Shown here in pieces: positions 1 through 64,000 of a stretch of DNA of 64,000 bases (its first letter is position 1; each line of letters starts with the position of its first letter). This DNA comes from Halomonas sp. TD01. GTDB taxonomy: Bacteria; Pseudomonadota; Gammaproteobacteria; Pseudomonadales; Halomonadaceae. A program made the position numbers and the translations under genes. The notes beneath the pieces were generated by a model. That model ran no database searches. It was not told the origin of the DNA and saw nothing but the letters and a program-made list of their open reading frames with translations. The stretch is taken from NCBI RefSeq assembly GCF_923868895.1, contig NZ_OV350343.1, positions 2,976,001 through 3,040,000 on the forward strand. Reading direction: 5' to 3'.

Positions 1-1
1 G

Positions 2-217
2 GTCGATATGACCCTTGATATCGGTCAGCAAGAGGCAGAAGTCCACATGCGCCGCCTAGCTCGTGAAGAGGGTATTTTTGCTGGGGTGTCGTCAGGTGGT
101 AGCTTGGCTGGAGCACTGCGTATCGCAGAACAAGCTGAGAACGCAGTCATTGTCTTCATCGTTTGTGACCGAGGTGATCGCTACCTTTCCACTGGCTTAT
201 TTGCCCCGGAGTTATAG
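2..217 (+). CDS. cysM: Cysteine synthase B, C-terminal end (partial)
   Basis: The reading frame is open from the first base and ends at a TAG at 215-217, so only the last ~71 residues are present. The visible part contains a glycine/serine loop (GVSSGGSLAGAL) followed by VFIVCDRGDRYLSTGLF, typical of the C-terminal half of PLP-dependent O-acetylserine sulfhydrylases of the CysM type, which make cysteine from O-acetylserine and sulfide or thiosulfate. The PLP lysine lies outside the window. The next gene (rlmD) starts on the base after the stop, and a cysM-rlmD-relA-mazG order is common in gammaproteobacteria, which supports the call. CysK is the alternative paralogue. Confidence 0.85.
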   Translation, partial: VDMTLDIGQQEAEVHMRRLAREEGIFAGVSSGGSLAGALRIAEQAENAVIVFIVCDRGDRYLSTGLFAPEL

Positions 218-1684
218 ATGGCCATGTTGGGTAAGCGGCGGCCACCTCGCCCCGCCTCAGGACACTCGGGACTCGTACGCAAACCGAGCCGTAAAATTGA
301 GACAAAAGATGATACCTCGACAACGCTGGTGGTTGAGCGTTTAGCTCATGATGGCCGTGGTGTAGCACATAACATTGCGGGCAAAACGGTGTTTATTGAT
401 CAGGCGTTACCCGGTGAGCACGTCGATGTAGCGGTACATGTGACGCGTAAACGGTACGACGAAGCGCATATTAAAGCGCGGCTCACTACATCAGAGCAGC
501 GGGTTGAGCCTCCCTGTGTTTACTTTGGACAGTGTGGAGGCTGTGATTTACAGCATCTTAACCTCGCTGCACAACGTCAGCACAAGCGCGAGGTGGTCAC
601 CGAGCTAATGGCGCGCCAGGGCCTTACGCTAGGCCCCATTGCTGCGTTAGATGGCAGTAGCGAGCACTACCGACGTCGCGCCCGTCTGGGTGTTAGGGTG
701 GATGGTCAGGGTAATGTTCTCCTGGGGTTTCGAGCACCCAACAGCCACCGGTTAGTTGATATTGAGCAGTGCCATGTTCTGGTGCCCGCGCTTAACGAAT
801 TAATTCTTCCATTGCGGCAACTACTGGCAACGTTAGAGTCGCCCCGCCTCGTTGGCCATGTCGAATTACTGGCGACCAATGAGGCGACGGTGGTGCTGGT
901 GCGTCAGTTAAAAGCACATGATCAAGATATGGCTCGCTGGCAGCAATTTGCGGAACAGCAGCACGTTTCGCTCGGCACTTGGTTAGGGCGGGAAACACCT
1001 GCTTTGCACTGGAATGGTGCGCATAGTGGCGCCGTACCCGTTCTACAAGAAGTGCTCAACCTTGATGAGCTAGAAATTCAAAGAGCGAGTTTGCCAACAA
1101 GTGAGCATCGTTTGGCAAGTGATGAAGCATTCAGCCTATTGACGTTACGTTTCTCACCAGGCGACTTTTTGCAGGTAAATGCTGAGGTTAACCAAAAGAT
1201 GGTAGCCCAGGTGGTAGCATGGTTGAAGCCAGCGCCAGGGCAACAGTTCATAGACCTCTTTGCTGGGATTGGTAACTTCAGTCTGCCGTTAGCAGCCGCT
1301 GGAGCAAAGGTGGTTGCTGTAGAAGGCAACCCAGCGATGGTGGAGCGAATTACTACTAACGCTGATGCTAATCAATTGGATGTGGATGCCCAGCAAGCAG
1401 ACTTAAGTGACGCTAGAGTCGTGCAAATGCTGCTGAGTGAGCATCAGCAAATTGATGCGATTGTGCTGGATCCGCCTCGGAGCGGCGCGGAAGCAGTTTG
1501 CCAAGTATTAGGCAGTTACAACATACCCCGGGTGGCCTATATTTCTTGTGACCCGGCAACGCTTGCCCGCGATGCGGCACATCTTGTGCATGCAGGTTAT
1601 CGCGTCAAGCAAGTAGCAGTAGCAGATATGTTTATACACACTGCTCACCTGGAAACGCTGATGCTATTTGAATACGAGGGCTAG
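218..1684 (+). CDS. rlmD: 23S rRNA (uracil-1939-C5)-methyltransferase RlmD
   Basis: Transfers a methyl group from S-adenosylmethionine to U1939 of 23S rRNA. The 488-residue protein has an N-terminal TRAM-like RNA-binding region (about residues 25-85), an iron-sulfur cluster motif CVYFGQCGGC (C-x5-C-x2-C) with a later IEQC cysteine, a SAM-binding motif DLFAGIGNFSLPLA (about 345), LDPPRSGA, and the catalytic-cysteine motif YISCDPATLARD. The ATG directly follows the cysM stop, and CGGAG about 9 bases upstream serves as ribosome binding site. Length and all catalytic motifs fit the RumA/RlmD family. It is probably co-transcribed with cysM. Confidence 0.95.
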   Translation: MAMLGKRRPPRPASGHSGLVRKPSRKIETKDDTSTTLVVERLAHDGRGVAHNIAGKTVFIDQALPGEHVDVAVHVTRKRYDEAHIKARLTTSEQRVEPPCVYFGQCGGCDLQHLNLAAQRQHKREVVTELMARQGLTLGPIAALDGSSEHYRRRARLGVRVDGQGNVLLGFRAPNSHRLVDIEQCHVLVPALNELILPLRQLLATLESPRLVGHVELLATNEATVVLVRQLKAHDQDMARWQQFAEQQHVSLGTWLGRETPALHWNGAHSGAVPVLQEVLNLDELEIQRASLPTSEHRLASDEAFSLLTLRFSPGDFLQVNAEVNQKMVAQVVAWLKPAPGQQFIDLFAGIGNFSLPLAAAGAKVVAVEGNPAMVERITTNADANQLDVDAQQADLSDARVVQMLLSEHQQIDAIVLDPPRSGAEAVCQVLGSYNIPRVAYISCDPATLARDAAHLVHAGYRVKQVAVADMFIHTAHLETLMLFEYEG

Positions 1685-1754
1685 CCTGCCCATTGCATCA
1701 AGCCTCGGTGATGGAAAATGGATAGCCGTCACCCTGAAAGGATGAATCATTGTC

Positions 1755-4031
1755 ATGGTGAAAGTGCGTGAAGACCAGCCGCTTACCGAAAGCGGAAAGG
1801 TGGACATACAGCAGTGGTTAGCGCGCCTTCAAGAGGATGTGCGCCTACGGGAACCCGAACGACTGTTGCAAGCATGTGAACTTGCTGAACAGTTGGAGCG
1901 AGAGGCACCGCAAACCCACCGTGTGTGGCTCTCGCCAGGTTCAAGTTTTCGAATGGGGCTGGAAATGGCCGACATACTGGCCGAGCTCAAGCTTGATCAG
2001 CCAACCCTTGAGGCTGCCGTGCTATATCGCGCGGTTCGTGAAGGGCTGATGAGTATAGACGCCGTTACCAAACGTTTTGGCGAAGAAGTCGCTAAGTTGA
2101 TTGATGGCGTTTTGCAAATGGCGGCCATTAGCTATCCACTAGCGCCCAACCATGGTATGGGTCAGCATAACCAGCAGGAAAACCTACGCAAAATGCTGGT
2201 GAACATGGTCGGGGATGTTCGCGTTGCACTGATCAAAATTGCTGAACGTACCTGCGCCTTGCGCCAAGTAAAAGACGCGCCCCGTGAAAAGTGCCTACAA
2301 GTAGCACGTGAAGTTGCCGATATTTATGCGCCGCTTGCTCATCGGCTAGGGATAGGTCAAATCAAGTGGGAACTTGAAGACCTGTCGTTTCGCTATCTGC
2401 ATGAAGAAGAGTACAAAGCGATTGCTAAGCTGCTGGCTGAAAAGCGCTTACATCGTGATCGCTACATTCATGACGTGGTGGAAACCATCAAGAGCTTGAT
2501 GGAAGCCCAGAATATTCACCATTACGACGTAGACGGGCGAGCCAAGCACATTTACTCGATTTGGCGCAAAATGAAGCGCAAACGGATTGATTTTTCCCAG
2601 GTACACGACGTGCGTGCAGTGCGCATTTTGGTACCTGATGTGGCCGACTGCTACACGGTACTCGGGATTGTTCACTCCCGTTGGCATCATGTACCCAACG
2701 AGTTTGATGACTATATCGCCAACCCGAAGAAAAACGGTTACCAGTCACTACACACCGCCGTGATGGGGCCAGAAAATAAGGTGCTGGAAATCCAGATTCG
2801 CACCTTTGCTATGCACGACGAAGCAGAGTTAGGTGTGTGTGCACACTGGCGGTATAAAGGGCATGATACCAATGCTAAAAGCCGCAGCTATGAAGAAAAA
2901 ATTGCCTGGCTGCGCCAAGTGCTTGAGTGGCAAGATGAAGTAGGTGGCTTTGGCGATCTGCGTGAAGGGCTTTCCAGCGACGTTGCCCCAGATCGCATCT
3001 ATGTGTTCACTCCCGATGGTCATGTCATTGACCTGCCGCGTATCGCCACACCTATCGACTTCGCTTACCGCGTGCATACTGAAATTGGTCACCGCTGCCG
3101 TGGGGCCAAGATTAATGGTCGGATAGTACCGCTTACCTACAAGTTAAAAACCGGCCAGCAAGTCGAAATTTTAACGGCCACTAAAGGCGGCCCCAGCCGC
3201 GACTGGTTAAACCCCAGTTTGGGCTATGTGCGCACCTCGCGCGCGCGGGCCAAAATTCAGGCGTGGTTTAAGTACCAAGCTCGAGACCAGAACCTAGATG
3301 AAGGGCGGGCGCTGTTCGAGCGTGAGATGCGTCGCTTGGATGTTGAAGGGCTTGATCTTGCTAAGCTAGCCGGTGCTGTTAACTACCAAAACGCCGACGA
3401 TATGTATGCGGCTCTTGGCGCGGGCGATCTGCGCATTGGTCAAGTGCTTCATCAAGCCCAGCAGCTGTTTGGTGAAACAGATGATCAAGAGCAGTTGGAC
3501 CGGCTGCTGGCGAAGCCCCGTCGTCAGCCAAGCAAAGCAACGAAAAGCGATATCACCGTGCTGGGTGTTGGTAACTTAAAAACCAGCATGGCTAACTGCT
3601 GTCGGCCAGTGCCAGGTGAGCCGATTGTCGGTTTTATTACCCAAGGTCGCGGTGTCACCGTCCATCGCCAGGACTGTAGCAACATCCTTCAATTGCGTAT
3701 GGAAGAGCCCCAACGCATTATCGAAGTAGAGTGGGGCGAACGCGCCCACACCCGCTACCCCGTTACCATTGAAATTCAAGCGTGGGATCGCTCTGGGCTG
3801 CTGCGCGACGTGACCGGACTATTAGGCAACGAGAAGGTCAATGTATTAGCAGTGAACACGCTGACGGATACTGACGAGGGGATTGCGCGACTGCGTATCA
3901 CGCTGGAAGTCGACGGCCTTGAATCGTTAGGCCGTTTGTTTTCCCGTATTCAGCAATTGCCCAACGTCACCGAAGTGCGCCGCTTGCGTAATGCCGACCC
4001 GGAGAAAAACGCCCGTAAAGGAGGTGCCTGA
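1755..4031 (+). CDS. relA: (p)ppGpp synthetase I RelA
   Basis: Ribosome-associated stringent-response enzyme that makes (p)ppGpp from ATP and GTP/GDP during amino acid starvation. The 758-residue protein has a degenerate N-terminal HD domain: the hydrolase histidine-aspartate pair is absent (LEAAVLYRAVREG), as in monofunctional RelA rather than SpoT. It is followed by the synthetase domain (YQSLHTAVMGPENKVLEIQI split over about 330-350), a TGS domain (RIYVFTPDGHVIDLP, about 415), a conserved-cysteine region (MANCCRPVPG) and a C-terminal ACT domain. The ATG at 1755 has GAAAGGA about 12 bases upstream. The gene ends in TGATG, overlapping the mazG start by one base, so translation is probably coupled. 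Confidence 0.96.
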   Translation: MVKVREDQPLTESGKVDIQQWLARLQEDVRLREPERLLQACELAEQLEREAPQTHRVWLSPGSSFRMGLEMADILAELKLDQPTLEAAVLYRAVREGLMSIDAVTKRFGEEVAKLIDGVLQMAAISYPLAPNHGMGQHNQQENLRKMLVNMVGDVRVALIKIAERTCALRQVKDAPREKCLQVAREVADIYAPLAHRLGIGQIKWELEDLSFRYLHEEEYKAIAKLLAEKRLHRDRYIHDVVETIKSLMEAQNIHHYDVDGRAKHIYSIWRKMKRKRIDFSQVHDVRAVRILVPDVADCYTVLGIVHSRWHHVPNEFDDYIANPKKNGYQSLHTAVMGPENKVLEIQIRTFAMHDEAELGVCAHWRYKGHDTNAKSRSYEEKIAWLRQVLEWQDEVGGFGDLREGLSSDVAPDRIYVFTPDGHVIDLPRIATPIDFAYRVHTEIGHRCRGAKINGRIVPLTYKLKTGQQVEILTATKGGPSRDWLNPSLGYVRTSRARAKIQAWFKYQARDQNLDEGRALFEREMRRLDVEGLDLAKLAGAVNYQNADDMYAALGAGDLRIGQVLHQAQQLFGETDDQEQLDRLLAKPRRQPSKATKSDITVLGVGNLKTSMANCCRPVPGEPIVGFITQGRGVTVHRQDCSNILQLRMEEPQRIIEVEWGERAHTRYPVTIEIQAWDRSGLLRDVTGLLGNEKVNVLAVNTLTDTDEGIARLRITLEVDGLESLGRLFSRIQQLPNVTEVRRLRNADPEKNARKGGA

Positions 4032-4870
4032 TGCGTTATAGCGTAGATGATCTGCTGACGTTGATGTCGGTACTTCGCAATGCGGAACAGGGCTGCCCTT
4101 GGGATATTAAGCAAGATTGGGACAGCATCGTGCCCCATACGCTGGAAGAGGCTTACGAAGTTGCTGACGCTATTGAGCGACGCGCTTTTGATGAATTGCC
4201 GAGCGAGCTGGGTGACCTGCTGTTCCAAGTGGTGTACTACGCCCAGTTTGGTGCCGAGGAGCAGCGCTTCGACTTTCACGATATCGTCGACACATTGACT
4301 GCGAAAATGTTGCGACGTCATCCGCATGTATTTCCTGATGGCACGCTAGTGTCACGGCGCCCACCTGGAGTAAGTGCGGAGGACGTACAAACCCAGCAAG
4401 TCAATTCGCGCTGGGAAGCGCTCAAAGCCGATGAGCGTGCCGAGCGTGCACAGCAAAACACGCCCTCTGTACTTGACGATGTTCCACGTACGCTGCCTGC
4501 GCTTAGTCGTGCCGCTAAACTCTCTAAGCGCGCCGCCAGGGTCGGGTTCGACTGGCCAGATGCTCGCGGCGTGTTGGACAAAATCCGTGAAGAGCTGGCT
4601 GAAGTTGAAGAAGCCCTAGCCGAGGGCAACCAGCAGCACGCTCAAGAAGAAGTCGGCGACCTGTTGTTTGCAGTGACTAATTTAGCTCGCACCTTGGGTG
4701 CTGACCCCGAACAATGCTTGCGTACCACAAATACCAAATTTGAGCGCCGCTTTCGCTATGTAGAACGCGAGCTTGCCGCCGATGCGCGTCCGCTAACCGA
4801 CGCCTCGCTTGACGAGATGGAAGCCCACTGGCAAGCCGCTAAAGCACAAGAAAAGATGCTTACCCCTTAA
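4031..4870 (+). CDS. mazG: Nucleoside triphosphate pyrophosphohydrolase MazG
   Basis: Hydrolyses (d)NTPs to NMP and pyrophosphate, cleaning the nucleotide pool and, in E. coli, lowering ppGpp. The 279-residue protein has the expected two tandem MazG folds. The first has LEEAYEVADAIE and ELGDLLFQVVYYA (about 35-75), and the second EELAEVEEALAEG and EEVGDLLFAVTNLAR (about 180-225), with the acidic metal-binding residues kept in both. A strong Shine-Dalgarno (AAAGGAGG) lies inside the end of relA, and the start codon overlaps the relA stop. The relA-mazG pairing places the enzyme functionally next to stringent control. Confidence 0.95.
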   Translation: MRYSVDDLLTLMSVLRNAEQGCPWDIKQDWDSIVPHTLEEAYEVADAIERRAFDELPSELGDLLFQVVYYAQFGAEEQRFDFHDIVDTLTAKMLRRHPHVFPDGTLVSRRPPGVSAEDVQTQQVNSRWEALKADERAERAQQNTPSVLDDVPRTLPALSRAAKLSKRAARVGFDWPDARGVLDKIREELAEVEEALAEGNQQHAQEEVGDLLFAVTNLARTLGADPEQCLRTTNTKFERRFRYVERELAADARPLTDASLDEMEAHWQAAKAQEKMLTP

Positions 4871-4917
4871 TGACTGATTTTTAACAACTAATGCGACCCC
4901 GCAAGGAGGCCATGCCA

Positions 4918-7566
4918 ATGAGTCACGACCTACACGAATCGCTACGTGATAACGTGCGTATTCTCGGTGATAGCCTGGGCCGTACGATTGCTGATGATTT
5001 AGGCCAGTCATTTGTTGATAAAATTGAAACGATTCGTGCCCATGCCAAGCGGGGACGCCAGGGCGATTCATTGCAGCAGCGAGAGCTCATTGAGTATCTA
5101 CGCCAGTTGCCCGAACGCGACCTACTGCCAGTTACTCGCGCATTTAACCAGTTTTTAAACCTTGCCAATATTGCTGAACAGCACTATCGGGCGCGCTTTC
5201 GCCGGGTGGAAGACTACAAGCCAGGCTCCCAACCAGTGCTTGGTGAACTGCTAAGCCGTGCACAGCAGGCAGGTAATTCACCCCGTAAATTAGTAGAAAC
5301 CCTAGCTAGTATGCGCGTTGAGCTAGTGCTGACTGCCCACCCTACAGAAGTTATCCGCCGCACGTTGATTCAAAAATACGATGCTATCGACGAATGCCTG
5401 ACCGCGATTGAAAGCTCTGAAGACTATCCAGAGCGTGGCACTCGCGCCCAGGGGCGCTTGGAAGAGTTGATCAGTCAGGCGTGGCATACCGATGAGATTC
5501 GTCATGAACGGCCAACCCCCGTTGATGAAGCCAAATGGGGCTTCGCGGTTATCGAAAACTCCTTATGGCAGGCAGTGCCAGACTTCCATCGCGATTTGGA
5601 TAATTTATTACTCGATACTGCCGGAGAGCGTTTGCCGCTAGATGCCGCGCCTATTCGCTACGCTTCCTGGATGGGCGGTGACCGAGATGGCAATCCAAAT
5701 GTCACCGCTCGGGTGACGCGAGAGGTGCTCTTATTGGGCCGATGGATGGCCGCCGATCTCTATTTACGCGACCTTGAACAGCTGAAAACCGAGCTTTCAA
5801 TGTGGAAAGCTAACAGCGCTTTGAAGGCAGAGGTAGGAGAAGTTGCCGAGCCTTACCGTGAGCTGCTCAAGCGTCTGCTGAATAAAATGGAAGCCACACG
5901 CGACTGGGCAAAAGCAGAGCTGGATGGCCGTAACTATGACGGCGGACCAATTATTGAAACCCGCGACCAACTCTACGCGCCGCTACTGGCATGCTACCGC
6001 TCACTGTGTGATGTCGGGCTGGATACCATCGCCAACGGTGCGCTGCTTGACACCTTGCGTCGCGTAGCGGTGTTCGGTGTCACGCTGACCAAGCTTGACC
6101 TGCGCCAGGAGGCCAGTCGCCATGCCCAGGTAATGGAAGAACTCACCAGTGCACTGGGCTTGGGGCACTATCAGGACTGGAACGAAGCTCAGCGCCAAGA
6201 GTTCCTGCTCGCTGAGCTAGAATCAAGGCGGCCGCTAATCCCACGCCGTTGGGAGTGTTCGGCAGAATCCCGCGAAGTGCTCGATACCTTCAAAGTGATT
6301 GCTCAAGAGCATGCTGAAGCGTTGGGTACTTATATTATCTCCATGGCTGCCGAGCCTTCGGACGTATTAACCGTTGCGCTGTTGATGAAAGAAGTTGGGG
6401 GCCAAGTCACGCTGCCCATCGCACCGCTGTTTGAAACCCTGAACGACCTTGACCATGCGGGCGATGTTATCGATCAATTGCTGGCGCTACCGGGTTACCG
6501 CGCTCTGGCGAAAGACCGTCAAGAAGTCATGATTGGCTATTCAGACTCGGCTAAAGACGCCGGGCAGCTTGCTGCTGCCTGGGCACAGTACCGTGCCCAA
6601 GAGTCGTTAGTCGATGTATGTGACAAACATGGCGTAGATTTAACGCTTTTCCATGGCCGAGGTGGCACGGTTGGTCGTGGTGGCGGCCCTGCGCATGCGG
6701 CGATTCTTTCCCAGCCGCCGGGTTCGGTGAATGGCAGCCTACGAGTGACAGAGCAAGGCGAGATGATTCGCTTTAAGTTTGGTCAGCCAGATATCGCACT
6801 GCGCTCTATGGAAATTTACGCTTGTGCGGTCATGGAAGCGACGCTATTGCCACCGCCCGCACCTGAGCCTCAGTGGCGTGAAGAGATGGACCAGCTAGCG
6901 AAAGTAGCCCATGCAGCCTATGTTGGCGTAGTGCGGGAAGACCCCGATTTTGTCCCGTATTTCCGTGCTGTCACGCCGGAAGGCGCATTGGGTAGGCTGC
7001 CGCTCGGCTCTCGGCCAACCAAGCGTCGCCAGGATGGTGGCGTGGAAACCTTACGAGCGATTCCGTGGATTTTTGCCTGGACGCAGATTCGCTTGATGCT
7101 ACCTGCTTGGTTGGGCAGTGGTGAGGCGTTCTCGCGACGCCTAGAGCAGCCAGGTGGCCGGGAAGTGCTGCAAGAAATGCGCAGTCAGTGGCCTTTCTTT
7201 GGCACCTATCTCGATATGTTAGAGATGCTGTTGGCCAAAGCGGACGTAGCGATTGCAGCTTACTATGAGCACCGCCTAGTCGATGAGCCTTCACTGAAAG
7301 CGCTGGGTCAGAAGCTACGTGAGCGTTTTGAACGGCTTGAAAACGTCGTGTTGGATATCCTTCAGCAAGAGAAGCTGCTTGAAAACACACCGCTGATTCG
7401 CCAAGCGATTGATGTGCGTAACCCCTACATCGACCCGCTTCATGGCTTGCAAGCGGAACTTCTACAGCGTAATCGGGATGCCGATGGCGCCATTAGCGCA
7501 GATCTCTCCCGTGCGCTTATGGTGACCATGGCCGGTATTGCAGCAGGTTTACGCAATACGGGCTAA
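4918..7566 (+). CDS. ppc: Phosphoenolpyruvate carboxylase
   Basis: Anaplerotic enzyme that carboxylates phosphoenolpyruvate to oxaloacetate. The start is placed at 4918 (MSHDLHESLRDN) because AAGGAGG at 4903-4909 sits 8 bases ahead; upstream in-frame ATGs at 4891 and 4912 lack usable spacing. This gives 882 residues, the normal family length. Motifs are LTAHPTEVIRRT (catalytic histidine, about 139), FHGRGGTVGRGGGP (active-site glycine loop, about 580), SQPPGSVNGSLRVTEQGE, and the invariant C-terminus ending in NTG. It stands alone after mazG. No truncation is visible. Confidence 0.96.
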   Translation: MSHDLHESLRDNVRILGDSLGRTIADDLGQSFVDKIETIRAHAKRGRQGDSLQQRELIEYLRQLPERDLLPVTRAFNQFLNLANIAEQHYRARFRRVEDYKPGSQPVLGELLSRAQQAGNSPRKLVETLASMRVELVLTAHPTEVIRRTLIQKYDAIDECLTAIESSEDYPERGTRAQGRLEELISQAWHTDEIRHERPTPVDEAKWGFAVIENSLWQAVPDFHRDLDNLLLDTAGERLPLDAAPIRYASWMGGDRDGNPNVTARVTREVLLLGRWMAADLYLRDLEQLKTELSMWKANSALKAEVGEVAEPYRELLKRLLNKMEATRDWAKAELDGRNYDGGPIIETRDQLYAPLLACYRSLCDVGLDTIANGALLDTLRRVAVFGVTLTKLDLRQEASRHAQVMEELTSALGLGHYQDWNEAQRQEFLLAELESRRPLIPRRWECSAESREVLDTFKVIAQEHAEALGTYIISMAAEPSDVLTVALLMKEVGGQVTLPIAPLFETLNDLDHAGDVIDQLLALPGYRALAKDRQEVMIGYSDSAKDAGQLAAAWAQYRAQESLVDVCDKHGVDLTLFHGRGGTVGRGGGPAHAAILSQPPGSVNGSLRVTEQGEMIRFKFGQPDIALRSMEIYACAVMEATLLPPPAPEPQWREEMDQLAKVAHAAYVGVVREDPDFVPYFRAVTPEGALGRLPLGSRPTKRRQDGGVETLRAIPWIFAWTQIRLMLPAWLGSGEAFSRRLEQPGGREVLQEMRSQWPFFGTYLDMLEMLLAKADVAIAAYYEHRLVDEPSLKALGQKLRERFERLENVVLDILQQEKLLENTPLIRQAIDVRNPYIDPLHGLQAELLQRNRDADGAISADLSRALMVTMAGIAAGLRNTG

Positions 7567-7630
7567 GAAAAGCGTGCGCCGTCACTACGTGTGACGGCGT
7601 CGTCATCACCTTACTAGGAATGGGGGCGCG

Positions 7631-8176
7631 ATGATAAAGGATGCTCAGTCAGTACTATCGTTTTGGTTTAATGAATTGACACCAGCGCAGTGGTTTAAAA
7701 AAGACACGTCGATGGATCAGCAGATTACTCAGCGGTTTGGCCCTCTGCTGAGCAAAGCAGCTGCCTGTGAATGTTATGAGTGGCGCAGTACTGCTCGAGG
7801 GCGGCTGGCTGAAATTATTGTGCTGGATCAGTTTTCTCGAAATATCTACCGTGACCACCCGCAAGCCTTCGCCAGTGATGCGTTAGCCTTAGCGCTTGCA
7901 CAGGAAGCTGTTGCATTAGCGGTCGATAACGAACTGGCTCCCGTCGAGCGTAGTTTTTTATACATGCCTTATATGCACAGTGAGTCTGCCGCTATTCATA
8001 AGGTGGCAATGCAGCTGTTTGATCAGCCTGGGTTAGAGAACAACTTGGATTTCGAGATTCGTCACAAAGCGATCATTGACCGCTTTGGTCGTTATCCCCA
8101 CCGAAACGAAGTGTTGGGCCGAGTATCTACGCCAGCAGAGAGCGAGTTTCTTAAACAGCCTGGGTCCGGCTTCTAG
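7631..8176 (+). CDS. DUF924 family protein
   Basis: The 181-residue soluble protein matches the DUF924 family: it opens with [15 protein letters not shown], carries [14 protein letters not shown] in the middle (about 65), then PYMHSE (about 115) and a C-terminal region ending with FGRYPHRN (about 155). This family is a helical, TPR-like fold of unknown biochemical role. No catalytic motif can be assigned. A GGGGG-containing purine-rich stretch precedes the ATG. The gene lies between ppc and rluF on the same strand but is separated from each by more than 60 bases, so an operon is uncertain. Confidence 0.85.
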
Positions 8177-8244
8177 TTGGATCTTTAACGTTAGCTTTTG
8201 AATTTTGCTTAATTACTTCACCACACTTTTGCCTATGGCGTTTT

Positions 8245-9285
8245 ATGTCGTTACGAAAATCTACCCGCATCAATAAATACATCAGCGAAAGCGGTTTGTG
8301 TTCTCGCCGAGAGGCTGACCGCTATGTTGAACAAGGCAACGTTTGGATTAATGGGCGTCGGGCAACGACAGGCGACCAAGTGGTGCCGGGTGATCGGGTT
8401 AAGGTCAACGGTCAGGACATTGAGCCTCAGGAAGAAGAGGATTTAGTACTTATTGCGCTAAATAAGCCGGTGGGGATTGTCAGTACTACCGAGTCCAGCG
8501 AAAAAGACAATATTGTTGAATTCGTGAAACACGGCACGCGCATCTTTCCTATCGGGCGGCTGGATAAAGACTCACAAGGACTTATCTTTCTGACCAATAA
8601 CGGCGACTTGGTTAATAAAATCCTGCGCGCCAATAATAATCACGAAAAAGAGTATGTGGTAACGGTCAATAAGCCGATTACCGATGAGTTTGTTGCAGGC
8701 ATGCAAAAGGGTGTGCCGATCCTGGGGCAGGTGACTAAAAAGTGTAAAGTGACCAAAGCGTCGACGTTTGTGTTCACTATTACGCTGGTGCAAGGGCTGA
8801 ACCGCCAGATTCGCCGTATGTGCGAGTACTTTGGCTACGAGGTCACTCAGCTTGTTCGCACACGAATAATGAATGTTTCCCTGCAAGGGTTGGCCCTGGG
8901 TGACTGGCGGGATTTAACCCCTAAAGAGATAGATACCATTGTCGCGCTGACGGAACGCTCAGAGGCAGTGCCTGACAAGAGCCAGTCCGCACGGCCTGAT
9001 TACAGTTCGGGGGCAGGCGCTAACAAACCTAAAAAAACAGCTGCGAAGGGGCGCCAGAAACCGGCTAAGCCGGGTGCTAAAGCGGTTGGGAGCAAACCGC
9101 CATCCAAGGGTAAAAAAGCCGCCAGCGGTAAAGTGCGTACTGGCCCAAAGGCCAGAGCGTCGGGTAAACCACACCCACACCCCAAGGCCAAAGCTGCTGG
9201 CGCGGGTAAGCCTAGCGCAAAAGGCAAAGCTGGGGCTAAGCCAGTTGGTAAAGGCCGTGTTGGTCGTGCGAAAGGGAAACGTTAG
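8245..9285 (+). CDS. rluF: 23S rRNA pseudouridine-2604 synthase RluF with long basic tail
   Basis: Isomerises a uridine (U2604 in E. coli) in 23S rRNA. The 346-residue protein has an N-terminal S4 RNA-binding domain ([20 protein letters not shown], about 8-27), then the RsuA-family catalytic domain with [15 protein letters not shown] (catalytic aspartate, about 113) and [18 protein letters not shown] (about 188). Sequence style matches RluF rather than RluB or RsuA. The last ~95 residues are a low-complexity Lys/Ala/Gly/Pro-rich tail resembling a histone H1-like tail, probably extra rRNA contact. E. coli RluF also has a basic tail but, from memory, a shorter one. The Shine-Dalgarno before the ATG is weak. 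Confidence 0.92.
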
Positions 9286-9289
9286 ATAG

Positions 9290-9318
9290 AAAGGCGGGCA
9301 CCAGGAGCGCCCGCCTTT
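9290..9318. terminator. Bidirectional terminator between rluF and trpG
   Basis: A perfect 10-bp inverted repeat (AAAGGCGGGC / GCCCGCCTTT) around a 9-base loop lies between the convergent ends of rluF and trpG. A-run and T-run flanks on either side allow it to work on both strands. Confidence 0.85.
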
Positions 9319-9354
9319 AGAGCCGAAACTATTGCATACCTACAAGCTGATGGA

Positions 9355-10014
9355 TCAGGCAAATAAGAAGTTAGCAATCAGTTCTTTGCCACCTTCAGTA
9401 GCAAACGATTCGGGGTGAAACTGAATGCCGTGAATGGGGTAATCACGGTGCTTTACGCCCATCAGTTCAAACTCATCTACTGTTTGCCAGTGGCTGCGTT
9501 GCTCAAACTTGTCAGCATCTAGTGCGCCTACTGTTGCGGTCACTTCCAAGCAGTCGGGCAGGGTGAGAGCGTCTGCAATCAATGAGTGATAGCGCATCAC
9601 CTCAAGCTGGTCGGGTACGCCATTAAATACCGAGCGATTGTTGTGGTTGATCGGACTAATTTTGCCGTGCATCGGCAGTGGTGCTTTCACTACCTTACCG
9701 CCAAAGACGTGCACAATGCCCTGCATGCCAAGGCACACGCCCAATAGTGGCGTGGTTTTGCCTAACTTCTCGATGACTTCGGCACATACGCCGAAATAGC
9801 GCGGATCATCCGGCGAGCCAGGGCCAGGAGAGATTATAATGCGATCAGGCGCCATGGCTTCGATCGCTTTGAAATCGATTTGGTTATTGCGCTTAACAAT
9901 AATCTCGAAATGGGGCAACTCGCCGCGGTTCTTCTCCGTGGTCAAGATCTCACCAATAAATTGATACAGGTTATAGGTGAAGGAGTCGTAGTTGTCGATA
10001 ATTAGCACCTTCAT
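9355..10014 (-). CDS. trpG: Anthranilate synthase component II (glutamine amidotransferase)
   Basis: Supplies ammonia from glutamine to TrpE for anthranilate formation, the first committed step of tryptophan synthesis. The 219-residue class I amidotransferase has IIDNYDSFTYNLYQF at the N-terminus, the oxyanion motif SPGPGSPDD, the nucleophile motif GVCLGMQGI (Cys about 93) and the HGIQFHPES triad end (about 195). Its ATG overlaps the trpE stop by four bases (10011-10014), indicating translational coupling. A PabA role in folate synthesis is possible, as many such subunits are shared, but the TrpR operator ahead of the operon favours TrpG. Confidence 0.9.
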   Translation of the reverse strand: MKVLIIDNYDSFTYNLYQFIGEILTTEKNRGELPHFEIIVKRNNQIDFKAIEAMAPDRIIISPGPGSPDDPRYFGVCAEVIEKLGKTTPLLGVCLGMQGIVHVFGGKVVKAPLPMHGKISPINHNNRSVFNGVPDQLEVMRYHSLIADALTLPDCLEVTATVGALDADKFEQRSHWQTVDEFELMGVKHRDYPIHGIQFHPESFATEGGKELIANFLFA

Positions 10015-11435
10015 GCTTGGCTCTCCATGTCCATATCCGCGCTCATAAAAGGGGCAAGGGCTTTACGGGTGCCAGCAAATTTGCGGCGAATTTCTTCGTA
10101 TTCATCCTCGGCGTTGCTATCAAACACGTTGCCGCCACAAGTTTGCACGTAAGCGCTTTCACCATTTACAAAGACCGTACGAATGGGAATCGCAAAGGTG
10201 CAGTCGCCGTTAAAAGAGAACTGTCCAACCGCGCCGCCGTAAGGGCCACGACCGTCAATTTCTAAATCATCAATGATTTTCATTGCTTCGATTTTTGGCG
10301 CACCCGTCAGCGTGCCCGCAGGGAAGTTGCTGGCGAGGGAGGTAAACATATCTTCGCCCTCGGCAATAATGCCGACAATTTCACTGGAGATATGTTGCAC
10401 GTGGCTAAAGCGCTTGATGTCCATTAGGCTACGTACTTTCACCGTGCCAAATTGTGCCACCCGACCAATATCATTGCGGTGTAGATCCACAATCATATTG
10501 TGCTCGGCAATCTCTTTAGGATCGTTGAGTAGCGCACGAGCTAACTGCGTGTCTTCTTGAGGGGTTTTGCCACGAGTGGTGGTGCCTGCCAGCGGGAAGG
10601 TCTCCATCTCGCCCTGGCGTAGCCTGAACAGAAGTTCCGGGCTTGCGCCAATCAGCTTTTGCTCACCGAATTTCACGTAGTACATCTGTGGCGACGGGTT
10701 AATGGTGCGCAACTGATCGTAGAGCGCCAACGTATCGCCTTTAATACTAAAGCGCTTTTTAAAGCCGACTTCGCACTGGAAAACCTTACCGTCGATGATG
10801 TCCTGCTTCACCTTGGCTACCGCTTCGGCGTGCTCTTCGCGGCTCATGGTGTCGCCCTGCGAGGTGATATGCAACGAGCCAGGGGGTAAATCATCAGCGT
10901 CGATCAAGGTTTGCAGAAACTCGTACCGGCTGTTGTCGTAATAAAAATAGGTCACTTCCCCGGTCATTTTGTCGAGAATCAAACCGTCTTTATAAAGACC
11001 AAACCGAAACGTGTCGAAATCGTCGCTAGCTTTCAACGTTAACGAAGGCTCAAAGTATTGCATAGCGTCATAACCAAGATAACCGCTTAGCCCACCCGCA
11101 TACTTACGAGAAATAATATTCTGCGGGATCAAGCTGCGCAGCAGCTCATAAGGGTTATCGCTTGGATAGTGGTTTGCATTACCGTCACGATCTTCAATGG
11201 TCAGCGTGCTGCCATTGGCGTAAAGCGTGTATTCCGGATCAAAGCCAATAATGGAGTGGCGTGCCATATGGCTATCTTCACCCAGTGATTCCAGCATGTA
11301 GCAGGTATCAAATTGGCGTTCAATTTTTTGAAACAGTGCAAAAAAGTCACAGTCCGCCGCCAGGGTGACGTAGTGAGGCTTGCGCGGCAGCGTAAAAGGC
11401 TGTGGACCTGATGAAGTAGGCGTAGTCGTCGTCAT
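10011..11435 (-). CDS. trpE: Anthranilate synthase component I
   Basis: Converts chorismate plus ammonia to anthranilate. The 474-residue protein has an N-terminal regulatory region with MLESLGEDSHMARHSIIG (about 48-65), whose LES motif is the tryptophan feedback site in TrpE proteins, and a C-terminal chorismate-binding domain with PLAGTTTRGKT, NMIVDLHRNDIGRV, FPAGTLTGAPKIEAM and a final GGNVFDSNAEDEYEE. It begins two bases after the trpR stop and overlaps trpG by four bases, so trpR-trpE-trpG form one tightly packed operon. A PabB alternative is disfavoured by the LES motif and the operator. Confidence 0.9.
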   Translation of the reverse strand: MTTTTPTSSGPQPFTLPRKPHYVTLAADCDFFALFQKIERQFDTCYMLESLGEDSHMARHSIIGFDPEYTLYANGSTLTIEDRDGNANHYPSDNPYELLRSLIPQNIISRKYAGGLSGYLGYDAMQYFEPSLTLKASDDFDTFRFGLYKDGLILDKMTGEVTYFYYDNSRYEFLQTLIDADDLPPGSLHITSQGDTMSREEHAEAVAKVKQDIIDGKVFQCEVGFKKRFSIKGDTLALYDQLRTINPSPQMYYVKFGEQKLIGASPELLFRLRQGEMETFPLAGTTTRGKTPQEDTQLARALLNDPKEIAEHNMIVDLHRNDIGRVAQFGTVKVRSLMDIKRFSHVQHISSEIVGIIAEGEDMFTSLASNFPAGTLTGAPKIEAMKIIDDLEIDGRGPYGGAVGQFSFNGDCTFAIPIRTVFVNGESAYVQTCGGNVFDSNAEDEYEEIRRKFAGTRKALAPFMSADMDMESQA

Positions 11436-11437
11436 GA

Positions 11438-11731
11438 TTAATCGGTCCGTGAAGTGGGTGACGATATCGAAGTGGGTAACGTTGAAGTGGGTAATGCAGT
11501 TAAGGCGCGTGAGCCGCGGGAAACCGTGGCAATACCAACGCCCAGAGTTTCGGCAATTTTGCGGTGGGGGACACCTTCACGCAAAAGCTTAAAAATCTGT
11601 AGGCGCTTGCTGATTTCTTGGTACTCTGCGGGCGTTAACAGGCTGGCTAGTGCCTCGTTCATTGCCTCTGGCGAGTCAATGGCAAGCAAATAGCGTATTA
11701 AATCAGCCTGATGGTCATCATAAAATGACAT
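11438..11731 (-). CDS. trpR: Trp operon repressor TrpR
   Basis: Small helix-turn-helix repressor that binds DNA when loaded with tryptophan. The start is set at 11731 (MSFYDDHQADLIRYL), giving 97 residues. Characteristic parts are LASLLTPAEYQEISKRLQI (about 30-48, the TrpR-superfamily signature) and the helix-turn-helix VPHRKIAETLGVGIATVSRG (about 56-75). The tail is a short Leu-Pro-Thr-Ser repetitive stretch without known function. It is the first gene of trpR-trpE-trpG, with only two bases before trpE. A clean TrpR operator lies about 47 bases upstream of the start, so the operon should be autoregulated. Confidence 0.9.
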   Translation of the reverse strand: MSFYDDHQADLIRYLLAIDSPEAMNEALASLLTPAEYQEISKRLQIFKLLREGVPHRKIAETLGVGIATVSRGSRALTALPTSTLPTSISSPTSRTD

Positions 11732-11777
11732 AGAGTGAGGCCACCGTATTGCCACTAAAATAAGTGAATAAAATGCT

Positions 11778-11795
11778 GTACTAGCGTACTAGTAC
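11778..11795. promoter_or_regulatory. TrpR operator
   Basis: The 18-bp sequence GTACTAGCGTACTAGTAC has perfect 7-bp arms (GTACTAG / CTAGTAC) around a 4-base spacer. Its two CTAG cores are 8 bp apart, exactly the spacing in the E. coli trp operator (ACTAGTTAACTAGT). It lies between trpR (leftward) and the antiporter gene (rightward), and overlaps the proposed -10 box of trpR. Confidence 0.88.
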
Positions 11796-11821
11796 GGTAT
11801 CTTATTGCTCAGCGAAGTCAA
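11794..11821 (-). promoter_or_regulatory. Candidate sigma-70 promoter of trpR-trpE-trpG
   Basis: On the minus strand TTGACT (11816-11821) is followed after 16 bases by TACCGT (11794-11799). The -10 box touches the TrpR operator, so a bound repressor would block RNA polymerase. The -10 match is moderate. Confidence 0.5.
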
Positions 11822-11849
11822 GCCGTTTGTGTCAATTTGAGGAAACCCA

Positions 11850-13748
11850 ATGACTGGCTACTTTATTCAAGCGTTTATCTACCTTATCGCAGCGGTGATT
11901 GCCGTTCCCCTTGCCAAGCGGTTTGGACTTGGTTCGGTGCTGGGTTATCTGGTCGCAGGGGTAATGATTGGACCTGTGCTGGGACTGGTAGGCCAGGAGA
12001 CCACAACAATTCAGCACTTTGCTGAGTTCGGCGTTGTGATGATGCTGTTTCTAGTCGGTATGGAGCTTGACCCAAAAGGGTTGTGGGCCATGAGGGTGAG
12101 ATTGATAGGGATGGGTGGTTTACAGGTGCTGATAACCGCCGCTGCAGGTACCGCTATTGCCTGGTGGCTAGGGCTTGTTTGGCAAACATCTTTAGCCATA
12201 GGCTTGATTTTTGCGCTCTCCTCAACGGCGATTGTGCTGCAAACCTTAAACGAAAAAGGGCTCACGAAAACAGAAGGCGGGCGCAGTGCATTTTCGGTGC
12301 TGCTATTTCAGGACATCGCGGTGATTCTGATGTTGGCGTTGATTCCGCTATTGGCGCTGCCCGAGCTAATGGGAGAAGGTGGCAATTATGCTGAACATGG
12401 CAGTCTTAGCCTTGTCGAGGGTATGTCTGCATGGCTCCACGGACTGGTGGTGGTTGGGGCTATCGGTATCGTGATTATTGGTGGGCATTACCTTGGCCCT
12501 ATACTGTTTCGCTATGTGGTTTCTTCAGGTTTGAGAGAAGTGTTTACGGCTGCCGCATTAATGCTAGTGATTGGCATTGCTGCGTTGATGGGGATTGTCA
12601 ATTTATCCCCTGCGCTTGGTGCGTTTCTAGCCGGTATCGTACTCGCTAACAGCGAATTCAAACATGAAATTGAAGCCAATATTGAGCCGTTTAAGGGGCT
12701 CCTGTTGGGCCTGTTTTTTATCACGGTAGGGGCAGGGATAAACTTTCAGGTATTTGCCGAGCAGTGGTCAACGGTAGTAGCCCTCGTAATCGCCGTTATT
12801 CTTGTAAAAGGCATCGTTTTGTTTGGTTTGGCATTACTGTTTCGTGTTCGAAGCAGTAATGGCTGGCTGTTCACGTTAAGCCTTGCCCAGGCAGGGGAAT
12901 TTGGATTTGTGCTGTTAACTTACAGCGTGCAGAGCAACGTTATTCCTGTTGATGTATCGCAATTACTTTCGCTGGTTGTCGCGTTTTCCATGTTTGTAAC
13001 GCCGCTGTTGTTTATTGCCTATGACCGCTTAGTGTTGCCGCGCTACCAAACAGCTGAAAACGACATGCGCGATGCCGATAAGATCGAAGAACAAGCGCCG
13101 GTGATTATCGCCGGTGTTGGTCGTTTTGGGCAGGTTGTTTGCCGTCTGCTAAGGGCAAATAATATTCCCATCGTGGCCTTGGATCTCGAGATTAAGCAAA
13201 TTGAACTCCTTCGCCATATTCGTATTAAGAGCTACTTTGGCGATGCCAGTCGTTCAGACCTTTTAGAAACCGCGGGTATTGCACATGCGCGAGTGATGGT
13301 GGTGGCGATTGATGATCGCGAGCGGGCTGTTGATATGGTGAAGCACGTAAAGCATTACTATCCCAACGTTTGGGTATTGGCGCGTGCATTTGATCGTGGT
13401 CATGGATATCAGCTTCGCGAAGCGGGCGCTGACGATGTGACCAGAGAGGTTTATCACTCTGCACTAGAGCTGGGCGGACATACGTTAACGGCAATGGGTG
13501 TACATCCCATGCGTGCTAAGCAGATGACCGACTCTTTTGAGCAGCACGAAAATGCCCATGAAGATGAGCTGTTTGAAGCCTGGAAAGAAATTGAGGAAGG
13601 TATTAACTTTAGCCCGCGTTATGGCGAACTGTTTATGAAACTGGAAGAAGCGCTGAGTACGTCCATGCAGCACGGCTGGGATGAGCTAAATCAAACAGAA
13701 GAGCCTGTATGGACGCCACCTGAACAGGCATCTGAAGGGAGCCGCTAA
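11850..13748 (+). CDS. Kef-type potassium/proton antiporter (CPA2 family)
   Basis: A 632-residue inner-membrane protein with an N-terminal Na+/H+-exchanger domain of about 12 hydrophobic segments (residues 1-390; for example GSVLGYLVAGVMIGPVLGL and LSSTAIVLQTLNEKGL) and a cytosolic TrkA-N/Rossmann domain starting near 415 (VIIAGVGRFGQVVCRLL, GDASRSDLLETAGI). The absence of an RCK-C domain and the helical tail match KefB/KefC, glutathione-gated K+ efflux systems that protect against electrophiles. No KefF/KefG flavoprotein partner gene is adjacent, so gating cannot be judged. GAGGAAACCCA precedes the ATG. It is transcribed divergently from trpR. Confidence 0.85.
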   Translation: MTGYFIQAFIYLIAAVIAVPLAKRFGLGSVLGYLVAGVMIGPVLGLVGQETTTIQHFAEFGVVMMLFLVGMELDPKGLWAMRVRLIGMGGLQVLITAAAGTAIAWWLGLVWQTSLAIGLIFALSSTAIVLQTLNEKGLTKTEGGRSAFSVLLFQDIAVILMLALIPLLALPELMGEGGNYAEHGSLSLVEGMSAWLHGLVVVGAIGIVIIGGHYLGPILFRYVVSSGLREVFTAAALMLVIGIAALMGIVNLSPALGAFLAGIVLANSEFKHEIEANIEPFKGLLLGLFFITVGAGINFQVFAEQWSTVVALVIAVILVKGIVLFGLALLFRVRSSNGWLFTLSLAQAGEFGFVLLTYSVQSNVIPVDVSQLLSLVVAFSMFVTPLLFIAYDRLVLPRYQTAENDMRDADKIEEQAPVIIAGVGRFGQVVCRLLRANNIPIVALDLEIKQIELLRHIRIKSYFGDASRSDLLETAGIAHARVMVVAIDDRERAVDMVKHVKHYYPNVWVLARAFDRGHGYQLREAGADDVTREVYHSALELGGHTLTAMGVHPMRAKQMTDSFEQHENAHEDELFEAWKEIEEGINFSPRYGELFMKLEEALSTSMQHGWDELNQTEEPVWTPPEQASEGSR

Positions 13749-13797
13749 AACGGCAGGTGCAGAGAGGCGCTTAGCATATTGAGATGGCTAAGGGCGC
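13749..13797 (-). pseudogene. Fragment: 3' end of a beta-barrel gene like the one at 20477-21046
   Basis: About 49 bases immediately after the antiporter stop match the 3' end of the outer-membrane-protein gene (20479-20530) with only about five differences over the first 45 bases, in the same orientation. The match then stops abruptly. It is a relic of a duplicated or displaced copy, next to an rhs fragment. Confidence 0.8.
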
Positions 13798-13807
13798 TAT
13801 CTATTGA

Positions 13808-14034
13808 GGTAGTGTTGCTCACCGGCGCTGTGGGGGCTGCGCAATGCGATGTGATCCAACTGGCCCGTGGCGGTGTAGCCACGCTCTAAGATCAGTGGCT
13901 GGGTGTGATCGCCGCTGTTTACGCTTCGCTTAGGCGGCGCTGGGTCTCGCGGTGCAGGGCATCGGGTTCGAGGGCGATCTCCAGGTTGAGGTCGGGGGCG
14001 CTGAGACCGTGCAGGTGGCCGCTGCCGTAGGTGT
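13808..14034 (-). pseudogene. Fragment of an rhs core
   Basis: This stretch is closely similar to the Rhs repeat region at about 15794-16030 (for example GGTAGTGTTGCTCACCGGCG and CGGGTTCGAGGGCGATCTCC occur in both), same orientation, with point differences and a small deletion. It has no start, no open reading frame of significance and no C-terminal tip. It is a displaced rhs remnant, likely left by recombination between Rhs copies. From 14035 to 14154 nothing recognisable is present. Confidence 0.88.
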
Positions 14035-14154
14035 ACCTAAGTTTGATGTGATTGAGTCATAGTGAATAGCGCTGATTGTGATTGCCCTGCAACCGCCAAG
14101 GAATACAGCACAGTGCCCCCCTGGCGGATTGTGACCTGGCACTATGTCCTCATC

Positions 14155-14367
14155 TTACTTCTTTAGCCTATGTTTTTTTAAAAACTTGAGTATATAAGAG
14201 ATCAAAATCCATCCACCGACGGCTAGCACTGCAGCAGCTGGGATTACCCGCTCATCTCCTAACGTCATTCCTTTTATTTTTCCGCTTACCAGCACACTCA
14301 CACCCAAAGTAATAAATAAAATTCCAAGGGAAAAATTAGCTATATCATTCCATTTTTTATTTTTCAT
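14155..14367 (-). CDS. Small two-helix membrane protein, candidate immunity protein for the Rhs tip
   Basis: A 70-residue protein starting MKNKKWNDIANF. It has two hydrophobic stretches likely to span the membrane (FSLGILFITLGVSVLVSG, about 12-29, and VIPAAAVLAVGGWILISYIL, about 42-61) and a basic C-terminus. The ATG overlaps the stop of the vgrG-rhs gene in an ATGA arrangement, with GAGGAG just upstream, so it is translationally coupled to the toxin tip. It is visibly AT-richer than the Rhs core, as is usual for swapped tip/immunity modules. Position and size suggest an immunity protein; no family was recognised, so the function is inference. A GTG at 14376 is an alternative start. Confidence 0.7.
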   Translation of the reverse strand: MKNKKWNDIANFSLGILFITLGVSVLVSGKIKGMTLGDERVIPAAAVLAVGGWILISYILKFLKKHRLKK

Positions 14368-17300
14368 CGCCCCCACTCCTCTGGACTAAACTCTTGACCA
14401 AAGACATAGCCAAAAGCACCAGATTTATTTGGTGTCGGAGGCCCAGGCAGAGCACTTCCAATAAAGTCTAAGGCAACTCCTTGCACAGCCGGACTAGCAA
14501 TGGCAGTTGCCGCTCCTGGCGATACGGTCGCAACACTGCAGACGGCCTTAAGGCTGAGCTGATTAGCACTTGCGGCGACAGCACTGCTCGCTCCTGCTGC
14601 CACTTTTGCGGCCCCCGGCGCGGCAGCGCCTGCCATGGGCATGCCTAAGGCTCCTGCTGCCGCTGGCAGCGTAATATCATTTCTCGAAGCGCCCTGAAAG
14701 ACTAACGCATCCCGCATTTGTGGGTCTTTAGCAAAGGCTGACATGCTGGAGGGGAAGAGTGCGCCTATACCGGGACGGTAATCACCTCCTGTCATTACTT
14801 GCCCCATAGGCTCTGGTGACGGCAGTGGTATATTCGCACCGTGTTTTTCTAATGCCTGAGGACCGTAGGCGCCGCTTACGCTATTAAACCCAGCCCCAAA
14901 CAACCCCAACGGATCCACCATGCCTGTCGGATTGGTGACGTAGCCATACAAGTTTGTGCCGCCCCTTAACCCAATCGGATCCTGGCTGATATAACGCCCC
15001 TGCTCGGGGTCGTAGTAGCGGTGTCGGTTGTAGTACAGGCCACTCTCTTCGTCGTGCCACTGGCCTTGGAAGCGGATCGGTTGGGTGACGCCACGCACGG
15101 CGCGTTGGTTGGTGACGGCCGCCCAGTCATCGGGCTCGGCGAGCCAGCGGGGCTGGCCGTTGGGGCTGAGCAGTTGCAGCGGGGTGCCCAGGGCGTCGGT
15201 GATATAGGCGCTGAGTTGCGTGTCTTGGTTGCCTTGCGGGTCTTGGGTTTCATCAATGCGTAGCATGGGAACAAAACTGCCCGGTTCGTAGACCACCGTG
15301 GTGCGTTGGTGGTTGGTCTCTTCCCGTACGATGCGGTCGCCGTCCCAGCCGTAGTGGGTGGTGGCGGTGGTGCCATCGGTGTGGCTCACGGTTTTGTTGA
15401 TGCGGCGGCCCAGGGCGTCGTAGCGGTAGCTGGCGTGGCGGGTATAGCCCAGTTTGCTGATGTGGGTCAGTTGCACCAGCCGGTTGGCGCCGTCGTAACC
15501 CAAGGTGAGGCGCTCGCCGTCGGGGTGTTCGCGATGGATCAGATTGCCTGCGCCGTCGTAGCGGTAGCGGGTGCCGTTAAGCTGGGCGAGCTGGTTGGTG
15601 GCATTAGGTGTGGAGCTGCTCGCGGCACTGCGGTTACCGGCGGCATCCACCGGGTAGCGGTGGGCATCGTGGCCGTGCTGGCTGCCGATTAAGCGCCCGG
15701 CCTTGTCGTAGTTATACGCAATGGTCGGGCTGGTTTGGCCTTGCCCTTGTGAATGCTGCTGGGTGCGGAAGGTCATTCTGCCCAGGGCGTCGTATTGGTA
15801 GTGTTGCTCACCGGCGCTGTGGGGGCTGCGCAATGCGAGGTGATCCACCTGGCCCGTGGCGGTATAGCCACGCTCTAAGATCAGCGGCTGGGTGTGATCG
15901 CCGGTACTAACGCCGGTACTGAGGCTCAGGCGGCGCTGGGTCTCGCGGTGCAGGGCATCGGGTTCGAGGGCGATCTCCAGGTGGAGGTCGGGGGCGCTGA
16001 GACCGTGCAGGTGGCCGCTGCCGTAGGTGTGCCAGTTAAGGGCCGGTAACTCGCCGAACTGGCTGGCCTGGGGCGCGCCGGTAGCAGTGAGTGTGTGCTG
16101 GTGTTGCCAGCTCCACGCCGTGTGTTCGTTGGTGGCGCCTTCGAGGCTGGCATGGCGTTGCTGTTCGCCGATCATCCGTTGGGCGTGGTCGTAGCGGAAC
16201 GTGACTTCGCTGTGGTCGTTGGTGACGCTGTCCAGTTGCCCATGGGTGCCCCAGTGGTAGTGTTCACTGCTGGCGGGGGCGTGCTCGGTGGCGGGCAAGT
16301 GGCGGGTGATAAGACGCCCGGCGTTATCGTAGTCGTACCGCGTCACTAGTGGCTGGCCGTCAGGGCCGGGGCGGTTGGCTTCCACTCGCTCGATCAGTTG
16401 CCCGGCGTCGTCGTAGCGGTACTGCTGTTCCCGGCCATCGGGGCCGGTCTCGCTGGCGAGACGGTCCATGGTGTCATAGGTAAAGCGGTACACCGCGCCG
16501 TTGCCCAGAGTGAGTTCACTGAGTCGCCCAGCGTCATCGTAGGCGGTGTGCTGCTGACTGCCGTCGGCCTCGATGCGCTGCACCGGACGGCCGTGGTCAT
16601 CATAGAAGATCTGTTGCCGGAACCCGTGGGGCCCTTCCAACTCGACCAGCCGCCCTTGAGGGTCCACATGGTGGTGCCAGTAATGTCCGTCGGGGAGTTG
16701 GGTGGCGACTCGCTGGCCGCGTTCGTCGTGCTGGGTGCGAGTCGTCTCGTTCAGGGCGTTGGTGACACTGGCCAGATAGCCGTGGCGGTCGTAGGTGACG
16801 GTGGTACGTTGCTGGGAGCAGTCGGTCTGGGCGGTGATTTGGCCCAGGGCGTTGTACTCGCGCTGGTGGGTGGCCCCAACCGCATCCGTCAGCGTGGTGG
16901 GCCGGTCAGGAAGTGACGCGTTCTCATAGGCGAAGGCGGTGGTGCCTTCTGGCCCAGTGACAGAGATAGGATGACCACGGTCATTGCGTTTGATCTGCCA
17001 GCGCTGATCGTCGGGGCCGTCGAGGCGCATCGGCTGTCCCAGGGCATCCCGTTCGATGGTCCAGCGGCTGCCATCCGGGGTGGTCTGGCCGACCACCTGG
17101 CCGTGGTCGTCGCGCTCGATCAGCGTCTCACGCCCTAGCGAATCAATCGTGGCCACCTTACGCCCGGCACGGTCGTAGCGGAACTCGATGCGTGAGCCGT
17201 CGGCGCGGGTGTGGGCTGTCCAGCGTTTGCCGGGGCCGCTGCCCACAAAGTGGAAGCGCTCTTCGCGGCCCAGGCTGTCGGTGACCAGGGTGTGATCCAC

Positions 17301-20264
17301 CTCGTAGCGGTACGACCGCGCCAGGCCGCCGGCTTCCTGTTGACCGATCACGCGGCCATCCGGGGCATGACGATCCCAGGTGTAGTGGGCTTCTATCCCC
17401 CCGGGGACGCGATGAGCCGTCAACATATGGGTGTCCCACTCGAACTCGCGCATCACCTCACCGTGGCGGTGGCGCACGGCGATCAAGTCACCGACGGAGT
17501 TAAACGAGTAACGGACTAACCAGTCGTCCTGGGCGCTGCCGTCGTGGTCCTGGATCAGCTTGACGCCGGTTAAGCGCAGCCCAGCGTCATCAGGCTGGGC
17601 GGGAAGGACACGGTCATAGACCAACTGATAGTGACGCTGGGCACTGTCGATCACCCGTACCAGCAGGTCTGCTTCCCAGTGGTACTGGGTGGTATAGCCG
17701 TTGCGGTCGCGCTCTTCAATCAGCGGCCAGCGGGCGGTGTCGGTGTCGGTTGTTTCCTCCTGCTCTACGGTGGAAGGTGCAAACACATAATAGAGGCCGC
17801 TGGCATCGCTGAGCACAATATGCTCAGGATCACTTCGCAGCGTTTCGTCTAACGCTTGCCAGCGAGACGCGTTGCTCTCTTCATCGACTGAGGCACCCCC
17901 ACGGCGTATCCATAGCTGCTCGGTGGGCGAGTGGCGCGCCTGACCGGGGGCCAGTGAGCCAAAGGTAATCTCGCGCCCCTGTGCGTCGTGGATAATACAA
18001 GCATCCGCGTTGAGGGTGATCGACAGACTCTCCCCAGGCAACGACCAGCCTTGGCCAAGCGCGCCGATGTGCGCATTGCTGGAGAGGTAGCCGCGGCTAA
18101 ACACCCAGGGCCGTGGCGCCGGTAGCGCAAAATCGGTCTCGGCGGGCAGCAGCTTGGCGCCGAGCAGCGGGTTGACCGGGCTGCCCACCGCAGGCTCGCA
18201 GGCGCTGCACTGGTCGGCCAGACCATCGGCGATGTCGATATCCTCCATCGCGAGCGGCGTGGCGGCGATAATATCGCTGACCAGCAGCGGGGTTTGGTGC
18301 GGTTCTAGGGTGACGTACTCACTGGCTTCCGAGGCGGCTTCACCCGGTAACCGCGGCAGCACAATGGCGTGGCCGCGGCCACGACCGGGGCTGCCGCCGG
18401 AGTTGATCTTGACCATGGCGCCGACGATGGTCACGCCGCCGCTGTCCAGCTTGATAAAGCTGCCGCCCGCGTTAAGGGTAATTTCATTGCCCGCATCCAA
18501 CACGATCTGGCTGCCCGCTTTGTGGTGCAGTTCACGGCCTGCCTCGACCAACTGCGCCTCGCCGTAGTGTTCATGGCGGGTGTCATCGACCTGGAGGTGA
18601 TCATCGCCTTTGATCAGGGCGTGGCGTTTGCCGTGTACCGTCAGGTGATCATCGTGGTGGATCTCGCTGAGGCGGTCGTGGTGAACGGTGAGGTGGCTAT
18701 GTCGGCGGATTTCTTCGGTGCGGTCGTTGAGGGTCAGCAATTCCAGGTCTTTTTGGGCGTGGAGCCAGATCTGCTCTTGATCGGTTTTGTCGTCAAAGCG
18801 CAGTTCGTTAAAGCCACTGCCTTGGTGGCTCTGGGTGCGCAATACCGTGCGGGTCTTATGTTCCGGCAGCGGGTACGGGGGCCGGTTCACCGCGTGGTAG
18901 GTGCGGCCAGTAACCAGTGGTTGATCCGGGTCGCCTTCTAAAAACGAGACAATAACCTCATGGCCGATCCGCGGTATTGCCATGCTGCCATAGCCGCCGC
19001 CTGCCCAGCCTTGGGCAACCCGTACCCAGCAACTGGCGGTCTCGTTGGGTTCGGCGTAGCGGTCCCAGGGAAATTGCACTTTAACGCGGCCATGTTCGTC
19101 GCAGTAGATCTCTTCGCCCTCTGGCCCGACCACGAACGCCACCTGAGGGCCATCGACTCGGGGCTTGGGGGCGGGCGTCGGGCGAAAGGGTTGATCCCGC
19201 GGCATGATTACCACCTCGTTGTGGTAGCGGGTCATGCCGTCACCCCCTGCGGCATCTTCTTCCAGGGCCTGGGGCTGTTCCCCGTAGTGCACCACCGAGA
19301 CCACTTGCCATTCCTGGTTCAAGCTTTCCGTGTCGTGCTCGGTGAGGGTAAAGCACAGGCCGGGGGCCAGTTCAGGTAAGTCACTCTCCGCCTCGGCGGT
19401 GGTAGCATCAGCGCGCAGCGCTTCCAGGCGGTGGCGGGTAAACGGCTTGCCGGAGGCGTCTTTTTTATAGCGCCCTGGGTAATCGAAGTGTTCGTAATCC
19501 TCCCGCTGGGCATGTGCTTCCAGGTCGCGAGCCTCATGCTGGTGGCGCTGTGCATAGGCGGGGTTCTTAAAGCTGTAATCCTTGAGCGTGACCGAGGCAG
19601 GGCGCACACGGCTGACCTGACGCAGCTTGCGCAGGTGGCGCTGGGGCGGTGTACCGCCCGCACGGCCGTGGTAGGTGCGCTCGCCGACGTTGGGCAGAAT
19701 CACGGCGGCATCGGCAAATACCAAACGGTGTTGACCGCCATCCGCATTCTCAAACTCGTGAAAGTAGAAATAACCCTCTTCGGCAGCTAAGCGCTCAATA
19801 AAGGCCAGATCGGTCTCGCGGTACTGAACCAGAAACTCACGCTCGGCGGGCTCACGGAAGGCAGACACGCCCATATCGGTAAGCCCACGCTCGTTGGCCA
19901 GGGTGGTGATGGCATCAAACGGCGCGATGTCTTGAAAGATACGCGAGTTGTGACGCAGCGACAGCCGCCACAGGGCGGGGCGAATCTCGACACGATAAAA
20001 GCTGCGGCGGTGACCGCGATCACCGCGATGAAACTCACTGACGATGCCATGCACGCGGCGCAGCGGCTCGCCATCCTGCCAGATCGTCAGCGTGGCATTC
20101 TGATCCAAACAATCAGAGGGCGACAGGTCATGGGTACGGCTGGCAAATTCCACCGAGAGCACAAACGGCTCTGACAGCGCCTCGCGGTGGATAAAACGCA
20201 CCACCGCCGTGTCCCTCGCTCCGGGTAGCGAGAGGGTGAATTGTAGGCCCGTTCCCTGTGCCAT
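14364..20264 (-). CDS. VgrG-Rhs fusion: type VI secretion spike with polymorphic toxin tip
   Basis: A 1,966-residue protein. Start at 20264 (MAQGTGLQFTLSL) because AAGGAG lies 7 bases ahead; a longer reading from 20309 lacks this. Residues 1 to about 620 are a complete VgrG: the gp27-like part, then VKVQFPWDRY and WVRVAQGWAGGGYG (gp5 OB-fold), and the beta-helix repeats with LNAGGSFIKLDSGGVTI. About residue 690 begins an Rhs shell (GSPVNPLLGAKL, then PWVFSRGYLSS), with many YD repeats from about 850 to 1700. The core ends in RYYDPEQGRYISQDPIGL and VDPLGL (about 1788), the usual self-cleavage and boundary motif. The last 178 residues are a variable, Ala/Gly-rich tip with hydrophobic stretches and no recognised enzymatic motif. 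No PAAR domain was seen. The tip is presumably delivered into rival cells. Confidence 0.93.
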   Translation of the reverse strand: MAQGTGLQFTLSLPGARDTAVVRFIHREALSEPFVLSVEFASRTHDLSPSDCLDQNATLTIWQDGEPLRRVHGIVSEFHRGDRGHRRSFYRVEIRPALWRLSLRHNSRIFQDIAPFDAITTLANERGLTDMGVSAFREPAEREFLVQYRETDLAFIERLAAEEGYFYFHEFENADGGQHRLVFADAAVILPNVGERTYHGRAGGTPPQRHLRKLRQVSRVRPASVTLKDYSFKNPAYAQRHQHEARDLEAHAQREDYEHFDYPGRYKKDASGKPFTRHRLEALRADATTAEAESDLPELAPGLCFTLTEHDTESLNQEWQVVSVVHYGEQPQALEEDAAGGDGMTRYHNEVVIMPRDQPFRPTPAPKPRVDGPQVAFVVGPEGEEIYCDEHGRVKVQFPWDRYAEPNETASCWVRVAQGWAGGGYGSMAIPRIGHEVIVSFLEGDPDQPLVTGRTYHAVNRPPYPLPEHKTRTVLRTQSHQGSGFNELRFDDKTDQEQIWLHAQKDLELLTLNDRTEEIRRHSHLTVHHDRLSEIHHDDHLTVHGKRHALIKGDDHLQVDDTRHEHYGEAQLVEAGRELHHKAGSQIVLDAGNEITLNAGGSFIKLDSGGVTIVGAMVKINSGGSPGRGRGHAIVLPRLPGEAASEASEYVTLEPHQTPLLVSDIIAATPLAMEDIDIADGLADQCSACEPAVGSPVNPLLGAKLLPAETDFALPAPRPWVFSRGYLSSNAHIGALGQGWSLPGESLSITLNADACIIHDAQGREITFGSLAPGQARHSPTEQLWIRRGGASVDEESNASRWQALDETLRSDPEHIVLSDASGLYYVFAPSTVEQEETTDTDTARWPLIEERDRNGYTTQYHWEADLLVRVIDSAQRHYQLVYDRVLPAQPDDAGLRLTGVKLIQDHDGSAQDDWLVRYSFNSVGDLIAVRHRHGEVMREFEWDTHMLTAHRVPGGIEAHYTWDRHAPDGRVIGQQEAGGLARSYRYEVDHTLVTDSLGREERFHFVGSGPGKRWTAHTRADGSRIEFRYDRAGRKVATIDSLGRETLIERDDHGQVVGQTTPDGSRWTIERDALGQPMRLDGPDDQRWQIKRNDRGHPISVTGPEGTTAFAYENASLPDRPTTLTDAVGATHQREYNALGQITAQTDCSQQRTTVTYDRHGYLASVTNALNETTRTQHDERGQRVATQLPDGHYWHHHVDPQGRLVELEGPHGFRQQIFYDDHGRPVQRIEADGSQQHTAYDDAGRLSELTLGNGAVYRFTYDTMDRLASETGPDGREQQYRYDDAGQLIERVEANRPGPDGQPLVTRYDYDNAGRLITRHLPATEHAPASSEHYHWGTHGQLDSVTNDHSEVTFRYDHAQRMIGEQQRHASLEGATNEHTAWSWQHQHTLTATGAPQASQFGELPALNWHTYGSGHLHGLSAPDLHLEIALEPDALHRETQRRLSLSTGVSTGDHTQPLILERGYTATGQVDHLALRSPHSAGEQHYQYDALGRMTFRTQQHSQGQGQTSPTIAYNYDKAGRLIGSQHGHDAHRYPVDAAGNRSAASSSTPNATNQLAQLNGTRYRYDGAGNLIHREHPDGERLTLGYDGANRLVQLTHISKLGYTRHASYRYDALGRRINKTVSHTDGTTATTHYGWDGDRIVREETNHQRTTVVYEPGSFVPMLRIDETQDPQGNQDTQLSAYITDALGTPLQLLSPNGQPRWLAEPDDWAAVTNQRAVRGVTQPIRFQGQWHDEESGLYYNRHRYYDPEQGRYISQDPIGLRGGTNLYGYVTNPTGMVDPLGLFGAGFNSVSGAYGPQALEKHGANIPLPSPEPMGQVMTGGDYRPGIGALFPSSMSAFAKDPQMRDALVFQGASRNDITLPAAAGALGMPMAGAAAPGAAKVAAGASSAVAASANQLSLKAVCSVATVSPGAATAIASPAVQGVALDFIGSALPGPPTPNKSGAFGYVFGQEFSPEEWGR

Positions 20265-20307
20265 CGTGCCGCTCCTTGGATCATTACTGAAAAAGTCAGA
20301 ATCGTCC

Positions 20308-20335
20308 AAAGTAGCGTGTTAAGCACAAACTGCAA
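20308..20335 (-). promoter_or_regulatory. Possible promoter of the vgrG-rhs gene
   Basis: On the minus strand TTGCAG (20330-20335) and TACTTT (20308-20313) are separated by 16 bases, upstream of the start at 20264. Both boxes are only partial matches. Confidence 0.3.
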
Positions 20336-20371
20336 TCGCTAAAGGTGCTTTTAAACAATCGTTTACGGTCT

Positions 20372-20389
20372 TGTAGGCAATGGCTTACA
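20372..20389. promoter_or_regulatory. GacA-box-like palindrome 1
   Basis: TGTAGGCAATGGCTTACA fits TGTAAG-N6-CTTACA, the upstream site bound by GacA/UvrY-type regulators in gammaproteobacteria, with one mismatch. It lies 108 bases before the vgrG-rhs start and 21 bp (two helical turns) from a second copy. Confidence 0.5.
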
Positions 20390-20392
20390 AGG

Positions 20393-20410
20393 TGTAGGAG
20401 ATCTCTTACA
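20393..20410. promoter_or_regulatory. GacA-box-like palindrome 2
   Basis: TGTAGGAGATCTCTTACA has the same TGTAGG-N6-CTTACA form as the site at 20372-20389, with a different central hexamer. Conservation of the arms but not the centre argues that the arms are a protein-binding signal. Confidence 0.5.
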
Positions 20411-20476
20411 AAAAGAGGTGAAAAGCCAAGCAGAAGTTTTAAATAAGGATAAATTAATAACAGTGAACAGTTTGAG

Positions 20477-21046
20477 TTAGAACGGCAGGTGCAGGGAGGC
20501 GCTTAACATATTGAGGTGGCTGAGGGTGGGGGCATCGATGCGTTCGTACTCTACGCGGCTTACCAAACGATTGATGGTCATGGTGGCACCAAAGCCTTGC
20601 AGGAAGGCGGTGCCGCCGTCGTCAGCTAATGGTTGATCGGTTTCGCCACGCCACTCGGTGAGGCCAGACTTGGCGTAAACGCTGAAGGCTCCCATTCGCA
20701 CGCCAGCTACGATCGCTCCGCCCAGGCTGAGAGTATCCATGATAAGAGGGTCAACACTGGAAGAGATGGGAACTTCTTCACTTTCGCGGTAGGCAATCTC
20801 AGCGCCAATATCCAACTGTGGTAGCTGCCATGGACTAAAGCCGGCCGTAAAACGAAAGCCAGTGGTGTAGCTATCGAGGCTGCTTAAGTCGCTGCCTTCT
20901 AGAACAACACCGTTGCGCAGGGACATGAGCTCGCTGTTTGGAGACGCATAGGCGAGGTCGGTATCTCCACCGCTGGCAAAACAGTTCAGTAACGGCAGCA
21001 TTGAGCCAGCAAAGCTACAAATCAGGGTGCTTGCCAAGCGTTTCAT
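20477..21046 (-). CDS. Small outer-membrane beta-barrel protein
   Basis: A 189-residue protein with a signal peptide (MKRLASTLICSFAGSMLPLL, cleavage probably after CFASG near 27). It has alternating hydrophobic strands (for example FRFTAGFSPWQLPQLDIGAEIAYRE, here split by a turn) and a C-terminal phenylalanine after SASLHLPF, all features of a small outer-membrane beta-barrel. No specific family was recognised. It lies just upstream of the vgrG-rhs gene in the same direction, and a piece of its 3' end recurs next to the rhs fragment at 13.75 kb, so it seems to travel with the Rhs locus. Whether it has a role in secretion or is a bystander is unknown. Confidence 0.7.
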   Translation of the reverse strand: MKRLASTLICSFAGSMLPLLNCFASGGDTDLAYASPNSELMSLRNGVVLEGSDLSSLDSYTTGFRFTAGFSPWQLPQLDIGAEIAYRESEEVPISSSVDPLIMDTLSLGGAIVAGVRMGAFSVYAKSGLTEWRGETDQPLADDGGTAFLQGFGATMTINRLVSRVEYERIDAPTLSHLNMLSASLHLPF

Positions 21047-21090
21047 TGGCGTTCCTCGTGTCCCTTGGTAAGGAAGTTATCTTAATCAGC

Positions 21091-21915
21091 CTAGCAACAG
21101 GCGCTGATTTCTACCACGTTAATTGCGTTATTTGATAAATTTTCTAGCAGGTTTTTACCCATTTTTAAAAAGCGCTTGCCAAATACCCATTGCGGAGAGA
21201 GCACGGCGACAGTATTGGTCTGCTCTTTCTGGCGTTGCCGCTGACGCCACTCAAGCGCAGTGCTGCTCCAATCTTCACTGTGCTGAATCTGAAAGCTGTT
21301 TGCTGTCAGCAAGTCCGTCAATTCTGCCATCGAAAGTAAGTGTGAATGCTCTGGCGATGCTGCCCAAGGAACCGGGTAGCGCAATTCGGCGATATTTTTA
21401 CCACTAACGACTTCATGCATGACAAGCTTGCCACCTGGGCGGAGCACACGTCGGCTTTCGGCAATAACCTGGGCGGGGTCGGGCATATTTATCAGGCTGT
21501 GCTGAAATAGCACTGCATCAAATGTGCTCTCTGGAAAGGGTAACGCGCAGGCATCTCCGGTAACCCAGCTAAGTGACGAATTTGCCGGAGAAGCCGATAA
21601 GTTAGTCAGCGCCTGGTTAAGTACGTTAAAGCGGTGGGTGATATCTAAACCGGTAAGTTGAAAACCTAGCGCTGCCCCTTGGCGCATTAATCCGCCTAAG
21701 CCTGAGCCTATATCAAGCACTTTCGTATGTTGCGAAGGATCAAGCAGGTTAAGCAGCTTTTTAGAGGCGGTAATACCACCGATATGTAGCTGGTCTAGCG
21801 GGGCAAGTTGGTGAAGCGTCGGGCCATCAGGGTAGTGGGTGCGAATTTGGCTAAGGATATCGTCATCGCGTAACCCTTGGTGGTAGTGCTCGGCTAGCCG
21901 CTGGTGAGTGGACAT
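21091..21915 (-). CDS. Class I SAM-dependent methyltransferase
   Basis: A 274-residue protein with the seven-strand methyltransferase fold. It has motif I VLDIGSGLGGLMRQG (about 68), motif II GLDIT, an acidic/aromatic segment ALPFPESTFDAVLFQHSLINM (motif IV area), and RVLRPGGKLVMHEV (motif V, about 165). It resembles UbiE/Coq5 and phosphoethanolamine/sarcosine-type methyltransferases, but the substrate cannot be told from sequence. It stands between the Rhs-associated barrel gene and the liu-associated acyl-CoA synthetase. A terminator (21940-21970) separates it from the gene upstream, so it likely has its own promoter. Confidence 0.85.
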   Translation of the reverse strand: MSTHQRLAEHYHQGLRDDDILSQIRTHYPDGPTLHQLAPLDQLHIGGITASKKLLNLLDPSQHTKVLDIGSGLGGLMRQGAALGFQLTGLDITHRFNVLNQALTNLSASPANSSLSWVTGDACALPFPESTFDAVLFQHSLINMPDPAQVIAESRRVLRPGGKLVMHEVVSGKNIAELRYPVPWAASPEHSHLLSMAELTDLLTANSFQIQHSEDWSSTALEWRQRQRQKEQTNTVAVLSPQWVFGKRFLKMGKNLLENLSNNAINVVEISACC

Positions 21916-21939
21916 GTCGGTGTCTCAATGTCATACAGA

Positions 21940-21970
21940 AATTAACGCCGACCATGGGCCGGCGTTAATT
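21940..21970 (-). terminator. Terminator after the acyl-CoA synthetase gene
   Basis: A perfect 11-bp inverted repeat (AATTAACGCCG / CGGCGTTAATT) with a 9-base loop, a few bases beyond the stop of the minus-strand synthetase gene. It ends the liu operon. Confidence 0.8.
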
Positions 21971-21976
21971 AAAGGG

Positions 21977-23680
21977 TTATTTTTGATCCTCAAGCCCAAG
22001 CTCTTGGATAGAAATTTCGCGCATTTTAAATTTCTGAATTTTACCGGTTACCGTCATTGGGAACTCATCAACAAATTTAAAGTAACGGGGAATCTTAAAG
22101 TGAGTGATTTTGCCTTTGCAGTACTCCCGCAGGTCTTCTCCAGTGACGTCTCCTGCGCTGCTGTTGAGCTTCACCCAGGCAATTAATTCTTCGCCATACT
22201 TCTTATCCGGAACACCGGTGACCTGTACTTCTGAAATCGCAGGGTGGGCGTATAAAAACTCCTCAATCTCTTTAGGATATACATTCTCACCGCCGCGAAT
22301 CACCATGTCTTTAATACGGCCAACGATCTGGATGTAACCTTCCTCGTCCATGGTGGCAAGGTCGCCCGTATGCATCCAGCCAGCTTCGTCAATGGCCTCA
22401 GTCGTGGCTTTGTCATTGTTCCAGTACTTGAGCATCACACTGTAGCCACGGGTGCATAGCTCGCCAATTTCACCACGGGGCAGAATGCCTCCGTTGCCAG
22501 GATCGACGATCTTGCTTTCCAGGTGGGGTTGGGTGCGGCCAACGGTGGAAACGCGCTTTTCAATGGTGTCGTTAGCGCCGGTTTGGGTGGAAACCGGGCT
22601 GGTTTCTGTCATGCCGTAGGCGATCTGTACGCCTTTCATGTTCATCTTTTCGATGACCTGCTTCATGATTTCTGCAGGACAAATAGAACCCGCCATAATG
22701 CCGGTGCGCAGCGAAGAAAAGTCGGTAGTGGCAAAGTCAGGATGCTCTAGCTCGGCGATGAACATGGTGGGTACGCCGTACAGCGCGGTGGCTTTTTGCT
22801 CGTGTACCGCTTTTAGCACTTTACCGGGATCAAACCCTTCATCTGGATAAATCATGGCTGCGCCGTGGGTCATGCAGCCCAGGTTGCCCATGACCATGCC
22901 AAAGCAGTGGTAGAGCGGCACGGGAATGACCAAGCGGTCTTCGCTGGTAAAGCCCATGCTTTCGGCAACGAAGAAGCCATTGTTGAGAATGTTGTGGTGA
23001 GAGAGCGTCGCGCCTTTCGGAAAGCCCGTTGTGCCCGAGGTGTACTGAATATTGATCGGATCATCAAACTGCAGCGTGGCTTGTAGGTCATCGACATCCG
23101 TCTGGCTGACCTTATTGGCTTCCTGAATGAAGTCTTCCCAACGCCACATGCCATGATGCTTGTCACTGCTCAGGTTGATGATGCACTCAAGATCAGGCAG
23201 CTTTTGTGCTTTTAGCTGACCCTCCGCGCTGTTGTTTAGCTCAGGCGCGAGTTCAAACAGCATGGCGGTGTAATCAGAGCTTTTGAATTGATTGGCGGTA
23301 ATCAGAAAGCGCGCGCCGGATTGATTGAGCGCGTAGTCCAACTCATGGGTGCGGTAGGAAGGGTTAATATTTACCAGAATCGCGCCAATCTTGGCGGTGG
23401 CAAACTGGGTCAGGGTCCATTCGTAGCAGTTAGGTGCCCAGATGGCGACTCGGTCGCCTTTTTTAACACCAATGGCCAACAGTGCGCGGGCACAGCGGTT
23501 AACTTCTTCCTGAAGCTGGCGATAACTCCAGTGAATGTTCTGATGAAGGGCGATCAGCGCGTCGTTTTCGGGATACTGTGCGGCGATTTGGTCAAATTTA
23601 TCGCCAATGGTCATGCCCAGCAGCGGTTTATCTGCGGTGCTGCTGGTGTAGCTAGGTAGGGTGTGTGCAGGTGATGCCAT
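21977..23680 (-). CDS. AMP-binding acyl-CoA synthetase of the leucine/isovalerate cluster
   Basis: Activates a carboxylic acid with ATP to its CoA thioester. The start is set at 23680 ([12 protein letters not shown]), where GGAGAG lies 7 bases ahead, giving 567 residues. It has the adenylate-forming core: [18 protein letters not shown] (P-loop-like A3, about 205), [13 protein letters not shown] (A5), [13 protein letters not shown] (A7), [20 protein letters not shown] (A8) and a final lysine motif [10 protein letters not shown] (A10). It is the last gene of the leftward liu operon, so branched short-chain acids such as isovalerate are plausible substrates, but medium-chain fatty acids cannot be excluded. 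Confidence 0.88.
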
Positions 23681-23746
23681 GGGTGTCTCTCCGAACTGTT
23701 TTTTTTGTCTCAACGGGAAGAAAGCAGTTGGCCTCTATATTTATTA

Positions 23747-24652
23747 TTAACTAACCGTGCTTTTGGCCAACGCGACTTTAGAGCTGGGCTTGCGGCCGAG
23801 TTGCCGAGTGATCCAGACGCCAGTATCAATGACTGCCTGGAGGTCTATGCCCGTGTTAATGCCCAGCCCCTCCAGCAGGTAAAGTACGTCTTCGGTTGCC
23901 ACATTGCCGGATGCACCTTTGGCATAGGGGCAGCCACCAAGTCCTGCAGTCGCTGCGTCAATCACGCTCACGCCTTCTTCCATTACGGCATACAAGTTAG
24001 CTAGCGCCATGCCATAGGTATCGTGGAAATGAGCAGCTAAATGCTCGATGGGCACCTGCTGGCGGGCAGCCTCAATCATCCGCTTAGCGGCTAGCGGCGT
24101 GCCGACACCGATGGTGTCACCTAGGGAGATTTCATAGCAGCCCATCTCATACAGTGCTTTTGCTACCTCGGCGACTTTTTGCGGCGAAATGTCCCCTTCA
24201 TAGGGGCAGCCCAGTACGCAGGACACATAGCCACGCACCCGCACACCTGCTTCATTGGCTCGCGCAAGCACTGGCTCAAAGCGCGTCAGCGACTCAGCAA
24301 TCGAGCAGTTGATGTTTTTCTGAGAAAACGCCTCAGAAGCGGCGCCAAATACCGCTACTTCTTCAACGCCGGCTGCCAGTGCTCCTTCCAAGCCTTTCAG
24401 GTTAGGCGTTAACGCCGAATAAACCACGCCGGGTTTGCGGGCAATACCGCGCATTACCTCGCTGGCATCACCCATTTGTGGTACCCATTTTGGCGAGACA
24501 AAGCTGGCGGCCTCAATATGGGTCAGGCCAGCATTCGCCAGCCGTTCGATCAGTTCGATTTTGGTGGCGGTGGGCACCAGGGTGCCCGGTTCGTTTTGAA
24601 GGCCATCGCGGGGGGCCATTTCAAACAGTTTAATAGACGTAGGCAGCGCCAT
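23747..24652 (-). CDS. liuE: Hydroxymethylglutaryl-CoA lyase
   Basis: Splits 3-hydroxy-3-methylglutaryl-CoA into acetoacetate and acetyl-CoA, the last step of leucine breakdown. The 301-residue TIM-barrel protein carries [14 protein letters not shown] (metal-binding Arg-Asp, about 10-23), [22 protein letters not shown] (metal histidines, about 208) and the glycine-rich loop with the catalytic cysteine [14 protein letters not shown] (about 236). It starts after AGGAG with 7-base spacing, ten bases beyond liuD. Length and all active-site residues are normal. Confidence 0.95.
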
Positions 24653-24662
24653 CGGTTAGCTC

Positions 24663-26702
24663 CTATTCGCTGGGGGCAAAGTCGAGTAGCACGTCACCTT
24701 GACTCACGGTATCGCCCGACTGGAAGTGGAACGTCTCCACGCTACCATAGGCAGGCGCCGTCATAGTGTGCTCCATCTTCATCGCCTCCATGACCATCAA
24801 CGGCATGCCTTTTTCTACCGCCGCGCCAGGGGCTACCAGTAGTGCTACCACGGTGCCATTCATGGGGGCAGTCAGCGTTGATTCCGCTTCATGGTGACCG
24901 TGGTCAATGGCATCGATGCGTCGCCAGAAGAGGCGTGTTTCGCCACTGGGTTCAGCCATCACCACGATATGGCCATCGCGGCGTGCCTGTAGACGGCGGC
25001 GATGGCCGTTTAGCGTGACGGCCACGGCGTCGCCTGTCAGCGGTTGTAGGCTAGCGGTCAGCGTTTGATCACCGATGGTCAGATTCCAAAGTGATTCGCC
25101 GCTTTCGCGCTTACCTTCAACAATCACCACCGCTTCATCGCTGTCGGCTGCCTGGGCACTTGCCGGGTCACACAGCGCAATACGAATCGTATGTGGTGCA
25201 TTCAAGCGGAAGCCGTCGTGGCGATCCCATGGGGAGTCGCTTTCGCATTCTTGAGCCAGTTGGTTCAGGCCGATAAGCGCGGCGCTGGCATAGGCTTCGG
25301 TAGAGTAGCTGCGCGGAGCAAACAGGGTGGCTTCATTGCGTTCGATAAAACGCGTGTCGAGCTCGACGTTTTTAAAACCAGGGTGATTTGCCAAGCGTTG
25401 TAGGAAGGCGCGGTTAGTCACCACGCCCTGCACATCCAGCGCCGCCAGGGCGCGGTTGAGAGTGGCTAGCGCCGCATCCCGGTCAGCGCCGTGAACAATC
25501 AGTTTGGCCAGCATAGGGTCGTAGTGCATGGAAACCACATCGCCGCTTTCTACGCCGCTGTCTAAACGTACCCGATCGCTATCTAAGTCAGCACCTTCTA
25601 AATCTAATGCGAAGCGAGTCAATAAGCCGGTAGCCGGCAGGAAGTCTTGTTCTGGGTCTTCGGCATACAGGCGTGCTTCAAAGCTATGGCCGGTAATGGT
25701 TAGCTCGTCTTGCGTGCAGGGGAGTGGTTCGCCCATCGCAACGCGCAGCTGCCATTCGACTAAATCCTGGCCGGTAATCATTTCAGTGACGGGGTGCTCA
25801 ACCTGTAGGCGTGTGTTCATCTCCATAAAGTAGAACGAGCCGTCGGCGTCGAGCAGGAACTCCACGGTACCTGCACCCACATAGCCAATTTCTTTTGCCG
25901 CGCGAACGGCGGCGTCGCCCATCGCACTGCGCAGTTCTGGCGTCATGCCGGGAGCGGGGGCTTCTTCAATGACTTTTTGATGGCGGCGCTGAACGCTGCA
26001 ATCCCGCTCGAATAAGTACACGCCATTGCCGTAGCGGTCGCAGAATACCTGTACTTCGACGTGACGAGGCTGCACCAAGTATTTCTCTATTAACATGCGG
26101 TCGTCGCCGAATGCGGCTTTGGATTCACGTCGGCAGCCATCAAGCGCTGCTTGAAAACCTTCGGCGCTTTCAACTACGCGCATGCCTTTACCACCGCCAC
26201 CAGCGCTGGCTTTCAACATCACCGGATAACCGATTTTGTCGGCTTCGCTGCGCAGCAGCGCATCATCCTGATCGTCGCCATGATAGCCAGGTACCAGCGG
26301 CACGCCCGCATTGGCCATACGGGCTTTTGCGGCAGATTTGTCGCCCATCGCGGCAATTGCCGACGCTGGGGGGCCTACAAAGATGATGCCCGCTTGCTCA
26401 AGGGCTTTAACAAACCCACCGTTTTCTGAAAGAAAGCCGTAGCCGGGGTGAATGGCGCCAGTGCCGGTGCGCTTGGCTGCATCGATAACCGCATCGACAT
26501 TAAGGTAACTTTCGCGGGCGGCAGCGGGGCCTAAACGCACTGCTTCATCGGCCTCGCGCACATGACGAGCCGTAGCATCGGCGTCTGAATAAACGGCAAC
26601 CGTTTTCAGCCCCATACGTCGGGCGGTGCGCATCACGCGACAGGCAATTTCACCGCGGTTGGCCACTAACAACGTGTCGAATTTAGTAAGGTCAAGCGTC
26701 AT
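24663..26702 (-). CDS. liuD: Methylcrotonyl-CoA carboxylase, biotin-carboxylase/carrier subunit
   Basis: Alpha subunit that carboxylates biotin with ATP and bicarbonate for the conversion of 3-methylcrotonyl-CoA to 3-methylglutaconyl-CoA. The 679-residue protein has the biotin carboxylase domain (FDTLLVANRGEIACRVMRT at the N-terminus; the ATP-grasp glycine loop KASAGGGGKGMRVV, about 165; EMNTRLQVEHPVTE, about 290) and a C-terminal biotinyl domain with the biotinylated lysine in VMEAMKMEHTM (about 645). Its ATG overlaps the liuC stop by four bases. Propionyl- or acetyl-CoA carboxylase paralogues look similar, but the liu context fixes the call. Confidence 0.94.
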   Translation of the reverse strand: MTLDLTKFDTLLVANRGEIACRVMRTARRMGLKTVAVYSDADATARHVREADEAVRLGPAAARESYLNVDAVIDAAKRTGTGAIHPGYGFLSENGGFVKALEQAGIIFVGPPASAIAAMGDKSAAKARMANAGVPLVPGYHGDDQDDALLRSEADKIGYPVMLKASAGGGGKGMRVVESAEGFQAALDGCRRESKAAFGDDRMLIEKYLVQPRHVEVQVFCDRYGNGVYLFERDCSVQRRHQKVIEEAPAPGMTPELRSAMGDAAVRAAKEIGYVGAGTVEFLLDADGSFYFMEMNTRLQVEHPVTEMITGQDLVEWQLRVAMGEPLPCTQDELTITGHSFEARLYAEDPEQDFLPATGLLTRFALDLEGADLDSDRVRLDSGVESGDVVSMHYDPMLAKLIVHGADRDAALATLNRALAALDVQGVVTNRAFLQRLANHPGFKNVELDTRFIERNEATLFAPRSYSTEAYASAALIGLNQLAQECESDSPWDRHDGFRLNAPHTIRIALCDPASAQAADSDEAVVIVEGKRESGESLWNLTIGDQTLTASLQPLTGDAVAVTLNGHRRRLQARRDGHIVVMAEPSGETRLFWRRIDAIDHGHHEAESTLTAPMNGTVVALLVAPGAAVEKGMPLMVMEAMKMEHTMTAPAYGSVETFHFQSGDTVSQGDVLLDFAPSE

Positions 26703-27532
26703 GAGCGTGGCTCCGCAGCAGTGTTGGGTTCTTGAAGGCCAGACGGTTGCGTCCAGGCAGGGCGGCGCTTTTCAAAAAAGCTAGCTAAGCCCTCTTGACC
26801 CTCTTGGCTCACCCGCAGTTTGGAGATCACTTGGCAGGTGTGTTCTCGGGTGGCGTCACTGTCGGGTGCCTGAGCCACGCTTGCCAGCAGTGCTTTGGTT
26901 GCCCGTTGGGCTTGGGGAGAGCCACCCAGAAGGGTGTCGAGCATAGCGTCTACGGCGCCATCCAAGGCATCGTGTTCAACGACTTGGTGGGCTAAACCGA
27001 GTGCCATCGCTGTCGGTGCATCCATCACTTCAGCAGTGAGTGCATAACGACGCATTTGGCGCTCGCCAAGCGCGCGCTGCACATAGGGGCTAATCACCGC
27101 AGGCGATAAGCCAATTTTCACTTCCGACAGGCAAAATTTAGCTTTATCTGAAGCGATCACCAGGTCGCAACAGGCGGCAAGACCCACCGCGCCGCCAAAG
27201 GCGGCCCCCTGCACACGGCAAACCGTGGGGCAGGGCAAGGTATCTAGCCCATACATTAGTGCTGAGAGCTTACGAGAGTCCGCTAAGTTATTTTCCAGGT
27301 CGTAATCGACCATGCGCTTCATCCAGTTAAGGTCAGCGCCTGCAGAGAAGCTTTTACCTTCGGAGCCAAGTACCACTACCCGAACGTCGCCGGCGTTGGC
27401 TAGCGCATGCAATTCGTCTAGATGGGCGTTCAGTTCAGCGATCAGGCTGTCGTCAAAGGCGTTATGCACCTCTGGGCGGTTTAAAGTCAGGCGCGCCACG
27501 CCCTTTTCGATCAATAGCGTTGAGTAAGCCAT
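26699..27532 (-). CDS. liuC: Methylglutaconyl-CoA hydratase
   Basis: Hydrates 3-methylglutaconyl-CoA to HMG-CoA. The 277-residue crotonase-fold protein has the oxyanion/CoA region SFSAGADLNWMKRM (about 60-73), GAAFGGAVGLAACCDLVIAS (about 108-127) with the glutamate-containing SEVKIGLSPAVISPYV after it. AAGGGCG precedes the ATG. It follows liuB by eleven bases and overlaps liuD by four, within the compact liuA-B-C-D-E operon. Other enoyl-CoA hydratases share the fold; the operon position is what assigns the substrate. Confidence 0.92.
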   Translation of the reverse strand: MAYSTLLIEKGVARLTLNRPEVHNAFDDSLIAELNAHLDELHALANAGDVRVVVLGSEGKSFSAGADLNWMKRMVDYDLENNLADSRKLSALMYGLDTLPCPTVCRVQGAAFGGAVGLAACCDLVIASDKAKFCLSEVKIGLSPAVISPYVQRALGERQMRRYALTAEVMDAPTAMALGLAHQVVEHDALDGAVDAMLDTLLGGSPQAQRATKALLASVAQAPDSDATREHTCQVISKLRVSQEGQEGLASFFEKRRPAWTQPSGLQEPNTAAEPRS

Positions 27533-27543
27533 AGTGTTCGCCC

Positions 27544-29151
27544 TTACATCCGGAACACGCCGAAGCGCGTCTCTTCTACTTCAGCATTCATGGCAGCGGC
27601 TAGAGAAAGCCCTAGTACATCGCGGGTCTGAAGTGGATCAATCACGCCATCGTCCCATAAGCGGGCGCTGGCATAGTAAGGATGGCCCTGGTGCTCATAC
27701 TGATCACGGGTGGGCTGTTTGAAAGCCTCTTCTTCCTCTTTGGTCCACTCTCGGCCATCGCGATCGTACTGTTCACGTTTGACCTGAGAAAGTACCCCCG
27801 CCGCCTGCTCGCCACCCATGACTGAAATACGTGCATTGGGCCACATAAACAGCAGGTTAGGGTCATAGGCGCGGCCACACATACCGTAGTTGCCCGCGCC
27901 GAAGCTGCCGCCAATCAGAACGGTAAATTTTGGTACTTTGGCACATGCCACGGCGGTCACTAGCTTAGCGCCGTGCTTAGCGATGCCTTCATGCTCGTAC
28001 TTGGAGCCGACCATGAAACCGGTGATATTTTGCAGGAACACCAACGGGATCTTGCGCTGGGCGCATAGCTCGATAAAGTGCGCACCTTTTACCGCGCTCT
28101 CTGAAAACAGCACGCCGTTGTTCGCCACAATACCAACCGGATAGCCGTGGATGTGCGCAAAGCCAGTGACCAAGGTGTCGCCGTAGTAACGTTTGAACTC
28201 ATCAAAGTCAGAGCTATCGACAATCCGTCCAATCACTTCGCGAACATCGTAAGGTTTTTTAAGATCGGTGCCGACAATGCCGTAAAGTTCGCTGGGGTCG
28301 AGTTTGGGTGGCTTGGGTGCTTGCATGGCTAATTTGCCACGCTTTTGCCAATTTAAACGGGATACGCAAGCGCGCGCCAACTGCAGGGCGTGAGCATCGT
28401 TTTCAGCGTAGTGATCGGCCACGCCGCTCACTTTGGCGTGAACATCCGCACCGCCCAGATCTTCTGCACTAATGTTTTCGCCTGTTGCCGCTTTCACCAG
28501 TGGCGGACCACCCAGGAAAATCGTGCCCTGTTCTTTAACGATGATTGATTCATCCGCCATAGCGGGTACATAAGCGCCGCCAGCCGTACAGGAACCCATG
28601 ACAACCGCTATTTGCGGAATGCCCTCTGCCGACATTGTGGCTTGGTTATAGAAGATGCGCCCGAAGTGATCGCGATCGGGGAACACTTCATCCTGACGGG
28701 GCAGGAAAGCGCCGCCTGAATCGACTAAATAGATGCACGGTAAACGGTGCTTGCGGGCGATTTCTTGGGCGCGCAGGTGCTTTTTCACCGTTAGCGGGAA
28801 ATAAGTGCCGCCTTTTACTGTGGCATCGTTGGCCACAATCACGCACTCAACGCCAGATACCCGGCCAATGCCTGTCACCACGCCTGCCGCAGGTACGTCG
28901 CTATCGTAAACGTGATGGGCTGCCAGTGCGGAAAACTCTAAAAATGGCGAACCTTCGTCAATTAAGTGATCGATACGGTCACGCACAAAGAGCTTGCCGC
29001 GGCTCTCGTGGCGTTCACGGGCCTTGGGGCCGCCGCCTTGGGCGACGGCAGCGGTCAATTCTCGTAGCTTGGAAACTTCCCCCAGCATGGATGCGGCGTT
29101 GGTTTGAAAGACATCGCTGCGGGGATTGATCTGTGTAGAGAGTGTGCTCAT
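27544..29151 (-). CDS. liuB: Methylcrotonyl-CoA carboxylase, carboxyltransferase subunit
   Basis: Beta subunit that moves the carboxyl group from biotin to 3-methylcrotonyl-CoA. The start is set at 29151 ([15 protein letters not shown]), ten bases after the liuA stop and matching the usual N-terminus of LiuB proteins; an in-frame start at 29193 would overlap liuA. This gives 535 residues with carboxyltransferase N- and C-domains: [19 protein letters not shown] (about 43-61), [17 protein letters not shown] (about 180), and [18 protein letters not shown] and [18 protein letters not shown] in the second half. It pairs with liuD in the same operon. Confidence 0.94.
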
Positions 29152-29161
29152 GGCGCGGCCC

Positions 29162-30331
29162 TTACTTTGTTTCGGTGAAGAGTTCGCGGCCAATCAGCAT
29201 CCGGCGAATTTCGCTGGTGCCCGCGCCAATTTCATACAGTTTGGCATCGCGCAGAAGGCGACCAGTGGGGTACTCGTTGATATAGCCGTTGCCGCCGAGC
29301 AGTTGAATGGCATCTAGGGCAACTTGGGTGGCTTTCTCTGCGCAGTAAAGAATCACGCCCGCTGCGTCTTTACGAGAGGTTTGGCCGCGGTCGCAGGCCC
29401 CGGCAACGGCGTATAAGTAGGCGCGGCAAGCGTTCAGCGTGGTGTACATATCCGCCACTTTACCTTGAACCAACTGGAACTCGCCGATCGATTGGTTGAA
29501 CTGCTTACGCTCATGAATGTAGGGCAGCACGACGTCCATGGCGGCCTGCATAATGCCGATAGGGCCAGCAGCCAGAACGGTGCGCTCATAATCCAGACCG
29601 CTCATGAGAACGCGAACCCCTTTACCGACCTCACCCAGTACGTTTTCAACCGGTACTTTGCAGTCTTGGAAAACCAGTTCGCAGGTGTTGGAGCCGCGCA
29701 TGCCAAGCTTGTCGAGCTTCTGTGCAGTCGAGAAGCCAGGCATGCCTTTTTCAATAATGAAGGCGGTAATGCCTTTGGAGCCTGCTTCCGGATCAGTTTT
29801 GGCGTACACCACCAGTACATCGGCGTCAGGACCGTTGGTGATCCACATCTTATTGCCGTTAAGGATGTAATGATCACCATCCAGCTTGGCACGCAGCTGC
29901 ATTGACACAACGTCAGAACCCGCTCCTGGCTCTGACATTGCCAGTGCGCCTATGTGGTCGCCGCTGATCAGCTTAGGCAGGTATTTCTCTTTTTGTTCAG
30001 CGCTGGCGTTAATCTTAAGCTGATTGACGCACAGGTTTGAGTGCGCACCATAGGAGAGTGCGACGGAAGCGCTTGCCCGGGAAATTTCTTCCATTGCAAT
30101 GCAGTGGGCCAAGTAGCCCATACCACTACCGCCATCTTCTTCAGAAACGGTAATCCCCAACAGACCCATGTCGCCAAATTTCTTCCATAGATCGTTAGGG
30201 AATTCGTTGTTGCGGTCGATTTCAGCGGCACGCGGAGCAATTTCGCTAGCGGCAAAGGCATTGACCTGCTCGCGCAGCATGTTCAGTTCATCGTCGAGGC
30301 CGAAATTGAGTTCTGAATAGTGTGAAAACAT
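29162..30331 (-). CDS. liuA: Isovaleryl-CoA dehydrogenase
   Basis: FAD enzyme oxidising isovaleryl-CoA to 3-methylcrotonyl-CoA, passing electrons to ETF. The start is set at the ATG at 30331 ([16 protein letters not shown]), with AAGGTG upstream; 389 residues. It has the acyl-CoA dehydrogenase signatures [14 protein letters not shown] (about 133), the substrate segment [16 protein letters not shown] with the glutamate position typical of isovaleryl-CoA dehydrogenase (about 250), and [20 protein letters not shown] (about 345). It is the first structural gene after liuR, so it opens the leucine/isovalerate operon. Confidence 0.94.
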
Positions 30332-30351
30332 GGTCAATCACCTTGTCATTG

Positions 30352-30765
30352 TTAAAGGGAGCTTTTCGTCGTTAAAGAAGGTTTTTCATTGAGTTCTTCA
30401 AGAGCCTGGCGGCAGCGAATTTCAGCGCTCTCAAGCTCTAGCTGCACCATCGTGATGTCTTTCATTTGTTGTTCTAGAGCCGATTTACGCTCGCTGATTT
30501 TGCTTAACATCAAATGCAACTGCTTTTCGCTGCCGCTACGGGTCTCATCCCACAGCTCAAATAGTTCGCGAATTTCTGCTAAGGAAAACCCAAGTCGTTT
30601 ACCACGTAGCGTTAATTTCAGGCGCACGCGATCTTTGCTGCTGTAGATGCGTGTTTGGCCACGGCGAGCAGGGTGGAGTAACTCCTGGTCTTCATAAAAA
30701 CGGATGCTTCGAGTGGTAACGTCAAACTCGCTGGCCAATTCGCTGATCGTGTAGGTTTTGCTCAT
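30352..30765 (-). CDS. liuR: MerR-family regulator LiuR of branched-chain amino acid degradation
   Basis: A 137-residue MerR-family protein: winged helix-turn-helix SKTYTISELASEFDVTTRSI at the N-terminus, then IRFYEDQELLHPARRGQTR, and a long dimerisation coiled coil (about 80-125). The family member at the head of liu operons is LiuR, which in many gammaproteobacteria controls leucine and related branched-chain degradation. The start codon is uncertain: ATG at 30765 is chosen because it fits the family N-terminus, and 30771 is the alternative. A perfect 16-bp palindrome lies 64 bases upstream. No effector-binding domain is seen beyond the coiled coil, so a small acyl-CoA or metabolite signal is only inferred. 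Confidence 0.9.
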   Translation of the reverse strand: MSKTYTISELASEFDVTTRSIRFYEDQELLHPARRGQTRIYSSKDRVRLKLTLRGKRLGFSLAEIRELFELWDETRSGSEKQLHLMLSKISERKSALEQQMKDITMVQLELESAEIRCRQALEELNEKPSLTTKSSL

Positions 30766-30828
30766 GATCATTGTTCTCGTCGATAGGGGAATGTCCCTAT
30801 GGAACACTGACCATGAGGCTAAAACAAG

Positions 30829-30844
30829 TTTACGTTAACGTAAA
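30829..30844. promoter_or_regulatory. LiuR operator 1
   Basis: TTTACGTTAACGTAAA is a perfect 16-bp palindrome of the TTnACGTnnACGTnAA form. It lies between liuR and the divergent branched-chain transporter genes, where a MerR-type regulator would act on both. Confidence 0.75.
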
Positions 30845-30859
30845 GCAGTAGTTGTGCTT

Positions 30860-30888
30860 TTGTGATTTGCTTTGTTTTTTGGTAAATA
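30860..30888 (+). promoter_or_regulatory. Candidate promoter of the Liv-type transporter operon
   Basis: TTGTGA (30860-30865) and TAAATA (30883-30888) with a 17-base spacer, about 240 bases ahead of the first transporter gene and just downstream of the LiuR palindrome. Confidence 0.45.
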
Positions 30889-31125
30889 TATGAAAAATAA
30901 GCATTTAGTTTGTTAATGTGAGGAAACGTTAAAGAAGCGTAGACCAAAGTTGTAATTGTAATACCCTACAAGTGATTGCTAGTTTGCACCTACACCTTAC
31001 GTTCAGGTAAGGGTGTGTTGCCGGCTAACGAGTTTCACTTGATGAAGCGGTTGGTGAAACGTCAGCACCAAACACCCGGATACAAGAACACCCGAACACA
31101 AGAACAAAAAGAGGTTTACCACTCC

Positions 31126-31914
31126 ATGCGTGCAGATGATGTTCTCAGTGGGCCAGTGCTCGAAACCCGAGGGCTGACCAAAGAGTTTCGCGGCTTTACC
31201 GCCGTGGATAACGTTAATCTTCAAGTTCAGGAAGGGCATATTCACGCCCTGATTGGCCCTAACGGTGCTGGAAAGACCACCGTTTTTAATCTGCTAACCA
31301 AGTTCTTGCCGCCCACCCGTGGAGAAATCCTTTATCGCGGTAAGCCCATTACCAGCAAAAAATCCAATGAAATTGCGCAGCTGGGTCTTGTGCGGTCATT
31401 TCAAATTTCAGCGGTGTTTGCCCATATGACGGCGCTGGAAAACGTGCGGGTAGCGCTGCAGCGTCAATTAGGCACATCGTTTCACTTCTGGAAATCAGAG
31501 AAGACGCTGGATCACCTTAATGAGCGTGCGCTAGAGCTACTTGATGAAGTTGGCCTGCGTGAATACGCCGATACGTTAACGGTAGAGATGCCTTATGGCC
31601 GTAAGCGCGCGCTCGAAGTCGCCACCACATTGGCGCTTGACCCTACGATGATGCTGTTAGATGAGCCGACTCAGGGGATGGGGGCAGAGGATGTTGACCG
31701 CATCGTGGCACTGATCAAGCGCGTCTCGAAAGGGCGCACAGTATTGATGGTGGAGCACAACTTGAGCGTGGTCAGCAGGCTTTGTGACCGCATTACGGTG
31801 TTGGCGCGCGGGGCGGTGTTGGCCGAAGGTGACTACGACGAGGTTTCCCGCAACCCGTTGGTGCGTGAGGCTTATATGGGCAGTGAAGCTGCTGAAGAGG
31901 AGGCTGCCGTATGA
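31126..31914 (+). CDS. Branched-chain amino acid-type ABC transporter ATPase (LivG-like)
   Basis: Cytoplasmic ATPase of a high-affinity uptake system. The start at 31126 (MRADDVLSGPVLE) has GAGGT about 10 bases ahead; 262 residues. Walker A is GPNGAGKTT (about 40-48), the Q-loop is SFQISAVFAHMTALENV, the signature is the divergent MPYGRKRALEVA (about 152-163), Walker B is MMLLDEPTQGM and the switch histidine lies in MVEHNLSVV. It overlaps the next ATPase gene by four bases (ATGA). It is the first of five genes encoding two ATPases, a binding protein and two permeases. Divergence from liuR and the LiuR operator point to branched-chain amino acids or their acid products as substrate. Confidence 0.9.
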   Translation: MRADDVLSGPVLETRGLTKEFRGFTAVDNVNLQVQEGHIHALIGPNGAGKTTVFNLLTKFLPPTRGEILYRGKPITSKKSNEIAQLGLVRSFQISAVFAHMTALENVRVALQRQLGTSFHFWKSEKTLDHLNERALELLDEVGLREYADTLTVEMPYGRKRALEVATTLALDPTMMLLDEPTQGMGAEDVDRIVALIKRVSKGRTVLMVEHNLSVVSRLCDRITVLARGAVLAEGDYDEVSRNPLVREAYMGSEAAEEEAAV

Positions 31915-32660
31915 ATACCGCTGAAGCCTATGAAACCAATGAGTTAGCCGATTCTCAAACACTAGAAATGCTGAGAGTGCAAGACCTGCACGCTTTCTAT
32001 GGCGAGTCGCATATTCTTCACGGCGTGAATTTTGATGTTAAGCGTGGTGAGTTGGTCACGCTGCTGGGCCGCAACGGCGCGGGACGTAGTACTACCCTGA
32101 AATCCATTATGAATATGGTGGGGCGTCGTACTGGCTCGATTGTGATTAATGGCAACGAAACGCTGAATATGAAGGCACACCATATTCCAAGGCTTGGTAT
32201 TGGTTACTGCCCTGAAGAGCGTGGCATTTTTGCAAGCCTGGATGTGCACGAAAATTTATTACTTCCGCCTACCGTTCGCTCTGGCGGAATGAGCCTAGAT
32301 GAAATCTACGGCATGTTTCCGAACCTGTACGAACGTCGCAAAAGCCAAGGTACGCGGCTTTCCGGCGGTGAGCAGCAGATGTTGGCCATGGCGCGCATTT
32401 TACGCACCGGTGCGCGGCTTTTGCTACTCGATGAAATTACCGAAGGCTTAGCCCCCGTTATTGTGCAAAAACTTGGTGAAGTGCTTATTCAACTTAAAGA
32501 ACGGGGTATGACCATTGTTCTGGTGGAGCAGAACTTTCGTTTTGCAGCGCCGCTGGCAGATCGTCATTTTGTAATGGATCACGGCCAGATTGTTGAAGAG
32601 ATTAGCGCAGAACAGCTTCCGTCACGTCGAGATCATCTCAACACTATGCTGGGGGTATAA
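31911..32660 (+). CDS. Branched-chain amino acid-type ABC transporter ATPase (LivF-like), Walker A Lys replaced by Arg
   Basis: Second ATPase of the system, 249 residues. It has the LivF-type features ALSO typical of the partner: CPEERGIFASLDVHENLLLP, signature LSGGEQQMLAMARIL (about 146), Walker B LLLLDEITEGLAP and switch VLVEQNFRF. The Walker A loop reads GRNGAGRST (about 53-61): the invariant lysine is an arginine, encoded by CGT at about position 32085. The rest of the protein is intact, so this is either a tolerated subfamily variation or a weak second ATP site in a LivG/LivF heterodimer. The start overlaps the previous stop. Confidence 0.9.
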   Translation: MNTAEAYETNELADSQTLEMLRVQDLHAFYGESHILHGVNFDVKRGELVTLLGRNGAGRSTTLKSIMNMVGRRTGSIVINGNETLNMKAHHIPRLGIGYCPEERGIFASLDVHENLLLPPTVRSGGMSLDEIYGMFPNLYERRKSQGTRLSGGEQQMLAMARILRTGARLLLLDEITEGLAPVIVQKLGEVLIQLKERGMTIVLVEQNFRFAAPLADRHFVMDHGQIVEEISAEQLPSRRDHLNTMLGV

Positions 32661-32785
32661 CGCCGATCCAAAATAATAAAGCTGGATGAGTAACACGCGC
32701 AGTACCAAAACATTAAACGCTCAATAAGCACCTCATTAGAACGTCGTAACACAACAACAAAGGCCCCGAGGGCCAGGAGACGAAC

Positions 32786-34009
32786 ATGACCTTCATGAAA
32801 AAAACGCTGACCGCCAGTATCGCCGTTGCCGCCGCTTCTACTATGGCAATCTCTACCGCTCACGCTGAAATCAGCGATGGCGAAGTCCGTATTGGTTATT
32901 TGGCTGACATGTCAGGTACTTACCGTGACCTCGCTGGCCCAGGCGGCCAAACAGCAATGGAAATGGCTGTGGCTGATTTTGGCGGCAGTGTTAATGGCTC
33001 ACCCATCGTTATTTTTAGTGCTGATGATCGTAATAGTGCCGACGTCGGTGCTAACACGGTACGTGAGTGGATCGACCAGCGTAACGTCGACATGGTAGGT
33101 GGCCTAGTGGCGTCCTCGGTGTCTATCGCAGTGACTAAAGTACTCGAAGAAAACAATGGCCTGGGCATCGTGTCGGGGTCTGCGGCATCAAGCATTACCA
33201 ATGAACATTGCACTCCCAACCACATTCACTGGGTTTACGATACTTACCCACTGGCGAACGGTACTGCAAAAGCGGTAGTAGAGCAGGGCGGCGACAGCTG
33301 GTTCTTATTAACCGCTGACTATGCTTTCGGCCATGCGCTGGAATCTGACGTGACCAATGTTGTTGAAGCCAATGGCGGCGAAATTGTCGGTGGCGTGCGT
33401 CACCCGTTCCCGACGAGCGATTTCTCCTCATACATCCTTCAGGCTCAAGGGTCTGGCGCGAAGATTGTAGGCTTGGCGAACGCCGGTGCCGACACTGTTA
33501 ACGCGATCACCACGGCTAGCCAGTTCGGGCTCACGCAGAGCGGCCAGCAGCTAGCAGGTCTGTTGATTTTCCTAAACGATGTACACGCGCTGGGGTTGGA
33601 GTCCACCCAAGGTCTGCTGTTAACCACTGGCTGGTATTGGGATATGGATGAAGATTCTCGTGAATGGTCAGAGCGCTACTTTGAAGAAGTTGGCCGTATG
33701 CCCACCATGGTTCAAGCGGGTATCTACTCAAGCACCATGCACTACCTGAAAGCCGTAGAAGCAGCCGGAACCGATGACCCTGAAGTTGTTCGCGCCCAGA
33801 TGGCTGAGATGCCCATTGAGGACTTCTTTGCGCGTAACGGCTCTATTCGTGAAGATGGCCGTATGATTCACGACATGTATCTTGCCCAAGTGAAAACGCC
33901 GGAAGAGTCTACCGGTGAGTGGGATCTGTATGAAATCCTCAGCACCATTCCTGCCGATGAAGCCTACCGTCCGCTCTCTGAAAGTCAGTGCAAACTGGTT
34001 CAAAACTAA
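32786..34009 (+). CDS. Periplasmic substrate-binding protein of the Liv-type transporter
   Basis: A 407-residue exported protein with a signal peptide (MKKTLTASIAVAAASTMAI, cleavage after STAHA near residue 27). It is a type I periplasmic binding protein: it starts with VRIGYLADMSGTYRDLAGPG, has GSAASSITNEHCTP (about 130), and the inter-lobe segment IYSSTMHYLKAVEAAG (about 315). The family binds leucine/isoleucine/valine, amides or short-chain acids, so the ligand is not certain. AGGAG lies 6 bases ahead of the ATG. It lies between the ATPase and permease genes, 125 bases after the second ATPase. Confidence 0.9.
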   Translation: MTFMKKTLTASIAVAAASTMAISTAHAEISDGEVRIGYLADMSGTYRDLAGPGGQTAMEMAVADFGGSVNGSPIVIFSADDRNSADVGANTVREWIDQRNVDMVGGLVASSVSIAVTKVLEENNGLGIVSGSAASSITNEHCTPNHIHWVYDTYPLANGTAKAVVEQGGDSWFLLTADYAFGHALESDVTNVVEANGGEIVGGVRHPFPTSDFSSYILQAQGSGAKIVGLANAGADTVNAITTASQFGLTQSGQQLAGLLIFLNDVHALGLESTQGLLLTTGWYWDMDEDSREWSERYFEEVGRMPTMVQAGIYSSTMHYLKAVEAAGTDDPEVVRAQMAEMPIEDFFARNGSIREDGRMIHDMYLAQVKTPEESTGEWDLYEILSTIPADEAYRPLSESQCKLVQN

Positions 34010-34091
34010 GTCGAATAACAACCGCAAGTGACGTTAGAACTGGTTGGTGGCAACTTGCCACCAACCGCTTGACGGCGAGGAGAGTCATACA

Positions 34092-34979
34092 ATGACGATG
34101 ATATTCGGCGTGCCATTGGCCGTTTTCATGGGCCAGCTAACGCTTGGGCTTGTGAATGGAGCTTTTTACGCACTGCTTAGTTTGGGCCTGGCGGTCATCT
34201 TCGGCCTACTGAAGATCGTCAACTTTGCCCATGGGGCGCAATACATGCTGGGAGCCTTCGCCGCACTGCTAGGCTTTCGCTATTTAGGTATCAATTATTG
34301 GTTGGCGCTGTTTCTGGTGCCGCTGGTAGTCGGTGGCTTTGGCATGCTGATGGAGCGCTTTTTGCTGCGTCGCATTGCCCATTTAGACCATCTCTATGGG
34401 TTGCTGCTTACCTTCGGGTTGGCGCTAATTTTTGAAGGCACGCTGGTTAATTTCTTTGGTGTTTCTGGCGCGCGATACTCGACCCCAGAAGCGCTTCAAG
34501 GCGGCCTGAACCTAGGCTTCATGTTCCTGCCTACCTACCGCGCTTGGGTGCTGGTAGCGGCATTGGCCATGTGTCTATTTACGTGGTTTATGATTGAGCG
34601 CACCCGGTTGGGCGCTTATCTGCGAGCGGGAACTGAGAACTCCCAACTGATGCAAGCGTTTGGGGTGAACGTGCCGCTGTTAATTACCCTTACTTACGGG
34701 TTTGGCGTAGCGTTAGCCGCTTTTGCCGGCGTGTTGGCAGCACCGCTATATCCTGTTTCACCTACCATGGGGTCAAGCTTGTTGATTGTGGTGTTTGCTG
34801 TCGTAGTTATCGGTGGTATGGGGTCTATTCTAGGTGCGATTCTAACCGGCCTAGGCATGGGGATCATCGAAGGCTTAACTAAAGTGTATTACCCCGAAGC
34901 CTCCAATACCGTGATCTTCTTGGTGATGATATTGGTGCTCATGTTACGCCCCGCTGGGCTGTTCGGTAAGGAGGCATAA
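34092..34979 (+). CDS. ABC transporter permease, LivH-like
   Basis: Integral membrane subunit, 295 residues from the ATG at 34092 (MTMIFGVPLAVFMGQ), with GAGGAG 9 bases ahead; upstream in-frame start codons lack a binding site. It has about eight hydrophobic segments, with GAFYALLSLGLAVIFGLLKI and NFAHGAQYMLGAF near the N-terminus and GGMGSILGAILTGLGMGIIE (about 238), the cytoplasmic loop that contacts the ATPase. It ends two bases before the LivM-like gene. Matches the LivH/UrtB permease family. Confidence 0.92.
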   Translation: MTMIFGVPLAVFMGQLTLGLVNGAFYALLSLGLAVIFGLLKIVNFAHGAQYMLGAFAALLGFRYLGINYWLALFLVPLVVGGFGMLMERFLLRRIAHLDHLYGLLLTFGLALIFEGTLVNFFGVSGARYSTPEALQGGLNLGFMFLPTYRAWVLVAALAMCLFTWFMIERTRLGAYLRAGTENSQLMQAFGVNVPLLITLTYGFGVALAAFAGVLAAPLYPVSPTMGSSLLIVVFAVVVIGGMGSILGAILTGLGMGIIEGLTKVYYPEASNTVIFLVMILVLMLRPAGLFGKEA

Positions 34980-34981
34980 CC

Positions 34982-35974
34982 ATGGCAGACTCTCAAGCAC
35001 TCAATGCACCATCAGCCGTACAAGAACGTCAGAAACGAGCCAGAATGCGTCGCAATATGTTCTATCTAGCACTCTTGGCCGTTGGGTTAGTCGCTCCTTT
35101 TTTGGCTTATCCCGTTTTCCTGATGAAAATTCTTTGCTTCGCGCTCTTTGCCTGCGCCTTTAATTTGCTGCTGGGCTATGCGGGGTTGCTTTCGTTCGGA
35201 CACGCTGCATTTTTAGCTACTGGTGGCTATGTAACCGGCTATTTATTGGCAAGCTATCCAGGGCTAACACCGGAGATGGGTATTATCGCAGGTACTTTAA
35301 TGGCAACCCTGTTGGGGGGGCTGTTTGGGGTGCTTTCGATCCGACGTCAGGGCATTTACTTTGCCATGGTGACGCTAGCGCTTGCCCAGCTGATGTTCTT
35401 CGTCTTCGTTCAGTCATCGTTTACCGGTGGTGAGGACGGCTTGCACGGCGTGCCACGTGGTGATCTGTTTGGGATGATCAGCCTGAACAGTAACTTGGCG
35501 ATGTACTACTTTGTGTTTGCGGTATTTATCTTTGGCTTCGCAGTGATTCAGCGTACCGTGCATTCACCCTTTGGGCAGGTGCTCAAGGCGATTCGTGAAA
35601 ATGAACCGCGCGCTATTTCGCTAGGCTATAACGTAGATGCTTATAAGCTGTTGGCTTTTGTACTCTCTGCCGCACTGGCGGGGTTGGCGGGTTCTACCAA
35701 AACCGTGGTGTTTCAGCTGGCGTCGTTAACTGATGCGCACTGGCACATGTCGGGTGAAGTTATCTTAATGACGCTGCTGGGTGGGGTGGGCACATTGCTT
35801 GGGCCTCTCATGGGGGCGGGCATTGTTGTTAGCCTGCAGCACATTTTGGCACAGTCGCCGTTAGGCAACTGGGTAAGCGTCATTCTGGGAATTATCTTTG
35901 TTGTCTGCGTACTTAGCTTCCGCAGCGGCATTGTGGGCGAACTCGCCAAGATGTATCGCAAAAACTTCAAATAA
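34982..35974 (+). CDS. ABC transporter permease, LivM-like
   Basis: Second membrane subunit, 330 residues, with AAGGAGG ahead of the ATG. It has about eight hydrophobic segments, the typical GYAGLLSFGHAAFLATGGYV (about 63) and FGQVLKAIRENEPRAISLGY (about 198), and the ATPase-contact loop VILMTLLGGVGTLLGPLMGA (about 262). It is the last gene of the transporter operon and is followed by a strong terminator. Confidence 0.92.
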   Translation: MADSQALNAPSAVQERQKRARMRRNMFYLALLAVGLVAPFLAYPVFLMKILCFALFACAFNLLLGYAGLLSFGHAAFLATGGYVTGYLLASYPGLTPEMGIIAGTLMATLLGGLFGVLSIRRQGIYFAMVTLALAQLMFFVFVQSSFTGGEDGLHGVPRGDLFGMISLNSNLAMYYFVFAVFIFGFAVIQRTVHSPFGQVLKAIRENEPRAISLGYNVDAYKLLAFVLSAALAGLAGSTKTVVFQLASLTDAHWHMSGEVILMTLLGGVGTLLGPLMGAGIVVSLQHILAQSPLGNWVSVILGIIFVVCVLSFRSGIVGELAKMYRKNFK

Positions 35975-35993
35975 CCGATTCTTTCCGATGATT

Positions 35994-36017
35994 GGGTGCC
36001 CCAGGGCACCCTTTTTT
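35994..36017 (+). terminator. Rho-independent terminator of the transporter operon
   Basis: Stem GGGTGCC / GGCACCC around a CCAG loop, followed by six T residues, 19 bases after the LivM-like stop. Confidence 0.92.
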
Positions 36018-36088
36018 GTGCCCAAGTCACGTCTCTACGCCAAAGGTAGTGGGGTAATCGGTTGCACGTGTCAGGGTAAGAATATAAG

Positions 36089-36104
36089 TTAACGTAAACG
36101 TCAA
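36089..36104. promoter_or_regulatory. LiuR operator 2
   Basis: TTAACGTAAACGTCAA matches TTnACGTnnACGTnAA, the form of the palindrome beside liuR. It lies 85 bases ahead of the valine-type acyl-CoA dehydrogenase gene, suggesting that LiuR also controls this operon. Confidence 0.65.
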
Positions 36105-36188
36105 CATTGCCAATAACGATAATAGCAAACGCCAGGCTGCTCAGTCTGATCACGGGCTGTTCAGCTATGCATGCTGCGGAGATTCGCC

Positions 36189-37343
36189 ATGAATTTTGAG
36201 TTAAGTGAAGACCAGGTTGCTTTTTCCGATATGGCCCGGGCATTCGCCCAGAATGAGTTAGAACCCCACGCCGCGCAGTGGGATGCCGAATCCTTCTTTC
36301 CTGTCGATGTGATCCGCAAAGCGGGGGAGTTAGGTTTTTGCTCACTTTACGCGCCAGAACGCGTTGGCGGGCTTGGTCTTTCCCGTCTGGATGCCAGCAT
36401 CATTTTTGAACAGCTTTCCATGGGTTGCACCTCAACCACCGCTTATCTCACCATTCATAACATGGTGACGTGGATGTTGGCCGACTTTGGCACGCCAGAA
36501 GCAGTGGAACAGTGGGGCGAAAAATTGGCCACCGGCGAGCTGCTAGGTTCTTACTGCTTAACCGAACCCAACTCAGGCTCTGATGCGGCCTCGCTCAAAA
36601 CCACCGCTAAGCGCGATGGCGATGACTACTTACTCAACGGCAGCAAAATGTTTATTTCTGGCGCGGGCAGCACTGACTTCCTGGTGGTGATGGCACGCAC
36701 CGGTGGTGAAGGTCCTGGCGGCGTTTCTGCCTTTGCGGTCGATGCCAAGTCAAGCGGCATTAGTTACGGCCGTAAGGAAGACAAAATGGGCTGGAACAGC
36801 CAGCCAACCCGCATGATTACCTTTGAAGATGTGCGCGTGCCCGCCAACCACTTGTTAGGCAATGAAGGCGACGGCTTCAAAATTGCCATGAAGGGTCTGG
36901 ACGGAGGGCGTATCAACATTGCTACCTGCTCGATCGGCACCGCTCAGCAAGCGATCAATAAGGCCCGTGAATATATGCTGGAGCGTAAACAGTTCGGTAA
37001 GCGTTTGGCAGACTTCCAAGCGCTGCAGTTCCGTTTAGCAGATATGGTCACTGAGCTTGTGGCTGCCCGCCAGTTAGTGCGTATGGCAGCCACAAAGCTG
37101 GATGCGGGTCACCCCGATGCTACCGCCTACTGCGCCATGGCGAAGCGCTTTGCGACAGATGTCGGCTTCAAGGTGTGTGATGAGGCGCTTCAGCTCTATG
37201 GTGGCAACGGCTACATTAAGGAGTACCCGATGGAGCGCTATGTGCGTGACACCCGTGTACATCGCATTCTGGAAGGAACCAACGAAATCATGCGGCTGAT
37301 CATTTCCCGCCGCGTGCTATCTGATGGTGCCTCTGAGCTGTAG
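36189..37343 (+). CDS. Acyl-CoA dehydrogenase (probable isobutyryl-CoA dehydrogenase)
   Basis: FAD enzyme of 384 residues; the start at 36189 (MNFELSEDQVAFSDM) has CGGAG about 8 bases ahead. It has signatures CLTEPNSGSDAASL (about 120), GLDGGRINIATCSIGTAQQA (about 240) and QLYGGNGYIKEYPMERYVRD (about 340). It is followed by a 3-hydroxyisobutyryl-CoA hydrolase-like gene and a 3-hydroxyisobutyrate dehydrogenase, which makes isobutyryl-CoA (valine pathway) the most likely substrate. The gene resembles human ACAD8 in these motifs. 2-Methylbutyryl-CoA is the main alternative. Confidence 0.88.
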   Translation: MNFELSEDQVAFSDMARAFAQNELEPHAAQWDAESFFPVDVIRKAGELGFCSLYAPERVGGLGLSRLDASIIFEQLSMGCTSTTAYLTIHNMVTWMLADFGTPEAVEQWGEKLATGELLGSYCLTEPNSGSDAASLKTTAKRDGDDYLLNGSKMFISGAGSTDFLVVMARTGGEGPGGVSAFAVDAKSSGISYGRKEDKMGWNSQPTRMITFEDVRVPANHLLGNEGDGFKIAMKGLDGGRINIATCSIGTAQQAINKAREYMLERKQFGKRLADFQALQFRLADMVTELVAARQLVRMAATKLDAGHPDATAYCAMAKRFATDVGFKVCDEALQLYGGNGYIKEYPMERYVRDTRVHRILEGTNEIMRLIISRRVLSDGASEL

Positions 37344-37363
37344 CCAACCACAAGGACAATGGA

Positions 37364-38479
37364 ATGAGTAGCGTACTGTTTGCTGAACACGCCACCCAAG
37401 ATGGCCATGTTATTGGCGAGATCACGCTTAACGCCGAGCGTTCACTGAATGCCCTGACGTTGGAGATGATTGAAGAGATTCTGCCGCGCTTGACCGCGTG
37501 GCAAACCGACGAGCGAGTCGTTGCTGTTCTGTTGGATAGCGCTGGCGAAAAAGCGTTTTGCGCAGGGGGCGATGTCGTCAATTTGTATAAAGCGATCAAA
37601 GGAGACGGCGAGCCAGATTTCCCAGAGCGTTTTTTTGAACACGAGTACCGCCTGGACTACCTGCTGCACACCTATCCCAAGCCTGTTATTTGCTGGGGCA
37701 GCGGTATTGTAATGGGCGGAGGTATGGGGCTACTTAGCGGTAGCAGCCACCGAATCGTAACGGAAACCTCACGTCTGGCGATGCCAGAAGTAACGATTGG
37801 CCTTTACCCAGACGTTGGCGCTAGCTGGTTTTTAAACCGCCTGCCGAATGGCACCGGACGCTTTCTAGCCATGACCGGCAGCCAAATTAACGCGCCAGAT
37901 GCTGTTCATCTGGGCCTTGCGGATCGCGCGATTGCTAGCCATTACCGCGCAGCTCTGGCTCAACAACTGATGGACGCAACCTGGGGTGAAGGAAATCAAA
38001 CTGACGCGCATGGTGTGGTTAACAGTGTGCTGCGCGAATTTGAACAAGCCTCTCAAGAGGTATTTGCCGAGCTGGAATCGCCGGTTCACAAATCCGCCGC
38101 ATTGATTCGTGAGCTAATGGATCACGACACGGTTGAGCAAGCCGTGGATGCCGTGCTGGCAGTGAGCAGCGACGACAAATGGTTCAGCAAAGCGCAGAAA
38201 ACGCTTTCCCACGGTAGCCCTGTGTCAGTGAAGCTGATTGATGAGCAGCTAAAGCGCGCCAAGCATATGTCGTTGGCTGAGGTGTTTCAGTTTGAGCTGG
38301 CGCTTTCCGTGCAGTGCTGCCGTCATCAGGAATTCCCCGAAGGCGTGCGTGCGCTGTTGGTCGATAAAGATGGCCAGCCTGCGTGGAAATATCCAGATGT
38401 CGCGTCAGTCGAGCAAGCCTTTATCGATGAGTTGCTGGCTTCACCGTGGGAAAAGAGCCCCCTAGCAGATCTTCGCTAA
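37364..38479 (+). CDS. 3-hydroxyisobutyryl-CoA hydrolase / enoyl-CoA hydratase-like protein
   Basis: A 371-residue crotonase-fold enzyme. Features are EKAFCAGGDVVNLYKAI (about 65), CWGSGIVMGGGMGLLSGSSH (about 110-129), AMPEVTIGLYPDVGASWFL (about 140, the glutamate and aspartate used in hydrolysis), and the extended C-terminal region typical of 3-hydroxyisobutyryl-CoA hydrolases (for example MSLAEVFQFELALSVQCCRH). The length, about 100 residues longer than simple hydratases, supports the hydrolase. Both functions could be present. It follows the dehydrogenase by 20 bases in a valine operon. Confidence 0.87.
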   Translation: MSSVLFAEHATQDGHVIGEITLNAERSLNALTLEMIEEILPRLTAWQTDERVVAVLLDSAGEKAFCAGGDVVNLYKAIKGDGEPDFPERFFEHEYRLDYLLHTYPKPVICWGSGIVMGGGMGLLSGSSHRIVTETSRLAMPEVTIGLYPDVGASWFLNRLPNGTGRFLAMTGSQINAPDAVHLGLADRAIASHYRAALAQQLMDATWGEGNQTDAHGVVNSVLREFEQASQEVFAELESPVHKSAALIRELMDHDTVEQAVDAVLAVSSDDKWFSKAQKTLSHGSPVSVKLIDEQLKRAKHMSLAEVFQFELALSVQCCRHQEFPEGVRALLVDKDGQPAWKYPDVASVEQAFIDELLASPWEKSPLADLR

Positions 38480-38518
38480 TCCATTTTTCAGTCAATATTT
38501 CTAATAAGGACAACAAAG

Positions 38519-39412
38519 ATGACCACCGTCGCGTTTATCGGTTTAGGCAATATGGGCGGCCCCATGGCGGCCAACTTGGCGAAAGCGGGCTTTAACGTTC
38601 GCGCGTTCGACCTTTCTGATCAGGCCTTGGAAGCAGCGAAATCCCAAGGCTGTGAGATAGCGGCTTCTGCCAAGGCAGCAGCCACCGATGCAGATTTTAT
38701 TATTTCCATGCTACCCGCAGGCAAGCACGTGCGTGGGCTTTATGTGGATGGCGACGAGCCGCTGTTTGATGTCATCAAAAAGAGCGCTTTGGTGATTGAC
38801 TGCTCGACCATTGATGCGGATACCGCCCGCAGCGTTGCTGCCGCTGGCGCTGAAAAAGGCGTTGGCTTTGTCGATGCGCCGGTGTCTGGCGGGGTAGGCG
38901 GAGCTCAAGCGGGCACGCTCACCTTCATTGTTGGCGGTAGCGCTGCACAGTTTGAACAGGCCAAGCCCGTCCTTGATGTGATGGGTAAGAATATCTTCCA
39001 TGCCGGCGACCACGGCGCAGGGCAGGTGGCTAAAGTGTGCAACAACATGCTGCTTTCCATCCTGATGGCGGGCACTTGTGAAGCGATCAATATGGGCGTG
39101 AAAAACGGACTGGATCCTGCGGTGCTGTCCGAAATCATGAAACAAAGCTCTGGGGGCAACTGGGCGCTTAATGTTTACAACCCATATCCCGGCGTGATGG
39201 AAAATGCCCCCGCCTCGAAAGGCTATCAAGGCGGCTTCCAGGTAGACCTGATGATTAAAGACCTGGGCCTCGCTATGGATGTTAGCCAACAAAGCGCCTC
39301 ACCGGTGCCTATGGGCTCCGCCGCACGCTCGCTATTCACCCTGCATAAAGCAGGTGGCAACGGCAAACTCGACTTCTCCAGCCTGCTGCAGTTTTATCAA
39401 GATAAGGAGTGA
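38519..39412 (+). CDS. mmsB: 3-hydroxyisobutyrate dehydrogenase
   Basis: Oxidises 3-hydroxyisobutyrate to methylmalonate semialdehyde with NAD+, in valine degradation. The 297-residue protein has the N-terminal Rossmann motif FIGLGNMGGPMAANLAKAGF (about 5-24), DAPVSGGVGGAQAGTLTFIV (about 118-137), and the catalytic lysine motif GAGQVAKVCNNMLL (about 165-178). TAAGGACAACAAAG precedes the ATG. It is the third gene of the valine operon. No methylmalonate-semialdehyde dehydrogenase (MmsA) gene is adjacent. Confidence 0.94.
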   Translation: MTTVAFIGLGNMGGPMAANLAKAGFNVRAFDLSDQALEAAKSQGCEIAASAKAAATDADFIISMLPAGKHVRGLYVDGDEPLFDVIKKSALVIDCSTIDADTARSVAAAGAEKGVGFVDAPVSGGVGGAQAGTLTFIVGGSAAQFEQAKPVLDVMGKNIFHAGDHGAGQVAKVCNNMLLSILMAGTCEAINMGVKNGLDPAVLSEIMKQSSGGNWALNVYNPYPGVMENAPASKGYQGGFQVDLMIKDLGLAMDVSQQSASPVPMGSAARSLFTLHKAGGNGKLDFSSLLQFYQDKE

Positions 39413-39454
39413 GGGTAAGGCGTGAATGGAAAGTGGTGAGGAGCAAGTGGTGGT

Positions 39455-39530
39455 GTAGCGCGTGGTAACGAGTTTTGCGAGGAACGAGCAATACGAGGCA
39501 CCCAGGAGAGGGCGGCGAAGCCGCCCCAGC
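39455..39530. repeat. REP-like intergenic element
   Basis: Holds TAGCGCGTGGTAACGAG and GAGGCACCC, echoing the 207-bp repeat units at 40.3-41.0 kb (TAGTGCGTGGTAAGCGAAG, GCACCC), and a 7-bp hairpin GGGCGGC-GAA-GCCGCCC (39510-39526). It is probably a diverged relative of the same intergenic repeat family. Confidence 0.45.
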
Positions 39531-39609
39531 TATCCCACTAAAGCCCCAGTTTGTTTCCGACCTCAAGAGCGGGCAAACTCAAAGAAAATGCTCATACACG
39601 AGGACTGCC

Positions 39610-40242
39610 ATGATTACGCTTTGGGGCCGCAATAACTCCACTAACGTCAAAAAAGTGCGTTGGTTACTTGAAGAGCTCGGATTGACGTTTGAGCAAATTC
39701 CGGCAGGGCTAGAACATGGGGTCAACAATACCCCCGCGTACTTGGCCATGAACCCCAATGGGCTGGTGCCGCTACTCAAAGACGACGCTACTGATAGCGT
39801 GTTATGGGAATCCAACACCATTATCCGCTACCTAGCAGCGCAGTATGGCCAAGGTAACTTATGGATAGATGACCCCGCCAAGCGCGCCCAGGCAGAGAAA
39901 TGGATGGACTGGGCGAACAATACGCTTTCGCCCAGGCACCGCGTTATTTTGCAGGGATTCGTAAGAACACCGCCGGAAGAGCGCGATAATGCCGCTATTG
40001 ATGCCGGAATACTAGCCTGCGAAAGGTTATTCGAGCTGCTAGATAACGTGCTGGAAAACCAAAGCCAATCATGGCTTTCCGGCGATGAATTTGGCCTCGG
40101 CGACATCGCCGTAGCGCCGTTTATCTATAACTTATGGAACATTGGGTTAACCTGGCAGCGGCGCCCCAATCTGGAGCGCTGGTACCAACAGCTTACAGAA
40201 CGCCCCGCCTTTCAGAACGTAGTGATGATCCCTGTAACGTGA
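39610..40242 (+). CDS. Glutathione S-transferase family protein
   Basis: A 210-residue cytosolic protein from the ATG at 39610 ([15 protein letters not shown]), with CGAGGA just upstream; an open frame extending back to 39475 is repeat DNA without a ribosome binding site. The thioredoxin-like N-terminal domain has the catalytic serine/asparagine region [19 protein letters not shown] (about 5-23) and the NPNGLVPLL cis-proline plus [11 protein letters not shown] (about 50-75), followed by an all-helical C-terminal domain ([16 protein letters not shown], about 157). The substrate is unknown. It follows the valine operon but lies 200 bases away across an REP-like element. Confidence 0.88.
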
Positions 40243-40270
40243 TGTAGAAAGCGGCCCTTCCTGATGAAGA

Positions 40271-40288
40271 GAGGGCGCTCTAGCGCGC
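40271..40288. repeat. Left flanking hairpin of the tandem array
   Basis: GAGGGCGCTCTAGCGCGC occurs here and, with one change, at 41087-41104 on the other side of the array. Its core (GCGCTCTAGCGC) is self-complementary. Confidence 0.6.
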
Positions 40289-41025
40289 TACAATTTGCTA
40301 ATCAGCAAAATACGCGGACTTTATCGTGCATTTATGCGATGGAGCATACGGGTTTCGTAGTGCGTGGTAAGCGAAGCGCACCCGCAATGGCAGCCCGGCG
40401 CAGCAGTATTTGGCTAGTCTGTAAGGGATAGCCTAAGAGCTGCGCTACCATCGCGGGTGCCTTATGGCTCGTCCCTCACCATGCGTTACCCGCGCTACAA
40501 TTTGCCAAACGGCTCAATACACGGATCTTATCGGGCATATACGCGATGGAGCATACGGGTTTCGTAGTGCGTGGTAAGCGAAGCGCACCCGCAATGGCAG
40601 CCCGGCGCAGCAGTGTTTGGCTAGTCTGTAAGGGACAGCCTAAGAGATGCGCTACCATCGCGGGTGCCTTATGGCTCGTCCCTCGCCATGCGTTACCCGC
40701 GCTACAATTTGCTAAAAGGCTCAATACATGGGCTTGATCGTGCATTTATGCGATGGAGCATACGGGTTTCGTAGTGCGTGGTAAGCGAAGCGCACCCGCA
40801 ATGGCAGCCCGGCGCAGCAGTGTTTGGCTAGTCTGTAAGGGACAGCCTAAGAGCTGCGCTACCATCGCGGGTGCCTTATGGCTCGTCCCTCGCCAAGCGT
40901 TACCCGCGCTACAATTTGCTAAACGGCTCAATACACGGATCTTATCGGGCATATACGCGATGAAGCATACGGGTTTCGTAGTGCGTGGTAAGCGAAGCGC
41001 ACCCGCAATGGCAGCCCGGCGCAGC
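40285..41025. repeat. Array of 207-bp tandem repeats (about 3.6 copies)
   Basis: The phrase GATGGAGCATACGGGTTTCG begins at 40338, 40545 and 40752, and as GATGAAGCATACGG at 40959, so the period is exactly 207 bp each time. Copies differ by only a few bases. Each complete unit has two inverted arms: GCACCCGCAATGGCAGC and, about 60 bases on, GCTACCATCGCGGGTGC, so a long imperfect hairpin can form, as in BIME/REP structures. The fourth copy stops at 41025. Open frames through the array on both strands are artefacts of the repeat. No unit contains a gene. Confidence 0.92.
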
Positions 41026-41086
41026 GGTTGTAAGTGGAACAGCACAGCCCTGACAGCACAGTAAATAAGGACAATTTATATTGTGG

Positions 41087-41104
41087 GAGGGCGCTTTAGC
41101 GCGC
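41087..41104. repeat. Right flanking hairpin of the tandem array
   Basis: GAGGGCGCTTTAGCGCGC is the near-identical partner of 40271-40288, in direct orientation. It also lies just beyond the 3' end of the PanE-like gene, where it may act as a weak terminator. Confidence 0.55.
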
Positions 41105-41128
41105 GATGATTCAGCCACTAAATGTTCC

Positions 41129-42049
41129 CTAAAACTTCGCCTCCAATTTAGCCAATTCGCTATCAAGCTCCTTCAACAACCCACACGGCAACCCATGGCG
41201 CTCGGCGCTATCAATCAACGGCCCTAAAATCGCCCCGCGCTCGGTGGTGCGTCTGGCCTCAACATCCTGCAACATCGAGGCCTTATTGTTAGCGGTGTTC
41301 TCCACCACCTGCCACACAAGCGCCAACCACGCGTCTTCACCTTCGCCACCATTCGGTGGTGCAATGTTTTCCTGCTTTAAAATCGCCGCGACTTCCTTTA
41401 CCACCGCTGCCAAACGGACTGCATAAGCATCACCGCGCAGCTCACCATTGCGCACGCCATTGAGCGCCACCAATGGGTTGATCGCCGCATTAACCGCCAG
41501 CTTTTGCCACAGGCGTTGGCGAATATCGTCTACCGGCGTGGCGGTAAAGCCTGCCTCACCTAACGTCTGCGCCAGTGTTTTTGCTAGCGCAGCGCGTTGA
41601 TTGTTGAGATCACCAATAAACGTCGGCCCGCGCCCGGCGTGAACCACGCCATCACTGCCGGTTAAGTAAGCGCCTTGAGTCGTGGTCGCACACAGCACTG
41701 GCCCTGGCCACCTATCAGTCAGCCGTGGCTGTGCCAAAAAACCGTTCTGCCACAGCACCAGCGGGGTCGTGGGCGCAACCACATCGGCAATGCTGGCAAG
41801 CGCCGCCTCGGCGGCCATGGCTTTGGTGGTGATATGCACAAACCCAGGCACAGGCAGTGAGTGAGAGGCTAGCTCCGCAACCGTAACGCTCGCTAGCCGC
41901 TGAGTTCGTTCTTCACCTTCAGGGGTGGTCAGGCGTTGCTGTTCAGGCAATGCACGTCGGCCAATCAAGGTGATGTCAGTAATGGGTGAAAGCGAATGCG
42001 CCAACAGGCGACCAATGGCCCCAGGGCCAAGTATCCAATGGGAAGTCAT
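41129..42049 (-). CDS. panE: 2-dehydropantoate 2-reductase family protein
   Basis: Reduces 2-dehydropantoate to pantoate with NADPH in pantothenate/CoA synthesis. The 306-residue protein starts with WILGPGAIGRLLAHSL (Rossmann glycine motif, about 5), has KAMAAEAALASI in the substrate region, and WQKLAVNAAINPLVALNGV (catalytic lysine, about 187-205), followed by ELRGDAY and a helical C-terminal domain. No other pantothenate gene is near, so a different ketopantoate-reductase-family activity is possible. No convincing ribosome binding site precedes the ATG, which leaves the start somewhat uncertain. Confidence 0.82.
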   Translation of the reverse strand: MTSHWILGPGAIGRLLAHSLSPITDITLIGRRALPEQQRLTTPEGEERTQRLASVTVAELASHSLPVPGFVHITTKAMAAEAALASIADVVAPTTPLVLWQNGFLAQPRLTDRWPGPVLCATTTQGAYLTGSDGVVHAGRGPTFIGDLNNQRAALAKTLAQTLGEAGFTATPVDDIRQRLWQKLAVNAAINPLVALNGVRNGELRGDAYAVRLAAVVKEVAAILKQENIAPPNGGEGEDAWLALVWQVVENTANNKASMLQDVEARRTTERGAILGPLIDSAERHGLPCGLLKELDSELAKLEAKF

Positions 42050-42423
42050 CGTTGATTTTTAGCCATCAGTAGCGGTGTTATCGCCAAGCTTACCGTGTTC
42101 AGCATAAGGAAATGAAGGTGAGATGAAGTGCCGCAAGCTACTCGGTTAATTTTTAATGATGATGCACATGATTAGCTGCCTGTCTCATCTAGCTAGGTGA
42201 ATGATCGATGTGCTCGGAAGGTGGATTTGCATCGCCTCAAAAGTTAACTATATTTTGTATTTGTGGAGTTTTTCTGGGGTAAAGAATTAACGAAAATAGC
42301 TTGGGTGGAAGGCTGATTGCTCGAGCCTGCTTTGGGCTATCGGCCTTTAATCAGACGCTCGATTTAAGCGTCTTTTCATAAGGGCGTTGTGCTGGCGATT
42401 TACACGCTCTAAAGGAGTAATTC
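42050..42423. other. Intergenic region ahead of the choloylglycine-hydrolase-family gene
   Basis: No gene is seen in this 374-bp divergent region. It is rather AT-rich and ends with a hairpin followed by T residues (42353-42376). Confidence 0.6.
42353..42376 (+). terminator. Terminator-like hairpin in the leader of the amidase gene
   Basis: Stem AGACGCT / AGCGTCT with a 7-base loop and a TTTT tail, 48 bases before the start at 42424. No gene runs into it from the left on this strand, so it may be a leader attenuator or a leftover terminator. Confidence 0.45.
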
Positions 42424-43467
42424 ATGCGTAGGTATTACAGAGGGGGCGTTGCCATCGTGATTGGTGCGATGGTAATGGCCAATGCAGCATGGGCGTGTTC
42501 TAGGTACTTATGGAATGACAACGAGCAGGGCATTTATGTTGCCCGCACAATGGACTGGCCCGAATCGACAGATCCGGTTATTACTGTCTTCCCCCGTGGC
42601 ATGGAGCGAAATGGGGGCATGCTGGGCGCGGAAGTCGTCGTGGAGGAGAACGCAGCAACATGGACGTCGAAGTACGCCAGCATGGTCACCACGGTTTATG
42701 GCATCGGCGCTGCCGATGGATTCAACGAAAAGGGGCTGGCGTTCCACATGCTCTATCTCACGGCCACCGACTTTGGCCCGCGTGACCCTGGCAAACCAGG
42801 AATGCAGGCAGGTTTGTGGGGGCAATATGTGATCGACAACGCAGCCACTGTCGAAGAAGCACTCGACATACTCGAAGATGTACAAATTGTCATGGCGGAG
42901 GCGCGGGGTAGTAAGGCAACCGTACATTTGGCAATTGAAGATGCTACTGGGGATTCAGCGATCATTGAATATATCGATGGTGAATCCATGATTCACCACG
43001 GTAGAGAATTTAGAATCATGACCAATGATCCGCCTTACGATCAGCAATTGGCACTGCTGGAAGAATTAGACTTTTCAAACCCAAGCAGCGATACACCGCT
43101 GCCAGGGAACGTCAAGCCGACCGACCGTTTCCAGCGAATCGCCTACTATTCGTCGATGCTGCCGGAGCCACAGAACGAGCGCGAAGCTGTGGCAAGCGCA
43201 CTTGCGATTGCCCGAAATGTATCGGTTCCGTTTGGCGCGCCGTATAAAGGTTTCGGTATTTATAACACCGAGTACCGCACCGTTATGAACCTCTCAGCGC
43301 TTAGGTACTACTTCGAGCTAACGACCAGCCCCAACGTAATATGGGCTGATCTCTCTGAGCTAGACCTAGACGAAGGTTCGCCGGTGCAAGTGCTCGATCC
43401 GAATAATATCGAACTTTCTGGCGACGTCAGCAGCGACTTCACAGTCGCCGAAAGATCTCCGTATTAA
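42424..43467 (+). CDS. Exported linear amide C-N hydrolase (choloylglycine hydrolase family)
   Basis: An N-terminal-nucleophile amidase of 347 residues. The signal peptide (RRYYRGGVAIVIGAMVMANA, then AWA) is followed directly by CSRYLW, so signal-peptidase cleavage after AWA would expose the catalytic Cys25 as the new N-terminus. Other family marks are ARTMDWPEST (about 40-49), GIGAADGFNEKGLAFHMLYL (about 96-115) and a conserved C-terminal core (about 265-310; YNTEYRTVMNLSALRYYFEL). Such enzymes cleave bile-salt amides, penicillin V or acyl-homoserine lactones; in an aquatic halophile the last is plausible but unproven. AAAGGAG lies close ahead of the ATG. A strong terminator follows. Confidence 0.87.
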   Translation: MRRYYRGGVAIVIGAMVMANAAWACSRYLWNDNEQGIYVARTMDWPESTDPVITVFPRGMERNGGMLGAEVVVEENAATWTSKYASMVTTVYGIGAADGFNEKGLAFHMLYLTATDFGPRDPGKPGMQAGLWGQYVIDNAATVEEALDILEDVQIVMAEARGSKATVHLAIEDATGDSAIIEYIDGESMIHHGREFRIMTNDPPYDQQLALLEELDFSNPSSDTPLPGNVKPTDRFQRIAYYSSMLPEPQNEREAVASALAIARNVSVPFGAPYKGFGIYNTEYRTVMNLSALRYYFELTTSPNVIWADLSELDLDEGSPVQVLDPNNIELSGDVSSDFTVAERSPY

Positions 43468-43482
43468 ACAAGCCCGTAACGT

Positions 43483-43531
43483 GCCGATGCAGTTGACCGA
43501 GTTAGTTTGGTCCACTGCATCGGCTTTTTTT
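43483..43531 (+). terminator. Rho-independent terminator after the amidase gene
   Basis: A 16-bp stem with a single mismatch (GCCGATGCAGTTGACC / GGTCCACTGCATCGGC), 10-base loop, then seven T residues. Confidence 0.95.
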
Positions 43532-43874
43532 ATATAAGTGATAGCAGCAGTGCAAGTGTGTTATCAGCCAATAGACTCTAGGCGTGGCAGAAAACCGTAA
43601 TGCGCGGCTAATGACTAATGACGAGGCTGCGGTTTATCTGCTAGCGTTAGGGCTAAGAAAATTTTGAGTGAAAGGCTGGGTCACGCCTCAAGGGGAGGGC
43701 GGCTTGTGTGAAGTGGTATATGCAATATCGGCTTTCGACCCAAAGCGGCCCTTTCAGAGAAAGCGGCATGCTGACTCAGCCGTGTTATGCAGCCGGCACG
43801 ATAATCTATGTCATGCTGCCTATTTATACTTAATTAATTTAAATTTCAATGGGATAGCTCGTGAATGAGGGGAT
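43532..43874. other. Gene-free stretch left of the cassette region
   Basis: No credible gene in these 343 bases; a 66-residue open frame at 43668-43868 has no ribosome binding site and no recognisable protein. A TGTTATGC near 43781 resembles the end of a degenerate attC site but has no matching partner. Confidence 0.5.
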
Positions 43875-43918
43875 GTATAACCTGAATGGACGCGCCGCAG
43901 GGTTCATTCAGGTTATGT
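43875..43918. repeat. attC-like palindrome 0 (left edge of cassette I)
   Basis: GTATAAC (43875-43881) and GTTATGT (43912-43918) bracket inverted arms CTGAATG / CATTCAG. The two outer cores are the same heptamers as in the site at 45778-45830. At 44 bp it is shorter than most attC sites and its arms pair without bulges, so it is the weakest of the four. Confidence 0.5.
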
Positions 43919-43960
43919 AGAGGGGAGTATCATCACTGTTATACCTATAAGGATTGAACC

Positions 43961-44620
43961 GTGAAATTACCAGTTACATGTGCACAATGCATGCAAGCGG
44001 ACATCGCAAACGCGATGATCATCGCAACGGTTGAATTCAAGGATGATGGTCGATATGAGATTATGTGTCCAAAGGGCCATTCTTCCATTACCCTATTGCA
44101 ACAACAAAAGTTTGAAATACTTTTTGATATTGGCGCTTACGCAATCGTAGATGGCTATTATCGAGAGGCAGTTTCGTCGTTTACTTCTGCATTAGAAAGA
44201 TTCTACGAATTCTTTATAAAAGTTGTATGTATATCAAAAAATATTGATTTTTCTAATACGCAAGAAGCATGGAAAGAGATCTCGAATCAATCTGAAAGGC
44301 AGCTAGGAGCTTTCATTTTTCTTCATCTTCAGGAAACTGGAAGTAAGCCAACTTTGCTCAGCAATAATAAAATAAAATTTCGTAATGAAGTTATCCATAA
44401 GGGCAAAATACCAAGTAAAGAACAGGCTGTTGAATATGGTCAGGCCGTTCTCGATGCGGTTCGCCCACTTCTTAAAAAGCTCAAAGAAGAGTATGGAGAT
44501 GCGGTCGGAACGGCTACATTCCAGCATCTAAGCAATACCAGAAGTCCATCTGATAATAGTATGGCTGTTTCAACGATGTGCATTTCAACAATTTTAAGTC
44601 TCCTTGGCCGCAGAAACTGA
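43961..44620 (+). CDS. Zinc-ribbon plus HEPN-type protein, cassette I, 3' end cut by IS30
   Basis: A 219-residue protein of no named family. The N-terminus has CAQC (residue 8) and CPKGH (about 38), which could hold a zinc ion. The middle is helical (AYAIVDGYYREAVSSFTSAL, about 67-86), and FRNEVIHKG (about 140) contains the R-x4-H motif of HEPN ribonucleases and toxins. Its stop codon (TGA, 44618-44620) lies inside the left inverted repeat of the IS30 element, so the natural C-terminus is probably missing; reading across the excised element could add about seven residues. The gene is AT-rich. Its start is 48 bases after an attC-like site, as expected for an integron cassette. The role is unknown; a toxin or defence RNase is inferred. 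Confidence 0.75.
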   Translation: MKLPVTCAQCMQADIANAMIIATVEFKDDGRYEIMCPKGHSSITLLQQQKFEILFDIGAYAIVDGYYREAVSSFTSALERFYEFFIKVVCISKNIDFSNTQEAWKEISNQSERQLGAFIFLHLQETGSKPTLLSNNKIKFRNEVIHKGKIPSKEQAVEYGQAVLDAVRPLLKKLKEEYGDAVGTATFQHLSNTRSPSDNSMAVSTMCISTILSLLGRRN

Positions 44621-45688
44621 GTGCAACACCTGAGCATTTCGCTAAGGTGTTGTCCCATGTCTTACCTCGAACTCAGTATTGAAGAACGTGCCAGCATCCA
44701 AGTGGGTCAAGCCCAAGGGATGAGCCTTCGGCATATTGCCCAGCTCCTGGGGCGAGCTCCTTCAACCATCTCTCGTGAAATACGCCGTAACCAAATGGCC
44801 CAGAACGGTTACTGCGCCCGGTACGCCCAACGTCAGCGAGAAAAGCGTCGAGAGGTCTGTCGTCCTGCGCGTAAGCTTTTGCCAGGCACCGAGCGGTTTG
44901 ATCTCATCGTGCATATGTTGCGGCGACGCTTGTCTCCCGAACAAATTAGCGGCAAGCTCAAGACGATGAAACTACCTGATTTGCGCGATGCCTACGTCTG
45001 CCGAGAGACCATCTACACGGCCATTTATGCCTTGCCTGTTGGCCACCTTCGCAAGGAACTGATTCACTGCTTGCGACAAGGTAAAACCACACGCAAGCCT
45101 CGCCGTGGCGAAGTGGATCGACGTGGCCAGATCCCTGACATGGTCAGCATTCACTTACGTCCGCCCGAGGTCAGTAAGCGTGAAATGCCCGGCCACTGGG
45201 AAGGCGATCTGATCAAAGGTAAGAATAACGCGTCCGCGGTAGGCACCTTGGTAGAGCTTAGTAGTGGCTATCTGATCCTCGCAAAAATGGACGACGCCAC
45301 CGCCACCTCCGCCGTAGCAGGCTTTAGTGCTGCTCTGAATCGAATGCCGACCACCGCTCGAAAAAGCATGACCTATGATCAGGGGCGTGAAATGGCACAA
45401 CATGCAAAAATCACTCAAGAAACCGGCGTTGCGATTTACTTTTGCGATCCCCATAGCCCCTGGCAACGTGGGGCCAATGAGAATATCAATGGCCTTATCC
45501 GTCAATATTTACCGAAAGGAACGGACCTTTCAGTACATAGCCAGGAAGAGCTGGACGCCATTGCCTTTGAGCTGAATATGCGACCTCGAAAACGCTTTGG
45601 ATTTAAATGTCCGATAGAAGTGATGAGCGAGCTGATGGCCAAGTACCATGAAAGCCCATCAACCATCCAATGAGTGTGTTGCACTCAG
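44617..45688 (+). mobile_element. IS30-family insertion sequence
   Basis: About 1,072 bp bounded by perfect 13-bp inverted repeats CTGAGTGCAACAC (44617-44629) and GTGTTGCACTCAG (45676-45688), with one transposase gene. No flanking target duplication is seen (left flank ends AGAAA, right begins AGTCT). It lies inside cassette I, between the HEPN-type gene and its attC site. Confidence 0.9.
44657..45673 (+). CDS. IS30-family transposase
   Basis: A DDE transposase of 338 residues from the ATG at 44657 (MSYLELSIEERASIQ); an in-frame GTG at 44621 lies within the terminal repeat. It has an N-terminal helix-turn-helix (MSLRHIAQLLGRAPSTISRE, about 21-40), then the catalytic core with GHWEGDLIKG (first D), MTYDQGREM (second D, about 238) and SPWQRGANENINGLIRQYLP (the E, about 275), as expected for IS30. 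It is full length and probably functional. Confidence 0.94.
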   Translation: MSYLELSIEERASIQVGQAQGMSLRHIAQLLGRAPSTISREIRRNQMAQNGYCARYAQRQREKRREVCRPARKLLPGTERFDLIVHMLRRRLSPEQISGKLKTMKLPDLRDAYVCRETIYTAIYALPVGHLRKELIHCLRQGKTTRKPRRGEVDRRGQIPDMVSIHLRPPEVSKREMPGHWEGDLIKGKNNASAVGTLVELSSGYLILAKMDDATATSAVAGFSAALNRMPTTARKSMTYDQGREMAQHAKITQETGVAIYFCDPHSPWQRGANENINGLIRQYLPKGTDLSVHSQEELDAIAFELNMRPRKRFGFKCPIEVMSELMAKYHESPSTIQ

Positions 45689-45777
45689 AGTCTGCATCCG
45701 CCCTCTCTAATGGTGAGCCAGCCCATGATGAGAGAAGCTTGAAAGATGCAATCTCACAGCTACGGCGTTGGTAAAAG

Positions 45778-45830
45778 GTATAACAAGGCGCTATTGCCGG
45801 ACAAACTTGCCGCAAAGCGCGGCGTTATGT
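45778..45830. repeat. attC-like recombination site 1 (end of cassette I)
   Basis: Outer cores GTATAAC (45778-45784) and GTTATGT (45824-45830). The inner arms GCGCTATTGCCGG and CCGCAAAGCGC pair into a stem with two unpaired bases (A and C) on one strand only, the asymmetry expected of a folded attC. The length, 53 bp, is typical. The next gene starts 18 bases further on. Confidence 0.75.
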
Positions 45831-45847
45831 GATTAGCGGAGAAATCA

Positions 45848-46579
45848 ATGAGTGATAGTTTATTCTTTAGAGAAAAATGCCCGAAATGCAGAGCAAAAAA
45901 TGTTAGATTTGAGGTGATGTCGGAAAGCATAAGTGATGACTCTATCTATGCTGAGGCTTATGTATATGACGACTGGAGGGAGTATGATTACTTTCTTTTT
46001 TCACTCTCATCAAAATGCAACGAATGCAATCGAATTGTATCGGCAGATGTTGCAGTAATACACAACTTCGAAAAAAACTCAAAATGTGAATCACTAAAAG
46101 AGTTTTCTAGCATCGATGGTGAGTTAATAAGCAATGAAAAATTGCTTATTCATTTCAATTACCCTCCAGTTATACCAATGCAGCCAATAAGTAGTCCAAC
46201 GATCGTTGATATACTTCATTTATTCGAACAGATGGTACAATGCTACAATATTAAGTCATGGGATGCTGTAGGTATGTTATGCCGAAAAATTATTGACATA
46301 GAATCACAAAAAATGTGGCATAAAAAGTTTCCAGGTATTCGTTGTCCAAATCTCTACAATAGGGTCGAGAAATTGCTAGTTCCTGATAAAGATGTTGAAA
46401 AAAGCGATGGCTGTCTAAACATAGATAATAAAAACCATAAAATTTTAAATCGAATTGAGCAAATAAGACTGCTAGGTAATGAAGCAGCACATAGTGAGTT
46501 GCTTTTCGATGAGACAGACGCAGAAACGGGGTATATTTTCACAATGTTTTTTATGGACGAAATTATTGGTTGGGAGTGA
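45848..46579 (+). CDS. Zinc-ribbon plus DUF4145 (HEPN-superfamily) protein, cassette II
   Basis: A 243-residue protein. The N-terminal third has CPKC (about 10) and CNEC (about 58), which can form a zinc ribbon. The C-terminal half matches DUF4145, a HEPN-superfamily domain: WDAVGMLCRKIIDIESQKM (about 139-157) and the conserved RLLGNEAAHSEL (about 209-220). DUF4145 proteins occur alone or fused to restriction and toxin modules; the function here is inferred as defence-related. The ATG is 18 bases after attC site 1, with GCGGAGAAATCA ahead, and the stop is followed within 6 bases by attC site 2, the standard layout of a single-gene integron cassette. The gene is AT-rich. Confidence 0.83.
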   Translation: MSDSLFFREKCPKCRAKNVRFEVMSESISDDSIYAEAYVYDDWREYDYFLFSLSSKCNECNRIVSADVAVIHNFEKNSKCESLKEFSSIDGELISNEKLLIHFNYPPVIPMQPISSPTIVDILHLFEQMVQCYNIKSWDAVGMLCRKIIDIESQKMWHKKFPGIRCPNLYNRVEKLLVPDKDVEKSDGCLNIDNKNHKILNRIEQIRLLGNEAAHSELLFDETDAETGYIFTMFFMDEIIGWE

Positions 46580-46584
46580 AAATC

Positions 46585-46709
46585 ACATAACAAACTATTC
46601 AAAAGGTATTCGCAACGAGTGGCATTTTTACTATGCATTGGTTTAAGTGATTACGGTGGTATGCTGCAGCTTCGATATAGCGTTTCTCACCTCTTAACAG
46701 GGCTTTATG
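46585..46709. repeat. attC-like site 2, long VCR-type (end of cassette II)
   Basis: It starts ACATAACAAAC and ends GGCTTTATG, with internal motifs such as AACGAGTGGCATTTTT and GGTGGT at positions recalling the ~125-bp VCR sites of the Vibrio cholerae superintegron (comparison from memory). The right core is TTTATGC where GTTATGC is expected, a single change at the cleavage-site G, so the site may be inactive. Confidence 0.65.
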
Positions 46710-46731
46710 CATCAGCAAGGAGTTGATATCC

Positions 46732-48366
46732 GTGGGAGATAAAAAACCATACTTACATTTTAACGCATTTTTGGCCAAAGATGAGCATGCTTCTCTGCAA
46801 ACTGCGGACTACCTAAAAGTTCCATCTCAAGTTAATGCTCATGAGCTTGATAGTAAACATGACCTTGAAGGAAAATTGTTCTTAAAAATTAATAAAGAGA
46901 AAAAACCCAAATGGAGTGGTTTTGCGGAGAATGTTACAGGCGTTTCATTAGATGAACTCTCTAATCGTTCCAGTTCAGCAGTTCTTATTATCAAAACAGC
47001 CACAGCTACAATGGCTTTTACCTTTGGCTATGGTCGATTCCTGATAGATACGAAATATTTTGTGCATGATTTTGGAATTAAAACTGCGCTTAATACACTT
47101 AACCATGACAGTTTGCGGAGCGTTGACCTTTTCACGCTAGAAGATCAGGCAGTCCAGAAAAAGTCGCAAGCTTCTAGAGAGTCCTCTGTCGGTGTGTTTG
47201 GTATTGATATCTCGAGAGATGTTCTTAGAGCTGTCACTGGGTCACCTAAAGATGGTGTGAGCTTGAAAAACATTTCTGGCGGGGATGCTGTTTATTCATT
47301 TGGCGTAGAAATGGATGTGGATGAAATATCCCAATTGGTTGATTTGCTCTTTGCTTACTATGCAAATGATTCATACAAAAGAAACTTTTCCTGGGTCGAT
47401 AATATTAGGAAGGTCAAAGCAAAGTCCGAAATTGATCGTTTGGATTCTAAGTTGATCGATAAAATAAAAACAAAGAGCACCAAAATAACCATAACTATTC
47501 CTGAGATTGTTCAATGGGATAGCATCTATGGGTTCAGCTACACTCGAACTAAAAACTCTATAAAACCAACCATCGAGCCTAAGGAATACATTGATAACAT
47601 AGATTTCGCTAAGGTGTCGATTGACTCAATCAAGCGAGACAGGCTATTTGTTTACGACGTTAATGAAAATGAGTCCGAGCATCAAATATATAAGTGCATC
47701 TATTTTGAACATAAAGAAATAGATAAAACTTACATACTATTCGCAGGGTTATGGTACGAAATCGACAATAGCTTTATGGCTAGAGTTGACGCTACGTTGG
47801 GGAGGATAAATGTATCATCTCTTGCTTTTCCAAAAGTTTATATTTGGGATGAAATAGAAGACGGAAAGACAAAATCAAAGATTGAATCAGAAGGTGATTA
47901 CAATAAACGAGCTTCGACAAACTATAGCTATCATCTGCTCGATAAGGAGTTGATAAAAAGCAATAGAACCACTACGTCTATAGAGCTATGTGACTTGATG
48001 ACAGATAACAAGCAGTTTGTTCATGTTAAACATAGAAAAGGCGGATCAGCTGGTTTAAGTCACCTTTTTGCACAAGGTAGTGTCTCTGCTGAGATTTTGC
48101 TTGGTGACAGAGAATTTAGGAAAAAAACGAGAACTGTTTTAAGACGAGTAAGTAGTGGTTTACAGGATAGTGTTCCACTTGATAAATTTAAAAGCGATGG
48201 CGTTGAAATTGTTTTTTTGATCTTAGGTGAGGATTCAGCAAGCTTAAAGAGCAATTTACCGTTTTTTAGTAAAGTTAACCTATCAAAGGCATTCGAAAAC
48301 TTATCGCAAAGAGGTTTTGAAGTAAGTGTTGCTGGTGTAGGAACAGAGTCCAAACCTAATGCATAA
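46732..48366 (+). CDS. DUF6119 / TIGR04141-type sporadically distributed protein, cassette III
   Basis: A 544-residue protein. The GTG at 46732 is chosen because AAGGAG lies 9 bases ahead; a TTG at 46723 is too close. Recognisable family features are TMAFTFGYGRFLI (about 92-104), KKSQASRESSVGVFGIDISR (about 142-161), ELCDLMTDNKQFVHVKHRKG and AGLSHLFAQGSVSAEIL in the last third. This family is known for its patchy distribution in bacterial islands, and its activity is not established. The gene is strongly AT-rich. It follows attC site 2 by 22 bases, and a HEPN-like gene follows it before the next attC, so the cassette seems to hold two genes. Confidence 0.8.
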   Translation: MGDKKPYLHFNAFLAKDEHASLQTADYLKVPSQVNAHELDSKHDLEGKLFLKINKEKKPKWSGFAENVTGVSLDELSNRSSSAVLIIKTATATMAFTFGYGRFLIDTKYFVHDFGIKTALNTLNHDSLRSVDLFTLEDQAVQKKSQASRESSVGVFGIDISRDVLRAVTGSPKDGVSLKNISGGDAVYSFGVEMDVDEISQLVDLLFAYYANDSYKRNFSWVDNIRKVKAKSEIDRLDSKLIDKIKTKSTKITITIPEIVQWDSIYGFSYTRTKNSIKPTIEPKEYIDNIDFAKVSIDSIKRDRLFVYDVNENESEHQIYKCIYFEHKEIDKTYILFAGLWYEIDNSFMARVDATLGRINVSSLAFPKVYIWDEIEDGKTKSKIESEGDYNKRASTNYSYHLLDKELIKSNRTTTSIELCDLMTDNKQFVHVKHRKGGSAGLSHLFAQGSVSAEILLGDREFRKKTRTVLRRVSSGLQDSVPLDKFKSDGVEIVFLILGEDSASLKSNLPFFSKVNLSKAFENLSQRGFEVSVAGVGTESKPNA

Positions 48367-48459
48367 AGAGGCGCTGAACTTGGATAAATTATTCGCTTTG
48401 TTCCTAATTTACCGGTGAGCGCAGCTTTAGCTTCACTTCACAGGAGAACGGAAAGCTCC

Positions 48460-49098
48460 ATGAATGACATTCAGAAATACTTAACACCAAACAGAGAGGA
48501 TTTTGATAAAGATCCTTTTGGTTACAGTGCATTGGCTCGACATAAATGGGGGATGGCTAGCACCATCGCAGGCTTTCCAATCGATATTACAAAACCAGCA
48601 ACAGATGAAGAGCTCAAAAACCCTATACTCTGGATGTCGCAGGCTCATGCGCTTTCAGAAGCTGCAGCGGCTGTCCTAAGTAAAGATCAAAAATTCGAAG
48701 TTATGCCTCCACCAGTGCGTAGCGCATGTGACAGTCAGTACTGCGCAGTTGGGCTAATGCTTGTCGGTTACAGCTTAGAGATATGTCTGAAGTCTATGAT
48801 AATTATTAGAGAAGGAGTTGATGGTTATCGAAAAATTGAGAAGAAAACAAAACATCATCGGTTACACGATTTAGCAAACTTTATACCTGATCTAAGTAAA
48901 AAAGAAATCGCAATACTTAGGGGGCTAACTCATTTTGTTTATTGGGCAGGTAGATATCCAGATCCAGGATCCGGAAAAGAAGGTGAAGCAGAAGAAATTT
49001 TCAATATATCAGAAAAATATAAAGTTTCAGCCCATGACCTGTTTAAATTAACAACAAAGGTTATGGGTCATGCGCAGACTGTGGCGGCAGAGTTATGA
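48460..49098 (+). CDS. HEPN-like helical protein, cassette III
   Basis: A 212-residue protein from the ATG at 48460 (MNDIQKYLTPNREDF); an in-frame upstream start at 48415 lacks a binding site. The central part looks like a HEPN-type four-helix bundle: MLVGYSLEICLKSMIIIREG (about 99-118), then HHRLHDLANFIP (about 131) and LRGLTHFVYWAGRYPDP (about 153-169). The catalytic R-x4-6-H motif is not obvious, so it may be a non-catalytic partner. It lies 93 bases after the DUF6119 gene and 11 bases before attC site 3. A pair with its neighbour is plausible; function unknown. Confidence 0.68.
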   Translation: MNDIQKYLTPNREDFDKDPFGYSALARHKWGMASTIAGFPIDITKPATDEELKNPILWMSQAHALSEAAAAVLSKDQKFEVMPPPVRSACDSQYCAVGLMLVGYSLEICLKSMIIIREGVDGYRKIEKKTKHHRLHDLANFIPDLSKKEIAILRGLTHFVYWAGRYPDPGSGKEGEAEEIFNISEKYKVSAHDLFKLTTKVMGHAQTVAAEL

Positions 49099-49108
49099 TA
49101 AAAGTCAA

Positions 49109-49165
49109 AGCTAACAAGAAAAAGCAGCCGGACTGCTCCGCCGCGCGCTGTTTTCGGCGTTAAAC
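49109..49165. repeat. attC-like recombination site 3 (right edge of cassette III)
   Basis: A 57-bp palindrome from AGCTAAC (49109-49115) to GTTAAAC (49159-49165); the right core matches GTTRRRY exactly. Inner arms AAAA-AG-CAGC and GCTGTTTT pair with two extra bases on one side. It starts 11 bases after the stop of the last cassette gene. From 49166 to the end of the AraC gene at 49374 nothing else is recognised. Confidence 0.72.
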
Positions 49166-49373
49166 CGCTACATCAGTGTCGCCTAAAAGACCGCTTCTGG
49201 CCGTATAACGACGGTTTGTCCTAGACCGTTGTTTGACTGCATCACACTTCTTTGAATAGGCCATAGGATAGCTCCAAAAACGCGACGAGACTCGGAGGTA
49301 GCTCCAATCAGTCCACCCAAAAATCTATGAACGCGGTTCAGGGTAGAGCGGGGCAATGCTGGCCCGACAAAAC

Positions 49374-50327
49374 TCAGGCGTTGCCGCCGAAGGTCTTACG
49401 CCAGTCGCGTGGGCTGACTTGATGATGCTGCCTAAAGTGTTGACGGAAAGATGTCGCTGTATGAAAGCCAACTCGTTCCGCAATCGCTTCCACCGACAAG
49501 GAAGTAGTTTCCAGTAGCTCACGCCCACGCCGTAACCGCTCGTTGACAAGCCACTCCACCACCGTCATTCCGGTCGCTTTTTGAAAGTGGCGCGTGAAGG
49601 TGCGTCTGCTCATGGAGGTTCGAGCGGCTAGCTCATCGATGCGATGCGAACCGACTAGGTTTTCTCTCAAATAGTCCAATAAGCGATTGATATGGGCGTC
49701 TTGAGTGGAGATGGCAACGGGTTGCTCAATGAATTGCGCCTGCCCACCTTCGCGGTGCGGGGGAACCACCATAATACGGGCAATCTTGTTGGCAATCTTC
49801 GCGCCGTAATATTTGCGCACCAAGAACAAGCAGCAATCCAGGCCTGCCGCCGTGCCTGCGGACGTCACTAGACGATCCTCCTCTACATAAAGCGCATTGG
49901 TGTCCAGCTTGACCTTTGGGAAGCGGCCACTAAAGTCCTGCTCGGCGACCCAGTGAGTTGACGCCCGCCTGCCGTCGAGCAGTCCAGCGTACGCCAGTGC
50001 ATAAGTGCCGTAACAAAGCCCCACCACATGAGCGCCCCGTTCATGGCAGCGGACGAGCGCCTCGGCCAGCTCAGGCGGTGGTGGTTCATCTAGGTCATGC
50101 CAGCCAGGTACCACGGCTATATCCACGTTATCCAAGAGCGTTAAGCCGCCATTGGGCCTTATTGTCATCACCTCCTCACTCTCTAGCGAATCTTCCCAAG
50201 GTGCGACGATGGTCAGATCGAAGAGTGGGTGATCGGGGAGAGCCATGCCGAACACCGTATAGGGCACCGAGAAATGAAAAGGAGTGATACGGGGATGGAG
50301 AATTAAACCTACACGGGGTAAGGACAT
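49374..50327 (-). CDS. GlxA-type AraC-family transcriptional regulator
   Basis: A 317-residue protein: an N-terminal DJ-1/PfpI-like domain (about 1-180, with GAHVVGLCYGTYALAYAGLL carrying a cysteine at the nucleophile-elbow position) and a C-terminal AraC DNA-binding domain with two helix-turn-helices (RIDELAARTSMSRRTFTRHF, about 222-241, and VEAIAERVGFHTATSFRQHF, about 272-291). This architecture is that of GlxA/FtrA regulators, often controlling catabolism of quaternary amines or stress genes. AGGAG lies 6 bases ahead of the ATG. The target cannot be read from sequence; it is divergent from the metallo-hydrolase gene at 50474. Confidence 0.92.
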   Translation of the reverse strand: MSLPRVGLILHPRITPFHFSVPYTVFGMALPDHPLFDLTIVAPWEDSLESEEVMTIRPNGGLTLLDNVDIAVVPGWHDLDEPPPPELAEALVRCHERGAHVVGLCYGTYALAYAGLLDGRRASTHWVAEQDFSGRFPKVKLDTNALYVEEDRLVTSAGTAAGLDCCLFLVRKYYGAKIANKIARIMVVPPHREGGQAQFIEQPVAISTQDAHINRLLDYLRENLVGSHRIDELAARTSMSRRTFTRHFQKATGMTVVEWLVNERLRRGRELLETTSLSVEAIAERVGFHTATSFRQHFRQHHQVSPRDWRKTFGGNA

Positions 50328-50473
50328 GGCTAACTCCTATGGTGTTCTCAACTTAACCGTACCATGATGGCCCAAAACTTTCGAACACTGGCTTTCAGGC
50401 CAATTTTTTTGTCGGTCGTTTCTCTCTACACTGCCTTCCATCAACCCAACAGCGTATTGAAGGAAGTCGTTAG

Positions 50474-51352
50474 ATGCTCATCAAAACCTTATCCAGTTCC
50501 CTTTTCGTTGCCACGGCTTTCATCGCCGGTAGCGCATTTGCAGAGTCAGGCTCTCAGGAGACAACGCAGCAGGTGCAGCAGATTCGCAATGCAACGGTGA
50601 AAATCACCTATGGGGACACCACCTTTTTGGTGGACCCGATGCTGGCCGAGCAGGGCGCTTATCCTGGCTTCGAAAATACCTACCGTAGCGAGTTGCGTAA
50701 CCCGCTGGTGGGGCTGCCCATGCCCGTTGAGGAGATAACCGACGGCGTCGACGCCATCATCGTTACTCACACACACCTCGACCACTGGGACGATGCTGCC
50801 CAGGAGCTACTGCCGAAGGACATGCCCCTGTTTGCACAGAATGCTGCCGATGCTGAGCTTATTCGCGCTCAGGGTTTCAGCGATGTGCGTATTTTGGACG
50901 GTGAGGCGGAATTTGGTGGAGTGACACTGCATAAAACGGGCGGTCAGCATGGCTCTGACACTCTCTACGCTGTGCCTGAATTGGCGGAAACCCTCGGTGA
51001 AGTGATGGGCGTGGTCTTCGAGGCGCCGGGACAGAAGACAACCTATTTAGTCGGCGATACCGTGTGGCGTGACGAGGTAGAGCAGGCACTGGAGCGCTAT
51101 AACCCCGACGTGATCGTGCTGAATACTGGCGCCGCCGAGTTAACCAGTTTTGAAGGTGATCCCATTATTATGGGTAAAGAAGACACGCTGCGCACCCATC
51201 AGGCAGCCCCCAATGCGTCGATCATCGCGGTGCATATGGACGCCGTGAACCATATGACGCTAAGCCGTGACGAGCTGGCCGAATACGTGCAGGAAGAGGG
51301 TCTCCAGGAACACGTATTGATTCCCGCCGACGGCGAAGTCATCTCCTTTTAA
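50474..51352 (+). CDS. Exported metallo-beta-lactamase-fold hydrolase (UlaG-like)
   Basis: A 292-residue protein with a signal peptide (MLIKTLSSSLFVATAFIAGS, cleavage after AFA near 24). The metal-binding motif is THTHLDHWD (about 97-105), with a later histidine in GGQHGSDT (about 156-163) and aspartate in YLVGDTVW (about 194), and HMDAVNHMTLSR near the end. It fits the L-ascorbate-6-phosphate-lactonase-like branch of the metallo-beta-lactamase superfamily, but export to the periplasm argues against that substrate. GAAGGAAG precedes the ATG. Its last four bases overlap the 3' end of the convergent LysR gene. Confidence 0.86.
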   Translation: MLIKTLSSSLFVATAFIAGSAFAESGSQETTQQVQQIRNATVKITYGDTTFLVDPMLAEQGAYPGFENTYRSELRNPLVGLPMPVEEITDGVDAIIVTHTHLDHWDDAAQELLPKDMPLFAQNAADAELIRAQGFSDVRILDGEAEFGGVTLHKTGGQHGSDTLYAVPELAETLGEVMGVVFEAPGQKTTYLVGDTVWRDEVEQALERYNPDVIVLNTGAAELTSFEGDPIIMGKEDTLRTHQAAPNASIIAVHMDAVNHMTLSRDELAEYVQEEGLQEHVLIPADGEVISF

Positions 51353-52263
51353 TCCCAAGGAGGAAGGGGAGCCAGCGACTCGAACAAGTAGTCGAGAAAA
51401 ACGCGAACCTTGCGTGAACGAAGACGGCGTTCGGTGGTAAGCACGTGGATGTCGCGTCGCCCGGGCATGACCTCGCAGCGCCAGTATTCAAGCAGTGCGA
51501 CCAATGTCCCGGCTTTGAGCTCGTCAGCAATTAGCCAGGTTGGAAACATCACCAGCCCCTGCCCCAAAAGGGCCGCATGGACCAAGCTGATAGCATCGTT
51601 GCTGTAAAGGTTGCCGGTGACTTCGAAAGGCTTGGCGCTCGTTTGATCCGGTGCCTGAAAGTACCATCGCTGGCGGCCCATCTCGCCCTGATAGATCAGG
51701 CAATTGTGATTAGCGAGTGCCTCCGGCGATTCGGGCTCACCGTGTGCTTGAAGATAGCTCGGCGACGCCACGATCACGTAATTCATCGGTGCTAGACGGC
51801 GCGCGACTAGCGATGAGTCTGCGAGATTGCCCACGCGAAAGGTGATGTCGTGCCCTTCGCGAACCGGATCGACCACGTGGTCGTTGAGTTGCAGTTCGGC
51901 CTTGATGGAAGGGTACCGGTCTTGAAAGCGATGAAGCAGGGGCACAATCTGACGCTGACCAAACGCTACCGGGGCATTAATGCGTAGCATGCCGCTGGGC
52001 TCAGCATTGGGGTGCGCCAAGGCCTCTGTGGCGAAGTCGAGCTGCTCTAGAATATCGCGTACTTCTTCGTAGTAACGCCACCCCGCCTCGGTAAGTGCCA
52101 CGGCTCGGGTATGCCGGTAAAACAACGGCTGACCTACGTCCTCTTCCAAGCCTTGGATCTGCCTAGAAATGGAAGAAACCGCTCGATGGAAGTGGCGAGC
52201 GGTAGCGGTGAAGCTTCCCGTCGCAGCGACACGCTCGAATACGCGCAGGGCATTGAGATCCAT
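51349..52263 (-). CDS. LysR-family transcriptional regulator
   Basis: A 304-residue protein with the N-terminal winged helix-turn-helix (ALRVFERVAATGSFTATARH, then SSISRQIQGLEEDVGQPLFY, about 5-51) and a C-terminal periplasmic-binding-like effector domain (about 90-295). AAGGAG lies 10 bases ahead of the ATG. It is divergent from the PRISE-type reductase gene at 52405, the usual arrangement for a LysR regulator and its target, with a candidate binding site in between. The effector is unknown. Confidence 0.92.
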   Translation of the reverse strand: MDLNALRVFERVAATGSFTATARHFHRAVSSISRQIQGLEEDVGQPLFYRHTRAVALTEAGWRYYEEVRDILEQLDFATEALAHPNAEPSGMLRINAPVAFGQRQIVPLLHRFQDRYPSIKAELQLNDHVVDPVREGHDITFRVGNLADSSLVARRLAPMNYVIVASPSYLQAHGEPESPEALANHNCLIYQGEMGRQRWYFQAPDQTSAKPFEVTGNLYSNDAISLVHAALLGQGLVMFPTWLIADELKAGTLVALLEYWRCEVMPGRRDIHVLTTERRLRSRKVRVFLDYLFESLAPLPPWD

Positions 52264-52292
52264 CGTGTTGAAACTCCTTAAGTTGCGTCTTG

Positions 52293-52309
52293 TGCAATAA
52301 AGATTTGCA
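52293..52309. promoter_or_regulatory. Candidate LysR-type binding site
   Basis: TGCAATAAAGATTTGCA is an inverted repeat (TGCAA / TTGCA, 7-base centre) in the 141-bp gap between the LysR gene and the divergent reductase gene, where LysR-family operators usually lie. Confidence 0.4.
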
Positions 52310-52404
52310 GTGCTTTTGATTGTAGCAATGAACGACCGCTACCAGAATGTGGGCATCGGCTGCCCGCTTGGCGGCCAGACATCATTCACGAAAGGATAAA
52401 GCCC

Positions 52405-53463
52405 ATGCGTAAAGGGATTGCACTAGTCGTCGGTGCCACCGGAATCACTGGTGGCAATTTAGCTTCCTACCTAGTGGCTAGCGGTTGGACGGTTTACGGG
52501 CTATCACGCCACGCCAGCGAACAGAACGGCGTGATTCCAGTGACCGCGGACCTGCTCGATGCGTCCGCTACCCAAGAGGCGTTGGCCGGCCTGCCAATTA
52601 CCCATGTGTTTTACTGCACTTGGGTCGGTCGCGAGAACGAGAAGGCCAATGTCGAGGCCAATAGTGCCATGATGCGCAATCTTTTCGCGTCGCTTGATGA
52701 CGTTAATCTAGAGCACGCATCGCTGGTTACGGGAACCAAGCAGTATCTCGGTTCGTTTGAAGCCTACGGCAGTGGTCGCATTGAAACGCCGTTCCGCGAA
52801 TCCGAGCCGCGGGTTCCTGGCGATAACTTTTACTATGCGTTGGAAGACGTCTTGTTCGAAAACGCCGAGCGTCAAGGCTTTGCCTGGAACGTTCATCGTC
52901 CGCACACGGTCATTGGCTACGCCCGTGGTAATGCCATGAACATGGGCACCACGCTTGCCGTCTATGCCTCAATTTGTAAGGCAACCGGCAAGCCATTCAT
53001 ATTCCCCGGTTCGCAGATTCAATGGAACGCACTAACTGACATGACTGACGCGCTGGTTTTGGCGCGCCAAATGGAGTGGGCCGCGACGACACCGGGAGCG
53101 GCGAATCAGGCATTCAACACGGTTAACGGTGACGTTTTTCGCTGGCGCCGTATGTGGCGTGAGATTGGCGAGTACTTCGGCCTTGAAGTGGTCGAATGCT
53201 CTGAAACGACGCAGCCGTTAGACACACAGATGGCCGGGATCGACGACACTTGGCGTGAAATTGCCGAGAAGCACAATCTGGTCGAGGCTGATGTCACTAA
53301 ACTTGCCTCATGGTGGCATACGGATGCCGATCTGGGCCGTGACCAGGAGTGTGTCAACGATACTACCAAGTCACGCGATTTCGGTTTCGACCATTTCCGC
53401 GAGACCCGCAGCGCCTTCTTCGACCTATTTGATCGCCTACGTGCTGAGAAGATCATTCCCTAA
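52405..53463 (+). CDS. NAD(P)-dependent reductase of the PRISE (5-beta-reductase/iridoid synthase-like) SDR group
   Basis: A 352-residue extended short-chain dehydrogenase. The N-terminal Rossmann motif is VVGATGITGGNLASYLVASG (about 7-26). It continues with THVFYCTWVGRENEKANVEA and GTKQYLGSFEAYG (about 110), an FYYALEDVL segment (about 142) with the catalytic tyrosine, and WNVHRPHTVIGYARGNAMN (about 165). These features match the PRISE family, which reduces enone-containing substrates with NADPH. Bacterial substrates are mostly unknown. It stands alone, divergent from a LysR regulator, and ends with a terminator. Confidence 0.85.
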   Translation: MRKGIALVVGATGITGGNLASYLVASGWTVYGLSRHASEQNGVIPVTADLLDASATQEALAGLPITHVFYCTWVGRENEKANVEANSAMMRNLFASLDDVNLEHASLVTGTKQYLGSFEAYGSGRIETPFRESEPRVPGDNFYYALEDVLFENAERQGFAWNVHRPHTVIGYARGNAMNMGTTLAVYASICKATGKPFIFPGSQIQWNALTDMTDALVLARQMEWAATTPGAANQAFNTVNGDVFRWRRMWREIGEYFGLEVVECSETTQPLDTQMAGIDDTWREIAEKHNLVEADVTKLASWWHTDADLGRDQECVNDTTKSRDFGFDHFRETRSAFFDLFDRLRAEKIIP

Positions 53464-53495
53464 TAGCAAAATATCAGCAAGACGAAAGCTTGTAA

Positions 53496-53531
53496 AACAA
53501 GACTCGGCGTCGCTAGGCGCTGGGTCTTGTT
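53496..53531 (+). terminator. Terminator after the PRISE-type reductase gene
   Basis: Inverted repeat AACAAGAC / GTCTTGTT, extended by further pairs including G-T pairs, 33 bases after the stop; the tail is only moderately T-rich. Confidence 0.7.
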
Positions 53532-53682
53532 ATTTATGGAACTGGATTTTCTGAAACTATAAAATTTATCAAATTGACAGCCTTTGGCCGCATACTGATT
53601 AATAGACCAAAGTGATTTGTAGAAAACACATGTCGAGGGACTGCTTTTCCACCGTACCCCAACCATCCTAAACCTGTGCACC

Positions 53683-53862
53683 ATGCAGCGAATTTCCCAT
53701 CTGAAAAATTCCAACATCAAAGTACTAACCCCTGAAGATTGGGCGCTATACAAGTCAGTCAGGTTGGAATCGCTCAAGGATTCCCCTGGCTCGTGCGATC
53801 AGGAAGCGGCATTGTCAGATTCTGATTGGCAGTTCGTTTGTATTGGTCGTCTGGCTTTATAG
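53683..53862 (+). pseudogene. GNAT acetyltransferase N-terminal remnant
   Basis: A 59-residue frame from an ATG with no ribosome binding site. The part IKVLTPEDWALYKSVRLESL, followed by KDSPGSCDQEAALSDSDW, is the typical beginning of GNAT acetyltransferases (strand 1 and helix 1). It then changes to unrelated sequence and stops. No acetyl-CoA-binding motif follows in any frame. It is a decayed gene fragment. Confidence 0.7.
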
Positions 53863-54102
53863 GTACGGGCCAGGCGATGCAACTTAGACGTGATTCATTT
53901 CTTATGATGCAGCCCAAGAAAATGATGTTACACGGTTCTGCATAAAGCCCCCTATAAAAACTTTTTAAACGCAAAAGTGCGCTCGAAACAAGCCCTCCGA
54001 CGTTTTGGTTAACTAGGCGATATCGTTCTGTTTACCTCTTTTAAGCACTATGTTGGCGCAGATTGCGTGAGCCTTTAGTTCACATTTTTTAAATTTAACA
54101 AA

Positions 54103-54218
54103 ACTACGTTCGCCAGCGCACAGTGAGTATGTGTTTTAAGGTCCATCCTGAGGTTAAGCGAGACAAGGGAAGTGTCTAAACAAGGACGTTGCGCTATGCG
54201 CTGCCAGGAAGGCAGCGC
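54103..54218 (+). repeat. Direct repeat copy A with hairpin (candidate small RNA)
   Basis: 102 bases (54103-54204) that recur with about 87% identity at 54394-54495. It holds GTGTTTTAAGGTCCATCCT and GGACGTTGCGCTATGCGCTG, common to both copies. The copy runs into a perfect 8-bp hairpin GCGCTGCC-AGGAA-GGCAGCGC (54198-54218) with TTCTTTT shortly after. No open frame is shared. The strand is inferred from the hairpin. Confidence 0.55.
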
Positions 54219-54393
54219 CACTATGATTCTTTTAATTCGGTGTCGCAAGGAGTGCGGCACTATCTTTAGTGATTTCACTGATTAAAGCTCAGTGTTAGAT
54301 TGTTGTATTAAAATAATTATTATTGCTTCTTTGATAAGCAATAAATATTTCCCAGGCTACATAGCCCCAGCATGTACTTAAAAAATTCATAAT

Positions 54394-54509
54394 ACTACGT
54401 TCGCCAACGCACAGAGAGTACGTGTTTTAAGGTCCATCCTAACGGTGAGCGTGGCAACGGAAGTGCCTAAAAAAGGACGTTGCGCTATGCGCTGCAAGGG
54501 ATGAAGCGC
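54394..54509 (+). repeat. Direct repeat copy B with hairpin (candidate small RNA)
   Basis: Second copy of the 102-base element, 291 bases after the first. It ends in a different hairpin (GCGCT / AGCGC, 54489-54509) followed by CCTTTCTT. The hairpin sequence differs while its place is kept, which suggests selection for structure. CATAAT at 54389-54394 could be a -10 box. Confidence 0.55.
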
Positions 54510-54745
54510 GCCTTTCTTATTGTACGACAAGTCTTCGGTAGTGCTTCAGTTTTCGTCTTGCGGGTTGCGCTTGGCGTTGCTCTCGAAGAGCAATCTTGAC
54601 ACTCGGCCGCGCAGATGCCGATATCATGACTTATCAACGTTCATTACAAATGATGAGTCACTATACCTTTAGTGCCTAAAAGGATATTTATAAGTAAAGG
54701 ATCGTACGAGTCTGCATTAAGTCGATCCACTGTAAGGAAAATATT

Positions 54746-54988
54746 ATGAAAATCATCTTTGCCCTAACGCTTGGAACGATAGCCTTACTCTTGGCGGTTA
54801 CCGCTCAAGATTCGCTTATTGCTCGAATCTTCCTTGCTGCGGTGGGCCTTGCAATATACGCGGTGGTGCTGATCCCAGGGGCTGCTCGCAAGGCATCTGG
54901 GTCTCGTCAGCCGGACGGGCCAACCATCGGTGAATTCAGCGATCGATCCCAAAAGAAGCCGCTAAAACTCCAGAAGGAACTCTTCTGA
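54746..54988 (+). CDS. Small membrane protein of unknown function
   Basis: An 80-residue protein with two hydrophobic stretches (IIFALTLGTIALLLAVTA, about 3-20, and IFLAAVGLAIYAVVLIPGA, about 28-46) and a polar, basic C-terminal tail (about 50-80). GTAAGGAAAA precedes the ATG with good spacing, so it is probably expressed. No family was recognised. It is followed after 83 bases by the esterase gene in the same direction, and the two may be co-transcribed. Confidence 0.7.
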   Translation: MKIIFALTLGTIALLLAVTAQDSLIARIFLAAVGLAIYAVVLIPGAARKASGSRQPDGPTIGEFSDRSQKKPLKLQKELF

Positions 54989-55071
54989 AAACGCGGACTT
55001 ATTCTACGGGCTTTCTCTACGGACTTTTCTACAAGCAGCATGCGCCACACTACGCTGGCAAAGGAGGCTAT

Positions 55072-55992
55072 ATGCCGAGAACTTCAGGTAGCCAAGATCG
55101 TCTGACCGATTTGAAAGAGTTCGGAGCGGATCCCGGGTCGTTGCATGCAGACACCTATATTCCAAAGAACTTCTCTAAAAATGGGCCCCTTGTCGTTGTA
55201 CTTCATGGCAGCACCCAGTCGGCAGAGGGCTATGATCTAGGGTCAGGTTGGTCGGCGCTTGCCGACGAATGCGGGATAGCACTTCTGTATCCAGAGCAAA
55301 GGCAAAGCAATAATCCGATCAGCAGCTTCAATTGGTTTAAGTCTGGCGATAGCCGCCGAGGCGAAGGCGAGCCACTGTCTATTCGTCATATGATCGAACA
55401 GGTCGTTGATGATCATGAGATCGACCCTGGGCGGGTTTTTATTACAGGGATGTCTTCGGGCGGCGCCATGACCTCTGTGATGCTGGCGACTTATCCAGAA
55501 GTGTTTGCGGGAGGCGCGATTATCGCCGGGTTACCTTACCGCAGCGCTGACAATTTGATGGAAGCGGTCGTTCGCATGAAAGGATTTGGCGGCCCGTCAG
55601 ATAGTAAGCTCGATGAGCTGGTACGTGGAGCCTCGACATTCGACGGCCCTTGGCCAACGATCTCGGTCTGGCATGGCGGCAGCGATGCAACCGTCGATCA
55701 TTCCAACGCCGACTCTATCGTTCGGCAGTGGCAGAAAGTTCACAAGGTTGAAGGGCCGCCGACAAGGGTGGAGGAGGTTGACGGCTTTCCTCGACAGGTT
55801 TGGAGCAACCCTGACAAGCGGGAAGTGATCGAAGAGTACATCATCGAAGGAATGGGACACGGCACGCCGATTATGACTGATGGGGAAGAGGGGCTTGGTG
55901 AAGAAGACAAGTACATGCTGGAGGTTGGCATTTCTTCGACCCGTCACATCGCATATTTCTGGGGCCTTACTGAGTCCGTGAAAAGTTCCTAA
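55072..55992 (+). CDS. PHB depolymerase-family esterase (alpha/beta hydrolase)
   Basis: A 306-residue alpha/beta hydrolase. The oxyanion region is LVVVLHGSTQSAEGYD (about 40-55), the nucleophile motif is ITGMSSGGAMTSVMLATYPE (Ser about 126), an aspartate follows in VWHGGSDATVDHSN (about 200) and the likely catalytic histidine lies in GMGHGTP (about 260). This is the Esterase_PHB / LpqC / feruloyl-esterase-like family. There is no signal peptide, so it is probably cytoplasmic. The substrate is unknown; intracellular polyester oligomers are possible since Halomonas strains commonly store PHB. AAAGGAGG lies ahead of the ATG. Confidence 0.86.
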   Translation: MPRTSGSQDRLTDLKEFGADPGSLHADTYIPKNFSKNGPLVVVLHGSTQSAEGYDLGSGWSALADECGIALLYPEQRQSNNPISSFNWFKSGDSRRGEGEPLSIRHMIEQVVDDHEIDPGRVFITGMSSGGAMTSVMLATYPEVFAGGAIIAGLPYRSADNLMEAVVRMKGFGGPSDSKLDELVRGASTFDGPWPTISVWHGGSDATVDHSNADSIVRQWQKVHKVEGPPTRVEEVDGFPRQVWSNPDKREVIEEYIIEGMGHGTPIMTDGEEGLGEEDKYMLEVGISSTRHIAYFWGLTESVKSS

Positions 55993-56004
55993 TAAAATAT
56001 CGTC

Positions 56005-56039
56005 AAACGGTGGCTGGGCATATACCGCTGCCACCGTTT
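56005..56039. terminator. Bidirectional terminator between the esterase gene and lhgO
   Basis: Perfect 10-bp stem AAACGGTGGC / GCCACCGTTT with a 15-base loop, between the convergent gene ends. Confidence 0.82.
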
Positions 56040-56103
56040 AGACACCCTTGTTGAGAACGAGCCCCCCATGAGCGGTTAAAGGCTCTGGCGACACGGTGAT
56101 GTG

Positions 56104-57318
56104 TTAGCTCACTACGGCGGCGCTATCGCCAACCTGCTGCTTAACTTTCTCTACGATATACGCCCCAATGGGAATGGCAGACGTCGCCGCAGGCGAGGGT
56201 GCGTTACACACGTTGACAGTACGCGGCGTGTTGACGAACAGGAAGTCATCGACCAGCTTGCCATCGTTGGACACCGCCTGGGCACGCACGCCAGCTGGGT
56301 AAGGCTCAAGATCTGCCAGCGTTAAGCTCGGGCAGTACTTACGTACTTGCTGAAGGTAGCCTTTTTTATAGAGCGAGTTCTTAAACTCGGAAAGCCCTGG
56401 GCGTAGGTTGTCTTTCAGCACCTGACGAATGCCGCTATGGCGCAGCATGGCTAGCGTATCGGAAAGCGAGATGTCGGTCTTTCGATAGCCTTCACGTTTC
56501 CAGGCCAGTACCGCGTTGGGGCCGACCGTCACGCTGCCGTCAATCATGCGCGTTAGGTGAACGCCAAGAAACGGCATCGAAGGGTCAGGAATTGGGTAGA
56601 TCAGATGGTTGACGATTTGATTGTGCTGCGTGGGAAGACGGAAGTACTCGCCGCGGAACGGGCAGATAGTGAAGTCCGGTTCGATACCTAGCATACGCAC
56701 CACTCGGTCTGCCATCAGGCCTGAGCAGGACACCATGTAGCGGGTAGAAAAATCGCCCTGGCTGGTGGAAACCACCACCTCGTTGGTTCGTTCACTTAAG
56801 CCGGTCACCGACGTGGCGTAGCGAATCTCACCGCCAGCGGCTTCGAACTCACGGCCCATGGCAGCAGCCACTTCAGCATAGTTGACGATGCCGCTGGAGG
56901 GGACAAAGATACCACCGACGCCCGTGATGTTAGGTTCACGTTCGTGCAGTTCCTCTGCTTTCAGCCAATACCGCTCCAAGCCATTAGCCTCCGTGCGCTC
57001 CCACAGGGCCTTCATGCGCTGAAGCTCGAGGTCATTGGTGGCGACTAGCAACTTGCCGCATTCATCGTAGGCAATGCTGTGTTCGTCACAAAACGCCTTG
57101 GTGGCGAGGTTTCCCTCTAGACAGAAGCGCGCCTTTAGGCTGCCGGGCGTGTAGTAAACCCCTGCATGAATCACGCCACTGTTGTGGCCTGTTTGATGAC
57201 GGGCAGGGCCATCCTCTTTCTCAACCAGCAGCATCTTCTTGTCAGGGTAGGCGCGGATAAGCTGCATGGCCGTCGACAGCCCAAGAATGCCGCCCCCGAT
57301 AATAATGTAGTCGTACAT
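56104..57318 (-). CDS. lhgO: L-2-hydroxyglutarate oxidase/dehydrogenase
   Basis: FAD enzyme that oxidises L-2-hydroxyglutarate to 2-oxoglutarate, feeding electrons to the respiratory chain. The start is set at 57318 (MYDYIIIGGGILGLS), with GAGACG ahead; 404 residues. It has the N-terminal dinucleotide motif IIGGGILGLSTAMQL (about 6-20), HQTGHNSGVIHAGVYYTPGS (about 45-64), CGKLLVATN and the C-terminal GVRAQAVSNDGKLVDDF (about 350). It follows glaH by 64 bases on the same strand. Together they convert glutarate, the end product of cadaverine/lysine degradation, to 2-oxoglutarate. Confidence 0.94.
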   Translation of the reverse strand: MYDYIIIGGGILGLSTAMQLIRAYPDKKMLLVEKEDGPARHQTGHNSGVIHAGVYYTPGSLKARFCLEGNLATKAFCDEHSIAYDECGKLLVATNDLELQRMKALWERTEANGLERYWLKAEELHEREPNITGVGGIFVPSSGIVNYAEVAAAMGREFEAAGGEIRYATSVTGLSERTNEVVVSTSQGDFSTRYMVSCSGLMADRVVRMLGIEPDFTICPFRGEYFRLPTQHNQIVNHLIYPIPDPSMPFLGVHLTRMIDGSVTVGPNAVLAWKREGYRKTDISLSDTLAMLRHSGIRQVLKDNLRPGLSEFKNSLYKKGYLQQVRKYCPSLTLADLEPYPAGVRAQAVSNDGKLVDDFLFVNTPRTVNVCNAPSPAATSAIPIGAYIVEKVKQQVGDSAAVVS

Positions 57319-57382
57319 AGGCGTCTCGGTAGTCAAGGGGAAAAGGCCACCGTCATGGCGGTGGCCGACTTGTTTTTGGTGA

Positions 57383-58345
57383 TTATACCTGACGCGGCTG
57401 GCGCAGCGTTTTGGCATGAGTGAAATAACCGCGCTGACGCATCAGCTCACGACGTAGGTCAGGGTGCGGGGTGAAGCGATCACGCCCATGTAGCCAGAAG
57501 TGATTGTTAATAAGTAGGAAGCTGCCGGTAGATACCGGAATCGATAGCTTATGTTGACTACCTTCCAGCGAATCAGAAAGATTGGCTAGCCAGTTACCTT
57601 CCTCAAAGTTCTTCGGCTGAACGAACTGGTCGATGTAAGACATGATCGGGCGACCCTCGGTATCCACATCGAACACGGGGTGGTAGATGTCGCGATCAAC
57701 ATTCTTACTGGGCGGCGCGGTCCAGCGCATGTTACGACGCGCCAGTGGGTGAGGGTAGAACGTGTCTAACCCTTCCCAGTCATCGAGGTGCAGCAGTAGT
57801 GAGTTGCCACCTTGCATGTTCTGTTCGTCGACTTTCATCATCAACACGTAGTCGGTGTCCTGTTCCACGAACGTACCGTCGTTATGCAGCTCCATAACAC
57901 GGTGCGGTTGACGTAGGTAACTGTCTGAGTTGTCAACGTTCTTCACCACAAAACGCGCATAGTACTGGCCGCTCATGGCGTCGTAATTGGAGCGTCCCAT
58001 TAGGTGAGACACTGCCGTGGCGAATATCACCATGTTGTCTGCCTGCTCGACCTGATCCAGCCCCTCTGGCGTGACCAGAAATGCACCCGTATCCCGATCC
58101 ACCATGGTATCGATCAACACCGGTTGTAAGGTGTTCTTGCATAGGTCATCAAGAATCTTGGCCACCCGGAAGCGTAGGAAAGACTTATATTCCAGTGCCT
58201 GAACCGGCCATTCCGACACGGCGTCAAGAAACGCTTGCACTGTCTCTTTTGGGAAGCTCAGTTGCAGTAAGCGGTCCGACTGCGGTGAGCGGCCAAGGGT
58301 GAAACCATAATGCTGCTGTGCGGGGATAGTGGCTGGAGCGTTCAT
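57383..58345 (-). CDS. glaH: Glutarate 2-hydroxylase (CsiD/GlaH)
   Basis: Fe(II)/2-oxoglutarate-dependent dioxygenase that hydroxylates glutarate to L-2-hydroxyglutarate. The start is set at 58345 ([15 protein letters not shown]), with AGAGAGG ahead; 320 residues. The iron-binding pair is in [20 protein letters not shown] (HxD, about 152-171) and the second histidine in [16 protein letters not shown] (about 279-294), followed by the 2-oxoglutarate-binding arginine in [10 protein letters not shown]. Length and motifs fit the CsiD family. No CsiR regulator gene is adjacent. A good sigma-70 promoter lies upstream. Confidence 0.94.
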
Positions 58346-58692
58346 TGGACGCCTCTCTTTAGCAAAAGAATGAAAAAGAACCGAATTCAAAAACAACCTA
58401 CGCTTAAAAAATATCTACATTTTTATATTTCGTCAACGTTTTGTGATTATTTCATTAAAAATATCCGGCGATGGCTTTTTTGCTCTTGATGGTTCTTTAA
58501 TTAAAATTTTGATTTCTAATGAAAAGATGAGGTTTTGCCTGTTGGCGGCACCTTGGTGGACAGATCTTTGCTACCAAAGGCTTGATGCATGACGTGATTT
58601 GGGGCGCTTACTCTGAGGTGCAGCAAGCTCAATGAGGTGTAGTATTTAGATAAAAGATCACCAGCGACTAATTTTGATTTTAAGGAAAGCCC
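58346..58692. other. Divergent control region between glaH and the helicase-nuclease gene
   Basis: 347 bases with no gene, AT-rich on the glaH side. It holds the glaH promoter (58408-58436). An 83-residue open frame on the minus strand (58516-58767) lacks a binding site and recognisable sequence. Confidence 0.65.
58408..58436 (-). promoter_or_regulatory. Sigma-70-type promoter of glaH-lhgO
   Basis: On the minus strand TTGACG (58431-58436), a 17-base spacer, and TATTTT (58408-58413), about 63 bases ahead of the glaH start. Confidence 0.6.
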
Positions 58693-61600
58693 ATGCCGAA
58701 CCAGGAAACTTCTGTACTCGAGATCCACGCGACGCTGGTGGAAAAGATCAATTTTGCCTGCCACCAAAGTGCGTTTGCGGTGTTACGGGAATTACAGATT
58801 GAGAACCTGAATGAAGAGCAGACTCTCTCTGATCTTTCCATTGTGCTAGAAGCATCGCCCGCTTTTTTGAAGCAGAAGACCTGGACGGTGGATCGGCTGG
58901 CAGCGGGCGGGAGGCTGGCGCTAAAGGATCGGGATCTTGAGTTGGATGGAGGTTTCCTGTTGGGGCTGACGGAATCCATGCGCGGAATGGTGACGCTTAG
59001 CGTTCGTCAGGGTGAGGAGGTCTTGACGGAGCGGGCAATGCCGGTGGAGCTACTGGCCTGCAACGAGTGGGGTGGCGCTGGCTACATGCCTGAACTGCTG
59101 GCAGCGTTTTGTACCCCCAACGACCCTGCGGTAGATCGGTTGCTGGGTCAAGCCAGCCAGATTTTGCGTAAGGCTGGCAAGCCGGATCAAATCAATGGCT
59201 ACGAGTCTGGCAGCCGCGAGCAGGTATGGCTCATGGCCTCGGCGATTTATACCGCCATGATTGGTATGCAGTTGGGCTATGCGATGCCGCCCGCCAGTTT
59301 CGAAAATAATGGCCAGAAAGTTCGCCTGCCCAACCAGATTGAAAGCGCCAAGGTAGCCACTTGCCTGGACACCACCTTACTGTTTGCAGCCGCTCTTGAG
59401 CAGGCCCAGTTGAACCCGTTGGTGGTGCTTACCAAGGGGCACGCGCTTGTGGGGCTATGGTTAGAAAAGGAGGATCTTGCCAGCGTGGTGGTTGATGAGG
59501 CGGAAACCTTACGCCAGCGGATCCCCCTGCAAGAACTCATCTTGATTGAAACGACCTTGACCACGCAGCATCCCGCCCCGCCTTTTTCCAAGGCGGTGGA
59601 GTCAGGGAATAAACAAGTGGCATTAGACAAGGACAGCGAGTTTATTGCGGCGGTGGATATCCGCCGAGCGCGTGCTCACCGTATCAATCCGATTAGCCTG
59701 ACGTCTCAGCTGGAAAACGCTGTCAATGCGAGTGATGAAACCGCCACGTTCGAGCCGTTTTTAGAAGAGGCACCCAGCCTGCCTTCATCAACGGTGCATA
59801 TAGAAGAGGACGTATTTGAGGATTCGCCTGGTGGTCGGTTAGAGCGTTGGCAGCGCAAACTTCTCGACCTCTCGGCACGCAACCCATTGCTTAACCAAAA
59901 GCCAAATAAAACCAGCTTGCCACTGGTTTGTGGAGACCCCGCTGCACTTGAAGATGTATTGGCCACCGGTGCGCGTATTTCTATTGCGCCGTTTCCGAGG
60001 CTTCAGGCTCAAGATCAGGATGAGGATATTCATCGCCAACGCACGGGTGAAGATCTTAAGGACGAATACTCACGTGATGCACTGGCTAAGAAACAGGTGT
60101 TGGTGGATCTCACTAAAGAAGAGCTAGAGAAGCGCTCGGTGGACATTTACCGCAGGGCGCAAACCTCCTTAAAAGAAGGAGGCTCTAATACGCTGTTTCT
60201 GGCGGTAGGTTTTTTGCTATGGAAGCCGAACGATAAAGGTAACCGTCGTTATCGTGCCCCGTTAATTCTGCTACCGGTCTCGCTTGAGCGTAAGTCGGTG
60301 CGTAGTGGCGTGAAGATGGTTGCTAGCGATGATGAGCCTAGGTTCAACACCACGCTGCTGGAACTATTGAAGAAAGATTTTGCTATCGAGATCAAAGGCC
60401 TTACTGGCGCATTGCCCGAAGATGAGAGTGGCGTCGATGTGGTCAGCATCTGGAACCGCGTACGTCATGCCATTAAGGATGTGCCTGGTTTTGAGGTGGT
60501 CGAAGACGTTGTGCTGGGACATTTCTCCTTCGCCAAGTACCTGATGTGGAAAGATCTGATGGATCGCTCGGAGGCGCTGAAGGAAAGCCCCGTAGTGAAA
60601 CACCTACTAGATACGCCACGTGAACCCTACGAAAGCGATATTCGTTTTGTCGATGCCAAGGATATCGACCGCGAGTACACCCCCGCCGATTTATTGACGC
60701 CTTTACCGGTGGATTCGTCCCAAATGTCGGCGATTGCCACGGCGGATAGGGGCAAAGATTTTGTCATTATCGGGCCGCCAGGTACTGGTAAGAGCCAGAC
60801 CATCGGCAATCTGATTGCCCATATGTTGGGCAAAGGTAAAAAAGTACTGTTTGTTTCCGAGAAAACTGCCGCGCTGGAAGTGGTGCACCGTCGCCTGAAA
60901 GATATTGGCCTGGGGCAGTTCTGTTTGGAGCTGCACTCCAATAAAGCGAAGAAAACGGATGTATTGGATCAGTTGCGTACTTCCTGGAATAGCGCTTCTC
61001 AATTATCAGTGAGTGACTGGAAGGCAGAGGGAGAGCGCCTTAAAACGCTGCGTGATCGTTTGAATCATGTCGTCAATGCCCTACATCAGCGCCGTGGTAA
61101 CGGCCTAACGGCGCACTATGCCATGGGCATTAAAATACGCGATGCCGATTTAGCCGTGAAGGTGAAACTGAGCTGGCCCAGCGCTGACGCTCACGACGAA
61201 AAACAGCTGGAACAGCTGCACGAAATGGCTGAACTGTTGCGCGTGCAGGCGAGCGCCGTGGGGAATTTGGTCGATCATCCACTGCGTGCTGTCAGCAACC
61301 ACGATTGGCGTCCCCAATGGCAGGAAGATGTGGTGAGCGTCGCGAGGCAGTTGCAGGTCAGTGCAGGAAAAATGAAGCAGGATGTGTCGGCACTGGAAAA
61401 GGCGCTGGGCGTTAGCTTAGGCACGCTAAATCTGGCCAAGCTTTCGGCTGTGGCGGAATGCGGCCAAGTGCTGCTAGATGCCTATCGCCAGCAAGCCTCT
61501 TTCGCCCTGGAACCCGATGCGCCGGATCGTCTTGATGCGCTGGAAGAAGCGGTTATACAGCTTAAAGCTTATATCGCTACCCAGGAAAAACTCAGCTGCA

Positions 61601-63912
61601 CCTATGCACCACTGGCTTGGAAAAACCTGGATGCAGCGGCGCTAGGCACTGCCTGGAAAGCCGCCAACGAGACGTGGTGGCCCAAACGCTGGTTTGCCAA
61701 GCGTAGTGTGGTGAAGCAAATGCGTGAAGGGGGAGCCCAGGGTGCTCCAAATCCCGACAATGACATTCCAGTGCTGAAGCAGTTACGCGAAACGGGCGAC
61801 AATATTGATCGCTTAGACGGTGTACTGAAAGGTTTGAGAGGCTGGGACGCTTACAATTCTGACCCCGAGGCCATGGACGCTTTGAAGCTACTGGGTAACC
61901 GTGCCCGAGTAGCTGTGGGTAAGCTGGCCGATGATGCAGAGTCGCTAGCGATGCTACGGGGCAAGATTCGCACACTGCTCTACGATGCCAACGATTTGCT
62001 GGCGCCGGAAGCGCCGGTAGGGCGGGTGATTAATGATGTTAAAGCAACGTTTGAGGCCTTCACGGCGCTCAAAAGTCAGTTTGAAGTGCTGATTGGCTCA
62101 ACGCTGGATGAGCATTTATCTGCCGAAAAGCCCGCTTTGGAAGCATTGAGCGCTCAGTGCCAGGAAATTGTCGATCATCATATTTCTTTAAAAGACTGGT
62201 GTGCCTGGGTACGTCGCCGTTCCGAAGCGTTGGATTACCAGCTTGGGCCACTGGTAGAAGCGATAGAAAGTGGCAGCGTAGCGGCCGCTGAGATCGAAGA
62301 GGTCTTCGAGGCAGCTTATTGTACGTGGTGGTCGTCAGCACTGATTGGTGAAGATGATGTGCTACGTACGTTCTCATCCCCAGAGCATGAAGCCGCCATC
62401 CACAATTTCCGCGAGTTGGACACTCGGTTCAGCGAGCTAACGGCCCACTATATCGCGGCAAATTTGGCGGGCGGTATTCCGGATCAGGAGGGTATCCAGA
62501 AAAGCTCTTCCTGGGGCGTACTGCGCCACGAACTGCAGAAGAAAATGCGCCACAAGCCGGTTCGGGAAATGATGGAAACCATCCCGGATGCGATCACCTC
62601 CTTGGCTCCCTGTCTCATGATGTCACCGCTCTCTATTGCGCAGTTTCTTTCGCCAGGGCAGGCATTGTTTGATGTGGTGATTTTCGATGAGGCCTCTCAG
62701 ATTACCGTGTGGGATGCGGTTGGATCACTCGCTCGCGGTAAGCAGGTCATTGTCGCGGGGGACCCAAAACAGATGCCGCCGACCAATTTCTTTGGCCGCT
62801 CTGATGATGACCCTGATGGCGATGTGGATGGGGAGGGCGACCTGGAGAGCATTCTGGACGAGCTAATGGGGGCCAGTATTCCTCAGCGGGTATTGAACCT
62901 GCATTACCGTTCACGCCGCGAGAGCTTAATCGCATTCTCTAACAGCCGTTACTACGACAACTCTTTGGTGACGTTCCCTGCTCCCGTGCACCCGGATAAA
63001 GGCGTTTCGCTCGTGCGTCCAGAAGGTTTTTATGCCCGTGGTAAAGCACGCCATAACCAGGGCGAGGCCAAAGCAATTGTGGCTGAAATCGTTCGGCGAC
63101 TAACCTCCGACGATGAAGCGGTGCGTCGCCAGTCTATCGGTGTGGTGACCTTCAATACCGAACAGCAGAGCTTGATTGAAGACCTGCTCGATAAAGCGCG
63201 CGGAGAAGACCCTGGTATCGAGTGGGCATTCTCCGACGACGAGCTGGAGCCAGTGTTCGTGAAAAACTTAGAGACGGTGCAGGGGGACGAGCGAGACGTG
63301 ATCCTCTTTAGCATCACCTACGGCCCAGACGAGGCGGGGCATGTCACCATGAACTTCGGCCCGCTAAACCGCAACGGCGGCGAGCGGCGATTAAACGTGG
63401 CCATGACCCGCGCCCGCTCTGAGATGATGGTGTTTTCCACTTTGTCGCCAGAGCGTATCGACCTATCCCGCACCGCAGCTCGCGCGGTGGCAGACCTGAA
63501 GCACTTCCTGGAATATGCCGAACGCGGTGCCTCGGCACTGGGCGCCGCCACTCATGGCTCAGTGGGTGACTTTGAGTCGCCGTTTGAGATTGCGGTTGCC
63601 AGAAGCCTGCAAGAAAAAGGCTGGGTCGTACATCCGCAAATCGGCGTTTCGGCCTACCGTATTGATATGGGCATTGTTCACCCGGATAAACCAGGCATCT
63701 ACTTAGCGGGCATCGAGTGTGATGGCGCTATGTACCACAGCTCTGCGTATGCTCGTGAACGCGACAAGGTGCGCCAGGGGATGCTGGAAGGGCTAGGCTG
63801 GACACTATTTAGAGTATGGTCAACGGACTGGTGGACGAATCGAGCCAAGGCGATAGATGCATTGGATGCAGCCTTGTCGCAGCAGTTGGAAAAAGCTCGA
63901 TCAAATAGCTGA
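58693..63912 (+). CDS. DUF4011-helicase-nuclease protein, probable Hhe-type phage defence
   Basis: A 1,739-residue multidomain protein. Near residue 225 a transglutaminase-like stretch (TCLDTTLLFAAALEQAQL) occurs, then the DUF4011 domain begins around 380 (LERWQRKLLDLSARNPLL). The superfamily 1 helicase has Walker A GPPGTGKSQT (about 693), Walker B VIFDEASQ (about 1329), GDPKQMPPTNFF, LNLHYRSRRESLIAFSN, ETVQGDERDVI and LNVAMTRARSEM. The last ~115 residues (from ESPFEIAVARSLQEKGW) look like a Vsr/DUF559-type endonuclease, with RIDMG and ECDGAMYH as likely catalytic residues. This domain order is that of the single-gene Hhe system reported in a survey of antiviral genes; the assignment is from memory of the architecture. 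AAGGAAAG precedes the ATG. Confidence 0.85.
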   Translation: MPNQETSVLEIHATLVEKINFACHQSAFAVLRELQIENLNEEQTLSDLSIVLEASPAFLKQKTWTVDRLAAGGRLALKDRDLELDGGFLLGLTESMRGMVTLSVRQGEEVLTERAMPVELLACNEWGGAGYMPELLAAFCTPNDPAVDRLLGQASQILRKAGKPDQINGYESGSREQVWLMASAIYTAMIGMQLGYAMPPASFENNGQKVRLPNQIESAKVATCLDTTLLFAAALEQAQLNPLVVLTKGHALVGLWLEKEDLASVVVDEAETLRQRIPLQELILIETTLTTQHPAPPFSKAVESGNKQVALDKDSEFIAAVDIRRARAHRINPISLTSQLENAVNASDETATFEPFLEEAPSLPSSTVHIEEDVFEDSPGGRLERWQRKLLDLSARNPLLNQKPNKTSLPLVCGDPAALEDVLATGARISIAPFPRLQAQDQDEDIHRQRTGEDLKDEYSRDALAKKQVLVDLTKEELEKRSVDIYRRAQTSLKEGGSNTLFLAVGFLLWKPNDKGNRRYRAPLILLPVSLERKSVRSGVKMVASDDEPRFNTTLLELLKKDFAIEIKGLTGALPEDESGVDVVSIWNRVRHAIKDVPGFEVVEDVVLGHFSFAKYLMWKDLMDRSEALKESPVVKHLLDTPREPYESDIRFVDAKDIDREYTPADLLTPLPVDSSQMSAIATADRGKDFVIIGPPGTGKSQTIGNLIAHMLGKGKKVLFVSEKTAALEVVHRRLKDIGLGQFCLELHSNKAKKTDVLDQLRTSWNSASQLSVSDWKAEGERLKTLRDRLNHVVNALHQRRGNGLTAHYAMGIKIRDADLAVKVKLSWPSADAHDEKQLEQLHEMAELLRVQASAVGNLVDHPLRAVSNHDWRPQWQEDVVSVARQLQVSAGKMKQDVSALEKALGVSLGTLNLAKLSAVAECGQVLLDAYRQQASFALEPDAPDRLDALEEAVIQLKAYIATQEKLSCTYAPLAWKNLDAAALGTAWKAANETWWPKRWFAKRSVVKQMREGGAQGAPNPDNDIPVLKQLRETGDNIDRLDGVLKGLRGWDAYNSDPEAMDALKLLGNRARVAVGKLADDAESLAMLRGKIRTLLYDANDLLAPEAPVGRVINDVKATFEAFTALKSQFEVLIGSTLDEHLSAEKPALEALSAQCQEIVDHHISLKDWCAWVRRRSEALDYQLGPLVEAIESGSVAAAEIEEVFEAAYCTWWSSALIGEDDVLRTFSSPEHEAAIHNFRELDTRFSELTAHYIAANLAGGIPDQEGIQKSSSWGVLRHELQKKMRHKPVREMMETIPDAITSLAPCLMMSPLSIAQFLSPGQALFDVVIFDEASQITVWDAVGSLARGKQVIVAGDPKQMPPTNFFGRSDDDPDGDVDGEGDLESILDELMGASIPQRVLNLHYRSRRESLIAFSNSRYYDNSLVTFPAPVHPDKGVSLVRPEGFYARGKARHNQGEAKAIVAEIVRRLTSDDEAVRRQSIGVVTFNTEQQSLIEDLLDKARGEDPGIEWAFSDDELEPVFVKNLETVQGDERDVILFSITYGPDEAGHVTMNFGPLNRNGGERRLNVAMTRARSEMMVFSTLSPERIDLSRTAARAVADLKHFLEYAERGASALGAATHGSVGDFESPFEIAVARSLQEKGWVVHPQIGVSAYRIDMGIVHPDKPGIYLAGIECDGAMYHSSAYARERDKVRQGMLEGLGWTLFRVWSTDWWTNRAKAIDALDAALSQQLEKARSNS

Positions 63913-63930
63913 GGCTTTTAAGATAGCAGA

Positions 63931-63970
63931 ATAAGCTTCTCACAGAGCACTCTATCATTGAGAAGCTTAT
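63931..63970. terminator. Inverted repeat after the helicase-nuclease gene
   Basis: Perfect 12-bp inverted repeat ATAAGCTTCTCA / TGAGAAGCTTAT with a 16-base loop, 18 bases after the stop. It has no clear T-run, so it may be a terminator or another palindromic site. Confidence 0.55.
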
Positions 63971-64000
63971 GCTAACTTAGTCATGACGACTTCTAAGGTG

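Follow-up and report, generated by a model that had tools for sequence, protein, structure and literature searches.

The window, by which we mean the whole stretch of 64,000 nucleotides analysed here, corresponds to positions 2976001-3040000 of the 4.14-Mb, single-contig genome of Halomonas sp. TD01. Between its CBAH and AraC flanks lies a block in which a left end of about 200 bp, four cassettes and a right end of about 44 bp follow one another, the left end being composed of an inverted repeat, a palindrome, a promoter-like box and an attI core (Table 1). The gene of cassette 1 is cut by an insertion element that matches the NCBIfam IS30 model at E 4.1e-97 and whose 20-nt ends are 90% complementary. 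The product of cassette 2 has an 82% relative in Vibrio nigripulchritudo, and relatives of the cassette-4 product carry the name HEPN domain proteins. A putative role of the cassette genes in defence is a guess, and PADLOC returned no match for cassettes 2-4. The third attC, the IS30 element, the attI core and the two ends of the block were absent from the initial annotation of this DNA.

Table 1. Features of the block, in window coordinates
Feature	Position	Strand	Description
Whole integrase-less integron unit	43736..49203	+	Limits from copies in other genomes; exact limits of the moved unit L087/L089
Left terminal repeat CGACCCAAAGCGGCC	43736..43750	+	Conserved 15 nt; 13/18 matches to the inverted right end
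attI-region palindrome (site 0)	43875..43918	+	Like palindrome adjoins the attI core of intI-bearing integrons of the same genus
-10-like box TATCAT	43928..43933	+	Candidate promoter for the cassettes; most aligned copies read TATAAT
attI-type core GTTATAC	43938..43944	+	Crossover 43938/43939; copies agree up to the crossover and diverge after it
Cassette-1 gene start	43961..44617	+	Interrupted by IS30; weak similarity (E 1.9e-4) to the HEPN part of Csx1/Csm6
IS30-family insertion	44610..45695	+	Inside cassette 1; transposase ORF 44621-45673
attC1	45778..45830	+	Scorer 46.8; covariance E 1.8e-8; core GTTATGT intact
Cassette-2 gene	45848..46579	+	243 aa; weak, sub-threshold DUF4145 match
attC2	46585..46710	+	126 nt; scorer 34.1; covariance E 5; core damaged, TTTATGC
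Cassette-3 gene	46723..48366	+	547 aa; DUF6119/TIGR04141, E 9.5e-141; same cassette elsewhere
attC3	48361..48432	+	Scorer 33.6; covariance E 6.4e-3; both boxes decayed
Cassette-4 gene	48460..49098	+	212 aa; HEPN-like; Pfam HEPN E 4.7e-4, just under the cut-off
attC4	49109..49165	+	Scorer 36.7; covariance E 7.7e-5; core GTTAAAC
Right end of unit	49160..49203	+	Conserved in other copies; same end precedes the AraC-type gene in G256

The attC sites were evaluated with a scorer that combines sequence and pairing and was trained on 26 attC from 16 intI-adjoining arrays in relatives, with no site from Halomonas sp. TD01 among them and with one training intI (G216) carrying a stop. When one locus at a time was left out, all 26 training attC were recovered at their exact limits in searches of up to 200 bp around each site. 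The top four plus-strand matches in the whole window all fell inside the block, and the best value elsewhere in the window on either strand was 28.5 among the matches listed. In 200 dinucleotide shuffles of 43600-49299 the maximum score was 29.6, compared with 47.0 (45778), 36.1 (49109), 34.1 (46585) and 32.3 (48361) for the real sequence at the shuffle settings. A covariance model built from 22 of the 26 training attC, the four longest being omitted, supported the sites at 45778, 49109 and 48361 at E<0.01, and the block therefore contains four attC by the scorer and three by this model. The site left without support from the covariance model, attC2, is backed by its score, by a relative's attC (L097) that is likewise 126 nt long and resembles it at the ends, and by a cassette limit in L187. 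Both attC2 and attC3 have damaged cores, with CTTTA in place of the usual CGTTA. An intact homologue of attC3 (L187, score 52.5) accompanies the homologous cassette in G007, and we therefore read attC3 as a decayed site.

The initial annotation had proposed four attC-like palindromes, and all of them lie where it placed them; three further details also proved accurate, in that the outer heptamers GTATAAC and GTTATGT are common to site 0 and attC1, the bottom strand of attC1 folds with unpaired (extrahelical) bases and the last site ends in GTTAAAC. Three of these palindromes stand as attC, those at 45778 and 49109 by both methods and that at 46585 by the scorer only, whereas site 0 reached 10.5 bits and E 2.3 in the covariance model and belongs to the attI region. 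The window yielded no integron integrase at E<=1e-3 or in a search with three intI proteins, again as annotated. The block is almost certainly a real integron cassette array, and with at least two attC and no intI nearby, which is our working sense of the term, it is a CALIN, the name it had been given at the outset.

Site 0 was rejected as an attC on account of its covariance E value and because the palindrome stands beside the attI core in six intI-bearing integrons. In these six integrons of the same genus (L045, L046, L048, L050, L052 and L053), a like 44-nt palindrome lies about 150 bp from intI and is followed by TATAATCACTG|TTA (with TAGAAT in L052), where the first cassette starts. In the window, the palindrome is followed by TATCATCACTG and then by TTATAC, which places the crossover at 43938/43939. 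Over 22 aligned copies, 93.5% of palindrome cells remain paired; two-sided changes are present in 10 cells, compared with a shuffled mean of 4.2 and no shuffle of 500 reaching 10, and the pairs showing such two-sided changes number three, which is not unusual (184 of 500 shuffles). By this homology, the attI-type site of the unit may be regarded as a candidate recombination site, and measured against a complete integron the block has an attI-type site by homology and lacks intI. A comparison of the window with Rfam was negative at the gathering threshold and, at E<=1 over 43500-49400, gave one weak and implausible match only; we abandoned the idea that the left end is an RNA regulator, as the copies diverge at the attI crossover.

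Comparison with other genomes placed the ends of the block outside its outermost recombination sites. Twenty aligned copies are alike, with some variants, from CGACCCAAAGCGGCC to the crossover and differ in their flanks. Among 49 rows from 40 distinct places, a few of them doubtful, the majority-base fraction is 0.90 in the first 15 nt and 0.74 in the next 45, and in the left flank it is 0.50 in the 20 nt next to the end and 0.37-0.39 farther out; the left flanks are partly common to some copies, so that the left limit varies in sharpness. On the other side, the last attC is followed by a right end with the consensus CAGnnnnnnCTAAAAGRCCGCTYCTGGCCG, for which the majority-base fraction in 20 cases is 0.76 inside and 0.49, 0.38 and 0.40 outside. 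The terminal inverted repeats are imperfect, with 11-14 of 18 positions matched in 14 units (two being the same unit), compared with a mean of 4.4 and a maximum of 10 in 420 control comparisons. In 22 of 24 left-end copies at 20 loci, a same-strand attC (score >=32) follows before another copy is reached; both copies without an attC, and one of the 22, are left-end matches that stop short of the crossover. In addition, G133 holds an unloaded unit in which the palindrome and core run directly into the right end. This pattern had two matches in 275 genomes, the other of which, in G204 (L142), was rejected since an attC precedes its right end and marks it as a loaded one.

These units are dispersed across the family. 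The left-end query (window 43780-43965, with up to three candidates scored per genome) had matches at E<=0.01 in 103 of 275 family genomes, many of them over short parts only, and strong copies (E<=1e-20) occupy at least 35 places in 24 of the 275 genomes, our own included; carriers include Vreelandella zhaodongensis, V. nigrificans, V. venusta, V. titanicae and Halomonas cupida. The right-end pattern, allowed up to three mismatches and counted irrespective of an adjoining attC, occurs in 164 of 275 family genomes with up to 15 matches per genome, and the reversed pattern used as a control had none in all 275. In a sample of 361 genomes across the order, 11 of 16 family members carry the pattern and none of the 345 genomes outside the family does. 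Within the Halomonas sp. TD01 genome, the window copy is the only strong left-end match; other right ends lie at 3041469, 3048488 and 2447146, and one with five mismatches lies beside an attC at 2287366. The left end had no match at E<=1e-3 in plasmid and phage collections. Together, these data give good support to the view that the block is one copy of a multicopy unit that lacks an integrase and has an attI-type site and defined ends; the earlier description of an isolated remnant has to be given up.

The same distribution bears on two other origins of the block. An integron integrase could have put cassettes at a chance secondary site of the attG type, and insertion at attG is described in the excerpted texts of PMC12901181 and PMC12444791; this seems highly improbable here, as the arrays are led by a conserved attI-related segment of about 200 bp that recurs at the 35 or more places noted above and are closed by a conserved right end. 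The usual view of CALINs would instead make the block an ordinary chromosomal integron in decay, its intI having been deleted. The broken intI copies of Halomonas sp. TD01 and other genomes, the two damaged attC cores and the homology of the core to the attI of intI-bearing integrons all agree with such decay, but separate deletions would not yield like left ends with unrelated flanks at many places, a unit has moved with exact ends (G219/G227, below) and neither unit end was found in 20 intI-linked arrays, which were read for 2-16 kb so that far ends may have been missed. Left-end conservation across 40 distinct places thus weakens this explanation, which we consider unlikely.

Cassettes inside the units differ at attI and attC crossovers. 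In G256, the CBAH and AraC flanks of the window hold a unit whose core and right end are about 30 kb apart; at least four attC are present, along with the attI portion of the left end and some of the flank on the choloylglycine-hydrolase side, and the right end and AraC-type gene are 91% identical to the window from 49161 on. In G270 (V. venusta), both flanking genes are kept and the attC sites are other than those of the window; a right end before the AraC-type gene was not recognised there, and in both genomes the outermost 30 nt or so of the left end differ. Alignments longer than 350 bp show a single 967-bp stretch, beginning at an attC crossover, that is common to G256 and G270, and no cassette DNA in common between the window and either genome. 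Cassettes at one chromosomal site differ between species. The DUF6119 cassette, on its own, occurs in G007, where homology to window 46701-48433 coincides with the cassette limits to within a few bases.

Movement of whole units is seen in one clean pair. The loci L087 (G219) and L089 (G227) hold one unit of 1,068 bp that is 99.25% identical, starts at CGACCC and stops two bases past GGCCG, and comparison of 1.4-2 kb of flank at each end revealed no similarity. Here, then, a block of this kind was gained whole with ends that are not at the palindromes, an outcome that the initial annotation had held to speak against a cassette array; this applies to at least one such block, yet the cassettes within units do differ at attI/attC crossovers. 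No target-site duplication was evident in the unit flanks compared, and no empty insertion site was found among the matches listed when eight joined flanks were compared with 82 genomes, with up to three candidates scored per genome. These two negative results are compatible with real units that were spread by homologous recombination or larger-segment transfer between common hairpin repeats and not by an enzyme acting at the ends, and so are the 30-53 bp of related hairpin sequence that separate tandem units and the occurrence of hairpin-arm repeats without units. The G219/G227 pair, which breaks exactly at both ends with no similarity outside, argues against this possibility, which we judge less likely than not.

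As a candidate mover of the units, we point to a short tyrosine recombinase of 213 aa (PF00589, E 3.4e-18), whose gene lies between a right and a left end, 39 nt and 69 nt away, in L085 (twice), L094 and L102. Relatives of this recombinase are present on 400 of 72,556 plasmid records, and hairpin-arm motifs (<=2 mismatches) were found within 150 bp of the 3' end of its gene at three of five plasmid loci, as a raw count.

Integron integrases are common in the family, with 84 of 275 genomes matching the integron-integrase model at E<=1e-40 and 63 above the curated cut-off. Together with the 164 genomes carrying right ends, this runs counter to the initial expectation that cassette arrays are not standard for Halomonas. 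A search with three intI proteins found no integron integrase in 35 unit loci and the window; an integrase-like match in L136 was rejected as intI because its ORFs read as an IS91-type integrase beside a transposase, and a match in L101 is partial. Elsewhere in the Halomonas sp. TD01 genome, where the initial annotation had advised looking, there are two broken intI, one with four internal stops (3634892-3635820) and one a fragment accompanied by two attC and an attI core (205-208 kb), in addition to the attC at 2287366. Within the genus, 57 of 82 genomes carry the right-end pattern, and by hand counts an intI match (E<=1e-40) is present in 16 of these 57 and in 8 of the 25 without it. As intI is no more frequent in genomes with right ends, the presence of units in a genome is not tied to that of an integrase, and these counts lend no statistical support to loading in trans.

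Our preferred explanation, to which we assign a probability of roughly 0.7, is that the block is a copy of a dispersed integrase-less integron unit whose cassettes are loaded in trans and which is itself moved by a second system. An integron integrase encoded elsewhere in the genome or on incoming DNA would load and unload cassettes at the core, the built-in promoter would drive the first cassettes, and the second system, for which the 213-aa recombinase is the candidate, would recognise the outer inverted ends and relocate the unit. Against this explanation we count the lack of a target duplication and of an empty site, the failure of attC2 in the covariance model, the single clean moved pair and single unloaded unit of the whole analysis, the differing outer left ends of G256 and G270 and the unrecognised right end in G270. 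The window copy is probably frozen, because both known intI are broken, two of its four attC have damaged cores and cassette 1 is interrupted by IS30. A more specific model for the Halomonadaceae, in which intI acting in trans swaps the cassettes of a non-autonomous platform that the short tyrosine recombinase moves by way of the inverted ends, is put forward tentatively, with somewhat less than an even chance of being correct. If it is true, some CALINs are self-standing platforms and not dead integrons. Much of the family carries integrase-less arrays in the form of repeated units, each with an attI-type site and ends of its own, and definite sequences can now be tested for movement, for promoter activity and for recombination by an integrase in trans.

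We found no description of such units in the CC-licensed PubMed Central literature, searched by title and start of abstract. According to the excerpted text of PMC9024848, arrays without an integrase (2,961) and complete integrons (2,760) are about equally numerous, CALINs are described as degraded integrons and standard software does not seek attI outside class 1; similar designs could therefore hide elsewhere. Excerpts of PMC12444791 and PMC9668308 indicate that CALIN cassettes are usable in trans in principle. The unit resembles a CALIN in having several attC and no intI nearby, and differs from CALINs as described in that it recurs as a repeat and carries conserved outer ends and an attI-type site of its own. 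With sedentary chromosomal integrons it shares an attI-type core, a promoter-like box and a one-strand array of promoterless-looking cassettes; unlike them, it has no intI, is present in several copies per genome and is found whole at unrelated places. MITE-flanked integrons are integron mobilization units, and the unit is similar to MITEs and to such integrons in its short, imperfect inverted ends, the absence of a transposase inside and its dispersed copies with unrelated flanks; it differs in that the attI-type site is within the element itself and a target-site duplication was not found. Finally, cassettes of the attG and delta-attI type are, like the unit, products of integron recombination away from the normal attI (excerpts of PMC12901181 and PMC12444791), but these sites are chance targets or a truncated attI behind a gene, whereas the unit is led by a whole attI region.

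Two further integron remnants were found in the genome of the window: an intI gene with four internal stops (G000:C1:3634892-3635820, locus L009), and, at 205-208 kb (locus L011), an attI core with two attC sites and an intI fragment. In G227, another attI-like core (TATAATTACTG followed by TTATG) lies some 30 bp to the left of the moved unit (at 4957 in locus L089), an arrangement that looks as if the unit had been inserted into an older integron. A related stretch beginning CTGTAKAAAAACYCCRCTG follows several attC cores (GTTGAGC or GTTGAGG), and it is probably an insertion sequence that uses attC as its target. A tyrosine recombinase of ~213 aa is widespread and is found near hairpin repeats with the arms CCGCTTCTGGCCG and CGACCCAAAGCGG, both in L085, L094, L102 and L012 and in three of the five plasmid loci from other genera.

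Loci and positions of the features discussed
Feature	Locus	Position	Strand	Match
attC core, then CTGTAKAAAAACYCCRCTG stretch	L050	2948		
attC core, then CTGTAKAAAAACYCCRCTG stretch	L052	1875		
attC core, then CTGTAKAAAAACYCCRCTG stretch	L089	10326		
attC core, then CTGTAKAAAAACYCCRCTG stretch	L090	6804		
attC core, then CTGTAKAAAAACYCCRCTG stretch	L234	genome 2445551		
~213-aa tyrosine recombinase	L085, L094, L102, L012			
~213-aa tyrosine recombinase (plasmids)	L180-L184			
LacI repressor, full-length	L012	4360-5451	-	PDB lac repressor, E 1.4e-229
928-aa ORF adjoining LacI gene	L012	5605-8391	+	

The lacI gene and the 928-aa ORF of L012 lie ~2.4-6.4 kb past the window end. The ORF had no match in NCBIfam, and we take its product to be a T7-like phage RNA polymerase; with the repressor gene adjoining this ORF, the Halomonas of the window appears to be a laboratory strain that has been engineered.

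In cassette 2 of the window (45825-46710), the gene product shares 82% identity with a protein of Vibrio nigripulchritudo, and the attC, which is long at 126 nt, resembles Vibrio repeats; a Vibrio integron is possibly the source of this cassette.
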